This document shows positions 1 to 64,000 of a stretch of 64,000 nucleotides of DNA, piece after piece. The position numbers and the translations under genes were made by a program. How positions within the stretch are numbered: the stretch's first letter is position 1; every line of letters starts with the position of its first letter. Source of the DNA: Thermococcus sibiricus MM 739 (lineage in GTDB: Archaea; Methanobacteriota_B; Thermococci; Thermococcales; Thermococcaceae); the NCBI RefSeq assembly GCF_000022545.1, contig NC_012883.1, forward strand, positions 736,276 through 800,275, written 5' to 3'. The notes beneath the pieces are model-generated. The model was not told where the DNA came from. It saw only the letters and a list, made by a program, of their open reading frames with translations, and did no database searches.

Positions 1-272
1 CCTTAAAGGCGATGCTTTTTTGGTGTAAATACATTGTCTAGGTTATCATTAATGAATATAATAACCGGTAACTCCAATTTGAAGTCTTTTGAGTAAACTT
101 CAGTGTACTTAATTCCAGAACCAGTATTGTATAAGGAGTATTCTTTTGTCTCTATCAATATTTCCCTTATCAAGCAGTTGTTTCAATCCTGTTAAGGTTG
201 CACCACCTTCTGGAAACGCAAACATGCCTTCTCTCGCAAGTTCTTTGAAGCTTTGAGGAGTTTCTCATTACA
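1..272 (-). pseudogene. Threonine synthase C-terminal remnant
   Basis: Reading the minus strand, a stretch starting FKELAREGMFAFPEGGATL and ending near DRDKRILL resembles the C-terminal part of PLP-dependent threonine synthase, whose family reads roughly EGIFxxPEGAATL then NTGSGxKY. The second motif, YNTGSGIKYTEVYS, is present but in another frame, so a single-base shift lies near 140. No intact N-terminal part with the PLP lysine is seen upstream; the next bases are stop-rich. The gene may continue past the left edge only at its 3' end, so it is a decayed remnant. The family call is from memory of motifs; another fold-type II PLP enzyme is possible. Confidence 0.55.
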
Positions 273-460
273 AATCCCTCAACATCAGTAGAAGATTGTT
301 TTCCTTAAGTTTTTCTATAACTCTTGTTTAATATTGCCGGTCTTCTTCTAAAGCATGAGATTTGGAAAAGAAAAAAGTCAAAATATCTAGATAACCATCG
401 TTTAGGCCCTTCGCTCTTGGAGGCTCATTATCAAATATTCTTGATCTTTTACATTTTTCC

Positions 461-497
461 TCTGAAAGCCTCGCCCTTTTGGGTGGGGAAGAGGCCA
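461..497 (-). repeat. Transposon-end-like GC-rich hairpin
   Basis: An 8-bp stem (469-476 with 481-488, TTTT loop) flanked by AAAG and GAGGCC. It matches, in reverse orientation, the hairpin at 25191-25222 (shared core AAGGGCGAGGCTTTC). In Thermococcales such hairpins commonly lie at the right end of IS200/IS605-type elements carrying tnpB. No tnpB is adjacent here, so this is either a solo end left by decay or a transcription terminator for the short gene ending at 507. Confidence 0.5.
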
Positions 498-506
498 GTT
501 TATGAA

Positions 507-617
507 TTAGCATACCATTTTTTGGAAGTTCATTGCTTCATATTTTGCATACTCTTTCTGAACTTCAGGCTTTCTTTCTTTTCCCCAAAATCCTCTTAAA
601 TTCTTAAAACTTATCAT
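507..617 (-). CDS. 36-residue protein, small family copy A
   Basis: A short ORF (MISFKNLRGFWGKERK...) of 36 residues with a good ribosome binding site, GGTGAGACG, just before its ATG at 617. It matches the short ORF at 47290-47400 at about 23 of 36 residues; many nucleotide differences are synonymous, which argues that both are translated. The roughly 60 bases upstream are also conserved between the two copies. The peptide is basic and probably a single amphipathic helix with an FW pair near residues 10-11 and an NFQ motif near the end. No known family is recognised. It sits in a decayed region beside a transposon-like hairpin, so association with mobile DNA is possible. Confidence 0.6.
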   Translation of the reverse strand: MISFKNLRGFWGKERKPEVQKEYAKYEAMNFQKMVC

Positions 618-627
618 TCGTCTCACC

Positions 628-675
628 AATTAATAATAGAATGCTCAAACTACAAGGATATATCGATCAAAAATG
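628..675 (-). promoter_or_regulatory. Conserved leader upstream of small gene A
   Basis: Read on the minus strand, this block contains CATTTTTGATC, then CCTTGTAGTTTGA, then TCTATTA before the ribosome binding site. The same elements in the same order and spacing precede copy B at 47231-47273. Conservation of non-coding sequence between the two loci suggests a 5' leader or binding site carried with the gene. Its function is unknown. Confidence 0.5.
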
Positions 676-711
676 CTCAATAGGGATAGAAATTCTAGAA
701 GCGTTTCAAAA

Positions 712-722
712 GATATTTAAGT
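712..722 (+). promoter_or_regulatory. TATA-like element for ABC operon
   Basis: The A/T-rich stretch GATATTTAAG, about 55-65 bases before the chosen ATG at 779, fits an archaeal TATA box with transcription starting near 745. This is a by-eye call without an obvious B-recognition element. Confidence 0.35.
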
Positions 723-778
723 CTCTTTAGATTATCATTTGTTAGTTGAAATGAACATTTACGTCGATGGTGTTGAGT

Positions 779-1717
779 ATGGAACATGTGATTGAAACTA
801 AAGACCTCACCAAATTTTTCGGAAAGAGGAACATAATCTATCATCTAGATCTCAAAGTTCCTAAAGGAGTGGTTTATGGCTTCTTAGGGCCCAACGGTGC
901 TGGTAAAACCACCACCATCAAAATGCTCACGGCTGCTCTAAGGCCTACCTACGGAGAAATAAGAATTTTTGGTCTCGAAATACCCCAGAAGAGAGTCGAA
1001 ATTATGAAAAAGGTTGGTTACATGCCGGAAATTCCGATAGCGTATGAAGACATGACGATTGTGGAGTTCTTGACTTATATGGGAAGACTTTCGGGGTTAA
1101 AAAAAGAAAAAGCAATGGAACAAACGAAAGAGCTAATGAGGTATGTAGGTGTAGGAAGGCTGGCATTAAACAAGATAAAAGAACTTTCTTCAGGTCAAAA
1201 ACAACGGGTGGCATTTGCTTCAGCGTTGATTGCAGATCCCGAGCTTTTAATACTTGATGAACCCACAGCTAATCTTGATCCATTAGGAAGAATTGAATTT
1301 ATAGGGAAGATAATTTCTCTTGCAAAAGAGGGAAAAACGATTTTTGTAAGCTCTCATATAGTAAGTGAAGTGGAGAAAATGTGCAATTATGTGGGCCTTA
1401 TAAATCAGGGCCGTTTAATAGCCCAAGGGAGAGTAAGCGAACTGACGCAAATCGAGGAAACCGAGTACGATATAATAACTTCTGACAATGGAAAAGCATG
1501 TGAATTTTTACGAGAAAAACCGTATGTAAGAGAAATTTGGGAAGAAGAGGGGACTATAAGAGTTCAAGTGGATCCCAGATTCTTAGACGAATTCTTTCTT
1601 CAATTTCCAAAATATTTAACCTCTCAAGGCATTCGTTTAAAGTTGTTCAGGCCTCACACAAGTCCACTTGAAAGAATTCTCATGGAAAAGTTCAATATAG
1701 GTGAGGAAAGTGATTAG
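779..1717 (+). CDS. ABC transporter ATP-binding protein (ABC-2 type)
   Basis: This 312-residue nucleotide-binding subunit should power the membrane protein encoded next. Visible motifs are Walker A GPNGAGKTT (residues 37-45), the signature LSSGQ (136-140), Walker B LLILDEP (156-162) and the switch histidine at 193. A C-terminal region of about 100 residues after the ATPase core is typical of the CcmA/NatA-like branch. The ATG at 779 is preferred to the upstream ATG at 767 because GGTG lies six bases before it. The gene overlaps the start of the permease gene by a few bases, so the two are translationally coupled. The substrate is not evident. Confidence 0.93.
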   Translation: MEHVIETKDLTKFFGKRNIIYHLDLKVPKGVVYGFLGPNGAGKTTTIKMLTAALRPTYGEIRIFGLEIPQKRVEIMKKVGYMPEIPIAYEDMTIVEFLTYMGRLSGLKKEKAMEQTKELMRYVGVGRLALNKIKELSSGQKQRVAFASALIADPELLILDEPTANLDPLGRIEFIGKIISLAKEGKTIFVSSHIVSEVEKMCNYVGLINQGRLIAQGRVSELTQIEETEYDIITSDNGKACEFLREKPYVREIWEEEGTIRVQVDPRFLDEFFLQFPKYLTSQGIRLKLFRPHTSPLERILMEKFNIGEESD

Positions 1718-2498
1718 TGTTTTGTACCAAAACGAGGTTTATAGGCTTTTGAAATCCAGAAGATTCAAAGTAATGCTTGTTCTGATGCTCCTACCGGTTG
1801 TAATCTATTTTTTCACTCATGAGGAAATAACTGAGTATAGTGCAAAAGCTCTCAAGATATCATTCCAGATAAATATTTCTCAATTTCTAATAAATTTTTG
1901 GGCGAGTGTAATTGGCCAACTCATTGTGATAATTATCATGAGTGACTTACTGGCCAGTGAAATAGACAGAGGAACAATAAGACTTCTTTTGGTGAAACCA
2001 ATAAAGAAAAGTGAAATAGTCTTTGGTAAATTCTTTTCGGGAATCACAACTGTGAGTTTGATCTTCGGAATTCCATACCTGGTGATGGAAATATACATGG
2101 TACTTCTCTACAAATCGGGGTTTGAAGGGTTTACAGCGACATTTGATGACTTTTTGTATGCTCTAGGTGTTACCATTCTTGTGCTTGGAAGCTTAGGTGC
2201 GGTTTCGATGCTACTTTCTGTAATTCTTTCAAGACCACTCTATGCTTCATTAGCGAGTTTTGGCCTAGTCTTCACAGCCCAGTTTATACTTCCTCAGCTA
2301 CCATTTTTTGACAACCCTGAACGCTTTAATTTAAGCTACCAGATAGGTGTTCTCCTGAAGAGAGGGTTTACACTCCACACCGGGTTAGACACATATAAAG
2401 GAGATGCAACTATGAGTGCCCTGTTTTTCCTTAGTGTTATTTTACTTTCCTTAACTTTTACTCTGTTAGGTCTTTACAGAAAGGAGTATGAGGGATGA
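1710..2498 (+). CDS. ABC-2 type transporter permease
   Basis: A membrane protein of about 262 residues with roughly six hydrophobic segments. The cytoplasmic stretch SEIDRGTIRLLLVKPI is the hallmark of ABC-2/NatB-like permeases, where it couples to the ATPase. The GTG at 1710 follows GGTGAGG at the usual spacing and overlaps the ATPase stop; an in-frame GTG at 1701 is the alternative. It lies between the ATPase gene and a large secreted protein and probably forms the exporter channel. Substrate unknown. Confidence 0.88.
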   Translation: MISVLYQNEVYRLLKSRRFKVMLVLMLLPVVIYFFTHEEITEYSAKALKISFQINISQFLINFWASVIGQLIVIIIMSDLLASEIDRGTIRLLLVKPIKKSEIVFGKFFSGITTVSLIFGIPYLVMEIYMVLLYKSGFEGFTATFDDFLYALGVTILVLGSLGAVSMLLSVILSRPLYASLASFGLVFTAQFILPQLPFFDNPERFNLSYQIGVLLKRGFTLHTGLDTYKGDATMSALFFLSVILLSLTFTLLGLYRKEYEG

Positions 2499-2501
2499 GC
2501 C

Positions 2502-4655
2502 ATGAAGAGGTTCTTAACAATCTTTATCCTGCTTCTCTTTGTTCAAAATGCTCTTGCTCTCTCAGTTGAGCTTGGAATAGATGAAGTATTGGTGGTTGAC
2601 AACACTACCGTAACATTTGATGTTGCAGAGAATAACCCAGACTTGGTTTTCTTAATCTTGGAAAGTGGAAATGAAAGTGTTCTTAAAGCTCTTCATTTTG
2701 GAGAAAGCATTTCTTTTAGAGTGGTGAATTATACAGTGGGCAGTCTTGATGTTGAGACTCTCACCCTTAAGCTCCATATCCTTGGAAATTACTCTAGAAT
2801 TGAAGTTGTGAAAAGAAAAGATATAGACATTACTCTGTTAGAGGCCTTTGATAAGTATTTAAAAGTGAAGATTAGGAACACCGGATATTATGAGATTAAT
2901 GATACTTTATTGATTTCTTCTCAGGGCATTGTCATAAGAGAACAGGAATTGTATTTGAGGCCCGGTGAAGAGGTGATTGTAAAAATAATGCCTCCCTACA
3001 ATCAGTTGACCTTCACCTTGGAGGAGGCAAAAATCTCGAAGAGTATTGTAATCTCTTCTTTAGAGAGTCTTGTGACAATTGATAGGATATGGAGGGACGA
3101 TAAGCTCCACGTGGTTCTTAAAAACCCTGGAGATGCTGTTAATGCTACAGTCAAACTACTCTTTAGTGGGATGACCATTGATAAGAAAGAGGTTACAATT
3201 GGTACTAATGAACAAAAAGAAATTATTTTTGAAAAGGATGTTACTCAAGGTACAATAGTTGTGGATTATGGGGTTATAACTCAGGAAAGCTTTTACTTTG
3301 AAGCGCCGATGATTTCCCTCGTAAAAACAGTGAAGGAAGGAGAAAAACTTCAAATATGGCTGAGAAATGAGGGTGACCAAAAATTTGAGGGAAAAGCTAC
3401 TGTTTATCAAAATGGCGTGATAGTGAGTGAACCATATTACCTTGATGTAACCATTCCTCCAGGGGAAGAAGTTTCGGTGGAATTTATTGTCCCTGAAGAT
3501 GCCCAAATCTTGACAATTGGATTAACAGCTCAATCATATTCGGCCACTTTCCCGGTTTCAATTAAGACCGAACTGGAGGCAAAGGCTGTAAACTCCTATG
3601 CCAATGCCATTCTTGGAGGAACAACAAGCTATGCTGTTGTTATCATTGGGAACGGAAAAGTGCAATTTGGGGTTGAGGGATTACCGGAGTCAATAAAAGC
3701 ATATTTCTACTACGGAGATACCCAAGTTAGAGAGCTAGATGTGGTTCAGAACGCTCAGGTATCTCTTGTCCTGAAACTTCCAAATCTTCCGCAAGGCTTT
3801 GTTTTGAATGAGCCTATAGAGTTCAATGTGACTGTAAATGATATTAAAATTCCACTGAAACTTGAGGTTACCGGAATGGGAATTTTGTCGGTTTATGGTG
3901 ATAATTGGCTGGCAAAGCTTAATTACACAAGTGAATATCATCATGCAGGATTACCATACAGGTTTGCAGGAAATGAGATAACTCCACCATTTGTTTTTGA
4001 GCCATTGGATGGAGAAAAGATTGCAATAATTTATGGGAGATACATAAGGCAGGGTAAAGATGTAAGAATTCATCTTTTAGACTCTTCAGGGAAAATAGTG
4101 CAATCTTCAACCCAAGAAAGGGGTAGAAGTGACTTCCTTATCTTTAACCTTAATAAATTCATGCTAATGATTGAGGGTGAAAACTACTTTGATGGGGCAT
4201 TATTAGTTGCAGATTACTTGAGAGAACTGAAGAACATAAGTTTTGAACTTAAAAAAAGAGAATTTGGAGAAGGTCTGAGAACATTTATTATAAATGCGAC
4301 TTCACTCAGAGGCCAAAGATTGCAGTTTTCTCTAACTTCTGATAAAGATGTTGAGCTAAGGGCCTACTATTTTACCCTTAACAATGAAAAAGAGAACTTT
4401 GACCCACTATCTACAAACTTTAAAGGGGTCTTCAAAGATAAAAGAAAATCCATTAATGGGGAGATTGGCATAAGGAGCTACGAAGACTTCGTGGCCATAG
4501 CTCTTATCGGAGAGGGGAACGTTACTTTAGAGTTTAAAACCACAAGAGGAGGTCCTGAGGTTAGTGAATTAGCATCGAGAGAAGTTTATCTCTTGATCTT
4601 GGGCTTAATTGCCCTCTTGGCACTGGTAATATATTTAGAAAAGAAAATGGGGTGA
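2502..4655 (+). CDS. Secreted, C-terminally membrane-anchored protein of ABC operon
   Basis: A 717-residue protein with an N-terminal signal sequence (hydrophobic about residues 5-19) and one C-terminal transmembrane helix (about 690-712) followed by a basic tail EKKMG. The long middle part is rich in beta-strand patterns and NxS/T sequons, suggesting several Ig-like or CARDB-like extracellular domains. It starts three bases after the permease stop, so it belongs to the ABC-2 operon and may be the outward-facing partner or a substrate-handling protein. No enzymatic motif is seen. Family not recognised. Confidence 0.8.
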   Translation: MKRFLTIFILLLFVQNALALSVELGIDEVLVVDNTTVTFDVAENNPDLVFLILESGNESVLKALHFGESISFRVVNYTVGSLDVETLTLKLHILGNYSRIEVVKRKDIDITLLEAFDKYLKVKIRNTGYYEINDTLLISSQGIVIREQELYLRPGEEVIVKIMPPYNQLTFTLEEAKISKSIVISSLESLVTIDRIWRDDKLHVVLKNPGDAVNATVKLLFSGMTIDKKEVTIGTNEQKEIIFEKDVTQGTIVVDYGVITQESFYFEAPMISLVKTVKEGEKLQIWLRNEGDQKFEGKATVYQNGVIVSEPYYLDVTIPPGEEVSVEFIVPEDAQILTIGLTAQSYSATFPVSIKTELEAKAVNSYANAILGGTTSYAVVIIGNGKVQFGVEGLPESIKAYFYYGDTQVRELDVVQNAQVSLVLKLPNLPQGFVLNEPIEFNVTVNDIKIPLKLEVTGMGILSVYGDNWLAKLNYTSEYHHAGLPYRFAGNEITPPFVFEPLDGEKIAIIYGRYIRQGKDVRIHLLDSSGKIVQSSTQERGRSDFLIFNLNKFMLMIEGENYFDGALLVADYLRELKNISFELKKREFGEGLRTFIINATSLRGQRLQFSLTSDKDVELRAYYFTLNNEKENFDPLSTNFKGVFKDKRKSINGEIGIRSYEDFVAIALIGEGNVTLEFKTTRGGPEVSELASREVYLLILGLIALLALVIYLEKKMG

Positions 4656-4657
4656 GT

Positions 4658-6343
4658 TCAGAAGATCAATGGGGCCCTGTACTCGCCCCAAACCTCTCTT
4701 AGAACGTCCGTAACTTCTCCAAGGGTTGCAAGGTGTTTATGGGCCTCTATGATGTATGGCATTAGATTCATGTCTTCGCTTTCAGCAGCTTTTCTTAGCT
4801 CGTTTAAAGCTTCTTCTACTTTCTTGTTGTCCCTTTCACTTCTTAGCTTCTTAAGTCTCTCAATTTGCTTGTCTCTGATGCTTGGATCGACTTTGAGAAT
4901 CTCGACATCTAGGGGTTCATCAACAATAAACTCATTTACACCCACTATAATTCTCTTCTTCTCTTCCACTTCTTTCTGGTACTTGTAGGCTGAGTCTGCA
5001 ATCTCTTTTTGGATGTAACCCCTTTCGATGGCCTTCATCATACCACCCATGGCCTCAATCTTCTCGATGTACTTCATGGCCTCTTCTTCTATGTGGTCGG
5101 TGAGCCACTCTATGTAATATGAACCTCCAAGCGGGTCAATAGTGTCAACAACTCCGCTCTCGTAGGCAATAATTTGTTGTGTCCTTAAGGCAATTCTAAC
5201 GCTCTTCTCCGTTGGGAGTGAAAGAGCCTCATCATAACTGTTAGTGTGAAGTGATTGAGTACCTCCCAAAACTGCAGCGAGAGCTTGGATGGCAACTCTA
5301 ACTATGTTGTTTTCAGGTTGTTGGGCCGTGAGCGTTGATCCACCAGTCTGAGTGTGAAACCTCAAAAGCATTGATCTCGGATCCTTTGCATTGAACTTCT
5401 CTTTCATTATTCTGGCCCATAATCTTCTGGCTGCTCTAAATTTTGCAATCTCCTCTAAGAAGTTGTTGTGTGCATTGAAGAAGAAGCTTAACCTTGGAGC
5501 AAATTTATCGACGTCCATGCCTCTTGCAATAACTGCCTTTACGTATTCAATACCATCGGCGAGGGTGAAGGCAACCTCCTGTACAGCGTTTGCTCCAGCT
5601 TCCCTAATGTGATATCCGCTTATACTTATTGAATTCCACTTTGGAACATGCTCTGCACAGTACATTATGATGTCTGTTGTTAATCTCATTGACGGCTGTG
5701 GCGGGAAGATGTAAGTTCCCCTGGCAATGTACTCTTTTAGGACATCATTTTGTACGGTTCCTCTCAGTTGATCTTGTGGGACTCCCTGTTTTTGACCCAC
5801 AAGAATATACATAGCTAAAAGGTTGGCAGCTGTAGCATTAATTGTCATTGAGGTGGAGACCTTATCTAGGGGAATTCCATCAAATAGTATTTCCATGTCC
5901 TTAAGAGAATCAATAGCTACACCAACTTTACCAACCTCACCCTCTGCCATGGGGTGATCGGAGTCATAACCAATTTGTGTTGGCAAATCAAAAGCGACAC
6001 TTAAACCAGTTTGTCCTTGCTCCAAGAGGTATTTGTAACGCTTGTTACTCTCTTCAGCAGTCCCAAATCCAGCGTACTGTCTCATTGTCCATAATCTTCC
6101 TCTATACATTGTGGCATAAACCCCTCTTGTGAAGGGATATTGACCTGGGAAGTTAAGCTTTTCCAAGTAATCCCAGTGCTCGAGATCGGCAGGTGTATAA
6201 GTTCTTTTAATTTCAAAACCATCATCAGTCATGAATTTCTCTTTTCTTTCTGGCCTTTTTGCAATAAAGGGTTTTACAGTTTTTTCATTCCACTCCTCTT
6301 CAGTCTTTTTAATCTCCTCTATCTTCTTTTTATCGAAAGTCAT
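4658..6343 (-). CDS. Methylmalonyl-CoA mutase, large (catalytic) subunit
   Basis: This 561-residue protein matches the catalytic TIM-barrel part of methylmalonyl-CoA mutase, which interconverts succinyl-CoA and (R)-methylmalonyl-CoA with adenosylcobalamin. The characteristic stretch [19 protein letters not shown], which contacts the substrate, is near the N-terminus, and [20 protein letters not shown] follows. The B12-binding domain is absent; as in other archaea it is expected on a separate small subunit, which is not in this window. The ATG at 6343 is preferred because GGTGGTG lies just before it; a GTG at 6352 is in frame. It converges on the ABC operon with a two-base gap. Confidence 0.95.
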
Positions 6344-6458
6344 TAGCACCACCGTAGGGAGTTATGCTTTAAGCCTATAAAAATCTTTTACATATTCAAA
6401 GGGTTTGCTTTCTATTGGACATTTTATCCAGCCTTTAAAAAATCAGGAAAAAAAAGAG

Positions 6459-7031
6459 TTAAGCTTTCCACTTTGGATTGTCCTTGACGACTACTTTTCC
6501 TTTCTCATCAACCACTATCTTGGAAAATCCCTTTTCTGCAATTGTTCCATAGTCATGGCCAGCATCTGCAGGATATAGTGCGAGGAATATGAAGGGTTCC
6601 TTGCCAGTGTTAATCGTCCTGTGGGCCCAATAGGGAGGTACATAAACTATAGTACCAGGTTTCATCGGTATCCATCTTGCTTCTCCTTCTGGAGTCTGAA
6701 GCAGCATTCCTCCTTTGCCTTTAAGACCAAAATAAACCTCAGCTCTGTCTATTTTTGAGTGGTAGTGACCTTTGGTCATGAAGAATTCATTTCCAACTTT
6801 TCCAGGATATAAAACAGTAGTCGCAAAATTTAAGTCGCCTTCTTTTTCCTCTTGTTCAATAGCGTAAACTTCGTAAATTATCGGATCCCCATCTTCTATC
6901 ATTTTTTTCCATGCCTCTTCATCTATGAAATATCCTTTCATGTCGCTGAGTCTTCTGATGCTTTTCTTTGCGTTCTCGATAATTCCAGTTTCAAAATTAA
7001 GTTTGACACCAAATGGCTCTTTGTACTCCAT
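6459..7031 (-). CDS. pgiA: Glucose-6-phosphate isomerase, cupin type
   Basis: A 190-residue cupin isomerase that converts glucose 6-phosphate to fructose 6-phosphate in the modified Embden-Meyerhof pathway of Thermococcales. The metal-binding residues known from the Pyrococcus enzyme are present: His89 and His91 in GHYHSK, Glu98 in RAEVYF and His137 in YWAHRT. The length equals that of characterised archaeal cupin PGIs, and the C-terminus DNPKWKA is typical. It is separated from its neighbours by short spacers and is probably transcribed on its own. Confidence 0.97.
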   Translation of the reverse strand: MEYKEPFGVKLNFETGIIENAKKSIRRLSDMKGYFIDEEAWKKMIEDGDPIIYEVYAIEQEEKEGDLNFATTVLYPGKVGNEFFMTKGHYHSKIDRAEVYFGLKGKGGMLLQTPEGEARWIPMKPGTIVYVPPYWAHRTINTGKEPFIFLALYPADAGHDYGTIAEKGFSKIVVDEKGKVVVKDNPKWKA

Positions 7032-7133
7032 ATTCCCACCTCTATCCTCAGCTATATGTTTTCATTATTTAACTTTTCTCATTTATCTAAACTCTTCTCT
7101 GTCTTTTGGATCAAAGCCTCGAAAAGAAAAACT

Positions 7134-7715
7134 TTATAGAAGAGATTGAAAGAGAAATGAAACTCCTATTGCAACTGCCCAGTAACCTGGATTCCATCTA
7201 AATACTTTATAACCATCTAAGGGAGGAATTGGGAGGAGGTTAAATAGAGCTAACAAAAAATTAACATAGGCAGTATAATAGAGGGAGACTCCCAGTATTC
7301 CCGAGATTTTTCCAAGAGTTAATAATGCTAGTGCAAAAATCCCTACTGTGATATTCGTGATGGGACCTGCTAGACTAATCTTCCCATAAATTTCTCTATC
7401 TTGCCATCCTGCATAAAGAGAATAAACTTGAACTGCTCCTACAGCAGCGAAGATGAATCTCAACCCTAGGAGTTTATTTATTATACCCGCAAAGAGTGCA
7501 AGCATGATCCCAGTGTCCCACCGTTTGTAAATCGCGTAGTATCCATACTTCCTAGCAACTTGTCGATGGGCAATCTCGTGGAAAACAAAGGCTGTAAAGA
7601 TTCCTAAAGCTACATAGGGGATTGCAGTTAATTCAAAACTGGAAAAAACAAGTGTAAGGACGATAAAAGAGATGGTTAGGTCTTCAAGTTCTTGCTTTTT
7701 AAGTTCCATAGGCAT
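7134..7715 (-). CDS. Site-2 protease-like membrane metalloprotease (M50)
   Basis: A 193-residue multi-pass membrane protein carrying HEIAHRQVARKYG (HExxH zinc motif) near residue 46 and NLLPIPPLDGYKVFRW (the third zinc ligand Asp in an NxxPxxxxDG context) near residue 160. Both are hallmarks of the S2P/M50 intramembrane protease family. It begins four bases after the stop of the small KH gene, so the two are co-transcribed. Substrates are unknown; the family cleaves membrane-anchored regulators. Confidence 0.9.
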   Translation of the reverse strand: MPMELKKQELEDLTISFIVLTLVFSSFELTAIPYVALGIFTAFVFHEIAHRQVARKYGYYAIYKRWDTGIMLALFAGIINKLLGLRFIFAAVGAVQVYSLYAGWQDREIYGKISLAGPITNITVGIFALALLTLGKISGILGVSLYYTAYVNFLLALFNLLPIPPLDGYKVFRWNPGYWAVAIGVSFLFQSLL

Positions 7716-7718
7716 TCT

Positions 7719-7910
7719 TCATCTACCTCTAATTTCGATTTTCTTTCCTAAGACTAGCTCTGCAGCTCTTACAGCACTCCCACCGCTTCCTACTGCTATC
7801 CTAACCTGGTCTTTTGGAACATAGACAATCACTTTATCTCCTTCATATTCGATCTCAAGTATGTCTACCTTAAGCATGCGTTTTAGTTCTTCCCTCATCT
7901 TCGACCCCAT
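7719..7910 (-). CDS. Small KH-domain (NusA-like) protein
   Basis: A 63-residue protein whose second half, VPKDQVRIAVGSGGSAVRAAELVLGKKIEIRGR in part, has the pattern of a NusA-type KH domain with the GxxG-like loop GSGGSA. The chosen ATG is at 7910; an ATG at 7898 preceded by GGGGT would give a 59-residue protein starting MREELKRM and may be the true start. It lies directly upstream of the site-2 protease gene in the same operon. RNA binding is inferred from the fold only. Confidence 0.75.
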   Translation of the reverse strand: MGSKMREELKRMLKVDILEIEYEGDKVIVYVPKDQVRIAVGSGGSAVRAAELVLGKKIEIRGR

Positions 7911-7954
7911 TGAAAATTGGAAGAGGAGAATATAAGTTTTAGGGAGTCAAAATA

Positions 7955-8416
7955 CTAATCAACTTTTACCTTATAGAGGGTTGTCGTTGGTTTTGGTGGT
8001 AGAAGCTCTATTGTTTTGTCGGCAATGTTTTGAAGTGCTTCACTTACTTTTTTTTCAGGTGCAATAACTATTACATCTTTTCCCATTCGTTTAGCTTCAA
8101 AAACAAGGGGCATGAAATGAGCATCTCTGGTGGCCAAAGCTAAAACGTTTATTCTTGGGTTGTAAATTATTTTCATTCCCTCAACTGCTACAGCAACATC
8201 AACGCGACCATTGACCATAACAGACTCTAAGCCACTATCAATGATGCTCTTGAGTAGATTTGAGGAAAATTCATAGTTTATCACAACTTTCCCCACAACA
8301 ATTCTTCCAATGTCATTTAAAGCATACAAAATATCCTCTAGACTAATATCAAATTTGCTTAGTAGAATATTGGGACCATTAATAACAAGGCCGATTTGTG
8401 GGTATTTGTCCTCCAT
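7955..8416 (-). CDS. NYN-domain protein, paralogue 1 (first acid replaced)
   Basis: A 153-residue single-domain protein of the NYN/PIN-like family (TIGR00288-type archaeal proteins). The strand-1 motif reads LVINGPNIL, where the two paralogues at 26446 and 26921 have LI(I)DGPNIL, so the usual first catalytic Asp is Asn13. The later TRDAHF motif keeps its Asp. The family fold is that of metal-dependent RNases, but the missing acid makes activity doubtful. The ATG at 8416 follows GAGGTGGTG; a GTG at 8428 is in frame. Confidence 0.85.
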   Translation of the reverse strand: MEDKYPQIGLVINGPNILLSKFDISLEDILYALNDIGRIVVGKVVINYEFSSNLLKSIIDSGLESVMVNGRVDVAVAVEGMKIIYNPRINVLALATRDAHFMPLVFEAKRMGKDVIVIAPEKKVSEALQNIADKTIELLPPKPTTTLYKVKVD

Positions 8417-8529
8417 TGACAGCACCACCTCAACAAAGGTTCATTGAATATTTCTATTATGGGGATTCCTCTTTTTTCTAAGAATTCTTTATATCACTAT
8501 AAGCGTAAACGTGTAGTCTTCTTACTTTA

Positions 8530-8751
8530 TTATTCCATTTTCAGGTAGTAATTCTTGATGTCTTCTTTGCCAATTTTCAATAAAGTTTCTACATTTTTTG
8601 AAATATTAACCGGAGGTTTTATTACTTTATAAGTTAAAACATAGTTGTATTGTTGATCTCTATATTGTTTAAATTCTTCAAGGCAGGAAATGCACTGTCC
8701 AATTGTTCTGTTTTTAACTGTGTAATATCTGGTTATTATTTTGATTTCCAA
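8530..8751 (-). CDS. Unknown small protein, co-transcribed with cupin
   Basis: A 73-residue ORF starting with TTG at 8751, preceded by GGATGTGAT. It overlaps the end of the cupin gene by 16 bases, which suggests coupling. It contains a CISC pair near residues 20-23 and is otherwise charged and lysine-rich. No family recognised; the reality of the gene rests on context and the ribosome binding site. Confidence 0.45.
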   Translation of the reverse strand: MEIKIITRYYTVKNRTIGQCISCLEEFKQYRDQQYNYVLTYKVIKPPVNISKNVETLLKIGKEDIKNYYLKME

Positions 8752-9095
8752 ATCACATCCTCTAATCTAGGTTTAGTTGGAAGTAAAAACCATAAAATCT
8801 TTGCAGGAATGTTCGAGATGTTTTTGGTGTAGTGAGGAGTACCGGGTTTGTTGTACATAAAGTCTCCAGCTTTAAGGGGAGTCTCATCTGAAGACGTTCC
8901 AAGGATAACTTCTCCCTCAATTATATAAGCGAACTCGTGGAAATTTTCATGGACACTAAAGCCCGTTTCCGGCAGACGACTGTTTGGATTTAATAGCAGT
9001 ATTCCCACTTGAATTTGGTCATTTTTGAAGACCTCAAGTGCCTTATTTTCAGATATGCTCCACATGCTATTTAAATGGTGTATCCTCCCCTTCAT
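8736..9095 (-). CDS. Cupin-domain protein
   Basis: A 119-residue single cupin. Motif 1 reads HENFHEFAYIIEGEV and motif 2 reads LKAGDFMYNKPGTPHYTKN, giving His, His, Glu and His metal ligands in the usual positions. The ATG at 9095 has GGTGA just upstream; longer starts up to 9182 are in frame but lack a ribosome binding site. It is divergent from the hydantoinase operon, and small cupins often bind or sense metabolites, so a link with that operon is possible but unproven. Confidence 0.82.
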   Translation of the reverse strand: MKGRIHHLNSMWSISENKALEVFKNDQIQVGILLLNPNSRLPETGFSVHENFHEFAYIIEGEVILGTSSDETPLKAGDFMYNKPGTPHYTKNISNIPAKILWFLLPTKPRLEDVIWKSK

Positions 9096-9197
9096 GCGAG
9101 TCACCGACATTTTTATACATGAATGTCCTTTAAAAGACTTGTGTGTATGTTTTTGTCTTCTATGTAGTGCAAATTTAAACATAATATTGCTAGTTAT

Positions 9198-9239
9198 TTT
9201 TTAGTTAATCCCAAAATAATGTAAAAATTTAACTAAAAA
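9198..9239. promoter_or_regulatory. Perfect inverted repeat upstream of hydantoinase operon
   Basis: TTTTTAGTTAA at 9198-9208 and its exact complement TTAACTAAAAA at 9229-9239 are separated by 20 bases, about three helical turns centre to centre, immediately before the TATA-like stretch at 9241. This geometry suits a dimeric or octameric Lrp/AsnC-type regulator, and such a gene follows the operon at 15823. A similar half-site, TTTTTTAGTAAT, lies at 15803-15814 just before that regulator. Assignment of the regulator is inference. Confidence 0.6.
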
Positions 9240-9240
9240 T

Positions 9241-9253
9241 GTTTAAATATTTA
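9241..9253 (+). promoter_or_regulatory. TATA-like box of hydantoinase operon
   Basis: GTTTAAATATTTA sits about 70 bases before the hyuA ATG and directly after the inverted repeat. Transcription would begin near 9272, leaving a leader of about 45 bases with the ribosome binding site GGAGGGA. Confidence 0.5.
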
Positions 9254-9315
9254 TTATTCAATGTATTGCTGACTAACTGCGGCAAATAGTGACAATTTCC
9301 ATAGGAGGGAAAAGC

Positions 9316-11394
9316 ATGGGATATAGATTAGGGGTAGACATTGGAGGTGCATTTACTGATTTAGTTGGATATAATGATGAAACTGGAGAACTTCTATGGG
9401 TAAAAGGAGAAACAACTCCAAAGAATCCAGCTGAAGGTGTTCTTAACACGGTTAGAAAAAGTACACTGAACATGTCAAAAGTGGACATGGTATTACATGG
9501 CCAAACCTTAGTAATAAATTCCATTATAACTCGCAGTGGAGCAAAAGTTGGTCTTTTGACAACAAAAGGTCATAGGGATGTTCTGATTCTCCAAAGGGCT
9601 AACAGAAGAGATATCTACAACTTTAGATACAAAAAACCTGAACCATTTGTTCCTAGGGGTCTTACCGTAGAAGTAAGAGAAAGAATTGGTGGAGACGGGA
9701 GCATTATAGAGTCTCTCCATTCTGAAGACGTTAGGAAGGGTCTTGAGAAACTTCTAAAAGAAGGAGTGGAATCTATATGTGTTAGCTTCTTGAACTCATA
9801 TGCAAATCCTATTCATGAAATAGAAGCTAAGAAAATAATCCAAGAAGAACTAGAGAAGAGAGGGCTTGAAATACCGATAACAACATCTCACGAAATAACA
9901 AGAGAATGGTATGAATACGAAAGAACAAATACTGCAGTATTAAATGCCTTTGTAAAACCTAAAATGAAAACTTACTTAGACACTCTTGAAAAAGAGATAG
10001 CAGGCATGGGATTTGAGGGAACGTTTTATTCAATGTTATCAAACGGAGGAGTGGCGTCTTTCAACTTTTTGAAAGAATATCCAATCTACGCTGTAGAATC
10101 AGGACCAGTTGCAGGAGTTATAGGGGGAATTGCAATAGCTGAACTTATTGGTGAAAAGAACGTGATAGTACTTGATGGGGGCAGTACAACAACCAAAGCT
10201 AGCCTTGTAGAGAACCTAACTCCAAAAGTGCATAGTGAGTATCATGTGGGAAGAGACAAGTTTAATCCTGGTTACCCAGTAAAAGTTCCTGTTATTGAAA
10301 TTGAAGAGGTGGGTAATGGTGGAACAAGCATTGCATGGATAGATGCAGTTGGGAACCTAAGAGTAGGTCCACAAGCTATGGGTGCCGATCCGGGACCGGC
10401 ATGCTATGGAAAGGGAGGGGATCAACCAACAGTAACTGATGCATACGTAATAAATGGTTTAATAAATCCCAATTACCTCCTCGGCGGAGAAATGAAAATA
10501 TACAGGGATTTGGCAGTAAAAGTAGTGAAGGAAAAGATCGCAGACCACTTTAATATCTCTGTGGAGGAGGCCGCTGAAGGAATAATCAAAATAGCTAACG
10601 AAAACGCTGCAAACGCAATAAGAATTATCTCAGTACAAAAAGGGTATGACCCGAGAGAATTCACTCTAATAGCCCACGGTGGTTCAGGCCCAATGTTCGC
10701 TCCATTCATCGCTCAAGACCTCGAAATAAACAAGATAGTAATTCCCGCAATACCCCCAGGAGTCTTCTCTGCTTGGGGAATGCTTCTGACAGATATAAGA
10801 CACGATGCCCTTATTACTCATGTAGTTGAAGTCAATTCTGAAAATCTAAAACTCATTAATGAGTTGTTCTCAAACGCAGACAGAAGATTATTCGAAATCT
10901 TTGAAAAAGAAGAGGGAATCCCAAAAGAAGAAGTAACGATATTCCACTACGCTGATATGAGATACAAAGGACAAGAGCATACTGTAAAAGTTCCAGTAAA
11001 AACTGGTGAGTTGACAGAAGATGACGTACCGAGCCTCATTGAGAGATTCCACCAGTATCATGAGAGGTCTTATGACTTCAGACTTTCGGAAAGTCCTGTC
11101 CAAATAGTGAACTTACACAGTGTGGGCATTGTAAAAGTCAAGAGACCTAAAATTTACGAGAGCATAGTCGACAAGTATAGCGTCGAAGAAGCTATCAAAG
11201 AAGATAGAAAAGTGTTCATAAATGGAGACTATACGACACTTCCAGTATTTGACAGACAAAAAATCCCAACTGGTGTAAAAATTGAGGGTCCTGCAATTTT
11301 AGAAGATCCAACCTCAACTGTTCTTGTATTAGACTTCCAAGAATTCGTGAAGGACAAGTATGGTAACATTACGATATCCACTAAGAGGAGGTGA
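9316..11394 (+). CDS. hyuA: Hydantoinase/oxoprolinase family protein, subunit A
   Basis: A 692-residue member of the ATP-dependent hydantoinase A/5-oxoprolinase family. It has the actin-like phosphate motif GVDIGGAFTDLVGYN at the N-terminus, the central LDGGSTTTKASL loop and the late AHGGSGPMFA motif. With subunit B it should hydrolyse a cyclic amide such as a hydantoin or 5-oxoproline, or carboxylate a ketone; the substrate cannot be told from sequence. The ATG at 9316 follows GGAGGGA; a GTG at 9289 is rejected. It is the first gene of a four-gene operon with hyuB, an M24 peptidase and an NCS1 transporter, a setting that favours uptake and hydrolysis of a hydantoin-like compound. Confidence 0.93.
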   Translation: MGYRLGVDIGGAFTDLVGYNDETGELLWVKGETTPKNPAEGVLNTVRKSTLNMSKVDMVLHGQTLVINSIITRSGAKVGLLTTKGHRDVLILQRANRRDIYNFRYKKPEPFVPRGLTVEVRERIGGDGSIIESLHSEDVRKGLEKLLKEGVESICVSFLNSYANPIHEIEAKKIIQEELEKRGLEIPITTSHEITREWYEYERTNTAVLNAFVKPKMKTYLDTLEKEIAGMGFEGTFYSMLSNGGVASFNFLKEYPIYAVESGPVAGVIGGIAIAELIGEKNVIVLDGGSTTTKASLVENLTPKVHSEYHVGRDKFNPGYPVKVPVIEIEEVGNGGTSIAWIDAVGNLRVGPQAMGADPGPACYGKGGDQPTVTDAYVINGLINPNYLLGGEMKIYRDLAVKVVKEKIADHFNISVEEAAEGIIKIANENAANAIRIISVQKGYDPREFTLIAHGGSGPMFAPFIAQDLEINKIVIPAIPPGVFSAWGMLLTDIRHDALITHVVEVNSENLKLINELFSNADRRLFEIFEKEEGIPKEEVTIFHYADMRYKGQEHTVKVPVKTGELTEDDVPSLIERFHQYHERSYDFRLSESPVQIVNLHSVGIVKVKRPKIYESIVDKYSVEEAIKEDRKVFINGDYTTLPVFDRQKIPTGVKIEGPAILEDPTSTVLVLDFQEFVKDKYGNITISTKRR

Positions 11395-11399
11395 AAGTA

Positions 11400-13139
11400 A
11401 TGAGTGTTGATCCCTTTACTTTAGAAATAATAAAAAATGGACTAGTTGTGGCTAATGAGGAGATGTTTTGGGCATTTGCAAGAACTGCAAAAAGTCCTGT
11501 AATTTATGAGGTATATGACTTCGCAGTTGGAATGACTGATGCTGAGGGAAACCTTGTAGCCCAAGCTCCCGGAGTTCCAGCATTCTCTGGAGTACTGGAT
11601 TTTGCAGCTAGGGAAGTGCTTGAAAAGTGGGGAGACGAGATTTATCCAGGAGACGTTTTTGTGAGCAATGTTCCATATAACTCTGGAACTCACTTAAACG
11701 ACGTTACCCTAATAATGCCTATGTTCTATAAAGATGAACTCATAGGATTGGTATTAAACAAGGGGCACTGGAGCGAAGTAGGAGGAATGGCTTTTGGAAG
11801 TTGGAACCCCAACGCAACAGAAATCTACCAGGAGGGACTGCAACTTCCATGTGTAAAGCTATATGAGGAAGGAAAACCTAACAAGAGTGTAGTGGACATA
11901 ATCCTCGAAAATTCCAGATTACCTGATTATACATATGGTGACATGGAAGCCCAAGCAGCCTCTATGAGAGTTGCTGCAAAAAGAGTTAAGAATCTTATTG
12001 AAAAATACGGCCTTGAAAATGTAAAGCTTGCTATGAAGAAAATACTAGAAGACGGAGAAAAATACGCAAGATTTAGATTAAAAGAACTTCCTAAGGGCGA
12101 ATTTGAGGCTGAAGATTATATTGATGCAGCAATCGCAGGTACTGATGAGCCATTATATGTTAGAGCAAAAATCACAATTACGGATGAAAAGTTTATCGTT
12201 GACTTTACAGGAAGCGCTGAACAAGTTATGAGTCCAATAAACTCTCCGTTTCCAGCAACTGTTTCTGGAGTAAGAGAGGTTTATATGGCTATTATGGATC
12301 CTCATGCTTATCCAACTGGGGGGTTCTTTAAGCCGTTAGAGATAATTGCTCCGGAAGGCACAGTTTTCCATCCAATTAAACCAGCGCCCACTTCTACTGA
12401 CTGGGAAGGAATAGCTTTTGCAACTGATTTGGTTTGGAGAGCCCTTGCTCCTCATGTCCCAGATAAGCTAACAGCTGGACACTTCCTCTCAATTATAGCT
12501 ACAATTGTAGGAGGTATCAACGATAAAACTGGGGAACCATTTGCAATAGTAGAACCTCAGCCAGGGGGATGGGGTGCAGGATATGATATGGATGGAACAA
12601 GCTGTTTGGTAGCATGCGGGGATGGAGAAACATACATTGCTTCCACGGAAGTTTATGAAAGGAATTTCCCAATACTGGTAGAGAGATATATGGTTAACAC
12701 TAAAGACGGGGTAGGACACGGAAAATTCAGGGGAGGTTTTGGAGTCATTAGAGATTACAGGATCCTCAATAGCCAAGCTTTGGTTACCATTCAGGTCGGT
12801 AGACATGATTTCCCGCCATGGAGTGTTGATGGAGGACTTTCTGGCCCTGGCAACAAGGTAATCATCTACAAAGACGGGAATGCCCAAGAGGTTCGTAGGA
12901 TCTCTGCAGAAGTGTTCAAGAGAGGAGACTTGGTAAGCATTAGAACATCAGGTGGCGGTGGATGGGGGGATCCCTTAGAGAGAGATCCAAAGCTGGTACT
13001 CGAGGACTACAGAAATGAGTTGATAACCTTAGATGTCGCAGAAAAGATTTATGGCGTCGTTATAGATCCGGAGAAAATAGAAATTAACTGGGAAGCTACG
13101 GAAGAGTTAAGAAAGAATCTACGTCAGGAGAGGGGATAA
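11400..13139 (+). CDS. hyuB: Hydantoinase/oxoprolinase family protein, subunit B
   Basis: A 579-residue partner of subunit A. It begins with the family pattern DPFTLEIIKNGLVVANEEM, has YPGDVFVSNVPYNSGTHLND in the first quarter and ends with TSGGGGWGDPLERDP, all typical of HyuB/OplaH C-terminal domains. The ATG at 11400 is preceded by GGAGGTGA that overlaps the end of hyuA, so translation is coupled. It supplies the second catalytic part of the cyclic-amide hydrolase; the complex should be cytoplasmic. Confidence 0.93.
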   Translation: MSVDPFTLEIIKNGLVVANEEMFWAFARTAKSPVIYEVYDFAVGMTDAEGNLVAQAPGVPAFSGVLDFAAREVLEKWGDEIYPGDVFVSNVPYNSGTHLNDVTLIMPMFYKDELIGLVLNKGHWSEVGGMAFGSWNPNATEIYQEGLQLPCVKLYEEGKPNKSVVDIILENSRLPDYTYGDMEAQAASMRVAAKRVKNLIEKYGLENVKLAMKKILEDGEKYARFRLKELPKGEFEAEDYIDAAIAGTDEPLYVRAKITITDEKFIVDFTGSAEQVMSPINSPFPATVSGVREVYMAIMDPHAYPTGGFFKPLEIIAPEGTVFHPIKPAPTSTDWEGIAFATDLVWRALAPHVPDKLTAGHFLSIIATIVGGINDKTGEPFAIVEPQPGGWGAGYDMDGTSCLVACGDGETYIASTEVYERNFPILVERYMVNTKDGVGHGKFRGGFGVIRDYRILNSQALVTIQVGRHDFPPWSVDGGLSGPGNKVIIYKDGNAQEVRRISAEVFKRGDLVSIRTSGGGGWGDPLERDPKLVLEDYRNELITLDVAEKIYGVVIDPEKIEINWEATEELRKNLRQERG

Positions 13140-13143
13140 TTTG

Positions 13144-14241
13144 ATGGATTACAAGAGAAGGATTCATAAGTTTCAGGCTCACTTTGGAAAGAAAGGCTTT
13201 GAAGGGGCACTTGTAGCCCCTGGTTCTAATTTCTATTATTTAACGGGTTTTAACCCACTTGGAACTCTTGAAAGGCTTTTTGTACTTATTCTACCGTCGG
13301 AAGGGCTTCTGACAGCAATTGCGCCGAGGTTGTATGAAAAAGAGCTTGAAGAATTCAATGGGGAGGTAGTACTCTGGAGTGACAGCGAAAACCCATACAA
13401 GATTTTTGCAACCAAGATTAAGGAGACTTTCAAAGAAGGTGAAAAGCTCTTGATAGACGACACTATGCCAGTTGGTGTTTTCCTAAAGGCAAAGGACATC
13501 TTTGATAAATACTCTTTACATCCTATAAGCCCAGTAATTTCAGAATTAAGGGAAATAAAAGACAAAGACGAAATTAAAGCACACAAAAAAGCGGCTGAAA
13601 TTGTCGATAAAGTGTTTTATAGGTTCATAGAAGGAAAACTCGAGGGGAAGTCTGAGAGGGAGCTAGCAAATAGGATAGAATACATGATAAAAAATGAGTT
13701 CGGAGCTGACGATGTCTCATTTGAACCGATTGTCGCTTCAGGACCAAATGGAGCAAATCCACATCATAGACCATCACACAGAAAAATTCGAAAAGGAGAC
13801 GTCGTTATTTTTGACTATGGAGCAAAGTATCTTGGGTACTGTTCTGACGTCACTAGAACAGTGGTAGTAGGACCGCCCTCCGAGGAGGTCAAAAAGGTTT
13901 ATGAAATTGTCAAAGAAGCCCAAGAAACGGCTGTCCAGAAAGTTGCTGAAGGAATACCTGCGGAGGTTGTAGATGCCACAGCAAGAGGGATTATATCAAA
14001 ATATGGCTACGGCGAGTACTTTATCCACAGAACGGGGCATGGGTTAGGAATAGATGTTCATGAAGAACCCTACATCTCTCCAGGGAATAAAAAGATTCTC
14101 AAAGACGGAATGGTATTTACAATTGAACCAGGGATTTATCTGCAGGGAAAATTTGGCGTTAGGATTGAAGATGATGTGGCCTTAGTAGATAAAAAGGGGA
14201 TAAGGTTGACTAATGCGGATAGGGAATTGATCACGCTATAG
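13144..14241 (+). CDS. M24 family metallopeptidase (Xaa-Pro dipeptidase-like)
   Basis: A 365-residue two-domain enzyme with a creatinase-like N-terminal domain and a pita-bread C-terminal domain. The five metal ligands are visible: two Asp in VIFDYGAKYLGYCSDVTRT, His in HRTGHGLGIDVHEEP, Glu in FTIEPGIYL and Glu in VRIEDDVAL. The family contains prolidases, aminopeptidases and creatinase. Its position between hyuB and the transporter, four bases after the hyuB stop, suggests it acts on the product or a peptide-linked substrate of the hydantoinase rather than being a general prolidase. That is inference. The ATG at 13144 has GGAGAGGGG upstream. Confidence 0.9.
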   Translation: MDYKRRIHKFQAHFGKKGFEGALVAPGSNFYYLTGFNPLGTLERLFVLILPSEGLLTAIAPRLYEKELEEFNGEVVLWSDSENPYKIFATKIKETFKEGEKLLIDDTMPVGVFLKAKDIFDKYSLHPISPVISELREIKDKDEIKAHKKAAEIVDKVFYRFIEGKLEGKSERELANRIEYMIKNEFGADDVSFEPIVASGPNGANPHHRPSHRKIRKGDVVIFDYGAKYLGYCSDVTRTVVVGPPSEEVKKVYEIVKEAQETAVQKVAEGIPAEVVDATARGIISKYGYGEYFIHRTGHGLGIDVHEEPYISPGNKKILKDGMVFTIEPGIYLQGKFGVRIEDDVALVDKKGIRLTNADRELITL

Positions 14242-14266
14242 TGTTTGGATGTTTGGGGGTGAAAAA

Positions 14267-15565
14267 ATGGGAGAAGAAATGGGTTATGACGTACCTACAA
14301 AACCTATACCCTTAGAGAAGAGGGAGTCTTGGCTAAGTCCTGCAATAGTATATGCAGGATGTGAATTTACACTATCAGTTGTGATGGTTGGAGCAGGATT
14401 AGTAGGAGCCTTTACTGTGCAGAAAATAGCATTGTTACTAGCTGTAGCTCTCTTGGTGACTTGGATAGGAAATGCGATTAACTCATACATTGGTTCAAAA
14501 ACAGGGCTTCCTGCTGGTGTTATTGCAAGACAGAGCTTTGGTACCATTCAATCAAGAATACTAATTTCACTAATACTAATAATCTTAGGACTAGGCTGGT
14601 GGGCTATACAAACTGCTATAGCAGCAAATGCTTTTTGTGCCGGGTTTGGTATTGATTATACAACAGAAAAACTTCAATGGGCGCTGATGGTAGTAGCGCT
14701 AGGAATTGTGTTCATGCTTCCCGCAGTGTTAGGATACACCTCTATAAAGATAGTGGATTATCTGGGAGTTCCAGTCGGAATGTTGATTTTTGGGATGGGA
14801 ATCTACCTTGCTATCAAATCTTATGGAGTTGAAGGTATACTTAACTGGGTACCAACTGAAACTATGCCAATAAGCACCGCCCTCTCTACAATAATTGGAG
14901 TAAATGTTTGCCAGTGGGTCATGATTTCAGATTATGCAAGAGTTGCAAAGCCAGGTTGGAAAAATGCAATTTTAGTACCATCCCTTGTGATTCTAGTTGG
15001 ATTTATCTTAATGTTGACGGGAGCAATAATGGCAGTTGGTGTAGGTTCATGGGACATTATTCAAGTGATGGTTCTATTGGGTTACCCATTTTGGGCATAC
15101 TTCCTAACTTTCCTTGCACAGTGGACTACACAGTTAGTAAATGTATACAGTCCTGCATTAGCTATAGGTAATACGTTCAATGTTAAAGAACGCAGAAAGC
15201 AACAGATTCTCACAGTATTCGTAGGTATTGTGGGAATTATTTTGGCATTGGCAGGTATTCTTGAAAGGTACATGAACTGGTTACTTTTCATGTCGCTGCT
15301 TTTCCCACCAATTGCAGCGATTATGGCAACTGATTTCCTAATCTTAAGAAAGGAAAGATGGAATGAAAAATCAGGATGGAATATAGTAGCTACGATAACG
15401 TTGATCTGTGGTTTACTATTTGGTTATTACAACCAAAAAGTAGCATTTGGGATACCCCCAGTACAGTCATATATTTTTACAACAATACTTTACTATGTTC
15501 TTATGCTCCTTAAGGCAAAGATTGCACCAGATCAATTTACACCAAAACACTGGCTTAGCAACTAG
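14267..15565 (+). CDS. NCS1-family nucleobase/hydantoin-type permease
   Basis: A 432-residue protein with about 12 hydrophobic segments and the N-terminal signature PIPLEKRESWLSPAIVYAG of the nucleobase:cation symporter-1 family (CodB, Mhp1, allantoin permeases). This family includes benzyl-hydantoin transporter Mhp1, so its place as the last gene of a hydantoinase operon makes hydantoin, allantoin or pyrimidine uptake plausible. The ATG at 14267 follows GGGGGTGA; an ATG at 14249 is less likely. A hairpin and T-rich run follow the stop. Confidence 0.9.
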   Translation: MGEEMGYDVPTKPIPLEKRESWLSPAIVYAGCEFTLSVVMVGAGLVGAFTVQKIALLLAVALLVTWIGNAINSYIGSKTGLPAGVIARQSFGTIQSRILISLILIILGLGWWAIQTAIAANAFCAGFGIDYTTEKLQWALMVVALGIVFMLPAVLGYTSIKIVDYLGVPVGMLIFGMGIYLAIKSYGVEGILNWVPTETMPISTALSTIIGVNVCQWVMISDYARVAKPGWKNAILVPSLVILVGFILMLTGAIMAVGVGSWDIIQVMVLLGYPFWAYFLTFLAQWTTQLVNVYSPALAIGNTFNVKERRKQQILTVFVGIVGIILALAGILERYMNWLLFMSLLFPPIAAIMATDFLILRKERWNEKSGWNIVATITLICGLLFGYYNQKVAFGIPPVQSYIFTTILYYVLMLLKAKIAPDQFTPKHWLSN

Positions 15566-15569
15566 TAAA

Positions 15570-15595
15570 GAGCATAATAATGCTCCTTTGTTTTT
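15570..15595 (+). terminator. Hairpin and T-run after NCS1 permease
   Basis: GAGCAT (15570-15575) and ATGCTC (15580-15585) form a perfect six-pair stem with an AATA loop, followed by CTTTGTTTTT. It lies four bases after the permease stop and probably ends the operon transcript. The remaining bases up to 15780 hold no convincing gene. Confidence 0.5.
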
Positions 15596-15790
15596 ACTAT
15601 TTTTGCTTGTAGGATAACCTGTGATCTAAATTCAAGAACCCACGAGCTTGTGCTCACACCTAATGGAGAAGTTAGTTGAAAATATAGAGAGTCTATGCAC
15701 TTTTTTATTTTCATCGTTGTTAGGTTCCCTTTTACATTAAACTTCAGCAATTTGTTGATTCTGGAAAGAGACTTACAAAATTTTAGCGAA

Positions 15791-15814
15791 ATTTTTTAAT
15801 ACTTTTTTAGTAAT
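15791..15814 (+). promoter_or_regulatory. Promoter and possible auto-operator of Lrp gene
   Basis: ATTTTTTAATAC looks like a TATA box about 25-30 bases before the ATG at 15823, which would give a leaderless or nearly leaderless mRNA; no ribosome binding site is visible. It is followed by TTTTTTAGTAAT, close to the half-site in the hydantoinase promoter (TTTTTTAGTTAAT), which suggests autoregulation. Confidence 0.45.
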
Positions 15815-15822
15815 CTGACATC

Positions 15823-16347
15823 ATGTTGAACGAACTTATGTATGAGGAAGAAATTGCAATTTTAAAAAATATCCTTAAAGGTAAATTAGATGATTTGGAT
15901 ATCAAAATATACCAATTATTGCGGGAAGACGGAAGAATGAGCGATACTAAAATTGCGGAAAAACTTCAAGTCTCAATTACCACAGTTAGACGACGACGCA
16001 TGAGGCTTCAAGAAGAAGGGATTTTGCAAATAATAGCATTAATTTTGCTTAGAGCAGCTAATGTTGCATATGCTGATGTTTTAATTAAATTTAAGCAAAA
16101 TGTTAAGATGGAAGAGATTAAAGAATTTATTAGCAGAGCAGTGTTTAATCCGAGGATATATGAAGCAACTGAGTACTTTGGGGGAGAATACGATTTATTA
16201 CTAAGATTTTTTGAATCTAATCCTGAGAAACTCAAATACCATATAGACAAGTTCCTCAGAGAGGTAGATATCGTGGAAATATACAGAATATTCCCTGCAA
16301 TTGGAAGTCCCAAAGCATGGTATCGCAAATTTACGTTAAAATTCTAA
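15823..16347 (+). CDS. Lrp/AsnC family transcriptional regulator
   Basis: A 174-residue DNA-binding protein. The helix-turn-helix reads DGRMSDTKIAEKLQVSITTVRRR (about residues 35-58) and is followed by a RAM-type ligand-binding domain with YFGGEYDLLLRF near residue 125. The N-terminal extension of about 20 residues before the HTH is slightly longer than in classical Lrp. Being next to the hydantoinase/NCS1 operon, it is the likely regulator of that operon and of itself, as the shared half-site suggests. Effector unknown. Confidence 0.88.
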   Translation: MLNELMYEEEIAILKNILKGKLDDLDIKIYQLLREDGRMSDTKIAEKLQVSITTVRRRRMRLQEEGILQIIALILLRAANVAYADVLIKFKQNVKMEEIKEFISRAVFNPRIYEATEYFGGEYDLLLRFFESNPEKLKYHIDKFLREVDIVEIYRIFPAIGSPKAWYRKFTLKF

Positions 16348-16383
16348 AAAAGTAAAGTAATGAATAACTTAGAGTCTACGAGC

Positions 16384-16560
16384 TCAGTCGAAGTCCCATA
16401 TTGTCCTTCCTTTGTAAAACATCATTACATAGCCACAGCTCTCACAGATTGCGATTTTCACCTTATGAGCTGTGAAGCCCCATTTGCTATCTAATTTCCC
16501 GTCTTCAAATTTAAAACTGGTTCCTCCACAAAGGGGGCATGTAAGTTGTCTTCTTTCCAT
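16384..16560 (-). CDS. Small zinc-ribbon protein
   Basis: A 58-residue ORF beginning MERRQLTCPLCGG. Two CxxC pairs (Cys8/Cys11 and Cys39/Cys42) form a zinc ribbon, and the C-terminus YKGRTIWDFD is typical of small archaeal nucleic-acid-related zinc ribbons. GGTGATTTT precedes the ATG at 16560. It lies 10 bases downstream of the TraB gene and probably belongs to the RNase Z-TraB operon. Function unknown. Confidence 0.8.
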   Translation of the reverse strand: MERRQLTCPLCGGTSFKFEDGKLDSKWGFTAHKVKIAICESCGYVMMFYKGRTIWDFD

Positions 16561-16570
16561 AAAATCACCA

Positions 16571-17272
16571 TTATAAGTTTGTTTTGGACTTAATAAATCT
16601 TTGCTCTTTGTAAGAGTTTAAAATTCTTTCTATCCCTTTTTTATGGCCCAGTCCAACCACGGCAATGACTTTTGGTTTTTTAAGTCCCATCCTTTTTAAG
16701 TCATCAACGATTTTTTTGAGGTTTCTTGCCATAATCTCATTTCGTTCTTCTACCAGAACTTTAAAGAGGTAGGGATATCTAGTTTTGAATTGTTGCATCA
16801 TTATTTTGTAGTTTTCCGTGATATCCTCCGAGTTTTCTTCCCTACTGGGAGCTATAGGGAGAAGCACTAAAGCACTTTCAAGAAATAGAAACACTTTTTC
16901 CCTAAAAGGCGCTTTCAGAAGTTTCTCCATAATGATCCTAATGTCTTCGTCGATTAGATAAAGGGGGACACCGAGAAGTCCAGACATATAAATAGCTTCT
17001 TTCATTTCTTCCCCAGGTTTCATACCGAACTCTTCTCCAATTTTCTCTTCCACCTTCATTAGAATATATGTCAGAAGTGCACTCTTCCCAAGTTTTAAGG
17101 CCTCTTGGAAGGCGAGTTTTTTGGGAGATTGAATGGCATAAAAACGCTGTTGGTCTAATTCAATAGCTATCGCATTGGGTCTTTCTTTTAGGATTATTTC
17201 CCTTACTTTTTGCCTGCTTTTTGGTGAAACATGCATTGTACCTATGATTTTAACGTAGCGAAGATAACTCAT
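16571..17272 (-). CDS. TraB/PrgY family protein
   Basis: A 233-residue TraB-domain protein. It has the N-terminal IGTMHVSPKS motif, AIAIELDQQRF (the conserved Glu and Arg) and the late VVGLGHKKGIERIL motif. The family is related to TIKI/EreA-type putative metalloproteases; the archaeal substrates are unknown. Unlike some TraB homologues it lacks an evident C-terminal set of membrane helices, although a hydrophobic segment (FLFLESALVLLPIA) lies mid-chain. The ATG at 17272 has GGTGAGAAG upstream and overlaps the end of the RNase Z gene by 23 bases. Confidence 0.88.
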   Translation of the reverse strand: MSYLRYVKIIGTMHVSPKSRQKVREIILKERPNAIAIELDQQRFYAIQSPKKLAFQEALKLGKSALLTYILMKVEEKIGEEFGMKPGEEMKEAIYMSGLLGVPLYLIDEDIRIIMEKLLKAPFREKVFLFLESALVLLPIAPSREENSEDITENYKIMMQQFKTRYPYLFKVLVEERNEIMARNLKKIVDDLKRMGLKKPKVIAVVGLGHKKGIERILNSYKEQRFIKSKTNL

Positions 17273-18170
17273 ACTTCTCACCAAGCCTAACAACATCAAA
17301 ATCTTGAGGAATTATAAACTTATACTCACATATCTTATTTGCCTCTTGGACATATTCCTCATATTTATACCTTGGTGCTCTGTGGAAAAGTGCCAAAAGC
17401 TCGACTTTAGCCCTTTTTGCAGTCTCACAAGCTTCCTCCACCGTGGAATGATAGCTATCTCCCTTGTCCTCTCTGCTTAAATATGTTGCCTCGTGGATCA
17501 ATAAGTCAGCTCTCTCCGAAAAGAGCTTTATCCTTTCACACTGCTCTGTATCACCCGTGTATACGATCTTTACACCTTTCTTTGGTTCTCCGGTAACATC
17601 TTCCAGATATATCAATTTTCCATTGATTTCTATTTTTCCTTTAATTTCGAGCTTTTTCATCCAAGGGCCAGGTTTCAATCCAAGTTCTCTGATTTTTTCA
17701 ACATCAAAATTCCCTCTTTTGTCATTTTCCTTGAAAACGTAGCCTAAGGCCGGGATACCATGGTCTACTTTGAAGCTCCATATTTCATAGTCTTTGAACT
17801 TTAGTCTTGTCTCCCCAAGCTCGTGGATATGGATCTCAAAACTTGGTCTAAAAAAGCCGCTCTTAAGATAGTTCTGAATGAACTCGAAGGTATATTTGGG
17901 CCCGTAGATGTAGAGTGGGCGCTCTCGCTTCCAAAGAGTCATCGTTTGGATAAGACTCATTAATCCTAAATAGTGATCGCCATGGAAATGAGTTATAAAA
18001 ATTTTTTCTATCTTCATTGGGCTCAATTTCGTTGTATCTAACTGTCTTAGTGTACCTTCCCCGATATCCCACAGAATTATCTCGCCTCCATACTTTAAGG
18101 CTATGGCTGGGACGTTTCTCTCTTTGGTTGGCATAATGCCTCCAGTTCCAAGGAAGATTACTTCAAGCAT
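17250..18170 (-). CDS. rnz: Ribonuclease Z
   Basis: A 306-residue tRNA 3'-processing endonuclease of the metallo-beta-lactamase fold. The zinc motif HFHGDH is at residues 61-66, a later Asp is in VYTGDTEQC and His in YHSTVEEA. Length and motif order match the short-form RNase Z of archaea and bacteria. It removes the 3' trailer of pre-tRNA before CCA addition. It heads an operon with TraB and a zinc-ribbon protein. Confidence 0.95.
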   Translation of the reverse strand: MLEVIFLGTGGIMPTKERNVPAIALKYGGEIILWDIGEGTLRQLDTTKLSPMKIEKIFITHFHGDHYLGLMSLIQTMTLWKRERPLYIYGPKYTFEFIQNYLKSGFFRPSFEIHIHELGETRLKFKDYEIWSFKVDHGIPALGYVFKENDKRGNFDVEKIRELGLKPGPWMKKLEIKGKIEINGKLIYLEDVTGEPKKGVKIVYTGDTEQCERIKLFSERADLLIHEATYLSREDKGDSYHSTVEEACETAKRAKVELLALFHRAPRYKYEEYVQEANKICEYKFIIPQDFDVVRLGEKYELSSLR

Positions 18171-18215
18171 GATCTAAAATCCACATGACAATTTAAAAGG
18201 TATTTCCTCTGTGGA

Positions 18216-18391
18216 TTATTTCCTCTTTTCGTGTATCCATAGAATGACACTAAGTATTAACGCCAAGGTTGAAATACCAATGGCAAAAGACTATTATCTA
18301 CTCAACATCCTTAGGGAATAATGCCAAGGTTATCTTGACAGTATCACTTTCATTTATCTACTTCTGTGGAATAATTGGATAAGTGTAAATC
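18216..18391 (-). pseudogene. Remnant of a membrane-anchored surface protein
   Basis: Translating the minus strand gives NESDTVKITLALFPKDVE followed by a stop and, in a shifted frame, a C-terminal hydrophobic helix IGISTLALILSVILWIHEKRK and a stop. This looks like the last part of a secreted protein with a C-terminal anchor, similar in layout to the intact gene next to it, but broken by stops and a frameshift. It is probably a decayed duplicate or the end of a truncated neighbour. Confidence 0.4.
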
Positions 18392-18392
18392 T

Positions 18393-19379
18393 TTACTTCC
18401 TCATTTTGATTCCTATTATAAGTGCAATAAAGACCGCTATGGCGAGAATAAATCCTCCATATGTTTCTTTCCTTGTGTAAAAAGTTTCTGATGGGTCCCC
18501 TTCAACACCATAAAAAGTAACGTTGTATATGAATGCGTGAGAACATGGAGCGCCTAGAGATGCTAAATAAAGGGGATGTTGAACTTGGACAGTTTTTTCA
18601 AACGCGATTCCATTTTTAAATAGTTTGACAGACAAATTGCCCTCTTGTAGCTTTAATTTTGCGTTGTAAATCCCGGGAGAAATATTAGCTGAGCAATAGC
18701 TGGTACAGTAATCCTTGGCTAGGCATACCTTTCCGTTATATATATTCAATATAGGGCAGGGTTCACTTTTCCACCCGTTTACAAGATCAACATCGCTACC
18801 ATCGTAGAGGAATGTGAAGTTCAGCTCAAATTCTCTCCAGTAGGTTTTGTTTGCAAACTCTAATGCACCGACCTTTGATTCTTTTACAGGACACGAACTG
18901 GATGGTATAAGAAGTAAAGGAAGCTCATTTGGCTTAATTTTTGAGATTATGAAAGTAAATTCTTTTACTATGACTTCGCATTCCCTAACTTTTAGGCTGA
19001 TATCAAGGACATAAGGCCCGCGGTCCAGATCATGGTGATGTGAGTATAAATCTGGTGTGAAAATTGGCAGATAAGAAACCCCGTTCATTCTTCCCGAGGT
19101 CCCATAGGACATATAAAAGGACTCTCCTTTTTTGTCCCTTAGCTTGATGTCACTGCTCAATGTACAGTTTCCTATTCCAGAAAGAAGTATACCTGCCCAA
19201 TAGAGGTATCCTGTCGTGTTTAACTCGTATCCCTTCCATTCGAAGGTTGTACCGCTGCCATCTGCCCATGCGAAGGTAGGGTCTCTTATCATGGTGTAAA
19301 CATCTGAGGAGAAGTTGAATGTATAGGCAGAGGCAAATGGGGCAAGGAACAAGAGGGCCAGCAAGCCGACATTTTTCAT
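18393..19379 (-). CDS. Secreted, membrane-anchored protein of unknown function
   Basis: A 328-residue protein with a signal peptide (MKNVGLLALLFLAPFASA) and a C-terminal transmembrane helix ending KMRK. The exterior contains several cysteine pairs (for example SSSCPVKES, CPILNIYNGKVCLAKDYC and SYC) that may form disulfides or a cysteine-rich domain, and NxS/T sequons. The ATG at 19379 has GGGGATAGG upstream. The function is not recognised; the layout suggests a cell-surface protein. Confidence 0.8.
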   Translation of the reverse strand: MKNVGLLALLFLAPFASAYTFNFSSDVYTMIRDPTFAWADGSGTTFEWKGYELNTTGYLYWAGILLSGIGNCTLSSDIKLRDKKGESFYMSYGTSGRMNGVSYLPIFTPDLYSHHHDLDRGPYVLDISLKVRECEVIVKEFTFIISKIKPNELPLLLIPSSSCPVKESKVGALEFANKTYWREFELNFTFLYDGSDVDLVNGWKSEPCPILNIYNGKVCLAKDYCTSYCSANISPGIYNAKLKLQEGNLSVKLFKNGIAFEKTVQVQHPLYLASLGAPCSHAFIYNVTFYGVEGDPSETFYTRKETYGGFILAIAVFIALIIGIKMRK

Positions 19380-19490
19380 ACCTATCCCCACCAATGACAG
19401 TTATCTAAATTACTATTGACAATTATATTTTAAAAAGCTTATGCGTAAGGTTAAAATGTTATCTTGCCTAAATTTTTTGAGGTGCGTTAA

Positions 19491-20450
19491 ATGGAGGAAC
19501 TCCTCAAAGCAATTCAGGAGAAAGACTGCAAAAGATTGGCAAGTTTGCTCTATTACAAGGTGGATGAGCTGAGTGAAGAGGACTTAAAGGAGGTTCTTGA
19601 GAGGGCCGAAAAACTGGTCCTTGAGTGTAAAGACTATGAGCTGTATAAGCTTGTTGTGTATTACTTCCTCGAATTCTTAAACATCGATAAGATTGAAGAG
19701 TTTGAGAAGCTAGCTGAAAAGGAAGATAGCTTCGAGGTTAAATATCACCTTGCCGATTTGTACTACCTTATAGGCGAATTGGAAAAAGCACTTGACCTTT
19801 ACAGAGGTCTTCTTGAGGAGGAGACAGAAAAAGGGAACCTTGAAAATATTGCAAAAATCTACTACAACATGGGACTCATTCACGAGGAGCTTTTGGAATA
19901 TGAGAAAGCTTTAGAACTTATGAACAAGGCTGAAAAAGTTCTCGATGACCTTGGAAAAGAAGAAGACGTCGTTCAGATTGGGATACACAAGGCATACATC
20001 ACATTTGAAATGGGAGAACTCTCAAAAGCAAAGGCCCAATTAGCTAGAATACTTCCTCAAGTGCTTGATAATAATCGTTTGAGGGCCCAAATACACTTGG
20101 TTTTTGAAGAGATATTCGAGGATAAAGATAATTATGAGGCAGCATTACATGAGTGTCTTTATGCAATGTTACATGCAAGGGACACGGAGTATTTCGATGT
20201 AGCGTTTGACTCATTGATTGATGTTTTATGGCAGATGATGATGGAAGACCAGTTTGAGACGGTTTACAACAACATGGACATGTTTACGAATGTATTTGAG
20301 GATATGAGGGAATTCTTTGAGGGTGTAAAAGCGGTGGCTCTATATAAGGATGGAAAAATAGGGAGAGAGGAAGTGAGCGAATACATCACTAAGATCGATG
20401 ATAGAAGGCTTTTGGATCTTCTTGAATTTCTAAGTGAAGCGGAACTCTGA
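19491..20450 (+). CDS. TPR-repeat protein
   Basis: A 319-residue acidic, almost all-helical protein. TPR-like units are visible, for example YHLADLYYLIGELEKALDLY and IYYNMGLIHEELLEYEKALEL near residues 85-150. Such proteins act as protein-protein interaction scaffolds. It is followed 23 bases later by a GNAT acetyltransferase gene on the same strand, so the two may be expressed together. No partner is evident. Confidence 0.85.
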   Translation: MEELLKAIQEKDCKRLASLLYYKVDELSEEDLKEVLERAEKLVLECKDYELYKLVVYYFLEFLNIDKIEEFEKLAEKEDSFEVKYHLADLYYLIGELEKALDLYRGLLEEETEKGNLENIAKIYYNMGLIHEELLEYEKALELMNKAEKVLDDLGKEEDVVQIGIHKAYITFEMGELSKAKAQLARILPQVLDNNRLRAQIHLVFEEIFEDKDNYEAALHECLYAMLHARDTEYFDVAFDSLIDVLWQMMMEDQFETVYNNMDMFTNVFEDMREFFEGVKAVALYKDGKIGREEVSEYITKIDDRRLLDLLEFLSEAEL

Positions 20451-20473
20451 TTTTCCTCTTTTTGGTGATTTTT

Positions 20474-21367
20474 ATGGTGGCGGTTAGGATAGCAACACTT
20501 GAAGATACTGAAGAGATAGTTGATGTTCATTGTTCAGGAATTGAGAGATGGTTTAGAAAGAGTGAAAATCGAGAAACCAGTTATAAAGAGTTGAGTATAA
20601 GGGAACGATATTTGCATGGAGGCCCTTGGATGAGTATTGAAACCTGTGCAATCCATTTGAATTATCTTCTCTTGGAAGGCCAAATCCCCCTTGTAGCAGA
20701 AGTGGATGGAAAGATAATAGGAAATGCTGAAGTACTGATAAGCGAAGAACCGATAAAAGGGGAGATAATGAAAATAGCTCACATAGATGTTCTTGAAGTT
20801 CATAAGAATTTCAGAGGGGAAGGAGTGGGACGAGAAATTATTAAATTTGTTGAAGAACTTGCTAAGGAGAATGGATGTGAGCTTGTAACTGTTACTCCAG
20901 AAAAGTCGGCAGTTGGTTTTTATAAGAAAGTTGGTATTGAGGAGATTATACATAAGGCAAGTTTTGTCGAATTTGATTTGGAGCAGTTTTCAGAGGAAAT
21001 TGAACCGGAACTCTTTAAGTTCTCATGGAATGAGATCGAGGGATTAGAAATGGTTGCCGGAAAGTTCCAGACTTCTTACCATCATTGGTTTACAGCCTTT
21101 AAAGACAGAATTGCTGGAATAGACGATAAGAATTATCTTGAAAGTGGCAGAATTCGGGGATCTTATTATGTTCTTGAAGAATCTTTCTTCGATAGATCTC
21201 TTGTTACCGCCTATCTATGGGGTAAAAAGGAGGATCTAATCCTCTTGCTTAGCAGAGCAGGAAGTTTGGGGTTTAGGAAACTTCGAACAATAATTGAAAA
21301 AGATTTGGTGGAAAAATTCGAACCAAAAACACTGGATAGTGTCGTTATACTTGCAAAGCGCCTTTAA
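20474..21367 (+). CDS. GNAT family N-acetyltransferase
   Basis: A 297-residue protein whose N-terminal 170 residues form a GNAT domain: the acetyl-CoA binding loop is NFRGEGVGREII (R/Q-x-x-G-x-G/A pattern) and the region VTVTPEKSAVGFYKKVGIEE follows. About 120 additional C-terminal residues are of unknown function. GGTGATTTTT precedes the ATG at 20474. It overlaps the convergent mobA gene by 23 bases. The substrate is unknown. Confidence 0.85.
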   Translation: MVAVRIATLEDTEEIVDVHCSGIERWFRKSENRETSYKELSIRERYLHGGPWMSIETCAIHLNYLLLEGQIPLVAEVDGKIIGNAEVLISEEPIKGEIMKIAHIDVLEVHKNFRGEGVGREIIKFVEELAKENGCELVTVTPEKSAVGFYKKVGIEEIIHKASFVEFDLEQFSEEIEPELFKFSWNEIEGLEMVAGKFQTSYHHWFTAFKDRIAGIDDKNYLESGRIRGSYYVLEESFFDRSLVTAYLWGKKEDLILLLSRAGSLGFRKLRTIIEKDLVEKFEPKTLDSVVILAKRL

Positions 21368-21932
21368 TCTTTTTTAAATCACTTTTTGCGTTTATATTGA
21401 AAAGACTCTCTTGCCATTCCAATGGTAGGGACTCTATTTTTATGTAACAGGGGCTTGAGGCCCTTATTGCTTTTCCAAGCATATATTCGCCTTTTTCTAT
21501 TTGTCTTTTAATCATTTCTAGAAAATCTTGGGAATAAGCGGCGTGAAGGGGTTCAAGATATCCGTTTTTCCATTTTGGCACACATACCAGAGTGTTAGAC
21601 TCATGAAATTTTTCTACAATCCAATCAACGAATTTGGGGTTTATGAGGGGCATGTCACCTGCAACTACAAAAACATCTGCAAAGTGGGATATGGCAGTAT
21701 AAACTCCCCCTATTGGGCCTATTTTGAGTTTATCAACAACGACACTAAAACCAAGCTTTTCAAAGCTTTTCATTTTTTCTTTAGAGGTTACTATAACAAT
21801 TTCTTCTATCTTTTTGGCGTTTAACACTCTCTCTATTGTGTGAAGTATCAGGGGTTTCCCATTAATTTTATAGAGGAGTTTTTCTCCTCCAAAACGACTT
21901 GATTTGCCTCCAGCTAGGACTACACCTATCAT
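21345..21932 (-). CDS. mobA: Molybdenum cofactor guanylyltransferase-like protein
   Basis: A 195-residue nucleotidyltransferase. The N-terminal VVLAGGKSSRFGGEKLL matches the MobA consensus LAGGxSxRxGxxK, and GDMPLINPKF contains the metal-binding Asp. MobA attaches GMP to molybdopterin; in Thermococcales it would serve tungsten- or molybdenum-pterin enzymes. The ATG overlaps the stop of the upstream NAD-kinase-like gene (ATGA), so the two are co-translated. Confidence 0.87.
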   Translation of the reverse strand: MIGVVLAGGKSSRFGGEKLLYKINGKPLILHTIERVLNAKKIEEIVIVTSKEKMKSFEKLGFSVVVDKLKIGPIGGVYTAISHFADVFVVAGDMPLINPKFVDWIVEKFHESNTLVCVPKWKNGYLEPLHAAYSQDFLEMIKRQIEKGEYMLGKAIRASSPCYIKIESLPLEWQESLFNINAKSDLKKIKGALQV

Positions 21933-23050
21933 ATTACTTTCACCATTCTCTCAGCCCAGGGGGATATTCTAACTTTTATATACCCCCTGAGTTTTTCATC
22001 CACTTCTCTTTCCCCGGTATAAACTCTTATTGGCCTTCTAACCTTGGCCGGACTAGCCACTACTATAATATTTTCCTTGGGGATTTGACTTAAAATTTTT
22101 GGAGAAAACTGCTGGTTTCCCCTGCCAAAGAGAAAGTTAAGGCCCCCTACAATGGTTACTATTATTTTTGGGGCTTTATCAATGTATTTGAGCAAATCCT
22201 TTTCTTGAGCATCTTTTACTACCAGTTTGGCTTTTCCATCTTTGATTTCAACTATGTCAACTCCTAAAAGTGTTCCATTGATTCCAAGCCTGTCTTTTAT
22301 CTTTTTTATTGTAGAACCCGCTCCTAGGAAATAGATTCCATCCTCAAGCTCTTCCACCAGAGTATTGGCTATGGCCTCAAGTTCTTCCTCCTCATCAAGT
22401 GGAGTGGCCTCTTTGGCACTTTGTACAAGCGTTTCAACATAAGGTACAAGGCATTTTCCGTAGAGCTGGGCCTTTACTTCATCATGCCTGTATGCATTTT
22501 CATCCAGGTCAAGAATTTCCTTCTCAATTAGTTTTGCATTTCCTTTTGTGAATTCAACTAAAAGCCTCGCTGCATCCTCTGGAGATGTAGCAAAGACTCC
22601 TGAAAACATCTTAACGCCGGTTGGAATTCCCAATATTGGCTTTTTTTCGTCTATTGCTTCATAAATATCTCTTGCGGTCCCATCTCCGCCTGCGAATACA
22701 ATTATATCAACATCTTTGCTCATGAACTTTGTGAGTGTTTTTGTGTCTTCTTTGTTGGTATTCGGGATTTTAACACCTAAAATTTCCTTTTCTCCAATTT
22801 TTCTATGCTTGATGACGTGATATGGAAATTCAAACTCTTTGAGGGCGTCTTCCCCTAATCCATCGGGGCCTGTGAAAAACTTGATACTTACATCATAATG
22901 GGAGAGTTCTTTCAGAAAAAGCTTCGTAAACTCGATTGCTATTGGTTCAGCCCCTCTCCGTATAGCTTCTTCCACTACTCCGTCAGTTCCTTTTAAAGCG
23001 ACTCTTCCCCCCATTCCAGCTATTGGATTTACTATTAATCCAGCTTTCAT
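21929..23050 (-). CDS. ATP-NAD kinase family protein (AcoX-like)
   Basis: A 373-residue protein with the N-terminal LIVNPIAGMGGRVALKGTDG and the diagnostic FAGGDGTARDI motif of NAD/diacylglycerol kinases, followed by LGIPTGVKMFSG. It is longer than classical NAD kinase, and its C-terminal part contains FLGAGSTIKKIKDRLGINGTLLG, typical of the ATP-NAD/AcoX kinase branch found in archaea. The exact substrate of this branch is not settled. Co-transcribed with mobA. Confidence 0.87.
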   Translation of the reverse strand: MKAGLIVNPIAGMGGRVALKGTDGVVEEAIRRGAEPIAIEFTKLFLKELSHYDVSIKFFTGPDGLGEDALKEFEFPYHVIKHRKIGEKEILGVKIPNTNKEDTKTLTKFMSKDVDIIVFAGGDGTARDIYEAIDEKKPILGIPTGVKMFSGVFATSPEDAARLLVEFTKGNAKLIEKEILDLDENAYRHDEVKAQLYGKCLVPYVETLVQSAKEATPLDEEEELEAIANTLVEELEDGIYFLGAGSTIKKIKDRLGINGTLLGVDIVEIKDGKAKLVVKDAQEKDLLKYIDKAPKIIVTIVGGLNFLFGRGNQQFSPKILSQIPKENIIVVASPAKVRRPIRVYTGEREVDEKLRGYIKVRISPWAERMVKVI

Positions 23051-23089
23051 TTTTATCCCTCTTTTACGTTATGTGCATTTAAATTAAAC

Positions 23090-24601
23090 TTAACGCATGT
23101 ATTTCCTTGCAAAAACCGTCAGGAAAACTGCCCACATAAACATCCCGAAGAGAGCTTCAATGGAAGCGAACACTCTTCCAATTCCAATAGGATGTAAATC
23201 TCCATAGCCTAGAGTTGTTGCTGTTACCACACTAAAGTATTCATAATCTAAGAAGCTCTCTAAAGGAACACCAAAACTTGTTACACTTCTGGTAATATAG
23301 AAAATCGTAGGAAAAACAAAATTAACCATAGCTATCCAGATCAAGATCGGTCTTTTCCAATCTGTTCCGTATTTGCATGTTAAATCTGCAAAAAACCATT
23401 CAAAAAGACCTTCTAAAAGGTGTATGTAGTGTTTCATTTTGGTTTTGGCCTTTCTAAAAGGAAAGGCTGGCAATTTTATACTAATCCCAAGTTTAGGCAA
23501 ATAAGTCATATACCTTCCCATTTTTTGTTTTCTCTGTGCAAGCATTTCTAAATAGTAGTACTCATCTGCTTTCTCTTTATCTCCACTTTTTTCCCATGTG
23601 ATTCTTGCTAATCTGTAGAAAAACTCTTCCATTGTAGGATTATTAAAACTGCAGTCTTCAAGGATCACAAATCCTTTTACACTTAATTCTGCTGGGAGAT
23701 TTGGAAGCACGGTTAAGTTCCATGTCGTGTCTCCGTAAAAAGCAGTCCCTCTAAACACTAGGTTGTTGTGAATGAGCGTGTGAATGAACTCGGGGATCTT
23801 TAGCCTTCCGCCTCTAATCTCAACATGGCCTAGAACTTCAAGATTCTCAAATTGAAGGGTTCCATTAAAGTTTCTAATAAAAATTCTTACTTGTCGCTTG
23901 AATCTTGGATTCGGATCAAACTCTATATTTTTTATGAGAAGTACTTTTGCTTTTACGTGTCTTTTCGATATCTTGGAGGGATTTACCCCATATTCATCTA
24001 AAATCTCTTTAAGCAAAGGATAGTGGGAGTTTATCCCTATTTTTCTAACTTTTTTAAGATCAGAGAGTTCTATTCTTCCATGAATGCTTTCTTTTTCTCC
24101 ATATTCCTCTTCACCCTTTATTTTCTTCTCAGAGTGTTGCACAGAATTCATCATCAGATACCTAACTGCACTGTTTTTTAGGGAGATTGAATTTTCGAAT
24201 TCAATATCGAGGGCATTAAATCCATAAAGGGTTGAATTTTTTATCCATATTGTTCCTATAGATGAACTTACTAATATAACCCTTTCAATTTCAGAATTGA
24301 AGAGAGATAAACCCTTTAAATCAGAATTCTCGACAATGAGACTTTTTATTTTTGAGTTCTTGAATACAAGAGGATTTTTAATTGTCATATTTGAAATATT
24401 GGCTTCATACAACTGAACACCTTCAAAATATCGGATTCCTCTTTCTAGTTTTCTTTCAAATGCTCTCTTTTTAATCTCTTTTAATCTTTCTCCATAAAGT
24501 AATTCTCCCTCATCAATAGGGACATGGAGTGAGCAATACTTTGAACCAGCTAGAGCTTTTGTTTTACACTTCTCACCATTTTCAAAAGTGTATTCACACA
24601 T
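23090..24601 (-). CDS. Potassium-channel fusion with zinc-binding and beta-helix regions
   Basis: A 503-residue protein with three parts. Residues 1-28 carry MCEYTFENGEKCKTKALAG then YCSLH, a C-C-C-H zinc-binding pattern. Residues about 45-330 are repetitive beta-strand sequence (SLFNSEIERVILVSSSIG and similar) like pentapeptide or beta-helix proteins. Residues about 405-503 contain two transmembrane helices around a pore with TTLGYGDLHPIG, the potassium selectivity filter. The beta region probably forms a cytoplasmic gating domain. The ATG at 24601 has GGTGATATAC. It lies 14 bases after the ParB-like gene. Confidence 0.85.
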   Translation of the reverse strand: MCEYTFENGEKCKTKALAGSKYCSLHVPIDEGELLYGERLKEIKKRAFERKLERGIRYFEGVQLYEANISNMTIKNPLVFKNSKIKSLIVENSDLKGLSLFNSEIERVILVSSSIGTIWIKNSTLYGFNALDIEFENSISLKNSAVRYLMMNSVQHSEKKIKGEEEYGEKESIHGRIELSDLKKVRKIGINSHYPLLKEILDEYGVNPSKISKRHVKAKVLLIKNIEFDPNPRFKRQVRIFIRNFNGTLQFENLEVLGHVEIRGGRLKIPEFIHTLIHNNLVFRGTAFYGDTTWNLTVLPNLPAELSVKGFVILEDCSFNNPTMEEFFYRLARITWEKSGDKEKADEYYYLEMLAQRKQKMGRYMTYLPKLGISIKLPAFPFRKAKTKMKHYIHLLEGLFEWFFADLTCKYGTDWKRPILIWIAMVNFVFPTIFYITRSVTSFGVPLESFLDYEYFSVVTATTLGYGDLHPIGIGRVFASIEALFGMFMWAVFLTVFARKYMR

Positions 24602-24615
24602 GTATATCACCAATA

Positions 24616-25014
24616 TTATTCTTTAACAATCACGATATCGTCTAAACTGTTTAACTTTGCTTTTTTTGTAGACTTCTCGATTTTTGTTGGAATATCCCGA
24701 ATGGGCCTTAATATTATCGACTCGACTTGCGAGAATCCAAGTTTTTTCCTGGCATAAGCCCGATGGTGCCCGTCTAAGATGTAATACTTCCCTTTATGCT
24801 CCAAAACAATTACTGGAGCATCATATCCATGTACTATCTCTTGAAGTACCACTAATAGTTTTTTCTCGCTCAATTGCCACTGGGTGGGGATTAGAACATC
24901 AGTAGGCAGATATTTATGTTCTGACTCAAAAGGTGTTCCATAAAGAATCTCATTTTCTCTCTTTATTCGCTCAGCCCTCTTAAATGCTTCTTCTCTTGTT
25001 ATGAGTCTAATCAC
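24616..25014 (-). CDS. ParB/sulfiredoxin-fold protein
   Basis: A 132-residue single-domain protein. PTDVLIPTQWQLSEKKL and the motif YILDGHHRAYARKKLGF match the ParB/Srx nucleotide-binding fold. In Thermococcus a ParB-like protein was shown to be an ADP-dependent serine kinase (SerK), but that enzyme is larger, so the role here is open. It is the first gene of a minus-strand operon running to mobA. A DNA partitioning role is unlikely because no HTH domain follows. Confidence 0.75.
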   Translation of the reverse strand: MIRLITREEAFKRAERIKRENEILYGTPFESEHKYLPTDVLIPTQWQLSEKKLLVVLQEIVHGYDAPVIVLEHKGKYYILDGHHRAYARKKLGFSQVESIILRPIRDIPTKIEKSTKKAKLNSLDDIVIVKE

Positions 25015-25187
25015 TTTTAACTCCCCTAATAACTATAAAGGCTCCAAAGTTCTTTAGCTTATCGCTAAACTTTTCACCAAGCCTTTCGCTAATATTAACA
25101 AAGGGGAAAAGAGGGGGAGATAAATAATTCCTTTGCTTTTAATTTCTTTAAACCTGCATTACAGCTTCTCCTATCAGGTCTGTTGAG

Positions 25188-25223
<36 letters not shown>

Positions 25224-25257
25224 AAAAGAAAAAGTAATATTTATCAAATTTTGTATT

Positions 25258-25932
25258 TTATTCGAATTCTTCCTTTTTCTTCTCCCGATTCCATATGTAA
25301 TCTAAAAGAGGTCTGATTCTTTCCCAAACTTCTTCGATTCCTCCGTGACCATTTATCTGCACATACACCCCTTGGCCTTTGTAAAACTTGATAATTGGTT
25401 CCATGTTGTTGATATAAATATCGTATCTCCTTGATACTATCTCTGGTGTGTCATCTTCCCTTTGAATAACCTCCCCACCACAAATATCGCATTTCCCAGG
25501 AACTTTGGAGGGATTGTATTTTATATGGTAGACTGCTCCGCACTGTCTACAGATTCTTCTTCCGGAAATTCGTGTTATACTCTCTTCTTTTGAGATGAAG
25601 ATATCAATTGCAAGTTTTATTCTAATTCCATGATCGTAAAGGAAATTTTCTAAAGCTAAAACCTGTTCGGCTGTTCTTGGATATCCATCGATAATAAAGT
25701 TCTCTCTTTTTTTCCTTAGTCTTGAGAGGACTAGAGTGTTTATGACAGTATCGGGTAAAAGGTCACCCTTTTCTATGTACTTTTTCATTTCCCTTCCAAG
25801 AGCATTCCCTTTGTTTATCTCTGCTCTTATTATATCCCCTGAGGCTATGTATTCTAGGTTATATTTTTCAATGATTCTCCGTGAATGGGTGGATTTTCCA
25901 GAACCAGGAGGGCCAAAAATCAAGATGTTCAT
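25258..25932 (-). CDS. adk: Adenylate kinase
   Basis: A 224-residue bacterial-type (long) adenylate kinase, 2 ADP to ATP plus AMP. The P-loop GPPGSGKST is at residues 7-15, the AMP site follows in IASGDIIRAE and FIIDGYPRT, and the LID carries a Cys4 zinc site (Cys128, Cys131, Cys148, Cys151). Thermococcales are known to use this zinc-bearing form. The ATG at 25932 is followed immediately by the P-loop. The gene stands alone, divergent from the 25991 gene. Confidence 0.96.
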   Translation of the reverse strand: MNILIFGPPGSGKSTHSRRIIEKYNLEYIASGDIIRAEINKGNALGREMKKYIEKGDLLPDTVINTLVLSRLRKKRENFIIDGYPRTAEQVLALENFLYDHGIRIKLAIDIFISKEESITRISGRRICRQCGAVYHIKYNPSKVPGKCDICGGEVIQREDDTPEIVSRRYDIYINNMEPIIKFYKGQGVYVQINGHGGIEEVWERIRPLLDYIWNREKKKEEFE

Positions 25933-25990
25933 TCGACCACCAATATAGATATATATTTAATAGTGCATTAAAGCATTATGGTGATGCCTG

Positions 25991-26440
25991 ATGCCCAGGC
26001 TCTCGACTGGTTTTGTTAGGGCAAATGGATATGCCAACAAGGTTAGAAAGGTTCTATTTGCTTTAACACGAGGTAAAATTGTACCAGAAAATGTTGTGAG
26101 GGCCTCTGCTCAGCTAAACCAGTACTTGTTTGATAAACTCCAAGAACTGAATGTGAAAAAGGAAGATGTTGTGAGGATTTCAATAGGCTTCAGTATTAAA
26201 AGTGGTGAGATAGAATGGAACTATGATAGCTTGCAAATTGAGGTTTATAAGAAAGAGGAAGAAGAAAAGCTCGCTGAGGCCATGGAAGAGGTTGAAGAAA
26301 GTGAAAGAGCCTTAGAAGCTATCATAAATGAACTTAGTAATCTTTCAGAAAAACTGAAAGAACTTAGTGAAGAGGTCTCCCAAATAGTTGAAACACTTAA
26401 AAGAGAACACACTTCACTAAAACTGGAATTTGAAAAATAA
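25991..26440 (+). CDS. Conserved archaeal protein with C-terminal coiled coil (possibly DUF2258)
   Basis: A 149-residue protein. The first 90 residues (LSTGFVRANGYANKVRKVLF...) form a mixed alpha/beta domain that I associate, with limited certainty, with DUF2258 of Thermococci and Sulfolobales. The rest is a Glu/Lys-rich heptad-like coiled coil. GGTGATGCCTG precedes the ATG at 25991. It is divergent from adk and convergent with the NYN genes. Function unknown. Confidence 0.75.
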   Translation: MPRLSTGFVRANGYANKVRKVLFALTRGKIVPENVVRASAQLNQYLFDKLQELNVKKEDVVRISIGFSIKSGEIEWNYDSLQIEVYKKEEEEKLAEAMEEVEESERALEAIINELSNLSEKLKELSEEVSQIVETLKREHTSLKLEFEK

Positions 26441-26445
26441 GGTTG

Positions 26446-26970
26446 TTATTCTTCATAGTCTTCGTTCTCTTCACTTTTTCCCTCCATTCTTATAACGTAA
26501 TCAGCAGCGTTTTGAAGAGCAACACTAAAACCAGGTTCTACGCCAATAACAACTGTCTCCTTTCCCTTTCTTTTTCCTTCATTTATTATTGGGAGAAAAT
26601 CAGCGTCTCTCGTAGCAAACCCTATTACCTCTATGTCACTGTTGTAAATGAGCTCCATTGCCTCAATAGCGATTCTTACATCGGTATCTCCAGCAACAAT
26701 TATTGGTTCAAATCCTTGATTTACTACCGCTTCAATAAGCCCTTGAGGAGCGTATTGGTTTAAAACAACTTTAGCAACTCTGATATTTCCGATTTTCTCT
26801 AGAGCTTCTTTTATATTTTCAAGTTTTATTCCAAATTCTTTTCTCAGGATGTTTGGGCCGTCGATTATAAGTCCTATGGTCTTTGGGGGCCCTTTATGGA
26901 TTTCTTTCTCTTCTTTTTCTTTAGGTTTTCTTTCTTCTCTTTTTAGTATCCTGAATAATGATCTCCTCAT
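26446..26970 (-). CDS. NYN-domain protein, paralogue 2 (acids intact)
   Basis: A 174-residue NYN/PIN-fold protein with a basic, charged N-terminal tail of about 28 residues. The predicted active-site acids are present: Asp37 in LIIDGPNIL, Asp97 in GDTDVRIA and Asp122 in TRDADFLPII. It overlaps the end of paralogue 3 by 50 bases, and its ATG at 26970 has GGTGAAG upstream within that gene, so the two are coupled. An RNase role follows from the fold; no substrate is known. Confidence 0.87.
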   Translation of the reverse strand: MRRSLFRILKREERKPKEKEEKEIHKGPPKTIGLIIDGPNILRKEFGIKLENIKEALEKIGNIRVAKVVLNQYAPQGLIEAVVNQGFEPIIVAGDTDVRIAIEAMELIYNSDIEVIGFATRDADFLPIINEGKRKGKETVVIGVEPGFSVALQNAADYVIRMEGKSEENEDYEE

Positions 26971-27472
26971 TATCTTCACCTCTTTCGAGGGCTATTACAT
27001 AATCAGCAGCATGTTTCAGAGCAGCACTAAATCCAGGTTCAATACCGATAATGGCAGTTTCTTTTCCTTTCTCCTTTGCTTTCAATATTATGGGCAAAAA
27101 CTCAGCATTTCGCGTGGCTAAGGCGATTATATCTATATTTTGGTTATATATCTCTCTCATAGCCTCTACTGCGAGTTTTACCCCTGTCTCTCCAGCAACA
27201 ATTATTGGTTCAAATCCTTGATTTGCAATGGCTTCAATAAGCCCTTGAGGAGCGTATTGGTTTAAAACAACTTTAGCAACTCTGATATTTCCAAGTTCTT
27301 CCAGAGCAGCTACAATATCCTCAAGATGTACATTGAATTCTTTTCTCAGGATGTTTGGGCCGTCAATGAGTAGGGCTATTTTTTTACCTCTTTGAATTTT
27401 TTGTTTAATCATTCCGATACTTTTTACTCCTCCTTTTGTAATCGAGACTATCTTTTCCCAATTGCTGGGCAT
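26921..27472 (-). CDS. NYN-domain protein, paralogue 3 (two acids lost)
   Basis: A 183-residue paralogue of the downstream gene. Asp37 in LLIDGPNIL is kept, but the position equal to Asp97 is Gly (GETGVKLA) and TRDAD has become TRNAE (Asn122). A basic tail RRGEDN-like and KKRRKKT closes the protein. Blocks of 36 and 62 bases are identical to paralogue 2, which points to recent duplication or gene conversion. The ATG at 27472 has GGTGATAACG. It may be a regulatory or non-catalytic partner of paralogue 2. Confidence 0.87.
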   Translation of the reverse strand: MPSNWEKIVSITKGGVKSIGMIKQKIQRGKKIALLIDGPNILRKEFNVHLEDIVAALEELGNIRVAKVVLNQYAPQGLIEAIANQGFEPIIVAGETGVKLAVEAMREIYNQNIDIIALATRNAEFLPIILKAKEKGKETAIIGIEPGFSAALKHAADYVIALERGEDNEEIIIQDTKKRRKKT

Positions 27473-27595
27473 CGTTATCACCACATTGTTGATATAACTT
27501 AAAATCTCTAGTAAAAATTATGATTTTAGACTATAAAAAAGTTGGGCAAGAATGCAACAAAATGGTTATAACTATTGAAAAACCAAATATAATAC

Positions 27596-28201
27596 ATGAG
27601 TAGGGTTCCTTTTTATTTAAGAGAGCGTCTTGATGATGTTAAGCAAAGGGTACTATTTGAGACTTATGAAGCACAAAAGCTCCCAAAATGGGAGCAGGTA
27701 GTTTTAACTTGGATTTTGCTCTTTTCTTTTTGGACGATTATAAGTGCGAACTTGAAAGCAGAGAACCTTCTTATTGGCGGGTTAGCAACTTTGGTAATAT
27801 CTTCGTTTATGCATGAAATGCTCACCGAAGATATAAGGAGAAGCGGTCATATACTGGAAAAAATCCTCTATATTAGTTTCTTTGTCATTCCACAATATTT
27901 ATTTATCATGGCATTTAGGTTAATTGAGAGCAACTTTAAAGTAGCAAAGCATGCAGTGTTTATGGATATAAACCCGGGTATAGTAAAGATAAAAACTGAA
28001 TTGCATTCAAATACTGGAGTAACTATTCTTGCCAACTCCATAACTCTGACTCCAGGAACATTGACTCTGGATGTTAACAAAAAATTAGGTGAAACTTATC
28101 TTTATGTGCATTGGATAAGTGTAGAAGCACTCAATAGAGAGAAAGCGGGTGAAAAAATCAAGGGGGACATAGAAGGATGGTTGAGGAAGATCTTTTGGTA
28201 A
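27596..28201 (+). CDS. Mrp-type Na+/H+ antiporter subunit E (MbhA-like)
   Basis: A 201-residue protein with an MrpE core: two to three membrane helices and the late pattern GVTILANSITLTPGTLTLDV, diagnostic of MrpE/MnhE. The extended N-terminus of about 40 residues before the first helix is unusual for bacterial MrpE. It is the first of eight overlapping genes in the order E, F, G, two small subunits, B, C, D. This is the order of mbhABCDEFGH in the Thermococcales membrane-bound hydrogenase. Confidence 0.9.
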   Translation: MSRVPFYLRERLDDVKQRVLFETYEAQKLPKWEQVVLTWILLFSFWTIISANLKAENLLIGGLATLVISSFMHEMLTEDIRRSGHILEKILYISFFVIPQYLFIMAFRLIESNFKVAKHAVFMDINPGIVKIKTELHSNTGVTILANSITLTPGTLTLDVNKKLGETYLYVHWISVEALNREKAGEKIKGDIEGWLRKIFW

Positions 28202-28452
28202 ACCCCTTTGGGTGGGGAGTTTTAATCTTGATAGCCACTTCCCTGATACTATCTTATAGAGTTCTTTTTGGGCCCACTCTAGCTGATAGAATAGTTGGTA
28301 TAAATACAGTGACCACGAAACTTGTCGTAATTTTAGCAATTTTTGGATTTATAATGGAAGAGTACTTTTTCCTTGATCTTGCGATAGTGCTTTTGATGGT
28401 AAATGCGGTAGGAGGGTTAATACTGGCAAAATACATGGAGGGGGCGGGATGA
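28177..28452 (+). CDS. Mrp-type antiporter subunit F (MbhB-like)
   Basis: A 91-residue three-helix protein with the family stretch YRVLFGPTLADRIVGINTV and a C-terminal MVNAVGGLILAKYMEG. Overlaps the end of subunit E by 25 bases and the next gene by four. MrpF is required for assembly of the antiporter; its own transport role is not known. Confidence 0.9.
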   Translation: MVEEDLLVNPFGWGVLILIATSLILSYRVLFGPTLADRIVGINTVTTKLVVILAIFGFIMEEYFFLDLAIVLLMVNAVGGLILAKYMEGAG

Positions 28453-28763
28453 TAGAGTATTTTCTCCTTCTCCTTGGGGAATCGATAATGATATTTGGAA
28501 CGCTTGGGATTCTCCGCTTTCCCGATGTGTATACAAGGCTTCATGCAGCAACGAAATGCGATACCGGTGGAGCGATGACCATACTAATGGCTTTGGCTAT
28601 TGCTTCGGAAGCTTCCTTATTGATCAAGCTAAAATTTCTCGTGCTGGCGTTTTTAATAGCCCTAATAAACCCCATGGTTTCTCATGCAATTGCTAGAGGG
28701 GCTTACAAATATGGGATAAAACCAGAAGTCGTGGTGGATATGTATGCATGGGATAATCCTTGA
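28449..28763 (+). CDS. Mrp-type antiporter subunit G (MbhC-like)
   Basis: A 104-residue membrane protein with LGILRFPDVYTRLHAATKCD, the clear MrpG/MnhG signature, and three hydrophobic segments. The start overlaps the stop of subunit F (ATGA). Confidence 0.92.
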   Translation: MIEYFLLLLGESIMIFGTLGILRFPDVYTRLHAATKCDTGGAMTILMALAIASEASLLIKLKFLVLAFLIALINPMVSHAIARGAYKYGIKPEVVVDMYAWDNP

Positions 28764-28974
28764 AATTTTATTTATAATTATGATACTTCTCTCAATAGCT
28801 GTGGTTGAAGAAAAGAACTTAGTTAATGCTGTGGTTAAATATGCTTTCCTAAGTCTAACTTTTGTGCTGGTACTTGTATTGTTAAAAGCTCCGGATGTTG
28901 CGTTGTCTGCTATTGTAGTTGGAGCAATTATTATTGGGGCTTTTCTTTTCACCATTAGGGAGGTAGAGAAATGA
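28744..28974 (+). CDS. Small antiporter subunit, MbhD-like (MrpA C-terminal part)
   Basis: A 76-residue protein with two to three helices and KAPDVALSAIVVGAIIIGAFL, the motif of the DUF4040/MbhD family that corresponds to part of the C-terminal region of bacterial MrpA. It overlaps subunit G by 20 bases. The large N-terminal proton-pumping part of MrpA is absent, as in the Mbh complex. Confidence 0.85.
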   Translation: MHGIILEILFIIMILLSIAVVEEKNLVNAVVKYAFLSLTFVLVLVLLKAPDVALSAIVVGAIIIGAFLFTIREVEK

Positions 28975-29216
28975 AGAGGATAATAGCATTTTTAATAACC
29001 TTTGGTTTGTTAGTCATTTTTACTTCCTTAGATTATTCTCGGGTTGAAGGGGGAAGTTACGAGTATTACATTACTCACTGGGAAGAGGTAGGAGTCCCAA
29101 ACTTGGTTACTGCAATTTTGGCCGATTGGAGGGTTTATGATAGTTTGGGAGAGGCTACTTTGTTGTTCACTGCAATCGCTGGCTTTTATTTGCTTTTGGG
29201 AGGGAAGAAGAAGTGA
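28971..29216 (+). CDS. Small antiporter subunit, MbhE-like
   Basis: An 81-residue two-helix protein with VTAILADWRVYDSLGEATLLF, the hallmark of MbhE/the last part of MrpA (the aspartate-arginine region followed by GEATL). ATG overlaps the preceding stop. Together with the MbhD-like protein it replaces the MrpA C-terminal domain as separate chains. Confidence 0.87.
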   Translation: MKRIIAFLITFGLLVIFTSLDYSRVEGGSYEYYITHWEEVGVPNLVTAILADWRVYDSLGEATLLFTAIAGFYLLLGGKKK

Positions 29217-29218
29217 AG

Positions 29219-29635
29219 ATGAGTCTAATAGTGAGAACAACAACAAAACTTGTGAGTCCATTTCTGGTGGTTTATTCTACTTACTTGATGATGTATGGTC
29301 ATTTAAGCCCAGGTGGAGGTTTTCAAGCTGGAGTCATCCTTGCAGTTAGTATTATTCTTTTGATAACTTCACATGGATATAAAAAGGTAAGAAAAACTTT
29401 CAAATTTTGGGAAGTTCAACTTATTGAGGGGGTTTCTGGAGTATTTTTAGTCTCTTTAGGGATTATTAGTTTGCTTTTTGGGGGATTTTTCTTCAATTTT
29501 CTGAGAGGAGGCTCATTTGGATCACTTTTAAGCGGAGGTATTGTTCCTTTGTTTAATATAGGCGTAGCTTTGAAGGTGGGTGCTGCTTTTACATTTATGT
29601 TTTATATCTTGTTGAGGTGGGTAGAACATGATTAG
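29219..29635 (+). CDS. Mrp-type antiporter subunit B (MbhF-like)
   Basis: A 138-residue four-helix protein with YLMMYGHLSPGGGFQAGVIL, the strongly conserved MrpB/MbhF motif. The ATG at 29219 was chosen because homologues start close to SLIVRTTTKLVSPF; a GTG at 29213 overlapping the previous stop is possible. Confidence 0.92.
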   Translation: MSLIVRTTTKLVSPFLVVYSTYLMMYGHLSPGGGFQAGVILAVSIILLITSHGYKKVRKTFKFWEVQLIEGVSGVFLVSLGIISLLFGGFFFNFLRGGSFGSLLSGGIVPLFNIGVALKVGAAFTFMFYILLRWVEHD

Positions 29636-29921
29636 TGCAGAATTCACTGGGATTATAATTATGCTCATTGGCATGTATGCTCTCATGACAAAAGAAAATC
29701 TAATCAAATTGGTTCTTTCTATAAACTTGGTGTCTATTGGCCTTGTATTATTTTTTATTGGCACCGGTTATATAGAGGGGGGAGATGTTCCGATACTTCC
29801 AAGGAGTACTGTTGTAGATCCATTGCCAGCAACCCTAATGCTCACGACCCTTGTAGTCGATGTTGCTATTACTTCCCTTGCTCTGGCATTAGTTCTAAAG
29901 ATTAGGAGGGAAGAAGAATGA
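29628..29921 (+). CDS. Mrp-type antiporter subunit C (MbhG-like, NuoK homologue)
   Basis: A 97-residue three-helix protein of the NuoK/MrpC family. LPRSTVVDPLPATLMLTTLVVDVAITSLALAL is split here across motifs: DPLPATLMLT and VVDVAITSL are the diagnostic parts. Overlaps subunit B by eight bases. Confidence 0.92.
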   Translation: MISAEFTGIIIMLIGMYALMTKENLIKLVLSINLVSIGLVLFFIGTGYIEGGDVPILPRSTVVDPLPATLMLTTLVVDVAITSLALALVLKIRREEE

Positions 29922-31447
29922 TTCCGCTACTTGTAGCCAGTCCTTTACTTTTTGCATTTATTATTTCCCTCTTACCAGCATTAGGAAAACAAAAGCTTTC
30001 TAAGTATTTGTTCTTAATTGGAGCTTTTTCTCCTTGGCTTTTTATTTCTTCTATAATTCAAAAGTTGCCTCTCGGTGAAGTTGTTGGAGGATGGGAAAGA
30101 ATTTCGGGAATTGAGGTTATTATAGACTCATATAATCTTCCATTTTTAGCCGCTGAACTACTCCTCTTCACTTTTGTAGCGTTCTATGTTTACGGCGATT
30201 ACTATCCGAAAAAAAGTGAGAATAAGGTTTATGTGGTTCTTCTTCTCCTTCACGCTGGACTTTTGGGAGCTTTTATAAGTAGAGATCTTTTTAATTATTA
30301 TATTTACATGGAGATAGCTTCTGTTTCCAGCTTTGCTTTGGTGGCAATTTCTAAGGAGAAAGGCGCTAAAAAAGCAGCCTTCAAATATGCTCTTTTTTCG
30401 CTACTGGCTTCTTACATATTTATCTTGGCAATTGGAATAATCTATCTGAAAACAGGCTACCTAAATCTTTTTTTAATAAAGGAAAATTTAGTTTTTTCTA
30501 AGGAGATAAACGTGGCGTTAGTCTTGGCATTTTCATCGCTTATTTTAAAGATTGGTGTATTTCCTCTTCACTTCTGGCTTCCAGATGCTCACTCTAAAGC
30601 AGATGCTCCAATAAGTGCTCTCCTCTCGGGTTTGGTTGTTAAAGCTCCTACATATGGAATGATTCTCCTCATATTAACATTTCCTATTAGTACTTTGATG
30701 CAAAGTATTCTCATTACCACTGCATTCCTTTCAATGTTTTTTGGCATAGCAATGGCATTAATCCAGAAAAACTCTGAAAGACTTTTAGCATACCATACAG
30801 TTTCTCAAATGGGTTACGTTCTGCTGGGTATAGGTCTATTAAATCCTCTAGCTGCTGCTTATTATGCTATGGCCCACTCTCTCTTTAAAGGAGGGCTCTT
30901 CTTGAGTGTGGGGACTATAGCTGAGCATTATGGCACTAGAGATTTAGAAAAGTTATCCTATCGGCATAGTAAGTTTTTGATGGTTGCAATCGTCCTATTG
31001 AGCCTTGCTATTGGAGGCATTAGTCCTTTCGTAGGAGCATTTGGGAAATTCATGCTAGTTAAAGAAATTAATGGTCTTCTGAAGTATGTGTTTTATGCGG
31101 GTGGAATTGGTACATTAACCTCATTTATAAAACTCAATTATTATCTTCTAAAAAGAGGAGAAAGGGTCCCATTTACATTTAAAAAAGAGATGGTGTCTCT
31201 ATCTGTTGGTTTGCTTACGTTAATTACTGGAATATATTTTTATCCACACTTACAGTTGGTAAGGGACCTGTCATTTATTTTTATTGGTTTTGGGTTGTTT
31301 TACGTACTCAAAAAACTTGGCCTCTTTGAGTTCCAGCTATCCCCTCTTTTCCCAGATACCGTCTCTGAACTTGGAAGGGAAATAAACGTATACATGCTCT
31401 TTTTAGGAGCGTTTTTGTTGTTTATCTTATTCAATTCTATTTATTGA
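29918..31447 (+). CDS. Mrp-type antiporter subunit D (MbhH-like)
   Basis: A 509-residue antiporter-like subunit with about 14 transmembrane helices, related to NuoL/M/N. FPLHFWLPDAHSKADAPISA carries the conserved Lys/His region, YHTVSQMGYVLLGIG and FKGGLFL follow. It is the only large ion-translocating subunit in the cluster. The gene ends the eight-gene module, overlapping the convergent ACT-domain gene by 21 bases; no hydrogenase or MbhI-N-like genes follow. The module probably exchanges Na+ and H+, or is recruited by another complex. Confidence 0.93.
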   Translation: MIPLLVASPLLFAFIISLLPALGKQKLSKYLFLIGAFSPWLFISSIIQKLPLGEVVGGWERISGIEVIIDSYNLPFLAAELLLFTFVAFYVYGDYYPKKSENKVYVVLLLLHAGLLGAFISRDLFNYYIYMEIASVSSFALVAISKEKGAKKAAFKYALFSLLASYIFILAIGIIYLKTGYLNLFLIKENLVFSKEINVALVLAFSSLILKIGVFPLHFWLPDAHSKADAPISALLSGLVVKAPTYGMILLILTFPISTLMQSILITTAFLSMFFGIAMALIQKNSERLLAYHTVSQMGYVLLGIGLLNPLAAAYYAMAHSLFKGGLFLSVGTIAEHYGTRDLEKLSYRHSKFLMVAIVLLSLAIGGISPFVGAFGKFMLVKEINGLLKYVFYAGGIGTLTSFIKLNYYLLKRGERVPFTFKKEMVSLSVGLLTLITGIYFYPHLQLVRDLSFIFIGFGLFYVLKKLGLFEFQLSPLFPDTVSELGREINVYMLFLGAFLLFILFNSIY

Positions 31448-31834
31448 GACTTCCATCACTTCCTCTATTTCTTTAAGCTCTTTTAAGAGTTCCTCCAAGT
31501 TCGTGTCTATTTCACTTATATCAACAACTGCTACGATCGCTCCTAGGCCTATCCCTTCCATTTCTTCTGCTTCGCTAAAAAGAATATTAATTCGGTGTTT
31601 TCCTAATAGCCCCGTTATTTTGGCTAAAACACCTGGTTTATCTTTTACTACAAGTTCAATTTCCATAAGTTGCTTTCCGGGTAAAGCTATTCTTTCTAAA
31701 TGAATCTCATTCAAATCAGTGTCAATTTCTACTAGAAAATAGGCATCCTTTATAAGTCCAACTTCGTAGGCCCATTCTAGAGGAATCTTAATCTTTCCAT
31801 TTTCGACTATTTTTAAAATTTCGTAGTGTCGCAT
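31427..31834 (-). CDS. ACT-domain protein with AbrB-like N-terminus
   Basis: A 135-residue protein. Residues about 1-50 (VENGKIKIPLEWAYEVGLI) look like an AbrB/SpoVT-type swapped-hairpin DNA-binding element, and residues about 56-135 (ELVVKDKPGVLAKITGLLGKH) form an ACT domain that usually binds amino acids. It could be a small amino-acid-responsive regulator. It converges on the Mrp cluster. No target is evident. Confidence 0.8.
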   Translation of the reverse strand: MRHYEILKIVENGKIKIPLEWAYEVGLIKDAYFLVEIDTDLNEIHLERIALPGKQLMEIELVVKDKPGVLAKITGLLGKHRINILFSEAEEMEGIGLGAIVAVVDISEIDTNLEELLKELKEIEEVMEVSINRIE

Positions 31835-31926
31835 AAAAAAATTAAGGAGTTACTAAAATAAAAAGCTTCTGCCGTTTCAGAAACTTTTTTAATTAGACAT
31901 ACAACATACCTTTGGGAGGTGCAACA

Positions 31927-33063
31927 TTGGGGCCATACGGAGTAATTGGGTATGTATTTATCATAATTGCGCTTGCACGGATTTTGGCTGAGATTTTTGA
32001 ACGTATTGGTTATCCTGGGTTCCTTGGAGAGATTTCTGCTGGTTTATTCTTGGGAATAGTTCTTACTTCCATGCCCAAGGAAGAGCTAAATCTTCTTGCA
32101 GAGTTTGGCATATTTTTTCTCATGATGTATGCAGGTCTTGAACTTACTCCAGAGGAAGTCCACATTGGTGGGAAGAAAAGTATTCCTCTTTACATCCTTA
32201 CTTATGCTCTTATGACCTTTGTCACGTTGCCTTTTACAAATTACACTCTCTCCCATGAAAACATTATTGTAGGAGCTATATTATCAGTGGCCTCAGCTCC
32301 CATAGTTTTACGGCTCTCAAGATTCTTTGGAGATGATTTTCTCCATGTTGCTCTTTCTTATGCAGTAATAAGCGAGATTGGTGCCATTGTCAGCTTATAT
32401 ATCCTAGTTAACTTTGAGGTTTCTCATTTGAGTTACATAGGCCTGATAATGGAACTTGTAAAAGATGGGATATTTTTGGGGACTTTGTTTGGAATAAATT
32501 ATCTCCTCAACGTAAAGCATAAGGCATTAATTATTAAAGGGCTTAGAAGCCTAAAAAGTGATGAAGCAGTCTTTGGATTAGTGATGGTTCTATCAACTTC
32601 AATAGCTCTTTTAAGTGAAATGATAGGTCTTCACTTTAGTATTGGTGCGTTTGTAGTAGGTCTCTTGCTCCACAGTGACTTGATAGGTACTAAACAATAC
32701 AGAAGAGTTCACACAATAATCTCAGGAGTTACTTATGGCATCTTTGCCCCTATATTCTTCGCTTGGCGTGGTATTAACTTTGAAACTGAGTTCTCAATGG
32801 AGGTTGTTTACTTCTTCATTCTTGTGTATATTCTTAGAATCCTACTTACAATGGGCTTTACTTGGGGTAAGGATCCTCGGAAAACTATTGTTAGAGCAAG
32901 TGGAGTAGCAAGCTTTGGTGTTCTTGGCCTTCTTGTGGGTGAAATAGGATACGAATATGGAGTCTTGAGCGAACATCTCTATGCTCTGGCCTCGTTGGCT
33001 AGCATATTGGGAATGTTTATCTCTACAAGTATTGGAAGATTTATATCAAAAAACAATTCTTGA
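31927..33063 (+). CDS. Cation:proton antiporter (CPA2/KefB-like membrane domain)
   Basis: A 378-residue protein with 11-13 hydrophobic segments and the Na+/H+ exchanger fold: YPGFLGEISAGLFLGI near the N-terminus and EFGIFFLMMYAGLEL next. The transport motif region is GLHFSIGAFVVGLLL. No cytoplasmic RCK/TrkA domain follows, so it is a short form. Start is taken as TTG at 31927, preceded by GGGAGGTG; a TTG at 31912 is in frame. It is transcribed on its own. Confidence 0.88.
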   Translation: MGPYGVIGYVFIIIALARILAEIFERIGYPGFLGEISAGLFLGIVLTSMPKEELNLLAEFGIFFLMMYAGLELTPEEVHIGGKKSIPLYILTYALMTFVTLPFTNYTLSHENIIVGAILSVASAPIVLRLSRFFGDDFLHVALSYAVISEIGAIVSLYILVNFEVSHLSYIGLIMELVKDGIFLGTLFGINYLLNVKHKALIIKGLRSLKSDEAVFGLVMVLSTSIALLSEMIGLHFSIGAFVVGLLLHSDLIGTKQYRRVHTIISGVTYGIFAPIFFAWRGINFETEFSMEVVYFFILVYILRILLTMGFTWGKDPRKTIVRASGVASFGVLGLLVGEIGYEYGVLSEHLYALASLASILGMFISTSIGRFISKNNS

Positions 33064-33156
33064 GTTAATTTCCTCTGATTAATAATATTTTAAATGTTTG
33101 TCACTTTTTTTATCGGTGTAAAATGCTTGTATTTATTTTTCAAGTGAAAGCGAAAG

Positions 33157-33166
33157 GCTTATAAGC
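33157..33166 (+). promoter_or_regulatory. TATA box of the arginine decarboxylase gene
   Basis: GCTTATAAGC lies 110 bases before the pdaD start, preceded by purine-rich GCGAAAG as a possible BRE. Transcription would begin near 33190, leaving a leader of about 80 bases that contains the inverted repeat TCTTGAT (33201-33207) and ATCAAGA (33222-33228). The function of the leader hairpin is unknown. Confidence 0.5.
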
Positions 33167-33268
33167 AAATATGTTGGTAACCTCAAATTGATGGCGAAAT
33201 TCTTGATCAAATAATCTCAAAATCAAGATTAATTAGATAATATCCGAATAAAAAGGAGGTAGGCAGAA

Positions 33269-33745
33269 ATGAGTTGGACAACCCCTAAAAAAGCCATTTT
33301 GCTTGCTGCAAGTGCTGAGGGAAGTACAAAATTAAATGCTTTTGACAATGCTTTACTTAAAATGGGGATTGGAAATGTCAATTTGGTAAAGCTCAGCAGT
33401 GTTATCCCTGCATATATAGAGTGGATAGATGAACTTCCAAAGAATATTCCAGTAGGCATGCTCCTTCCCACAGTCTATGCTCATATAGAGAGCGATGAAC
33501 CAGGATCAACAATCACCGCTGCTTTGGGCGTTGGAATAAGCGAAGGAAATGAAGGTGGCCTTATATATGAGTACAGTGGCTATTGCACAAAAGAAGAGGC
33601 TGAAAAGATGGTTCATAAAATGGTTGAAGAAGGCTTTAAGGTCAGAGGCTGGAAGCTTAAAGAGTTTAAAGCCGCAGTTGCTGAGATAACGGTTAAAGAT
33701 AGGCCTGTCGCTGCAATTGCTGCGGTTGTTATGTTGCCTTATTGA
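33269..33745 (+). CDS. pdaD: Pyruvoyl-dependent arginine decarboxylase
   Basis: A 158-residue proenzyme that converts arginine to agmatine, the first step of archaeal polyamine synthesis. The self-cleavage site is the Ser-Ser pair in VKLSSVIP (residues 43-44), which yields a beta chain and a pyruvoyl-bearing alpha chain. The later GISEGNEGGLIYEYSG is typical. GGAGGTAGG precedes the ATG. It is followed by speH and speE, so the three genes make spermidine from arginine and S-adenosylmethionine. Confidence 0.96.
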   Translation: MSWTTPKKAILLAASAEGSTKLNAFDNALLKMGIGNVNLVKLSSVIPAYIEWIDELPKNIPVGMLLPTVYAHIESDEPGSTITAALGVGISEGNEGGLIYEYSGYCTKEEAEKMVHKMVEEGFKVRGWKLKEFKAAVAEITVKDRPVAAIAAVVMLPY

Positions 33746-33787
33746 ACTTTTCATTTTCAACTTTAAAGAAATAAGGAGGTGTGGTGT

Positions 33788-33919
33788 ATGGAAGGGGGTG
33801 ACGTTGATGGTTCAAGTAGTTGTGGACAACCCAATAGGAATGCATGTAGTTTTAGATCTTTACGAATGCGATCCTCAAATATTAGACGATATAGAAAGGA
33901 TAGAGGAAATCCTTACTGA
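33788..33919 (+). CDS. Possible out-of-frame upstream ORF overlapping speH start
   Basis: ATG at 33788 follows a strong GGAGGTG and opens a 43-codon ORF (MEGGDVDGSSSCGQPNRNAC...) in a different frame that runs through the speH start. The encoded peptide is arginine- and serine-rich and unlike a structured protein. If translated, it would compete with speH initiation at 33807. It may equally be chance, so confidence is low. Confidence 0.2.
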   Translation: MEGGDVDGSSSCGQPNRNACSFRSLRMRSSNIRRYRKDRGNPY

Positions 33920-34181
33920 AGCCGCAGAAGTAGCTAATGCCACTGTTATAGATAAGCGTTTCCATAAGTTTTCACCACAAGGTGTTTCTGGTGTTGTTGT
34001 CGTTTCTGAGAGTCACATTGCAATTCACACATGGCCCGAACACGGCTATGCTGCCGTTGATGTTTATACATGTGGAGATCATACCATGCCTCTTAAGGCA
34101 AGCGAGTATATAATCAGGGAGTTAAAATGTAAAAGACCAACTCTGGTAAAACTGGATAGGGGGCTTTTGTTTAAGGGATAA
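33807..34181 (+). CDS. speH: S-adenosylmethionine decarboxylase proenzyme
   Basis: A 124-residue class 1B AdoMet decarboxylase that supplies decarboxylated AdoMet to the aminopropyltransferase. Self-cleavage to form the pyruvoyl group is expected between Glu68 and Ser69 in VSESHIAIHTWPEHG; His74 and Cys89 (VYTCGD) are the other catalytic positions. The ATG at 33807 has GGGGGTGA upstream; much longer in-frame starts are rejected because they would run into pdaD. The second gene of the polyamine set. Confidence 0.95.
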   Translation: MVQVVVDNPIGMHVVLDLYECDPQILDDIERIEEILTEAAEVANATVIDKRFHKFSPQGVSGVVVVSESHIAIHTWPEHGYAAVDVYTCGDHTMPLKASEYIIRELKCKRPTLVKLDRGLLFKG

Positions 34182-34274
34182 ATCCCCCCTTTATAATTAT
34201 TAGAGGGTTGAAATTCGTTATAAAAGCAAAAGTTTAAAAGATATTGTCGAAGCTTTCATCGAGGTGGCGAAATA

Positions 34275-35129
34275 ATGGAGTTTGTTGAGTGGTATCCGAG
34301 AGGTTACGGCGTGGGATTTAAAATCACTTCGAAAATCCTTGAGGTTCAAAGCAATTATCAGAAGATTGAACTTTATGAGACTGAAGGGTTTGGAAAGTTG
34401 TTTGTTATTGATGGTACAGTCCAATTAGTTGAGAAAGGAGAAAGGAGTTATCATGAACCCCTAGTTCATCCTGTAATGTTATCTCATCCGAATCCCAGAA
34501 AAGTTCTTGTGATTGGAGGAGGGGATGGAGGTACCCTGAGAGAAGTCCTGAAACATGAGAGTGTTGAAAATGCTATCATGGTGGAGATAGATGAGAAGGT
34601 AGTTGAGGTATCTCGAGAGTACTTGAAAATAGATGGGGGCCTGTTGGAAAGACTGATAAGAGGGGAGGAACCTAAAGCAAAATTAATAATTGGTGATGGT
34701 GTGGAATACATGAAATCACATAAAGAGCACTTCGACGTTATAATTGTTGACTCTACAGATCCAGTTGGCCCAGCAAAACTCCTATTCAGTGAAGAATTTT
34801 ACAAAAATGCATACGATGCTCTAGATGAGAAGGGGCTGTATATCACCCAATCAGGTAGTGTTTATCTCTTTACAGATGAGGTCTTGGGGGCTTACAAAAA
34901 CATGAAAAAAGCGTTTGACAAAGTATACTACTTTACCTTCCCAGTAATTGGCTATGCATCACCATGGAGCTTTTTAGTTGGAGTAAAAGGAGATATTGAT
35001 TTCATGAAAGTAGACCTTGACAGGGCAAAAACTCTTGATTTAGAATACTATGATCCAGAGAGACACGAAACCTTGTTCCAAATGCCCAAATATGTTAGAG
35101 ACCTCCTTGAGGGAAAAGGTGGTTCTTAG
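34275..35129 (+). CDS. speE: Aminopropyltransferase (spermidine/N1-aminopropylagmatine synthase)
   Basis: A 284-residue transferase of the spermidine synthase family. The AdoMet-like binding motif [14 protein letters not shown] is near residue 76, and [14 protein letters not shown] carries the catalytic Asp region. In Thermococcales the homologous enzyme prefers agmatine and makes N1-aminopropylagmatine, later hydrolysed to spermidine; that is knowledge of relatives, not seen here. GAGGTGGC precedes the ATG. The 3' end overlaps a convergent HTH gene by 35 bases. Confidence 0.94.
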
Positions 35130-35448
35130 AGTATTTTTTGTATTCTTCTTCTAAAAGTCCTAAAAGCTCCTCCATTTTGGAAAATACTGATTTTAGGGCT
35201 TCTTTTGGATTTTTAGCTCGGTAAATATAACCCAACCATCCTTGTTTTATTAGGTTCCGTTCAATCAATCCCAATTCGAGGAGGTGTTTTAATTTTTCCC
35301 GGACTATTCTTTCAGACAAACCAACTTTTTTTGCTATTTGTCTTGGGGTCAACTCTTCTTTTAGAAGGAGAGAGTATATTTTAATTTCAGAATGTGTTAA
35401 TTCAAAATTTTTGATTTTCTTTGTGAACAGTTCGAGCACCTCTTCCAT
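35095..35448 (-). CDS. HTH-domain protein (TrmB/winged-helix type)
   Basis: A 117-residue protein with a winged helix: [40 protein letters not shown] in parts, followed by the wing YIYRA. The pattern resembles the N-terminal domain of TrmB-family regulators without the sugar-binding domain. The C-terminal 40 residues are helical and may dimerise. The ATG at 35448 has GTGATTAAA upstream. It lies back to back with the UbiA operon and may regulate it. Confidence 0.8.
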
Positions 35449-35544
35449 TTTAATCACTATGAAGTATTTTTTTCATACCTCTTCACAGTTCTGTGAAAAG
35501 GTTTATAAATATTTTTCCTGAGACCTTTTAGTGGAGGGATTTCA

Positions 35545-36348
35545 ATGTTACGAGTTATAGCTAAGAATACAAGGATAATTGATGGAAGATCATTTATTGG
35601 TATGGGGCTTCTTGGAATGGTTATAAGTTTCAAAAATAATCCTGAGGTTTTTGAAGCCCTCTTATTGGCGATTTCACTCATATTGTATGTTGGTTATGCC
35701 TTCGCTATAAATAACTGCTTTGATGTTGATACTGACTTATTAAACCCTCGGAAAAAGCATAAAAACCCTGTTGCAAGTGGGGAATTAAGTTTTAAAGTTG
35801 CTCTTTTCACATCTCTAACTACAATACTTCTTGGAGGTATATTAGCATATTTCATCTCGAAGCCTGCTTTTGTTATTTATATTACGATGAGTTTTTTGGC
35901 TACCATCTATTCAGCTCCACCAAGGCTGAAGAGTATACCCATAGCAGATGTATTCTCTCACGGCCTTTTCTTTGGAGCGCTTCCCTTCATTTATGGTGGT
36001 TATTTTGATGGAGTGCTTAGTGACACTGAAATATTCATTGCATTATCCCTCTTTGTATACTCTGTTGCTATGGAACTTAGGAATCATTTAGAAGATTATG
36101 AAAGTGATCAAAAGGCCAATTTAAAAACAACGCCGATAATAATCGGGAAAAGCACTTCAGAGGCTCTGATTAATATTCTTTCTCTGCTCTCTCTGACTCT
36201 CCTGTTGAATTTATTATACTCTCCTTTTGGGATAGTGGGTATTTTAGGAGTTGCAACACGAAATAGAAGGATAAGTTATAGAATTTGGGATAGTGCAATG
36301 GTGTTATTTCTGCTTGTACACGCCTTAAAGGTTATAATAGGTGTTTAA
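35545..36348 (+). CDS. UbiA-family prenyltransferase
   Basis: A 267-residue membrane protein with seven to eight helices. The two aspartate-rich motifs of the family are NNCFDVDTDLLNP and LEDYESDQKANLKTTP, which bind the isoprenyl diphosphate via Mg2+. In archaea, relatives include digeranylgeranylglyceryl phosphate synthase and other lipid prenyltransferases; the acceptor is not evident here. First gene of an operon with a flippase-like protein and a glycosyltransferase. GGAGGG precedes the ATG. Confidence 0.87.
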   Translation: MLRVIAKNTRIIDGRSFIGMGLLGMVISFKNNPEVFEALLLAISLILYVGYAFAINNCFDVDTDLLNPRKKHKNPVASGELSFKVALFTSLTTILLGGILAYFISKPAFVIYITMSFLATIYSAPPRLKSIPIADVFSHGLFFGALPFIYGGYFDGVLSDTEIFIALSLFVYSVAMELRNHLEDYESDQKANLKTTPIIIGKSTSEALINILSLLSLTLLLNLLYSPFGIVGILGVATRNRRISYRIWDSAMVLFLLVHALKVIIGV

Positions 36349-36349
36349 A

Positions 36350-37273
36350 GTGAAAAAGAAAGTTTTAAGGATGCTATTTAGTGCTGTAGCTTTTTTAATC
36401 TCTTTAGCATATTTATATAAAAGTATTGATTTCAATGAGCTCTCAATTGCTCTGAAAGAAGCTAATTATGAATACCTATTCCTTGCAATCCTTTTGTCAT
36501 TCCTTACCCTTTTTTTCGCAGCTACTAGGTGGTATCTTGTTTTAAGAAGGGTTCAAAAAACGAGTTTTAAACGGACAATCCAAGCTTTTGTTAGCGGGTA
36601 CTATCTTATGGCGATTCTACCTCCCACCGTAAGCCATATAGTAAAAGTTAAACTGGTTGGGGGAGATTATTTTGCAGCTTTGTCATCTCTTGCCTTCGGG
36701 ATGGCAATGGAAATTGTGATTATACTCTCATTTGGATTCATCTTTTTGGGGTTTACAAAACTGGGTCTTATTGGGATAGCTCTAATTTTACTTGCCTTCT
36801 TGTATGATAAGGTTTTTCACAAAACAGCGTTAGCTTTTTTCAGATTTTGGGAAACTCTCGGTGCAAAAAAGATTCCTGAAAAGCTAAGGGATTGGTGGAA
36901 CAGGGGATACGCAGGATGGAACATTGCTCGGAAAAATAAATCTGGATTTTTATCAGTGTTCTCAATCTCTCTTGTGGTGATATTTATTCAGATTTTGGGG
37001 TTGGTGTTAGTAGGAAAGGCATTCTCTCTTGAAATTTCTTTTAAACAGGCCCTTTATGCATTTTTAATGAGTGTTATTTTTGCATCTTTAAGTGGAATTC
37101 CATCGGGAATAGGTGCAAATGAATTTGGCATTCTTGTAGGGATCGGTTCATCCACAAAAGCAGCCCTTACTGCGTTTCTGTATAAATTCATCTTTCAGTA
37201 CATGTACTCAATTGCAGGTGCTTTTGTGTTTTACAGACTCTTAGGTGGTCATCATGAAGATAGCACTGGTTAG
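36350..37273 (+). CDS. Flippase-like domain protein (UPF0104/LPG-synthase TM family)
   Basis: A 307-residue protein with about eight transmembrane segments and the family patterns TRWYLVLRRV, GYYLMAILPP and GIPSGIGANEFGIL. This family covers the membrane domain of lysylphosphatidylglycerol synthase and lipid flippase-like proteins. The GTG at 36350 is preceded by GGTG and nearly abuts the UbiA stop. It overlaps the following glycosyltransferase gene, so lipid-linked sugar translocation is a reasonable guess. Confidence 0.85.
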   Translation: MKKKVLRMLFSAVAFLISLAYLYKSIDFNELSIALKEANYEYLFLAILLSFLTLFFAATRWYLVLRRVQKTSFKRTIQAFVSGYYLMAILPPTVSHIVKVKLVGGDYFAALSSLAFGMAMEIVIILSFGFIFLGFTKLGLIGIALILLAFLYDKVFHKTALAFFRFWETLGAKKIPEKLRDWWNRGYAGWNIARKNKSGFLSVFSISLVVIFIQILGLVLVGKAFSLEISFKQALYAFLMSVIFASLSGIPSGIGANEFGILVGIGSSTKAALTAFLYKFIFQYMYSIAGAFVFYRLLGGHHEDSTG

Positions 37274-38390
37274 TGATTGGTACTATCCAAAAATAGGGGG
37301 AGTAGCATCTCACATGCATAACTTAGCCTTGAAATTAAAGGAAAGAGGTCATGAAGTTGCTATAGTGACTAATAACTGGGAAACAGGGAAAGAAAGTGAA
37401 TTAGCTGAAAAAGGCATTGATTTGATAAAGATTCCAGGGGTAGTTTCACCAGTTCTTGATATTAATTTAAGCTATGGTCTTAAATCCTCTGAAGAACTTA
37501 ATGAGTTCCTACATGATTTTGATGTTATTCACTCTCATCATGCATTTACTCCCCTTGCATTGAAAGCTGCCAAAGCAGGAAGAATAATGAATAAAGCAAC
37601 GTTACTTACAACCCATAGCATATCTTTTGCCCATGATTCACGCCTTTGGGAAGCTCTAGGATTGACAATTCCAGTATTTACATCCTACCTGAAATATCCG
37701 CATAGGATAATTGCAGTTAGTAAAGCAGCTAGGGCATTTGTTGAGCATTTTACTGATTCACCAATATCCATTATCCCAAATGGTGTTGATGACAAGCGAT
37801 TTACCCCTCTGAGGAATAAAGAAGAGTTAAAGTCCAGACTTGGGATTGAGGGGAAGGTTGTCTTATACGTTAGTAGAATGGCTTACCGAAAAGGCCCGCA
37901 TGTTCTTTTGAATGCGTTTTCTAAAATAGAGGATGCAACCTTAGTAATGGTTGGAAATGGGGAAATGCTCCCTTTCCTTAAATTACAGGCAAAATTCCTT
38001 GGAATTGACGAAAAAGTTGTTTTCATGGGGTATGTGGAAGATAATAAACTTCCAGAACTCTTTGGAATCGCAGATGTTTTTGTCTTACCTTCGGTCACAG
38101 CAGAGGCATTTGGAATAGTTGTTCTTGAGGCAATGGCTGCAGGAGTTCCAGTGGTAGCTACCAGTGTTGGTGGAATCCCGGAGATTGTGAAAGAAAATGA
38201 AGCAGGGATACTTGTACCGCCTGGAAATGAACTTGCTCTTAGAAATGCCATCCAACGAATCTTAACTGATCAAAAACTTAGAGAATGGTATGGAAGTAAT
38301 GGAAGAAGGGCCGTAGAGGAAAAGTACTCATGGGATAAAGTGGTTCTTAAAATAGAAAAAGCTTATGAGGAAGTTCTTTTGAGTAAATGA
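37254..38390 (+). CDS. GT4-family glycosyltransferase
   Basis: A 378-residue GT-B enzyme. The N-terminal SDWYYPKIGGVASHMHNLA contains the glycine-rich acceptor loop, and EAFGIVVLEAMAAGVPVVAT is the E-x7-E motif that binds the nucleotide sugar. It resembles PimA/PIG-A-like enzymes that glycosylate lipids. The ATG at 37254 has GGTGGTC. It overlaps both neighbours, in an operon with UbiA and flippase-like genes. Sugar and acceptor are unknown. Confidence 0.9.
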   Translation: MKIALVSDWYYPKIGGVASHMHNLALKLKERGHEVAIVTNNWETGKESELAEKGIDLIKIPGVVSPVLDINLSYGLKSSEELNEFLHDFDVIHSHHAFTPLALKAAKAGRIMNKATLLTTHSISFAHDSRLWEALGLTIPVFTSYLKYPHRIIAVSKAARAFVEHFTDSPISIIPNGVDDKRFTPLRNKEELKSRLGIEGKVVLYVSRMAYRKGPHVLLNAFSKIEDATLVMVGNGEMLPFLKLQAKFLGIDEKVVFMGYVEDNKLPELFGIADVFVLPSVTAEAFGIVVLEAMAAGVPVVATSVGGIPEIVKENEAGILVPPGNELALRNAIQRILTDQKLREWYGSNGRRAVEEKYSWDKVVLKIEKAYEEVLLSK

Positions 38391-39115
38391 TAGTGATTCC
38401 AATGAAAATGGAAGAACTCACTTGGGAAGATTTTGAAAAAATAAAGACGCGGGTAAAAGGCCTCATACTTCCTGTGGGCAGTGTGGAAGCTCATGGAAAA
38501 CACTTACCTTTGGGTACGGACGTTTTTGCACCTCTTGAGATATCAAGAAGAGTTGAAGAAAAACTAAAGGATAGGGGGATTGATATACTCATTGCTCCTC
38601 CCATTTGGTATGGACATAGTTTTGTTTTGAATGTGTACCCGGGGACAATAAATGTAAAATCTGGGACATTCCAAAAGTACGTGCAGGAAATTCTAGAGGA
38701 ATTTGCTAAAGAAGGCTTTGAGAAAGTTATAATCTTAAATGGCCATGGGGGAAACATATACCCCCTTATTGGAGCTGCTGAAGAAGTTGTCGAAAAATAT
38801 GATGTGGAAGTCGTACTAATAAACTGGTGGATGGATTTCAAAGAGGAGATATCGAGGATATGTTCCTCTCAGGGGCATGCAGGTGAAGATGAAACCTCCG
38901 TAATTCTTGCAATAAATCCAGAACTTGTAAAAATGGAAAAAGCCATAGGGGAGAGAAGAACCCGACCCGTCAGGATAATCAAAAAGGACATTGGACTTGA
39001 TATCTTTCCAAATGGGGTAAATGATAATCCCCATAACGCTACTGCGGAAAAAGGAGAGGAGATATTGGAAGTAGTTAGTGAAAAAATAACAAACATTTTG
39101 GTGGAGTTGCTATGA
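38387..39115 (+). CDS. Creatininase-family amidohydrolase
   Basis: A 242-residue metal-dependent hydrolase. VGSVEAHGKHLPLGTD gives Glu34, His36 and Asp45 as ligands and LNGHGGN gives a further His, the creatininase/ArfB pattern. Archaeal members include a formamide hydrolase of riboflavin and F420 synthesis. The position in a glycolipid-like operon, with ATGA overlap to the glycosyltransferase, could mean an unrelated or deacylase-type role. An ATG at 38402 is an alternative start. Confidence 0.85.
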   Translation: MIVIPMKMEELTWEDFEKIKTRVKGLILPVGSVEAHGKHLPLGTDVFAPLEISRRVEEKLKDRGIDILIAPPIWYGHSFVLNVYPGTINVKSGTFQKYVQEILEEFAKEGFEKVIILNGHGGNIYPLIGAAEEVVEKYDVEVVLINWWMDFKEEISRICSSQGHAGEDETSVILAINPELVKMEKAIGERRTRPVRIIKKDIGLDIFPNGVNDNPHNATAEKGEEILEVVSEKITNILVELL

Positions 39116-39771
39116 AAGAAGTCTTGGAGGAAATCGAGACTAGAATTAAGCGACTTGAAGCTGAGATAGAGCTGATAGAGGAGAGATTAAAGTTTCTTGA
39201 TAGAGTAGGAGCCACTTCAAAATATCAAATTCTCCAAAGACGAACAAAAACAGGCGAGTTATATATCATGTTTTTCGTAATTTGGGGTTTCATGGGACTG
39301 ACATTACTTCTTTACTTAAAATATAAATATTCTGAAATATTGCCCTTTTCTTTGACTCCATATATTGGGGCTATGATGGCTTTTATAATAATTCCATTTC
39401 TTTACTACTTCTTTCTTTCCAAACAGAGTGAACCAGAGAACCCTATAAATTATCTTGAAAAGAAAGAAAGAATGGCTCGTTTGGCATTAAATCGGTTTTA
39501 TATCCCACTAAAAGAAGCATTGAAAGAGGAAGATCATGAAAAATTGAAAGAAATTGCAAATAGGTTGTTACAAGGTGAAGTGGCGGATGCCATAACAGAA
39601 CTGAATGAAGGGGATCCCAAAGTGATGGCATATGCTCTTTATCTATATTTAAACAGAGACTCAGTCCGCCCAAGTGAGATAAATGAAGTTGTGACATTGT
39701 TGAAAAACAAACCTCTAAAAAAACTTCTTCTTACCATATCTGAAGAAAAAGTCTCTTCTCCTCACACCTGA
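39112..39771 (+). CDS. Two-TM protein with N-terminal coiled coil
   Basis: A 219-residue protein. Residues 1-32 are a Glu/Leu heptad coiled coil (LEEIETRIKRLEAEIELIEERL), two transmembrane helices lie at about 50-68 and 82-102, and the rest is a helical cytoplasmic domain. It overlaps the creatininase-like gene by four bases and ends the operon. No family recognised. Confidence 0.75.
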   Translation: MKEVLEEIETRIKRLEAEIELIEERLKFLDRVGATSKYQILQRRTKTGELYIMFFVIWGFMGLTLLLYLKYKYSEILPFSLTPYIGAMMAFIIIPFLYYFFLSKQSEPENPINYLEKKERMARLALNRFYIPLKEALKEEDHEKLKEIANRLLQGEVADAITELNEGDPKVMAYALYLYLNRDSVRPSEINEVVTLLKNKPLKKLLLTISEEKVSSPHT

Positions 39772-39839
39772 GTGAGAGACTCTAGACATGGTCAAGGTTT
39801 ATAACTGAAGAGACTTTTTGTGTTTAATGAGGGATGATC

Positions 39840-40652
39840 ATGAGATTAGAAGTATTGAGTAAAGAAGATATGATATCCCTATCAAAAGAACTTAGTAAAG
39901 AAGGGGTAATGAATAAAACTCAGGAGAAGCTTAGTTGGGAGCTTAATCATTTTATGGTTATTAGAGGTAAATTTGGAGAGTTGATCAAGAGATCTAAAGG
40001 AATAACACCTGTTATTGATGACACGTTAGATGAAATACAAGTTGCATTTAACGTTTTAATGTCCAATTGGAAAGTGGAAGAAGAAAGAGAGTTTGAAGAT
40101 CTTTTTGATGAGGTGGATATTGCTAAAGTCACTTTGATAGCAGCTTTAATAGAAGGAGGTTACGTTGCTGGTGAAGAAAAACTCAAATTGCTTGCTAAGC
40201 CACGACTGGAAGAATTAGAAATTGAGCTTAAGTTTAACATAGATGATCTTGAAAATGTGCTTGAAGAAGTAGAAGGGAAACTAGATGCAACCCTTACAAC
40301 AGAACTCTCTTTTGTGAGAAAGTATTTTGTAGAAATTCTAGAGATTGAAGAAGAACTAATAAAAAAGGCTTTGGAAATTGCAGAGGAATATGTCACCGGA
40401 GAGTCTCTTATTGAGGCAATGTTTGTTGGTATTGGAAAAGCAGTGCTTGCTCAAATGATTCTCTCATTGGCCGAGGAGAAAACTACAAAGATTGACCTTA
40501 TAGAGGCCCTTTTAGAACACGAACCAATAAGCATTGAAGGAAAACGAGAGAAAATAAGTATCTATTTTGATGAGGGAGCGCTGGAGGACTTTTTGAAAGA
40601 GCTTCAGAAAATGGGGTATATTAAAGTGAAAGGAAATCGAATATGGGTGTGA
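39840..40652 (+). CDS. Helical protein of unknown function
   Basis: A 270-residue, strongly acidic and helical protein without membrane segments. The C-terminal 30 residues (FLKELQKMGYIKVKGNRIWV) look like a winged-helix end. It is preceded by a TATA-like GGTTTATAAC at about 39795 and starts at ATG 39840 after GGGATGATC. Family not recognised. Confidence 0.7.
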   Translation: MRLEVLSKEDMISLSKELSKEGVMNKTQEKLSWELNHFMVIRGKFGELIKRSKGITPVIDDTLDEIQVAFNVLMSNWKVEEEREFEDLFDEVDIAKVTLIAALIEGGYVAGEEKLKLLAKPRLEELEIELKFNIDDLENVLEEVEGKLDATLTTELSFVRKYFVEILEIEEELIKKALEIAEEYVTGESLIEAMFVGIGKAVLAQMILSLAEEKTTKIDLIEALLEHEPISIEGKREKISIYFDEGALEDFLKELQKMGYIKVKGNRIWV

Positions 40653-40706
40653 AAGAGCAAAACTTAAAAATTCAGTGTTGGGATTATTCCACGGGGGTGG
40701 AGGGAG

Positions 40707-40853
40707 ATGGCAGTGTTAAAGGCAATTAAACTTATGAATAGGGACAAAGAGATAGTTTTTAAATGTCCCAGATGTGGAAGGGTATTTAAAAAGAGCAAGG
40801 ATTACACAAGACATGTAAATAGAGCGCATGGCCATCTTTTTAAAAAGGCATGA
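40707..40853 (+). CDS. Small C2H2 zinc-finger protein
   Basis: A 48-residue ORF beginning [15 protein letters not shown], with [22 protein letters not shown] split here as CPRCG (Cys20, Cys23) and RHVNRAH (His36, His41), a classical C2H2 finger. It is preceded by GGGGTGGAGGGAG and the TATA-like ACTTAAAAATT. Single-finger proteins of this size are common in Thermococcales and are thought to bind nucleic acid. Basic throughout. Confidence 0.8.
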
Positions 40854-40950
40854 TTTCTTTTCTCTTTAAATTTAAAAAAGGATGAAATTGGTTTCGATTT
40901 TCTTCTATCGATGAGGCCAGAGTTTTAAAAGAAATGTAAGGGATCTTTGG

Positions 40951-41964
40951 TCATTCTTTCAAGTCTATCTCCTTGACAAGTTTGACGATAAAAGTCTTGC
41001 CCACTTTTTCTCTTTCAACTAACTGCTTCTTTTCTAGCTCTTGAATTATTCTACTAACAGTGGGCCTAGAGTACCCCGTAAGTTCAGGAAGATCCTCTTG
41101 TTTTACTTTGCCCCCTTGGTCTATTAGTGCTTTTACCACGATTCTTTCTTTTTCTGTAAGTACTTCTACTGGTATTTTGTTGGAATACCATCTCTTCTTT
41201 GCCCAATAGAGCACAACAGGTACGGTGATGGCTAAAGCCAATACTGCACCGATAAATGAATATGTATATGGTGAGGGTTCTTTAGGGGGCGAAACAGGTG
41301 GTTTTTCAACCGTTCTACCCAGCCAGTAGGTTTGATACCCCATACTGTGGAGTTTTGTTTCTATTGTCTCGTTTATTCCAGTGCCGACGATTATTACAAG
41401 ATCTGGATTTAAACTCGATAACCCTGCAATTGCGTGCTCAGATAAGTCATTTTCGAGTGTTAGTAACATTGGAAGCTCATACTCCATGGCAAATTTTGAT
41501 GCTGCTAAGGCCGATCCGTAATCTAGAGCACTTGCTATTACAACTGTCTTTGAGCCAGTTGGGTAAAAATGAATCGCTAATTTTTCTGCAGTTTCTGTTC
41601 TAACATCACCACCTATTCTGGTAACGCTATAACCCATTTTAAGGAGCTCATCTTCAACTTCCTTACTTACAGCATTTGAATTTCCAACTATCAGTATTTT
41701 CTTCCATCCCAGCTGGACATAAGAATACAATTGGGCCCAAGTTTTTTCATCTAATCCTTGGGGGTTAACAGGAAGGACAGGAATATCAAGAAGTCGTGCA
41801 TAGGGCTGAACTGTAATATAATCAATCAGATCATCATTTCTAACAATTATTAGGTCGTATTCTGGCCTATTGGTACTTTCTTCTTGTGCATATACTAAGA
41901 TACTCATAAATGACCCTATAATCAATGCTATAATTAGTGTTGTTACTGTGAATCTTGTCTTCAA
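40951..41964 (-). CDS. Membrane sensor: cell-wall-binding-2-like exterior, TM, winged HTH
   Basis: A 337-residue protein. It has an N-terminal hydrophobic signal or anchor (about residues 7-26), an exterior with two repeats of the CWB2 type (KKILIVGNSNAVSKEVEDEL and PDLVIIVGTGINETIETKL, each followed by GYxxxxxGG or R), a proline linker, a transmembrane helix (about 236-256) and a cytoplasmic winged helix (VLTEKERIVVKALIDQGG, LPELTGYSRPTVSRIIQELEKK). This puts a DNA-binding domain inside and a sensor outside, a one-component transmembrane regulator. Start taken as TTG 41964 after GGTGACC. Confidence 0.85.
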   Translation of the reverse strand: MKTRFTVTTLIIALIIGSFMSILVYAQEESTNRPEYDLIIVRNDDLIDYITVQPYARLLDIPVLPVNPQGLDEKTWAQLYSYVQLGWKKILIVGNSNAVSKEVEDELLKMGYSVTRIGGDVRTETAEKLAIHFYPTGSKTVVIASALDYGSALAASKFAMEYELPMLLTLENDLSEHAIAGLSSLNPDLVIIVGTGINETIETKLHSMGYQTYWLGRTVEKPPVSPPKEPSPYTYSFIGAVLALAITVPVVLYWAKKRWYSNKIPVEVLTEKERIVVKALIDQGGKVKQEDLPELTGYSRPTVSRIIQELEKKQLVEREKVGKTFIVKLVKEIDLKE

Positions 41965-42009
41965 TCCGGTCACCACATAGAAGCTAAAGAAGAAAGTTTA
42001 AAAGCTTTT

Positions 42010-42687
42010 TCAAAGCTCAAAAACCTCTCCAGGTTTCAATATAATGACTTCTGCCTTGTCTCCAACAAGTGCTTTAAACTCTTCGGGGTTCTTGGCTATT
42101 GGTGGAAATGTTCCATAGTGCATTGGAATAACGTATTTCGGCCTAAGGAATTCAACAGCTTTTGTAGCTTCCTTCGGTCCCATTGTGAAGTGGCCTCCTA
42201 TTGGAAGCAATGCTACATCTATTCCGTAAAGTTCTGCAAAGAGTTCCATGTCTTTAAACACGTAAGTATCCCCGGCATGATATATTTTTATTCCCTCAAA
42301 TTCCATGATGTATCCACATGCATTACCTATGCTGTATCCTCCAGCACTACTTGAATGCCAAGCTGGCACTTGGACTAGTTTAACACCATCAACTTCGGTG
42401 GGACCATAGTTCATCCCTACTGTAGTTATCCCTTGGTTTTCTTCCACGAGATAGCTGGCTATATCATACATCGCTACTATCTTTGCTCCAGTTCTTTGAG
42501 CAATTTTTACACTATCTCCTATATGATCTCCGTGAGCATGGGTTACGAGAATTAAATCTATTCTCTCAAAATCCTCTGGTTTTGCAGCTGCGGTAGGGTT
42601 TCCACTCAAAAATGGGTCAATGAGTATCTTCTTTCCTTCACCTTCTATTTCAAAAGCAGCGTGCCCTAAAAATCTAATTCTTACCAT
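42010..42687 (-). CDS. UPF0173 metal-dependent hydrolase
   Basis: A 225-residue metallo-beta-lactamase-fold protein of the UPF0173 family: LGHAAFEIEGEGKKILIDPF, then VTHAHGDHIGDS (HxHxDH), YHAGDTYVF and PMHYGTFP. Typical length for the family. GGAGGTGG precedes the ATG. The substrate is unknown; phosphodiesterase or lactonase activity is possible. Confidence 0.92.
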   Translation of the reverse strand: MVRIRFLGHAAFEIEGEGKKILIDPFLSGNPTAAAKPEDFERIDLILVTHAHGDHIGDSVKIAQRTGAKIVAMYDIASYLVEENQGITTVGMNYGPTEVDGVKLVQVPAWHSSSAGGYSIGNACGYIMEFEGIKIYHAGDTYVFKDMELFAELYGIDVALLPIGGHFTMGPKEATKAVEFLRPKYVIPMHYGTFPPIAKNPEEFKALVGDKAEVIILKPGEVFEL

Positions 42688-42868
42688 TCTGCTCCACCTC
42701 CATAATATTCAAAATTTAATACTAACAAAACATTACTTAAATCTTTCGAAGGAGCACAGCAAATTATTCTGGGCTTTTCTTTAGATTTAATTAAAAATGG
42801 TTTATTTAGCAACGTATTAAATAAAAAAAGGTGGAATATTTATTGGAAGTTCCTTTATAATCCAAAAG

Positions 42869-42877
42869 TTTATAAAG
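42869..42877 (+). promoter_or_regulatory. TATA box of pan
   Basis: GTTTATAAAG with AAAAG before it. Transcription would start near 42898, at the GGGGAGAG stretch, giving a leader of about 60 bases that contains a complete 13-codon ORF. Confidence 0.6.
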
Positions 42878-42907
42878 CTCTCACTCAGTTACTTTTGGGG
42901 AGAGTGA

Positions 42908-42949
42908 ATGAGTAGATTAATAAGGTTCTTCTACATAATTAAATTGTAG
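42908..42949 (+). CDS. 13-codon leader ORF upstream of pan
   Basis: ATG at 42908 follows GGGGAGAGTGA and opens MSRLIRFFYIIKL, ending at TAG 42947-42949. The stop overlaps the ribosome binding site GGAGGGGG of the pan gene. A Shine-Dalgarno for so short an ORF is unusual and suggests translational coupling or attenuation of PAN. Coding status rests on this one sequence. Confidence 0.4.
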   Translation: MSRLIRFFYIIKL

Positions 42950-42961
42950 GAGGGGGAAATT

Positions 42962-44164
42962 ATGAGTGATGTTAAAGATGTCAATGTCAAAAGTCATGAA
43001 GAAGAATATGACGATTACGTTTACTATCTCAAACGTAGAATAAGGCAACTTGAACTCCAAGTGAGAACACTTGAAGCAGATAAAGAAAGGCTCGAGAGAG
43101 AACTCTCTCGCTTGAGGATGGAGATGTCAAGACTCAGACAGCCACCGGCATTTGCTGGAACTCTAATTGAACTCTTGGATGAAGATAGAGCAATTGTCCA
43201 AAACTACAATGGGCCAAGATTTGTTGTGAGAATTGCTCCTTGGATAGAGAGAGAAAATCTCAGGCCTGGTTCAAGAGTTGCTTTGGATCAAAGAACAATG
43301 GCAGTAATAGAGCTCTTACCATCCCAGAAAGATCCATCTGTCCTAGGATTTGAAGTTATTGAAAGGCCCACGGTGACATACAAGGACATTGGTGGTTTAA
43401 AGAAGCAATTAGTAGAGCTTAGAGAAGCTGTTGAATTACCTCTGAAACATCCGGAGCTTTTTGAGAAGGTAGGAATCGAGCCTCCAAGGGGTGTCTTACT
43501 GTATGGGCCACCGGGTTGTGGAAAGACTTTAATGGCTAAAGCCCTAGCTCATGAAGTTAATGCGACCTTTATAAGAGTTATTGGAAGTGAACTTGTGAGG
43601 AAGTATATAGGGGAAGGAGCGAGATTAGTAAGCGAACTCTTTGAGCTTGCGAGAGAAAAGGCTCCATCAATAGTTTTCATTGACGAAATAGATGCAATAG
43701 GTGCCAAAAGACTTGATGAAACAACTGGTGGAGAAAGGGAAGTTAACAGAACATTGATGCAATTATTGGCCGAGTTAGATGGGTTTGATCCAATGGGTGA
43801 GGTAAAGATAATTGCGGCAACTAATAGGCCCGATATCCTAGATCCTGCATTACTAAGGCCTGGAAGATTTGATAGATTGATAGAAGTTCCATTACCAGAC
43901 TTCCGTGGAAGACTTGAAATTCTTAAGGTACATACGAGGAAGATGAATCTCAAAAAGGTTGATCTGAAAGTAATAGCTGAGATGACAGAGGGGGCCAGTG
44001 GTGCCGATCTAAAGGCCATTGTTACAGAAGCAGGAATGTTTGCAATTAGATCTAGAAGGGAATATGTGACACAAGAAGACTTTCTAAAGGGAGTTGAGAA
44101 GGTTCTTGGATCAGAGGAAAAGCTGGCACAGCAAATGGCCGCACATGAAGTTATGTACGGTTGA
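42962..44164 (+). CDS. pan: Proteasome-activating nucleotidase (PAN)
   Basis: A 400-residue AAA+ ATPase that unfolds proteins for the 20S proteasome. An N-terminal coiled coil (about residues 20-58) is followed by an OB domain, Walker A GPPGCGKT (182-189), Walker B VFIDEID with Asp241/Glu242, and the SRH region [19 protein letters not shown]. The C-terminus VMYG fits the hydrophobic-Tyr-X motif that docks into the proteasome. Length matches archaeal PAN. GGAGGGGG precedes the ATG. Confidence 0.97.
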
Positions 44165-44298
44165 TCTTTTCTTTACATTATTTGAGAAGGAGTTCTTAAG
44201 TCTTTAGTTTCAGTACTCTTTGTAAAAAAGTAAGTTTTGAAAATTCTTAAATAGTTTAGCTCAAATTATCATATACTGAAATTTATTGGGGTGATAAA

Positions 44299-44838
44299 AT
44301 GAGGAGAATAGTTGTATTCTTAATACTGGGATTTTTAATTGGAATGTCTATTCAATACACCACAGCAATCCCAGAAGAAATGCTTTCTAAGGCCAGAATC
44401 TACGTGGGTTGGGAAGAGGGGTATTTGGAATCAACCCTAATGCCAGAAAGTACTTGGTTAATTGTCAAATGGTCAAAGGACTGGGATTTACCGTTTGGCT
44501 TTAACATTCCAGAAGGAGCCTGGATGGCAAGTCATTTTATTTGGTATACTAATAATATTAGCAAAGGCTTCTTCGGGTACAATGAGACTTCACTTGTCTC
44601 TTGGGGAGATCCAGACATCATTCCAGAGGCCGAGTATAGGGTCGAAGAATATGTTAAAATAGTGATATTAAACGAGAACGAGAATAAAAAGTATAAAGAA
44701 AAAGGTGCATTCAAAGCTTCCGACTTGGGATATCCATTCCCAGAAAATGCATATGTTGTCCACTACACCGTGGAAGTCTACAATGCCACAACCAACAGTC
44801 TTCTGTTTGAATACACACTTGTGCCGTTGTCTCCTTAG
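44299..44838 (+). CDS. Secreted protein of unknown function
   Basis: A 179-residue protein with a signal peptide (hydrophobic residues 4-22, then PEEML) and no second membrane helix, so probably secreted or released. Tyr and Trp are frequent (YVGWEEGYLES, WLIVKWSKDWDLPFG). A TATA-like stretch precedes it at about 44245. It converges on the HTH-CBS gene with a three-base gap. Family not recognised. Confidence 0.75.
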   Translation: MRRIVVFLILGFLIGMSIQYTTAIPEEMLSKARIYVGWEEGYLESTLMPESTWLIVKWSKDWDLPFGFNIPEGAWMASHFIWYTNNISKGFFGYNETSLVSWGDPDIIPEAEYRVEEYVKIVILNENENKKYKEKGAFKASDLGYPFPENAYVVHYTVEVYNATTNSLLFEYTLVPLSP

Positions 44839-44841
44839 TTT

Positions 44842-45402
44842 TTACTTTATCTTGAATAGATCCGATCGAGTTATTATCCCTTCTGGTTTCCCCTCTCTAT
44901 TTTGCACTATAATTGCTGGATGTTCCTCCAGTAAGTACTTCACGACTTCTATACTCTCATATTCATTCACTATAGGAAACGGTCCGTCCATGATTTCCAT
45001 AACCTTTTTGGAGAGCAAGTCTTCATACTCAAAACTTTTTCGCACAAGTGTCTTTTCTGTTATAGAGCCCACCACCTTGTTTCCAGCAATCACGGGCACT
45101 TGAGATATGTTGTATTCATTCATAAGTTTAACAACATATTCAACAGTTTCGTATGGTTTAACCCCTATTATAGGAGAAGACATGAGTTCTTTTGCTGTAA
45201 AACGGCTTTTTTTACACTCTTTTAAGGCTTGCAGAATTCGATTAAAAGTTGATAACCTCGGATCAACCTTTCCAGTCTCCAGTTTTGCTATATATGCTTG
45301 GGTGACCCCCGCTCTTTGGGCAAGCTCTTCTTGCGTTATTCCTAATTCTTTTCGAAATCTCTTGATTTCTTTGGGGTCAATAGGTTGAGGAATAATTACC
45401 AT
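44842..45402 (-). CDS. HTH-XRE and tandem CBS-domain regulator
   Basis: A 186-residue protein. Residues about 10-62 form an XRE-type helix-turn-helix (FRKELGITQEELAQRAGVTQAYIAKLETG), and residues about 72-185 hold two CBS domains (MSSPIIGVKPYETVEYVVKLM and VMEIMDGPFPIVNEYESIEVV). CBS pairs bind adenosine nucleotides, so this may be an energy-sensing regulator. Two inverted repeats lie in its promoter, suggesting autoregulation. Confidence 0.9.
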   Translation of the reverse strand: MVIIPQPIDPKEIKRFRKELGITQEELAQRAGVTQAYIAKLETGKVDPRLSTFNRILQALKECKKSRFTAKELMSSPIIGVKPYETVEYVVKLMNEYNISQVPVIAGNKVVGSITEKTLVRKSFEYEDLLSKKVMEIMDGPFPIVNEYESIEVVKYLLEEHPAIIVQNREGKPEGIITRSDLFKIK

Positions 45403-45404
45403 GT

Positions 45405-45419
45405 ATAACCACCGGTTAT
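45405..45419. promoter_or_regulatory. Dyad ATAACC-ACC-GGTTAT next to regulator start
   Basis: A perfect six-base inverted repeat with a three-base centre directly upstream of the HTH-CBS gene start, overlapping its ribosome binding site. Together with the dyad at 45421-45446 it may form an autoregulatory operator. Confidence 0.5.
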
Positions 45420-45420
45420 T

Positions 45421-45446
45421 AGTTTTTAAGTTACAGTTTAAAAACT
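45421..45446. promoter_or_regulatory. Nine-base inverted repeat over the regulator's TATA region
   Basis: AGTTTTTAA (45421-45429) and TTAAAAACT (45438-45446) are exact complements separated by eight bases. On the minus strand the TTTTTAAAC part is also the likely TATA box of the HTH-CBS gene, so binding here would block transcription. Confidence 0.5.
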
Positions 45447-45574
45447 TTCGCAGAGGTCTCAGATATTCTGTGTTATTACTTGAAAGGTTAGCCCTTTATG
45501 GTGAGGAGCTATGTGAAAACACCAAATCATTTATTAACTATTAGAACTTGATGAGTTTCAAGGTGGGGGAATTT

Positions 45575-46075
45575 ATGGCCGGTACGGTGAGTAAGATTGT
45601 AATCTTTAATGACGAAGAGGAGTTTGTAGCGGATATGGAGGAAGCCATGGAGAGATTTACATATCTTGCGAGCAAATATGGTGTCAATGTTATAGAAGGC
45701 GTTTTGTTATGGGATTACATTGGAATTAGAGATGATGAAGGCATCAAAGTCTTTAGAATTGGAGAATTTCCCTATATTGAGGGAATATTAAAAGTTGATC
45801 TTGATATACTAAAAATTCTTGAGCAATATTTTGATGAAATGGAAAGCAGATGGGAAGATTTAACAACAGATGAGATAAACTATTTCGTTGAGATGTTAAA
45901 TGATGCTCTCGGAGAGCATAGAGTTTACTATGAAGCCCATGAATTGGGACTGGAGCGAAATGAAGCTTACATCATACTTAACATCAAAGGTCTTTATTAT
46001 CTTGAAAATGTGGTGGATAGTGAAGATAGGCATGTTTTGGATGAGGCTGTTTCAATTTTAACAAAATATATGTAG
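45575..46075 (+). CDS. Conserved acidic protein of unknown function
   Basis: A 166-residue, acidic, soluble protein (IVIFNDEEEFVADMEEAMER...). The ATG at 45575 has GGTGGGGG upstream; an ATG at 45548 is less likely. It is followed ten bases later by another small gene and then queE, so it may belong to that operon. No family recognised. Confidence 0.7.
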   Translation: MAGTVSKIVIFNDEEEFVADMEEAMERFTYLASKYGVNVIEGVLLWDYIGIRDDEGIKVFRIGEFPYIEGILKVDLDILKILEQYFDEMESRWEDLTTDEINYFVEMLNDALGEHRVYYEAHELGLERNEAYIILNIKGLYYLENVVDSEDRHVLDEAVSILTKYM

Positions 46076-46084
46076 GTGGTAGAA

Positions 46085-46333
46085 ATGCTGTTCAAGAAAA
46101 AGGGTCTCTTTACGGTTAGTGATGCCCTGAAAGTTGTGGAAATGGCAAGCAAGAAAGACCCAAGGGAGATCATAATAATGTGCGAGGCAATTGATGAAGA
46201 TGCAAAGAGAAGACTTTGGGACTACGCAAAAGGAGTGGAACTAATGGCCGATTTAACTGGAGAAAAAAGAAATGTCAAGATTGAAATACTCGAAGGTTAT
46301 GTAAGTGACAAGGTAAAAGGAATTGAGCTCTAA
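46085..46333 (+). CDS. Small conserved protein before queE
   Basis: An 82-residue soluble alpha/beta protein (MLFKKKGLFTVSDALKVVEMA...). The ATG at 46085 is preceded by GGTGGTAG. It ends ten bases before queE, suggesting one transcript. Family not recognised. Confidence 0.65.
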   Translation: MLFKKKGLFTVSDALKVVEMASKKDPREIIIMCEAIDEDAKRRLWDYAKGVELMADLTGEKRNVKIEILEGYVSDKVKGIEL

Positions 46334-46342
46334 GGTGAGTGT

Positions 46343-47098
46343 ATGTTTCTGGTAGAGATCTTCAACAGCTGGCAAGGAGAAGGGGGAAGCGTAGAAGGCA
46401 GTGCCTTTGGTAGGAGGCAAATTTTTGTTAGATTTGCGGGTTGTGATCTTAAATGCTGGTGGTGCGACTCTGCAAATTACATAATAGCTTCTAAAGTTCC
46501 AAAGTGGCGTTATGAGGTAGAACCTTTTACTGGAAAATTTGAATATAAACCAAATCCGGCAAATTTTGAGGAGGTGGTTAGTGCCATCCTTCACCTTGAT
46601 ACTGGTGATATACACTCTATAAGTTACACTGGAGGGGAACCAACTTTACAAACAAGGAATCTTTCAACGCTTATGAAGAAGATGCATGAATTGGGATTTA
46701 AGAACTTCTTGGAGACCAACGGAAGTAGACCGGAGAGAATAAATGATATTGCTCATCTAGTAGATTATGCAAGCGTTGATATTAAGGATGCGACTGCAAG
46801 AGCTACAGAAGACTGGAAAAATCTTGTCCTCAAGGAGGTAGAAAGCATTAGAATCCTTAAGCGATCTGGAGTAAAAACTTATGCAAAGCTTGTGGTTACA
46901 CAAAATACAAAGGAAGAAGATGTTAAGTGGTATGCTAAACTTCTAAAAGGGCAGGCCCCAATAGTTATCCAACCCAGAGAGCCCATTGAAATGTCTCAAA
47001 CTCAGTTGATGAGGCTATATAATACTGCAGCTAAAATTATGGGGCGGGAAAACGTTGGATTGAGTTTTCAGGTGCATAAGTATTTGAATGTTCTCTAA
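46343..47098 (+). CDS. queE: 7-carboxy-7-deazaguanine synthase
   Basis: A 251-residue radical SAM enzyme that converts 6-carboxytetrahydropterin to 7-carboxy-7-deazaguanine on the route to archaeosine in tRNA. SWQGEGGSVEGSAFGRRQIF at the N-terminus and the cluster-binding CDLKCWWC (Cys34, Cys38, Cys41) are diagnostic of QueE, and SYTGGEPTLQ is the GGE motif. The enzyme probably acts as a dimer in the cytoplasm. Confidence 0.93.
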   Translation: MFLVEIFNSWQGEGGSVEGSAFGRRQIFVRFAGCDLKCWWCDSANYIIASKVPKWRYEVEPFTGKFEYKPNPANFEEVVSAILHLDTGDIHSISYTGGEPTLQTRNLSTLMKKMHELGFKNFLETNGSRPERINDIAHLVDYASVDIKDATARATEDWKNLVLKEVESIRILKRSGVKTYAKLVVTQNTKEEDVKWYAKLLKGQAPIVIQPREPIEMSQTQLMRLYNTAAKIMGRENVGLSFQVHKYLNVL

Positions 47099-47103
47099 GA
47101 TGA

Positions 47104-47114
47104 GTTTTTAAATA
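47104..47114 (+). promoter_or_regulatory. TATA box of the C/D box sRNA
   Basis: GTTTTTAAATA lies just after the queE stop, about 25 bases before the inferred 5' end of the sRNA at 47134. Confidence 0.5.
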
Positions 47115-47133
47115 TTCTGTACTATCCTCCCTT

Positions 47134-47193
47134 AGGCAATGATGTAGATTGGCCTTTGGGGTATTGATGCCCGAGATCGACGAAACTGAGCCT
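47134..47193 (+). ncRNA. Probable C/D box sRNA (2'-O-methylation guide)
   Basis: A 60-base stretch with box C ATGATGT (47139-47145), a C'-like TTGATG (47164-47169) and a perfect box D CTGA (47186-47189). AGGC (47134-47137) pairs with GCCT (47190-47193), forming the terminal stem of the kink-turn. A TATA box sits at the right distance upstream and a T-rich run follows. Box D' is not clear. The guide before box D is CCCGAGATCGACGAA; the target in rRNA or tRNA was not identified. Length is typical of archaeal C/D sRNAs. Confidence 0.6.
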
Positions 47194-47208
47194 GTTATTA
47201 TTTTTTCA
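47194..47208 (+). terminator. T-rich terminator after sRNA
   Basis: GTTATTATTTTTTC directly follows the sRNA stem and fits the oligo-T signal that ends transcription in Thermococcales. Confidence 0.45.
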
Positions 47209-47230
47209 TGGCTTTATTGCCAGGCTTGTT

Positions 47231-47273
47231 CATTTTTGACCATCATCCCCTTGTAGTTTGACCACTCTATTAA
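47231..47273 (+). promoter_or_regulatory. Conserved leader upstream of small gene B
   Basis: CATTTTTGACC, then CCTTGTAGTTTGACCA and CTCTATTA, matching the block before copy A (675-628, minus) in order and spacing. Probably a leader or binding site that travels with the small gene. Confidence 0.5.
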
Positions 47274-47289
47274 TTATTGGTGATGTGTG

Positions 47290-47400
47290 ATGTTTAGTTT
47301 CGAGAGTTTGAGAAGGTTTTGGGAGAAGGAGAGGAAGCCTGAAGTTAAAAAAGAATGGGTGAAACATGAGGCAACGAACTTCCAAAGAAAAGTAATCTGA
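47290..47400 (+). CDS. 36-residue protein, small family copy B
   Basis: A 36-residue ORF (MFSFESLRRFWEKERK...) starting at ATG 47290 after GGTGATGTG. About 23 of 36 residues match copy A at 507-617, with conserved RxFWxKERKPEV and the NFQ near the end. An inverted repeat TCCAATT (47412-47418) / AATTGGA (47436-47442) follows and may end the transcript. Basic, probably helical, no known family. The rest of the gap to 47510 holds no other gene. Confidence 0.6.
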   Translation: MFSFESLRRFWEKERKPEVKKEWVKHEATNFQRKVI

Positions 47401-47509
47401 TGCTATTATCCTCCAATTCCGAGGGGTTAAAAAGCAATTGGAAGAGTTCTGGTCTGCTCTATATTAAATTATAAAAATAGTAGCAAAACGAAAAAACAGA
47501 TGTTTGAGC

Positions 47510-49951
47510 CTATTTGATCACGTGCTTGTAATAATACCAGAGCCCCCTTATTATATCTCTAACTTCAATCATCGTGAACATTGGGCTTCTGTTGATAAGC
47601 TTGGCCGTTTCTTCCCACGTGTGGGATTGAAGAACACGGTAAATGAGTAGATGTATTTGTCTTTCATCGAGGTATGGTTTCATCCATCCATCAAGGAAAT
47701 AAAGCTTAACTATTGGCTTTACTGCATCTAGAACGGTGTCATAAGTTAAAACTTTCCCAACAAACATTTCAAGACGCTTTTTCTGAACCTCTGTGATGTT
47801 CAATGGATAGTCAACACTCTCCCCAAAAGGAGTCTCAAACAACCACCTAGCTATTTCTGGTTCCAGGTCTTTGTGCGTGTCCCCTAACCACTCTGTAAAT
47901 CGTATTCTAAACTCGTCATTGGCTTTTTTGACTATTTCTTGAGCTTTTTTACTTATTGGTTTTATCACTATAGCTGTGTATTCCCCACTTACGGGATTTC
48001 TTGAAGGGCTTAAATGAACAGGGGCAAAACCATTTCTGATCCAGAATCTTATCAACTCTTCACTTGCTCCAAATCCACTTCCTACCCAGTCAAAGTTCTC
48101 CTTATCAGCTTCATATATTAACAATTCGAGAGCTCTGCTTCCAAGCCCCATATCCATAGCATCTGGATGGGTTGCTATTCTCACAACTCTGTATCCTTTT
48201 AGTCGTGCAAACTCCTTCGAATAGTGGTGCTTCACCATCATGTCTGGTATTATGTTGCCTCTCGGTTTGTATCCCTTAGCCATTTTATCTATGTCCTTCT
48301 TTGGGATTCCTCCCTCTTTGGCGATCTGTACTGCACATACTATCTTTCCATTCTTCAAGCGAAGGACCCTTGCTTCATGATGAGGAGCATCGGCCAAAAG
48401 TGCAACGTCGCTTGGCTTATTTCTGTAATGGGCAAGAACATAGATACCAACAAAGTGTCTCAAATCTTCTCTATCATTTTCAAACCAATCATCAAGGTCT
48501 GGCTTTTCAAAGTAGACTTCTTTCTTTCTAATAAACTCATAATCTTCTTCTGTAAGCGCTACTGCTTCTGCATCGAGGAGAAGAACATCAAAGAGCCATC
48601 TCTCAATGGGGTCGTTGCTTTCATATCTGATTGGGACTGAGAGATGAATTTCTTTAAATTCTCTCTTGTTTCTCGCCTTCTTGAGAAATTTAACAGAGAA
48701 TCCTCTCCCGGCTCCTTCATATCCATGTATTGTTGATGAATAGATAACTTTTGGCTTATTTAGGTATTTATGGAGGATTGGGACATGAATTCCAGCGGCC
48801 TCATCAATAACGTAAACATCGGCGTTCATATTGTATCCTTGAGTTGGAGGATAATACCTCAATCCGATACCCTTAGCGTATATTTCTTTTATAAGACTAT
48901 TTTCCTCAATCACTTTTGGTTTATAGCCTAGTTTTTGGAGACTCTTTTTTGCAAAACGGAAAAGACTTTGAACATTTTCAAGTTCTGGGGCTGTTACTAC
49001 TATTCTAACACGCTTCTTCTTGGATTTAACTGCCAACCCAATAGAGCCTATGCCTACGCTGACACTTTTTCCCCTCCCTCTATCTGCAGTTAGGACAATC
49101 ATACCGTCTCTTTCTATGAGGTTTTCGAGATTTTTAAGAACCTCAACTTGACCATTTGTGAGACAAAGCTCATAAAGTTCTCTTGGAAACCTCATTTTTC
49201 CTGGTATTTCAATTTTCTCTCTTTCAGGAAGTTTTGCTTGGCTTTTTCCTTCTTCTGGCCCTTTTACGATCTTTTGTGTATCTGCATCTAGGATGTAGAC
49301 TCCCTCTTGCTCTTCGAGTTTTCTGATTAGTCTTCTGTTAAAACGCTTTTTTACATCATCTATCGTATACGGAGGAGTAACGAGGCTTTTGTGGAAACCG
49401 GTCCACATCTTTTTCCATTTCTCAAAGGGGTTCGCAAGAACAAAAATTAATCCCCCTCCTCTCACAGTCTCAATTATTCTACCAAGATCATTTGGAGAAA
49501 AATCGTAGCTGAGGTCAAGAACAAGAAGATCGTAAGTTCTTCCCAGAATGTCCCGAGTATATTTGAATGTTACAGAAGTTACATTCACATTGTCCCCTGC
49601 CAGAATATCAAAGTGTTTTCTGAATTCTTCATATCTCATTCTCCCAAAAGTCTCTGGTCCAAGGGCATCGGTGGCATATAACATTTCCACCTTATCTTCA
49701 CTTTCATCTCTAAGCTTTTTTTTCACAAGTTCCCCCAGAATTGAAGAGATTATTTTAGCAGAGGCCCCTCCAAGAATTCCAGCCAATGTGGCCTTTTTCA
49801 TTGTATCGCTTGCAAGAACTATTATTCTCCTGTGGAATCCTTCAATAGATTCAGCAAGGGCTGTTTCGGTGAGCTTCAGAGTTGAGTCTTTAATACCCTC
49901 GCTCTTGGCGTACTCTCTCACTTCCTTGTCAAATCTCACTTTCACAGTCAT
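47510..49951 (-). CDS. tmcA: tRNA(Met) cytidine acetyltransferase
   Basis: An 813-residue RNA acetyltransferase that makes N4-acetylcytidine, using ATP and acetyl-CoA. Order of domains: an N-terminal TmcA-specific domain (about 1-220), an RecD-like helicase domain with Walker A VLTADRGRGKSVSVG (about 286-300) and VIDEAAGIHVP, then a GNAT domain with ATHPDAMDMGLGSRALELL, and a tRNA-binding tail. In Thermococcus, TmcA relatives (Nat10 homologues) also modify rRNA widely at high temperature. Single gene, divergent from the peptidase gene. Confidence 0.95.
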   Translation of the reverse strand: MTVKVRFDKEVREYAKSEGIKDSTLKLTETALAESIEGFHRRIIVLASDTMKKATLAGILGGASAKIISSILGELVKKKLRDESEDKVEMLYATDALGPETFGRMRYEEFRKHFDILAGDNVNVTSVTFKYTRDILGRTYDLLVLDLSYDFSPNDLGRIIETVRGGGLIFVLANPFEKWKKMWTGFHKSLVTPPYTIDDVKKRFNRRLIRKLEEQEGVYILDADTQKIVKGPEEGKSQAKLPEREKIEIPGKMRFPRELYELCLTNGQVEVLKNLENLIERDGMIVLTADRGRGKSVSVGIGSIGLAVKSKKKRVRIVVTAPELENVQSLFRFAKKSLQKLGYKPKVIEENSLIKEIYAKGIGLRYYPPTQGYNMNADVYVIDEAAGIHVPILHKYLNKPKVIYSSTIHGYEGAGRGFSVKFLKKARNKREFKEIHLSVPIRYESNDPIERWLFDVLLLDAEAVALTEEDYEFIRKKEVYFEKPDLDDWFENDREDLRHFVGIYVLAHYRNKPSDVALLADAPHHEARVLRLKNGKIVCAVQIAKEGGIPKKDIDKMAKGYKPRGNIIPDMMVKHHYSKEFARLKGYRVVRIATHPDAMDMGLGSRALELLIYEADKENFDWVGSGFGASEELIRFWIRNGFAPVHLSPSRNPVSGEYTAIVIKPISKKAQEIVKKANDEFRIRFTEWLGDTHKDLEPEIARWLFETPFGESVDYPLNITEVQKKRLEMFVGKVLTYDTVLDAVKPIVKLYFLDGWMKPYLDERQIHLLIYRVLQSHTWEETAKLINRSPMFTMIEVRDIIRGLWYYYKHVIK

Positions 49952-50065
49952 TTCTCATCCCCAGAAATGAAAAAGTTGGAATCTTTAAAAACCTATACTT
50001 CATTAAGATGCTAATTTAAACGCTAAACTTTTATACGAAAAGGTCCTAATTAGTACGGTGATCTT

Positions 50066-51976
50066 ATGAAGAAGCTTGATGCAAAAGATTTGGCTAACTT
50101 TAAACTTGTGGGTGGACTTGATATATACAAGAAGAAAGTTGCATTTACAGTAAGTGAAATAAATGTGAAAAAGGATGAGTATTTTTCAAGAATTTACCTT
50201 TATGATGGAAGAAAAGCTGTGCAGTTTACCTCTGGGCCTAAAGACTCAAATCCTCGCTTTTCACCTGATGGAAAGTTAATAGCGTTCACTTCAAAACGAG
50301 AAAAAGAGAGCAAAGAGGCCGAACTTTATTTGATTCCCACCGCAGGAGGAGAAGCTAAACTCTTAACGAGATTCAAATTTGGAATAAACAACTATGAATT
50401 CTCCCCAGATGGCAAAACTCTTGCTGTGATTACTCAAGTAGAGCCTGAGAGAAAGAAAAAAGGAGAAGATGTGCACTTAATTAAGGAAGTTCCTTTTTGG
50501 TTTAATGGGATAGGATGGGTTTATGGAAGGAGGGGCCACATTTATCTCGTTGATGTCGAAAGTGGAAAGAAGAGGAAACTCACTGGGGGAAATCTTAATG
50601 TGCAAACACTCAAGTGGAGTAGAGATGGAACCCGGATCTACTTTGTGGCACAGGAGGATAGAGAAAAACAACCAAGGATAAGCGATCTATTTGTAATCAA
50701 TGTGAAAACTAAGAAAATTAAAAAACTCACTGAGTCTAAATGGCGTATCGGCGATTTTGTTCCTCTTGATGATGAAACATTTATTCTAAGAATGAATACT
50801 CTTGAGAGAGGAGGAGCAACTAATACGCACATTTATCACTTTGATTCAAAAACTAAGAAAATAAAAAAGCTCACAGCAAAACTTGATCGCTCAGCGTATA
50901 ATTCCCTCAATTGCGACGTTAGAGGCCCTTCAAGAAACCCACTCATTTACAAAGATGGGTGGATCTATTACATAGCGACCGACGGCCCAAGGGCAAACCT
51001 CTTCCGTGTCAATTTGAAAGGGAAGATAGAACGAGTTGTGAGAGGATACAAGAGTGTGGAAACCTTTGGCATCGGTGATTACATAGCCTTTATTGCCCAA
51101 GATGCTAAAACCCCAACGGAGCTCTATATTTTGAAAGATGGTAATGAGAAGAAGGTTACAGCCTTTAATGATTGGATTGAGGAGTACAACCTCTCAGAAC
51201 CAGAACATTTTAGGGTTAAAGTCTCCGATGGCATGGAAATTGATGCCTGGATAATGAAACCTGTTGGGTTTAAGAAAGGAAAGAAGTACCCTGCCGTCCT
51301 TGAGATCCATGGAGGCCCTAAAACTGCCTATGGTTACTCATTCATGCATGAATTTCATGTTTTAGCTGCAAAGGGCTTTGTTGTGATATTCTCCAACCCA
51401 AGGGGAAGTGACGGTTATGGAGAGGATTTTGCCGATATAATGGAACACTACGGAGAGAGGGATTATCTGGATTTGATGGAGGTTGTTGACGAAGCGATAA
51501 AGAGGTTTGACTTTATAGACCCAGAAAGGATTGGAGTAACTGGTGGTTCCTATGGTGGTTTCATGACGAACTGGATAGTTGGGCATACAAATCGGTTTAA
51601 GGCAGCTGTAACCCAGCGTTCGATATCTAACTGGATGAGCTTTTTTGGAACGACAGATATTGGCTAATTCTTCGCCCCAGATCAAATAGGTGGAGATCCT
51701 TGGAACAACACCGAAGGCTATTGGGAAAAGAGCCCGCTGAAATATGCTCCAAACGTCGAAACACCTCTTCTCATAATCCACTCAATGGAAGATTATCGCT
51801 GTTGGCTCCCAGAGGCGTTGCAATTCTTCACAGCTTTGAGATATCTTGGGAAGGAGGTGCAACTTGCTTTATTCCCAGGTGAAAATCACGATCTCTCAAG
51901 AAAAGGAAATCCAAAGCACAGGATGAAGAGACTTGAACTTATAGTGGGCTGGATGGAAAAGTGGCTTAAGGGTTGA
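50066..51976 (+). pseudogene. Acylaminoacyl-peptidase, interrupted by an in-frame stop
   Basis: An S9-family prolyl-oligopeptidase-like protein of 636 codons if read through. The N-terminal beta-propeller (with FSPDGKLIAFTSKRE-type repeats) is followed by an alpha/beta-hydrolase domain. Codon 534 is TAA (51665-51667) in the middle of GTTDIG*FFAPDQIGGDPW; relatives have Tyr there. The stop falls after the nucleophile Ser495 (GGSYGG) and before Asp576 (MEDYRC) and His608 (GENHDL), so the first fragment (533 residues) lacks two catalytic residues. It is either a genuine recent pseudogene or a sequencing error; no suppressor system for TAA is known. Confidence 0.85.
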
Positions 51977-52058
51977 TAATTCCTAGCCCTTACACTTTTT
52001 AACTCTATTTTTATGGAATTTTTGACACAGCAAGAGAAAAGAAAAGGAGAATAAAGCC

Positions 52059-52520
52059 TCAAAGTGTGTAGTCCAAAACCTTTTGAGCTTCCTCAATATG
52101 CTCTGGATAGACATTTCTTATCTCCGGGTGAAGGGCCTTGATAATTCTCCCAACGAGCACAAAGAGAGTTCCCACTATTATAGGAAGCTCGTTGACTAAC
52201 TCCTCTTCAAGTGGGACCTCCACAGGAATCCCCCTGAGGATAAATTTTCTAATGGGGTCAATTTCAACGCCTTCACTTTCTATGACGGCCCTGAAAAGGT
52301 TCATAGAGTTTTTAAACCCTTTTGTGAGTGGTAAATGTCTGAGTTTTATTGTCTCACTTCTTTCACTCATTGCGTTTTCATAGGCAACTTCAAATAAGTC
52401 AGTAAGCTTCCTTTCAACGATTTTCATCATTTCCTCAGCTCTTGGTTTTATAAGGGCTAGTTCACAGGTTTTTTCGAGAATTTTCTGGAGTTGGGGGAAA
52501 GGTATTATCATCTCTCTCAT
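52059..52520 (-). CDS. Histone-fold-like protein (possibly DUF1931)
   Basis: A 153-residue helical protein with two repeats that resemble histone folds (for example AEEMMKIVERKLTDLFEVAYENAMSE and HLPLTKGFKNSM). I link it tentatively to DUF1931. GGTGAGGATGG precedes the ATG at 52520. A DNA-binding role is possible but unproven. Confidence 0.6.
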   Translation of the reverse strand: MREMIIPFPQLQKILEKTCELALIKPRAEEMMKIVERKLTDLFEVAYENAMSERSETIKLRHLPLTKGFKNSMNLFRAVIESEGVEIDPIRKFILRGIPVEVPLEEELVNELPIIVGTLFVLVGRIIKALHPEIRNVYPEHIEEAQKVLDYTL

Positions 52521-52643
52521 CCATCCTCACCCCTACCTCCATTTTCACTTCAGTATACATTTAGTTACAATAAGTATATAAATTTTTCTCAGACATTGAA
52601 TAGAATTCATCATGCTAAGAGGAGTATATATGAAAAAGGCCTT

Positions 52644-54074
52644 TTAACCGAGGAAACCTCTTATGTCCGCAGCCTGCACAATAACACTTTCTTCAAATTT
52701 TCCAGATATTATCTGGGAGGTAAGTGTTTGGTGTCTTTCTTCTGCTTCTATTCCCATTTCCTTTTGCAACTTCACTATTTTGTTTAAAAATTTGAATTTT
52801 TGACTAGTTTTCGGATTGAAAAACTTTAAGGCAAACTCCAAATCCCTATAAAGGCCATAGTAGTATTCAGCAAGCTCTTCAATATCTTTCTCACTTAACG
52901 TACTTAATCCAAGTAGTTCTGGTGGTACCCCAAGAGAGTAGAGTGAAGCTGTGAATTTTATAGCTCTTGGAAGGACCTCACCGTTTATTTTTCTGGAATA
53001 TCCAAAGAGTCCTATGTGAAGTTTTCTTTTTCGCCTTGAAGGAACAAACTTTGCAATTTCTCTTATGTAGGGTGCGAGGAGTTTGAGCTCTGCTGTATAC
53101 TCTTTTTCATATTTTTCCAATATTTTAAAAACACCTTCATCAACAGAAGCACTCTTTTTTCTTTTTCTCTCATTTACTTTTTCAATAGCTCTAATGACTT
53201 CTTTGGGGTCATTATCATACTTAAAGGAACTTTGTACAGTGAAAGTCTGAACGTTTGGATATTCTTTGATGGTATTTTCTACATTCTCTGGAATGAAGTG
53301 TCCTCTAAATGGAGCACTTCCAACACCAATTATTGGATAAATTGGAACACTTAATTCTTCTTCAAGTTCTTGGATGTTAAATAAGGCGTATTTGTCATAT
53401 ATTACCGCACTTATAAGGCCGTAGTTCATTGCGGGGTCACTTCTGGCTAAAAACACTCTCTGGTACTCAAAGTTTTTTCCAGTTAAATATTCTTTCAGAA
53501 TTTCATGGGAATTCAGGATGGCCTCTTTTGTTTCAAATAGTGGAATGACATTTATCTCTTCCGGATAGAATTCTCCAATCCATTCATAGATTTTGATATC
53601 GTACACCCTTTTGTACTGCTTCCCAATAATGTATCTCTTGTAAAGTTCATACACTCTCTCGATCTCCTTCGAGGAGGTTGTCATTGGCAGAATAACCTCA
53701 AAAATTGGAGCAATTTCTTCCCCATAAAACAACTTTGCATAGTCAGCTGATCGAGGAATGCTTTCGAGTGTTTCAAGTAAGAGTTTAGCTTCAGCTTTTT
53801 CCACACTTGGATTTGGTACACGGGGAGTAATCCTTATATCCCTTCCTAGTTTTTTCTTTTTGAAGAACTGCCCGTATTTTTCCAGTAACTTTTTTATTAC
53901 AAACTCGTCTACTTCTTTTCCTTCAAAGTCCCACATTTGTTCTTGTACTCCCAAGACACTAAAAGCATAAAATGCTTCTAAGACTTCATCTTCTCCTCCC
54001 AAAGAACTCTCATGTGCAAAAAACGGAATATAGACGTTGTCAGGATGTTGAGTGCTCATAGTTCTAGGTATCAT
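52644..54074 (-). CDS. ppcA: Phosphoenolpyruvate carboxylase, archaeal type
   Basis: A 476-residue archaeal-type PEP carboxylase that fixes bicarbonate onto PEP to make oxaloacetate. The N-terminal IPRTMSTQHPDN and LGGEDEVLEAFYAFSVLGVQEQMWDFEGKEVD are diagnostic, and the last residues are IRGFLG. This form is about half the length of the bacterial enzyme. The ATG at 54074 follows GGTGGATTAT. It stands alone between the histone-fold-like and DUF2139-like genes. Confidence 0.94.
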   Translation of the reverse strand: MIPRTMSTQHPDNVYIPFFAHESSLGGEDEVLEAFYAFSVLGVQEQMWDFEGKEVDEFVIKKLLEKYGQFFKKKKLGRDIRITPRVPNPSVEKAEAKLLLETLESIPRSADYAKLFYGEEIAPIFEVILPMTTSSKEIERVYELYKRYIIGKQYKRVYDIKIYEWIGEFYPEEINVIPLFETKEAILNSHEILKEYLTGKNFEYQRVFLARSDPAMNYGLISAVIYDKYALFNIQELEEELSVPIYPIIGVGSAPFRGHFIPENVENTIKEYPNVQTFTVQSSFKYDNDPKEVIRAIEKVNERKRKKSASVDEGVFKILEKYEKEYTAELKLLAPYIREIAKFVPSRRKRKLHIGLFGYSRKINGEVLPRAIKFTASLYSLGVPPELLGLSTLSEKDIEELAEYYYGLYRDLEFALKFFNPKTSQKFKFLNKIVKLQKEMGIEAEERHQTLTSQIISGKFEESVIVQAADIRGFLG

Positions 54075-54219
54075 ATAATCCACCAAACTAACAAATATCA
54101 TGAAAAATTTAAGTTTTTTTGATATTTAATTGACTATATGACAGAAGATCTCAAGGTATTTCTTTGTTCTCTTGCACAATGTTTTAATCTTTCAAATGCA
54201 ATTTTTAATGGTGATGCAA

Positions 54220-55701
54220 ATGAAATCTCTAGAAAAAGTTCACAGGTTTCCACCACGATATGGCCCTGAGTGGGGAAGTGGTGGGATATTTGGATTGAGG
54301 TATCACAACGGTGTTCTCTATTTTACCTTGGCATTTGAGGCCCAAGCACACTTTATAAGAGAAGATTCGAAGAAAATCTATGAATTTGAGCTTGTTGGGG
54401 AAAAACCAACATCTGGTGGAGACACGTATAATGCAGTTGAGACTGTGGATGAATTTATTTATTTTGGGGGCTGGGTACACGCTCCTGCAGTTTATGAAGG
54501 AAAAAACGAAAAGTCCACAATAAGTTTCGTGAACAAGTATTCTCACGTTCATAGTTATGATACAGAAAACGATGAGGTAAAGCTCCTCTGGAAAGACTCT
54601 ATTCACCATAAAACTAACTGGGCTGGTGAGGTCAGCGATATAATCTACGATCCTTATGAAGACAAACTTCTTCTCGCTAGAGAGGACGGACATGCAAATC
54701 TAGGAATTTATGAGGCTGATAGGAAAAGTGGAGAAGCGAAATGTTTAAATGAAAGTCCAAGTCTTAAAGGTGCCCTCGTTCACGATGCTATCTTTTTTGG
54801 AGTTGGTAAGAACTTTGAGTTGGGAGTGCAAGAGCTACATGTTTTGGATCTGATAACTAGGAAATGGGAGCGTTTTTCAATTCCCAAGAGTGCTTTAGAT
54901 GGCCATCCAATCATTAGGCCGGTTCTCGGGGACATGGAGAGTGCTTACAATAGAGTTTTTGCTTTTACTAGGGGTGGGGTTTTTGTGGGGAACCCTTTAA
55001 ATGAGGAGGAGATGAAGTTCGCAAGACTCTTTGATTTTCCAAACTTCTATGCGCCTATGAGAGTAAATGCTCTGCCAATAGGAGGAGGTCTGCTTATAGC
55101 ATACAATGCTCACCATGACGCGGTTTACAAACCCATAGACAAAAATACAAAGCTTATGGCAGAGGTTACAAACACCATAAACGCACCCAGCATTCTCCTT
55201 TATGTAACGCCGCCAATGGTAAAGATTGTCGGAGTATTTGGGGCCAGAATCACGAGCATTGAAAAGGCCTTTGGGAAAATACTCCTTGGAACTAACACCA
55301 CTCCAAATACAGGGGCTCTTGAAGCGACACCATTTGATACAGGAAATAGAGACATAGTTATCCTTGATGAGAAGATACTCCAGGAAAGGCCGCCTTCAGT
55401 TACATTTGCTTTGGAAATGGCCTCTCTTGCAAAAGTTGCACAGTTCTTTGGGGAAACAGTGTTTGGGGGAATACCTTTGAGTGGTTATAGAGAACCGAAG
55501 GTGATAATAAACGCTAGTAAGGACAATACTTTGAGTATTTATGAATATGACTTAGAACTCCCTCTAAATGGTGCGTGTGAAGAGACGATTAAAATCGATC
55601 CAGGGAGGAATGTAATTGACCTCTCATCGTTTGGAGGCATTGTCTCATTTAAATTCGAAAAAATGGATCCAGCAGGCAAAATGAAAATAAACCTTCTTTG
55701 A
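54220..55701 (+). CDS. DUF2139-like protein (predicted beta-propeller)
   Basis: A 493-residue protein with repeated blade-like sequences (for example DGHANLGIYEADRKSGEAK and YDPYEDKLLLARED) typical of a beta-propeller. I relate it to DUF2139, an archaeal family. No signal peptide or membrane segment is visible. The ATG at 54220 follows GGTGATGC. Function unknown. It converges on the small 55726 gene. Confidence 0.75.
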   Translation: MKSLEKVHRFPPRYGPEWGSGGIFGLRYHNGVLYFTLAFEAQAHFIREDSKKIYEFELVGEKPTSGGDTYNAVETVDEFIYFGGWVHAPAVYEGKNEKSTISFVNKYSHVHSYDTENDEVKLLWKDSIHHKTNWAGEVSDIIYDPYEDKLLLAREDGHANLGIYEADRKSGEAKCLNESPSLKGALVHDAIFFGVGKNFELGVQELHVLDLITRKWERFSIPKSALDGHPIIRPVLGDMESAYNRVFAFTRGGVFVGNPLNEEEMKFARLFDFPNFYAPMRVNALPIGGGLLIAYNAHHDAVYKPIDKNTKLMAEVTNTINAPSILLYVTPPMVKIVGVFGARITSIEKAFGKILLGTNTTPNTGALEATPFDTGNRDIVILDEKILQERPPSVTFALEMASLAKVAQFFGETVFGGIPLSGYREPKVIINASKDNTLSIYEYDLELPLNGACEETIKIDPGRNVIDLSSFGGIVSFKFEKMDPAGKMKINLL

Positions 55702-55725
55702 TTTTTAATTTTAAAAATAGAAAAA

Positions 55726-55998
55726 TCAAGCAGCTGCAATGTTTTTCCAGCTTAAGCTTTCTATTATCAGCTCATCAGGTGTCAATGTTTTTTCCCTGAT
55801 TATTTCTGGTTTGAATTCTTCAAGCATTTGGAGTATCTCCTCTCTGGAAAGTTTGCTCTCATCGAAAATTATGTAGCCACTCTTGGAATATCCATTGAGG
55901 AAAACCCTGTAAACTGCTAAATTGATTGCAAGTTTGTATTGCATGCGTCTAGCCTCTTCTGGAGTTATGTTGTCAAATTTGAAGTCTATTCTAATCAT
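55726..55998 (-). CDS. Small protein coupled to the Tes-like gene
   Basis: A 90-residue soluble alpha/beta protein (MIRIDFKFDNITPEEARRMQ...), probably of the DUF3213 type known from Thermococci, though I am not sure. It overlaps the radical SAM gene by four bases (ATGA), so the two are translated together, and it may assist that enzyme. Confidence 0.7.
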   Translation of the reverse strand: MIRIDFKFDNITPEEARRMQYKLAINLAVYRVFLNGYSKSGYIIFDESKLSREEILQMLEEFKPEIIREKTLTPDELIIESLSWKNIAAA

Positions 55999-57755
55999 TG
56001 CTCATCACCAAAGTAGTTCTTTATATCGATGTAGGTTTTTCTATAGAGTTCACTCTTCTTCATCTTTTCAACGAACTCCTTGGTTCTCACGTATTTGTCC
56101 TTCCGGTACTCCCAGTCTGGATGTAGTTTCTTCCACTCCTCCCAGGTATAGCTGAACTGGGCTTGGGTTTTATCCCTGTAGAGCTCTGGGATTACGTTAA
56201 AGGTACAGAATGGAACGATTCTTCCGTCTGGCATGGCGTAGTGAATGACACAACGCTCAACCCTCTCGACATCATAGTTGTACTCATCCATAAAGTGCAT
56301 CATTCCAAGGAAGAGACTTTTATAGTGGAACTCTCCAAGGGCTTCATACGTTCCATGGGTAAATGCTTCTCTCATGATTTTCAGTATATCAAAGCTTTTT
56401 GGAGCATATTTGTCATCATAGAAGCTCTTGAACTTGAGAAATACTTCTGCTCCAAGCTTGAGTTTTTGAAGTCTGCCAAGATGATGCCATTTCCCGAATT
56501 CCTCTGCTTTCTCTTCTAGGAATTCTACAAATCCTTCAATATCAAGAAATCTTGAGATCGGAATTACCCTCTCTTCATCAAGGAACACGTAAGTTGCTGC
56601 ACCACATCCAAAGTGTGATGTCATGTAATACCTTTTACCTGCAAATGCTTCGAAGAACTTTGCTATGTGCCCCGCTATTGGTATGGGATACCAGTCATCC
56701 ATTGCTATGACTCCGTTTGTTTGGTCCTCTATCTTCTTTATTGCTCCGGGGATTGTTATCCTAAATCTCTGGCGCTCCTTCTTTGGTACTCTACCGACGA
56801 GAGAAATTGGCTGGAAGTTCACTGATCTAACGATGTCCAAATGATTAAGACCAAAGTTTATTATTGCACCTGTTTCATGGTCGTTTACGTTTCTTATCAA
56901 AGTTGGTACCAAAACAATTCCTGGCCCACCGGCCTTTCTGACATTTTCAAATATTAGTGGAATTTCCCAATGGTTTTTCCAATTTGTTTTTGGTGTAACA
57001 CCATCAAAGCTTAAGTAGAAGGTGTTTACACCAGCTTCTCTAACCCTTTTAACTAGTTCGGGCTCGAATGCAAATCTTATGCCATCTGTGTTGAATTGAA
57101 TGTGGTCATAACCTTCCTCTTTTGCAATTTTTATTATTTCTATGATATCATCTCTTAATGAGGGTTCTCCACCAGTGAACTGGACGGCATTTGCACCAAT
57201 TGGCTCTTCGCTCTTTGCGTTACGGAGCATCATGCGTATCTGCTCGAGGGTTGGTTCGTAGACTGGTTGTCCCTCTTTATGGTAGAAGAAACAATACCAG
57301 CACGATAAGTTGCAACGATTAGTTAAAACTATGTTCAGAAGGTTCGTGTGAGAGCGATGTCTTGGACAAAGACCGCAATCAAAAGGGCAGTTTACACCTG
57401 TATTTTCAATGTTGTAGCTCTTTATCTTAAAATCATACTTCCATTCTTCAAAGCGTTTATACATTTTGGCATCTTCATAATAAACATCAGTAATCATACC
57501 TTCAGGACATTTCTTTGTTATCCAGACTTTTCCATCTTTTTCCCAGACAACTGCAGGAACTACATCACGTGTTTCTGGACAAAGGGACCATGTCCTATGA
57601 GGGAGAGGGCCCCCATAGTTTCTACTGGCATTGCTGAGGAGCTCGTGAAATTCTTCCTCAGTTATCTCGGGGTATTCGATAATATCGCGAAGGTTTTGGG
57701 TTAATTCTTCAAATTCTTTCTCTCCACTTGGAGTTCCCTCAGGTACCTCTTCCAT
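55995..57755 (-). CDS. Radical SAM protein of the MJ0619/tetraether lipid synthase (Tes) family
   Basis: A 586-residue radical SAM enzyme. It has an N-terminal cysteine motif CPFDCGLCPRHRSHT (about residues 125-140), then the AdoMet cluster motif CNLSCWYC and FTGGEPSLRDD, and a long C-terminal part with further cysteines. This is the layout of MJ0619 and of tetraether lipid synthase, which joins two archaeol chains into a GDGT. Thermococcales make tetraethers, so Tes is the favoured assignment, but MJ0619 paralogues with other roles exist. The ATG at 57755 follows GAGGTGAGA. Confidence 0.85.
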   Translation of the reverse strand: MEEVPEGTPSGEKEFEELTQNLRDIIEYPEITEEEFHELLSNASRNYGGPLPHRTWSLCPETRDVVPAVVWEKDGKVWITKKCPEGMITDVYYEDAKMYKRFEEWKYDFKIKSYNIENTGVNCPFDCGLCPRHRSHTNLLNIVLTNRCNLSCWYCFFYHKEGQPVYEPTLEQIRMMLRNAKSEEPIGANAVQFTGGEPSLRDDIIEIIKIAKEEGYDHIQFNTDGIRFAFEPELVKRVREAGVNTFYLSFDGVTPKTNWKNHWEIPLIFENVRKAGGPGIVLVPTLIRNVNDHETGAIINFGLNHLDIVRSVNFQPISLVGRVPKKERQRFRITIPGAIKKIEDQTNGVIAMDDWYPIPIAGHIAKFFEAFAGKRYYMTSHFGCGAATYVFLDEERVIPISRFLDIEGFVEFLEEKAEEFGKWHHLGRLQKLKLGAEVFLKFKSFYDDKYAPKSFDILKIMREAFTHGTYEALGEFHYKSLFLGMMHFMDEYNYDVERVERCVIHYAMPDGRIVPFCTFNVIPELYRDKTQAQFSYTWEEWKKLHPDWEYRKDKYVRTKEFVEKMKKSELYRKTYIDIKNYFGDEQ

Positions 57756-57859
57756 ACTTCTCACCTCTAAAAGTTTTTACAAATATTGAATATAAAAACT
57801 TTTGCGTAAATATGAAAATTTAATTTCACAGGTGAACCAAGAGATTTCATCTCAGTCTT

Positions 57860-59280
57860 ATTTATACCTAATCGTTAAGGTATTTATCCTCTTGGAAGAT
57901 CCCTTCTGAAAGGGAGGGGATGCAACCACTCTAAGGCAATATCGAAAGATTTAAAAGTTTTTACTATTGGTGTATGTAATGAGTGGCACAAATGCACCTC
58001 ACTCAAAAGAACCACTTGCGAGTGGGCAAGAAGACTTACAAGCTCCTCCGCATACTCACTCACCTATCTAAAGACTTGTATAACTTCACCCTATACGTGA
58101 TTAAACAACACTACGAGTTGAACGGTTCATTCCTCCCATATGCCAAAGCTTATCACTTGGTCAAAAACAGTGAACCTATAAACTATTACCAAGTCAAGTG
58201 GCGCAGCAAACCATGAAAATTGTCGAGAGGAACTATCACTCCTTCTTCAGGCTTCTAAATGAGAGAAAAAAAAGGTAATTACAACAAGCCGATTCACCCA
58301 CCAAAGTTTTTACCAAAAGATGGTCACTTTGTCCTAATCTTCCCGTACCAATCCTTCAGGGTGAAGGAGGATAAGGTTATTCTCACTCTCGGGCGAAACT
58401 TTGCGAAAAAATTTGGTGTAATGCACCTTGAAATCCCCCTCCCCAAGAACATTAAAGGGCACAGGATAAAGGAAGTCCGAATTTTACCAAAGTATAATGC
58501 CCTCTGGTTCGAGGTTGAGTACGTTTACGAAGTGCAATCAGAGAAGAAGGATTTAGACCATTCAAAGTATTTGGCTATTGATTTGGGCGTTGATAATTTC
58601 GCCACTTGTGTAGAAACCATCGGGACGGCCTTCATTATTGAAGGCCGGTGGTTGAAGAGTTTTAACCGGTGGTGGAATAAAGAGAAGGCCTAAATTCAAA
58701 GCCAATACGATAGGCAAGGAATAAAGTTTGGGAAGAAAATGGCTTTGCTTTTGAGGAAGAGGAAAAATGTAATGAATAATTTCATGAATCAAGCCGTGAA
58801 TTACATTATCAAGTACTGTTTGGAGAATAAAATCGGGAACATCGTGATTGGAGAGTTGAAGGAGGCGAAGCAAAGGGTTTTCCTAGGCAAGGTGAATAAT
58901 CAGAACTTCCAATTCATCCCCTATGGGCTCTTCAAGCAAAAATTAAAGGCAAAGTGTGAATATTATGGGATTAACTTCATTGAAGTTAATGAAGCCTATA
59001 CTAGCAAGGTTGATGCTTTGGCCTTGGAACCACTAGAGAAGAAGGAGGAGTATTGGGGGAGGAGGGTCTGTAGGGGTTTGTATCAATCCTCCACTGGAGT
59101 TTTGGTTAATGCTGACGTGAATGGTGCTTTAAACATTTTGCGTAAGGTAGCCGGCGATTCCTCCATTAGGGGGATAGCCGGTAGTGGCCGTGTGAACCGG
59201 CCAGTGAGAGTGAGGTTACTGGCAACAGGATGCCGAATGAACTCTCACGAAACCCCATCCGTAAGGCCGGGGTAGTTCAC
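57860..59280 (+). mobile_element. Degenerate IS200/IS605-type element carrying only tnpB
   Basis: The element spans a hairpin at the left (TCCCTT 57899-57904 with AAGGGA 57909-57914, CTGA loop), a broken tnpB gene and a right end with CCCCATCCGTAAGGCCGGGG and TTCAC near 59280. No tnpA is present, so it cannot move by itself. Exact ends are approximate because flanking target sequence cannot be compared. It sits between the Tes-like operon and the 59356 gene. Confidence 0.75.
57983..59275 (+). pseudogene. tnpB: TnpB (OrfB), broken by two frameshifts and a stop
   Basis: Three pieces in one frame together make a TnpB-like protein: 57983-58216, 58259-58693 and 58739-59275. A five-base tandem duplication CAAGTCAAGT (58190-58199) shifts the frame; an A8 run (58266-58273) restores it; an in-frame TAA at 58691-58693 interrupts the RuvC-like part. 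Catalytic acids are in AIDLGVDNFAT, VIGELKEAKQ and NADVNGALNIL. There are no CxxC zinc pairs between the last two motifs, as in the YTSKVDALALEP subgroup of Thermococcales. The gene is inactive in this strain unless these are sequence errors. Confidence 0.85.
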
Positions 59281-59355
59281 ATTTACTTCCTCATATGTAT
59301 GGTCTATTGAAAAGTGTTAAAAATAGAGTCGTGCCACATAAACTGGTGGTGAAAA

Positions 59356-59727
59356 ATGCCTGCAAGGGAAATGAGAATGGAAATGTTTCTTAAAGCTCTA
59401 ATGCGTGGAGATTATACTAAGGCCAAATCTCACATTGATAAGCTTGAGAAGATAGTCGGCGATGATGAATGGGGAAGAGGATATAGTCGGGCTATAAATG
59501 GCTTTCTTTCAGCTTTAAAAGACAATGATACAGATTCCTTGATAGTTCAGCTTATAAAAGGCCCAAATAATGAAAATGCTCAACAACTCCTTGAAAGTTT
59601 TGAGGATATACTTCAGCATGAATTTAGGGATGATTATGAAAAAGGATACTATACTGCGTGGAAGGAGCTTTTAACAGCTTATCTCTCTCAAGAAAGGTTG
59701 GGTGTTAAAAGTGACAGGAAAAAGTGA
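59356..59727 (+). CDS. Conserved helical protein of unknown function
   Basis: A 123-residue soluble, mostly helical protein (MRMEMFLKALMRGDYTKAKSH...). GGTGGTG precedes the ATG at 59356. It overlaps the start of the uracil-DNA glycosylase gene, so the two are co-translated and may be linked in DNA repair. No family recognised. Confidence 0.7.
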   Translation: MPAREMRMEMFLKALMRGDYTKAKSHIDKLEKIVGDDEWGRGYSRAINGFLSALKDNDTDSLIVQLIKGPNNENAQQLLESFEDILQHEFRDDYEKGYYTAWKELLTAYLSQERLGVKSDRKK

Positions 59728-60295
59728 GTCAATGAAGAGGCTTGAAGAGAGGATAATAAAATGCAGGAAGTGTCCTTTAGGAGAACTTAGAACAAATGCC
59801 GTTCCGGGGTCTGGGAGCTATGAGTCCAAGGTAATGTTTGTCGGGGAAGGTCCAGGATATTGGGAAGATCAGGAAGGTCTTCCATTTGTGGGTCGGGCTG
59901 GAAAAGTTCTAGATGAACTTCTGGAAAGTATTGGGTTGACGAGAGATAAGGTATATATTACAAATATTGTAAAATGTCGCCCCCCGAACAATAGGGACCC
60001 TACTGAAGAAGAAGTCAAAGCATGTTCACCATATTTAGACATGCAGATTGATTTAATCAGACCCAAGATCATAGTCCCTCTAGGAAGGCATTCGATGGCT
60101 TACATTCTCAGAAAATTTGGGTTTGATCCAGAACCCATAAGTAAAATTCATGGAAAAACATTTGAAGCAAGAACACTTTTTGGCAAAATTGTCATAATGC
60201 CAGTATATCATCCAGCAGTTGCTCTTTACAGGCCTCAACTTAAAGAAGAACTACAACAGGACTTTAAAAAGCTTAAAGACTTTTACAGGAATTAG
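59711..60295 (+). CDS. Type-4 (family 4) uracil-DNA glycosylase
   Basis: A 194-residue 4Fe-4S uracil-DNA glycosylase that removes uracil formed by cytosine deamination at high temperature. CRKCPLGELRTNAVPGSGS gives the first two cysteines and VKCRPPNNRDPTEEEVKACSP the others. FVGEGPGYWEDQEGLPFVGRAG is the family A motif and PVYHPAVAL the B motif. Start is uncertain: GTG 59711 follows GGGTG, and ATG 59732 follows GTGAGTC. Confidence 0.92.
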   Translation: MTGKSESMKRLEERIIKCRKCPLGELRTNAVPGSGSYESKVMFVGEGPGYWEDQEGLPFVGRAGKVLDELLESIGLTRDKVYITNIVKCRPPNNRDPTEEEVKACSPYLDMQIDLIRPKIIVPLGRHSMAYILRKFGFDPEPISKIHGKTFEARTLFGKIVIMPVYHPAVALYRPQLKEELQQDFKKLKDFYRN

Positions 60296-60439
60296 AATAA
60301 TTTTACAATGAATTTTGAAGTCTTTTTGTTGTTCTTTATATCTATCCTAATAAACTTTGAATTATCTTTTAAAATTAGTAAAAAATCTCAGGAAAACGTT
60401 TTTATGTAATAAGAGCGTTAGTGTATAATGTTAAACACA

Positions 60440-60468
60440 ATGTGCTATATATCTGCAGTATAGCGCAT
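60440..60468. promoter_or_regulatory. Inverted repeat upstream of the NhaC-like gene
   Basis: ATGTGCTATA (60440-60449) and TATAGCGCAT (60459-60468) pair in nine of ten positions across a nine-base spacer. It lies about 100 bases upstream of the TATA box at 60569, in the 330-base gap after the glycosylase gene. The rest of the gap shows no gene. It may be an operator or a short hairpin RNA signal. Confidence 0.45.
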
Positions 60469-60568
60469 AGATTTGCAGCAATCCACACATAAAAAATTTC
60501 GGTATTTAGGTACATCTTGGCAAAAAAATTCTAGCAATTGTAGCAAATACAAGAAAATTTCAGAAAAA

Positions 60569-60578
60569 CTTATAAAAG
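60569..60578 (+). promoter_or_regulatory. TATA box of the NhaC-like gene
   Basis: CTTATAAAAG with AGAAAAA before it, 50-60 bases ahead of the ATG at 60628, giving a short leader with GGAGGTG. Confidence 0.55.
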
Positions 60579-60627
60579 GCTCTAAAAAGTTAGAGTCGCA
60601 AATGTATATGATGGAGGTGTTTAGGGA

Positions 60628-62226
60628 ATGTCGGATTTCGGGATCTTATCGTTGTTGCCTCCTTTGGTAGCCATTGGATTAGCCGTATTAACAAAAAGAG
60701 TATTGTTTGCTTTGTTTATTGGTGTCTGGGTAGGCGCATTAATGGTAGTTGGAGGTAACCCAATTTCGGCCACTGTACAAACTTGGGACTGGATTATTGG
60801 AAATGCCCTTGATGATTGGAACCAGAAAATATTGCTGTATGACTTCATAATTGGTGCAGCGTTTGGATTGGTTTATAAGTCAGGAGCAGCTTCAGCATTT
60901 GCCCGAGCAATAACACGAAGAGTCAAAAGCAGTAGAGCAGCTTCTGTCCTTGGATGGGTATTAGGTGTTGCAATATTCTTTGATGACTATGGAAACACAG
61001 TCATAGTTGGAAACTCTATGAGGCCTATTACTGACAAAACAAGGGTCTCAAGAGAAATGCTTGCTTATATTGATGATTCAACTGCCGCCCCGGTAGCAAC
61101 AATAGCTTTAGTCTCTTCGTGGATAGGTTATGAAGTGGGACTTATCCAGGATAGCTTTGACAGCTTAGGTATTGAAATAGGTTCTTATGCTGCTTGGCTC
61201 TCGGCATGGCCCTACAAGCTTTATTCAATATTGGCGATTGTAATGGTCCTATTGGTAGCTTATACGCATAGACACTATGGAGCTATGTTAAAAGCTGAAT
61301 ACAGAGCAAGAACAACAGGAAAAGTACTTAGGGACGGCGCACAGCCTATGATGGCAACTGAGAGTGACTTAGGAATCCCAATGGAAGGAGGCACTATCCA
61401 TGCATTCATATGGCCAATTTTAGCCCTCATCCTAGTTTTCCTATATGGGATGTGGTACACAGGAGGAGGAAGCGAAGTATATGCTGCTGAAGGCATAAAG
61501 GGTGTTATGTCCAACGCAGATACAGCTTTAGCCCTTCTCTGGGCTGGTTTTGCAATGCTGGTCGTGGTAATGTTTATAATTCTAGTTAAGAAACAAATGA
61601 GTCTTGAGGACATAGAAAAAGGTATAGTACAAGGCATGAAACAAATGGTAATGGCTAATGCAATCTTATTACTTGCATGGAGCATTAAGAGTGCAACTGA
61701 TGCCGTTGGTACGGCAGATTTTGTTGTAAATGCTGCAGTAGGTGGCGGTGTTCCAGGTGCAATAGTTCCTCTTATTATCTTCCTATCAGCAGCATTTGTG
61801 TCATTCACCACTGGAACATCTTGGGGAACTTTTGGTGTTATAATGCCAATGGCGATTCCTCTAGGATATACCCTTGGTGGAGGAGTAGGCCCGATCCTTT
61901 ATGCCAGCATGGGAGCAGTACTTGCAGGAGGTATTTTCGGAGATCACTGCTCACCTATTAGTGATACAACAATTATGAGTTCAATGTTCTCAGGAAGCGA
62001 CCACATAGACCACGTGAACACACAGTTACCCTATGCCGTGACTGTGGCTGCACTTTCCGCATTTTTATACATCTTGTTTGCTGTAGGACTAAGGAACGGC
62101 TTTGTATTGCTTGGCTTAGGAATTGTCTTGTTAATAGTAATCCACCGCGTGCTTAGTGCATGGTACGGAAAGAAACTAGGAATACCTAACGGAGAAGTAC
62201 CAGTATATGTTTCTGAGGAAGCTTGA
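60628..62226 (+). CDS. NhaC-family Na+/H+ antiporter
   Basis: A 532-residue membrane protein with about 12-13 hydrophobic segments. DDYGNTVIVGNSMRPITD and GDHCSPISDTTIMSS are the typical NhaC-family motifs (COG1757). Members exchange Na+ for H+, and some carry amino acids or dicarboxylates. The gene is followed by a lysine-dehydrogenase-like gene 70 bases later, which leaves open amino-acid transport. ATG at 60628 follows GGAGGTG. Confidence 0.88.
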   Translation: MSDFGILSLLPPLVAIGLAVLTKRVLFALFIGVWVGALMVVGGNPISATVQTWDWIIGNALDDWNQKILLYDFIIGAAFGLVYKSGAASAFARAITRRVKSSRAASVLGWVLGVAIFFDDYGNTVIVGNSMRPITDKTRVSREMLAYIDDSTAAPVATIALVSSWIGYEVGLIQDSFDSLGIEIGSYAAWLSAWPYKLYSILAIVMVLLVAYTHRHYGAMLKAEYRARTTGKVLRDGAQPMMATESDLGIPMEGGTIHAFIWPILALILVFLYGMWYTGGGSEVYAAEGIKGVMSNADTALALLWAGFAMLVVVMFIILVKKQMSLEDIEKGIVQGMKQMVMANAILLLAWSIKSATDAVGTADFVVNAAVGGGVPGAIVPLIIFLSAAFVSFTTGTSWGTFGVIMPMAIPLGYTLGGGVGPILYASMGAVLAGGIFGDHCSPISDTTIMSSMFSGSDHIDHVNTQLPYAVTVAALSAFLYILFAVGLRNGFVLLGLGIVLLIVIHRVLSAWYGKKLGIPNGEVPVYVSEEA

Positions 62227-62296
62227 TTTCATACTCTTCTTTTATTTTTACTTCAAACAATAAATTGGTATTAAAATTTATTTTGGAGGGACGAGC

Positions 62297-63361
62297 ATGA
62301 AAATTTGTGTTTTAGGTGCTGGGGATGTTGGTAGATTAATAGCATACGACTTGAGTAAAGATTACGAAGTCTCTATCGCTGACAAAAGCAAAGAACGCCT
62401 AAAATTGGCCGAGAATTTTGCGACAACTTATGAGCTGGATGCCTCAAAATTTGAAGATCTAGTTGAATTCATGAAGAAGTTTGACCTCATTGTTGGGGCT
62501 CTGCCCGGAAGATTCGGATTTTCTACACTAAAAGCCGCAATAAAAGCAAGGAGAGACATTGTAGATGTCTCTTTCATGCCGGAAGATCCATTAGAGTTGG
62601 ATGACCAAGCCAAAGAAGCTGGAATTAGAATGGTTGTGGATGCAGGGTTTGCTCCAGGCCTTAGCAACATTTTAATGGGCCACATACAAGCGGTTCTTGG
62701 AAAGCTTGATGAAGGAGTTATAAACGTAGGAGGACTCCCAAAAAATCCCCAGCCACCTCTTTATTATAAAGTTGTGTTTTCTCCATATGATTTAATAGAA
62801 GAATATACGCGTCCTGCTAGGATTATAAGAAATGGCCGTCTTGTAAGGGTGGATCCATTGGAAGATATTAAACAATTGAAGATCAGAGATTTCGAGTTTG
62901 AAAGCTTTGTTAGTGATGGGCTGCGAACCCTTTTAGCCACAATTGAAGCAGAAAATCTATACGAGAACACACTCCGGTGGAAAGGCCACTTAGAAAAGAT
63001 GAAAGTACTGAAGGAACTCGGCTTTTTCAATCCAGAAAATATTGAATTCACAATGAAAGTTATCCTGCCATTAATGCAGTTTGAAAGTGACGACTTTTCA
63101 ATAATGGAGGTTTATGGAAAGAGTGGAGAACAGGAGATGAGGTACTTCATGTACGATGAGGCCCAAGGAGGTTTTACCTCAATGGCAAGAAGCACAGGAT
63201 ATATAACAGCAATAACAGCACGTCTAGTGTTGAAGTACGAATTCGAACCGGGGGTAATTCCACCAGAACTCTTTGGGATGGAAGACGACCTTTTTGATGA
63301 AATAATAAAAGAGGTCAAAAAGAGAAATATAGTCTTGGAAGAGTATCACAAGGGCTTATAG
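62297..63361 (+). CDS. Saccharopine/lysine 6-dehydrogenase family protein
   Basis: A 354-residue NAD(P)-dependent dehydrogenase. The Rossmann motif MKICVLGAGDVGRLIAYDL is at the N-terminus, VDAGFAPGLSNILMG contains the conserved substrate loop, and the C-terminal domain is of the Sacchrp_dh_C type. It resembles lysine 6-dehydrogenase more than saccharopine enzymes, but substrate is unproven. GGAGGGACGAGC precedes the ATG. It converges on the dimethylargininase-like gene with a 16-base overlap. Confidence 0.85.
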   Translation: MKICVLGAGDVGRLIAYDLSKDYEVSIADKSKERLKLAENFATTYELDASKFEDLVEFMKKFDLIVGALPGRFGFSTLKAAIKARRDIVDVSFMPEDPLELDDQAKEAGIRMVVDAGFAPGLSNILMGHIQAVLGKLDEGVINVGGLPKNPQPPLYYKVVFSPYDLIEEYTRPARIIRNGRLVRVDPLEDIKQLKIRDFEFESFVSDGLRTLLATIEAENLYENTLRWKGHLEKMKVLKELGFFNPENIEFTMKVILPLMQFESDDFSIMEVYGKSGEQEMRYFMYDEAQGGFTSMARSTGYITAITARLVLKYEFEPGVIPPELFGMEDDLFDEIIKEVKKRNIVLEEYHKGL

Positions 63362-64000
63362 AACGGCAGATTTAGGCAAGTTACGCCACCATCTCCCTTC
63401 CAGAACTCGGAAACGTTAGCTAACACTGGTTTGAAGCCTTCTCTTCTTAATTTTTCTTCGGTTTTTGGATAACCTTCTGGCAACAGTACTTTCTTTTCTC
63501 CCAAATATAACATATTGTTCGCATAAAGTTCATCCTCGGGGATTGTTATGAACTTGAATCCCTTGAAATACTCAGTGTCAACTACATGAGGGGAGATGGC
63601 AACTGTTTTATTCCCCAGATAATTTATCCCAGAGAGTAAGTGGAAGATTTTTGATATTGGAACACCTACAACTTTCACGTTGGGAAAGAACTGGGCCAGT
63701 TGCTTTATGCCCTCAGTGTTGGTTCTTTGAGAGAGGCCTACAAAAACAATACCTTGATCTGTTACTAGGACATCTCCACCTTCAATTGTTCCAGGTTCTT
63801 TAATGTGCTTTATCTCAAAACCCTCTTTTTTCAGAACTTCTTTAATACTTTCCTCTTCTCCTCTTCTGCTAGGCTCTCCAAACCTGCTAAGCACTGCGAG
63901 GTTTGAGTTAACCCCAACTATAGCAGTATCTTGAACAAAAACACTATCAGGATGGTTTTCAAGTGGTTCGAGTTCAATAACTTCAATCCCATTTTCTTTA
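63346..64000 (-). CDS. Dimethylargininase (DDAH)-like amidinohydrolase, 5' end cut by window
   Basis: A guanidine-modifying enzyme with the beta/alpha-propeller of the arginine deiminase superfamily. The piece begins before HPDSVFVQDTAIV, includes LSRFGEPSRRGEE, EGGDVLVT, HLLSGINYLGNK (catalytic His) and ends DGGVTCLNLPF with the nucleophilic Cys. The layout resembles dimethylarginine dimethylaminohydrolase, which gives citrulline. The first codons lie beyond base 64000, so the start is missing. Actual substrate in archaea is unclear. Confidence 0.85.
   Translation of the reverse strand, partial: KENGIEVIELEPLENHPDSVFVQDTAIVGVNSNLAVLSRFGEPSRRGEEESIKEVLKKEGFEIKHIKEPGTIEGGDVLVTDQGIVFVGLSQRTNTEGIKQLAQFFPNVKVVGVPISKIFHLLSGINYLGNKTVAISPHVVDTEYFKGFKFITIPEDELYANNMLYLGEKKVLLPEGYPKTEEKLRREGFKPVLANVSEFWKGDGGVTCLNLPFYKPL

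Follow-up and report, generated by a model that had tools for sequence, protein, structure and literature searches.

Small proteins of 36 residues as candidate members of a shared-operator efflux and envelope-stress regulon in Thermococcaceae

Two 36-codon open reading frames (ORFs) in a 64,000-nucleotide stretch of the Thermococcus sibiricus MM 739 genome (the window) are, on comparative evidence, the visible tip of a regulon whose members share a promoter operator. The operator recurs ahead of drug exporter genes, genes of envelope-stress type and the gene of a predicted winged-helix protein. It is likely that this protein is an autoregulated repressor which controls an envelope-stress and efflux regulon of the Thermococcaceae, with the small-protein genes as its dispersed members. 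The shared switch would thus point to an uncharacterised stress-response network. How archaea control drug efflux and their response to membrane stress is little understood. The analysis offers one defined operator, one candidate regulator conserved in most Thermococcaceae, a set of targets and a new, associated small-protein family, and genetically tractable Thermococcus makes the question open to test. The work also illustrates that a shared operator can expose genes too short for annotation.

The 36-residue protein family

Copy A (MISFKNLRGFWGKERKPEVQKEYAKYEAMNFQKMVC) occupies positions 507 to 617 of the window, stop codon included, and is read on the minus strand from 617 to 507; the strand was missing from the preliminary description, which was otherwise correct in its observation. 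Its start region, at 618–629 on the same strand, carries the Shine-Dalgarno sequence GGTGA, which is kept in the aligned copies. Copy B (MFSFESLRRFWEKERKPEVKKEWVKHEATNFQRKVI) lies on the plus strand at 47290–47400, stop codon again included, preceded by a 5' region (47265–47289) with the Shine-Dalgarno sequence GGTGATG; the GGTGA ribosome binding site is therefore present in both. The two peptides are identical at 23 of 36 residues and match by tblastn with an E value of 3e-11, which excludes chance. Their DNA differs at 28 of 108 sites, with 6, 8 and 14 differences at the first, second and third codon positions, so that half fall at third positions, where much of the difference had been remarked, and omega for the pair is 0.09. 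Two congeneric genomes carry orthologues of copy A, one 94% identical (L006) and the other 91% (L007), with a frameshifted C-terminus in the latter. Copy B has an orthologue in one relative (L015).

The family is larger than the paralogous pair first recognised. A tblastn search of the genome (1,845,800 bases, one contig) with copy A finds copy B and three more copies at E values of 2e-13 to 4e-8, giving with copy A itself five close copies (1.6e-21 to 4e-8). A sixth and distant copy, at 1099793, belongs to subfamily C. The search for further homologues, proposed with the preliminary description, returned at least one match to copy A in every one of the genus's 13 genomes. In G007 the matches are frameshifted remnants only, and the small protein is thus dispensable. 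The family does not extend across the Thermococcales: single-sequence searching with copy A gave no match in any of 81 other Thermococcaceae genomes, close members being confined to this genus and distant ones to some other genomes of the Thermococcaceae. The latter were found by profile searching, which adds two subfamilies, B (LKFWKKVSRDDP..VKEWAVKDAxDFRNR) and C (LRFWxRVSKEES..VKEWAVKEAWGFRNMM, apparently with a GTG start), present in this genus and in some genomes of other genera. In several genomes a further MFS gene follows closely downstream of a subfamily B gene.

The family is defined by homologous ORFs of 34–37 residues, of conserved length and with an L-R/K-x-F-W core, to which the copies in the window conform; M, L, F and W of the core are invariant among the aligned sequences. 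The protein is charged and soluble-looking, and is predicted with moderate confidence (mean pLDDT 75.5) to form a two-helix hairpin of residues 4–14 and 17–35. Searches of Pfam, NCBIfam, PADLOC and the PDB gave nothing usable, and phages, plasmids and viral contigs gave no match. The family is nevertheless real, and previously unlisted.

The pattern of substitution shows the small ORFs to be coding genes under purifying selection. Across eight orthologous or near-orthologous pairs, 38 synonymous changes at 145 sites are set against 52 nonsynonymous changes at 713 sites. The dN/dS comparison suggested at the outset thus yields a pooled omega of 0.24 and a synonymous excess with a binomial p of 1.5e-8, as expected of a genuine small-protein gene, although two of the eight pairs show no such excess individually. 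It is conceivable that the ORFs are translated by-products without protein function, given that they are very short and are frameshifted in one genome. The pooled omega argues against this, as do the core positions conserved through all three subfamilies and the retention of length, Shine-Dalgarno sequence and start across the family, and a by-product origin is most improbable.

The shared operator and its targets

Alignment of the copies upstream of the start codon reveals two boxes, TTTTGA[CG]C and TTTGA[CG]CA, a fixed 22 bp apart. These correspond to the blocks CATTTTTGA[TC]C and CCTTGTAGTTTGA of the preliminary description, which do occur in both window copies in the same order. The complete operator measures 38 bp and reads TGNTCA-N4-TGASC, followed 22 bp on by TGASCA, so as to flank the TATA position. 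Promoters of an orthologous gene in genera g2, g5 and g6, described below, revealed that box 1 is an inverted repeat, TGNTCA-N4-TGASCA. At the small genes the Shine-Dalgarno sequence and start lie about 25 nt past the operator. The operator of copy A (TGAGCATTTTTGATCGATATATCCTTGTAGTTTGAGCA), with the box 1 inverted repeat, the TATA position and box 2 at 22 bp, occupies 642–679 on the minus strand; that of copy B (TGTTCATTTTTGACCATCATCCCCTTGTAGTTTGACCA) occupies 47227–47264 on the plus strand, with 25 nt between box 2 and the ATG.

Copy B matches the pattern perfectly, at 16 of 16 defined positions, and copy A at 14 of 16; the two mismatches of copy A are not above chance within the window alone, and the evidence for its operator is comparative. 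In 34 small-gene promoters the mean is 15 of 16 positions, against a mean of 8.5 and a maximum of 13 in shuffled sequences. Intact copies of all three subfamilies are preceded by the operator with few exceptions, and it is absent from the usual place at two relatives found by profile (L104 and L106). A scan of 94 genomes with the 38-bp pattern listed about 80 matches in 29 genomes, and the reversed-pattern control a handful. One operator-like match, at 516312 in G000, lies inside an ORF and was taken as chance.

The conserved upstream sequence had been taken as a regulatory leader belonging to the small gene. The part of that claim which stands is that each gene has its own regulatory region; on the comparative evidence this region is a promoter operator, and not an RNA leader. 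A transcribed regulatory RNA, riboswitch- or attenuator-like, might have been expected from blocks so strongly conserved and fixed in order ahead of a start codon. Such an RNA is however very improbable. The boxes keep their 22-bp spacing with unrelated spacers between them and also precede genes from other families; box 1 forms an inverted repeat; and a clear TATA box lies between the boxes at the promoters of the regulator gene and of the orthologous gene from g2, g5 and g6 (CTTTAAAAG in one promoter of the latter). Furthermore, the folds of six leaders show no excess stability over shuffles (z of -0.6 to 1.1), and an Rfam search of the window gave no match. Since the boxes are shared with unrelated genes and no RNA-fold signal was seen, an RNA-type leader is not supported.

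The suggestion that gene and upstream region spread as a unit holds at the DNA level. Compared in 10-bp steps, the five close paralogues have identities of 0.22–0.38 before the operator, 0.71–0.86 inside it, 0.72–0.88 over most of the ORF and 0.15–0.36 past the stop codon; identity thus climbs from about 0.3 to about 0.8 at the operator's first base and falls back to about 0.3 past the stop. A second genome gives the same profile, with slightly higher values just after the stop. With the start of the operator and the stop codon as the limits of similarity, operator and gene together behave, as far as their sequences tell, as a unit of about 174 bp (168–179 bp).

Limits as sharp as these, and the presence in each of two genomes of five to six dispersed copies, are also what would be seen of a minimal non-autonomous MITE-like element which carries the ORF by chance. 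Like MITEs and other dispersed short elements, the unit is repeated at unrelated loci. Unlike them, it has neither terminal inverted repeats nor target-site duplications beyond chance expectation at its ends, and it is coding and under selection; no transposase partner was recognised. Several copies occupy the same place in different species, and dispersal is therefore not recent. Moreover, the limits of similarity are functional limits, which selection alone would be expected to produce after older duplications. A mobile element of this kind is accordingly improbable.

The box-pair scan found the same element before an orthologous gene without a small ORF, which encodes a Toastrack protein (Pfam DUF4097, 1.7e-9) with sub-threshold similarity to LiaG; its orthologues in g2, g5 and g6 keep both boxes. 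The operator was also found before two different MFS exporter genes, a MATE gene pair and a PspC/LiaF-like operon encoding two PspC proteins (Pfam 3e-26 and 5e-21) and a LiaF-TM-like protein. Each of the MFS, MATE and PspC targets recurs at an orthologous place in two or more genomes. The MFS and MATE starts lie some 25–50 nt after box 2, as at the small genes. The operator of the PspC operon lies at a greater distance from the gene, in a region divergent with a phosphoglycerate-mutase-like gene, and precedes the operon's TATA-like sequence by about 45 bp; repressor geometry therefore does not apply at every site. In genus g3, and for most species of the large genus g4, strict matches to the operator are all but confined to the gene of the regulator itself, which implies either that the regulon is variable or that the other sites are looser.

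Two further features were seen beside these targets. In G000, between the upstream gene and the MATE pair (L229:1456-2718), are two overlapping ORFs which by eye resemble a broken TnpB/IS605-type transposase; none was seen there in G001 (L237). In G014, an operon for an ArsR protein (HTH_5, 3.7e-13) and a membrane protein lies directly upstream of an MFS target (L236:2887-4596).

The candidate winged-helix regulator

The candidate regulator is a protein of about 147 residues whose gene, in many genomes of the genus, neighbours small ORFs and directly follows a subfamily A copy; in G000 the small gene lies at 1497372 and the regulator gene at 1497729–1498151. It is single-copy in 76 of 94 Thermococcaceae genomes. 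The upstream regions of 70 orthologues were read by eye, and forms of the operator were found right before the gene, with a TATA box that falls between the boxes or adjoins them; its sequence is CCTATATG in this genus and GGCTAAAGG or CCTTTAGG in others, CCTTTATA also occurring. The boxes stand 22 bp apart in this genus and mostly 21 bp apart in g3 and g4, and at a few of these promoters box 2 is degenerate. It is this conservation at its own promoter, together with adjacency to the small genes, on which the link between regulator and operator rests.

The predicted fold (pLDDT 81) comprises an N-terminal helix of 47 residues followed by a winged helix. Its nearest solved folds by Foldseek are BlaI, Fur, PadR, MarR and ArsR, with E values of about 1e-3 and a probability of 1.00. 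In Pfam and NCBIfam the protein reaches no family cut-off, the best Pfam values being 0.005 for FUR, 0.011 for Penicillinase_R and 0.06 for HTH_5.

Boxes on either side of a TATA box are the usual geometry of archaeal repressors, and this arrangement is the ground for proposing an autoregulated repressor that gives way under membrane or drug stress. The winged-helix protein would act as a dimer, binding both boxes at its own and other promoters. Bound repressor would block access of TBP/TFB and polymerase to the TATA box; membrane or drug stress would release it, and the freed regulon would then yield pumps, membrane-stress proteins and the 36-residue proteins. The small protein may be a soluble partner in this response, perhaps most plausibly one which modulates the regulator or a pump or membrane complex, and extra copies of its gene might raise or tune its dose.

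There remains a lesser, though real, chance that an activator, or some regulator other than the winged-helix protein, binds the operator, and that the small genes are activated by stress and not derepressed. The TATA position is degenerate in the small-gene promoters (TTGTA or TTCTA), the PspC-operon site stands upstream of its TATA, and some subfamily B copies have an ArsR-like gene beside them in divergent orientation. Against an activator, the boxes flank the TATA at most targets, an arrangement typical of repression. Two other candidate regulators were also considered, of which the first was rejected and the second set aside. The ArsR protein by the MFS target in G014 is found in 70 of 94 Thermococcaceae genomes but is missing from all 13 genomes of this genus. 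The ArsR-like gene divergent from subfamily B copies has a different conserved palindrome at its own start, GTAAT-N6-ATTAC.

The GTAAT-N6-ATTAC palindrome was seen opposite subfamily B ORFs at five loci (L095, L097, L113, L099 and L102). It is probably a second, separate autoregulatory site.

Known systems and the surroundings of copy A

A repressor-controlled stress and efflux regulon is a known kind of system. With the PSP and Lia envelope-stress systems the present regulon shares PspC, LiaF-TM-like and Toastrack genes. It differs from them in that neither PspA nor a two-component LiaRS was seen in the operons read, that the genes lie dispersed and are linked through a common operator and another regulator, and that pumps and a new small-protein family are included. 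Parallels can also be drawn with the MarR-, BlaI- and PadR-type repressors of drug-efflux and resistance genes, which are likewise small winged-helix proteins with palindromic operators and efflux pump targets, and which are fold neighbours of the regulator; autoregulation would be a further likeness. Unlike these, the regulator falls below every family cut-off and has a long N-terminal helix, and its paired operators lie 21–22 bp apart around an archaeal TATA box.

In E. coli, the very small protein AcrZ is under the same control as efflux genes and is a membrane helix bound to AcrB. The comparison is one of working only and not of sequence, and the 36-residue protein is by contrast a charged, soluble-looking predicted hairpin. 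It is attractive to consider, if rather unlikely, that the 36-residue protein acts as a modulator dedicated to the winged-helix repressor or its pumps, encoded by a portable cassette of about 174 bp which was duplicated to tune the gain of the membrane-stress and efflux response, the protein serving as a feedback peptide and the extra operators titrating the regulator.

Toastrack and PspC have been reported as partners, with Toastrack sporadic in archaea, Toastrack and LiaF-TM transferred to Euryarchaeota and PspC present in some euryarchaeal clades (PMC11237479). The main text of that paper has no word beginning 'Thermococc', and a search among open-licence papers returned none on the regulator, the operator or the small protein. 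Within the searchable literature and databases, the membership of the regulon, the operator layout, the candidate regulator and the small-protein family therefore appear to be new.

The operator of copy A is situated between copy A and a divergent operon on the plus strand at 767–2498 (divergent region 642–767), which encodes an ABC transporter: an ATPase at 767–1717 (Pfam ABC_tran, 3.6e-28) and an ABC-2 permease at 1701–2498 (ABC2_membrane_2, 1.6e-15). The ATPase gene is divergent from the orthologous small-gene copy in G001 as well, and the operon might be a further member under operator control. On the other side of copy A, at 52–264 on the minus strand, lies a threonine synthase remnant in which only residues 333–403 of the G001 orthologue are recognisable; in G001 a full-length threonine synthase gene adjoins the small-gene copy.
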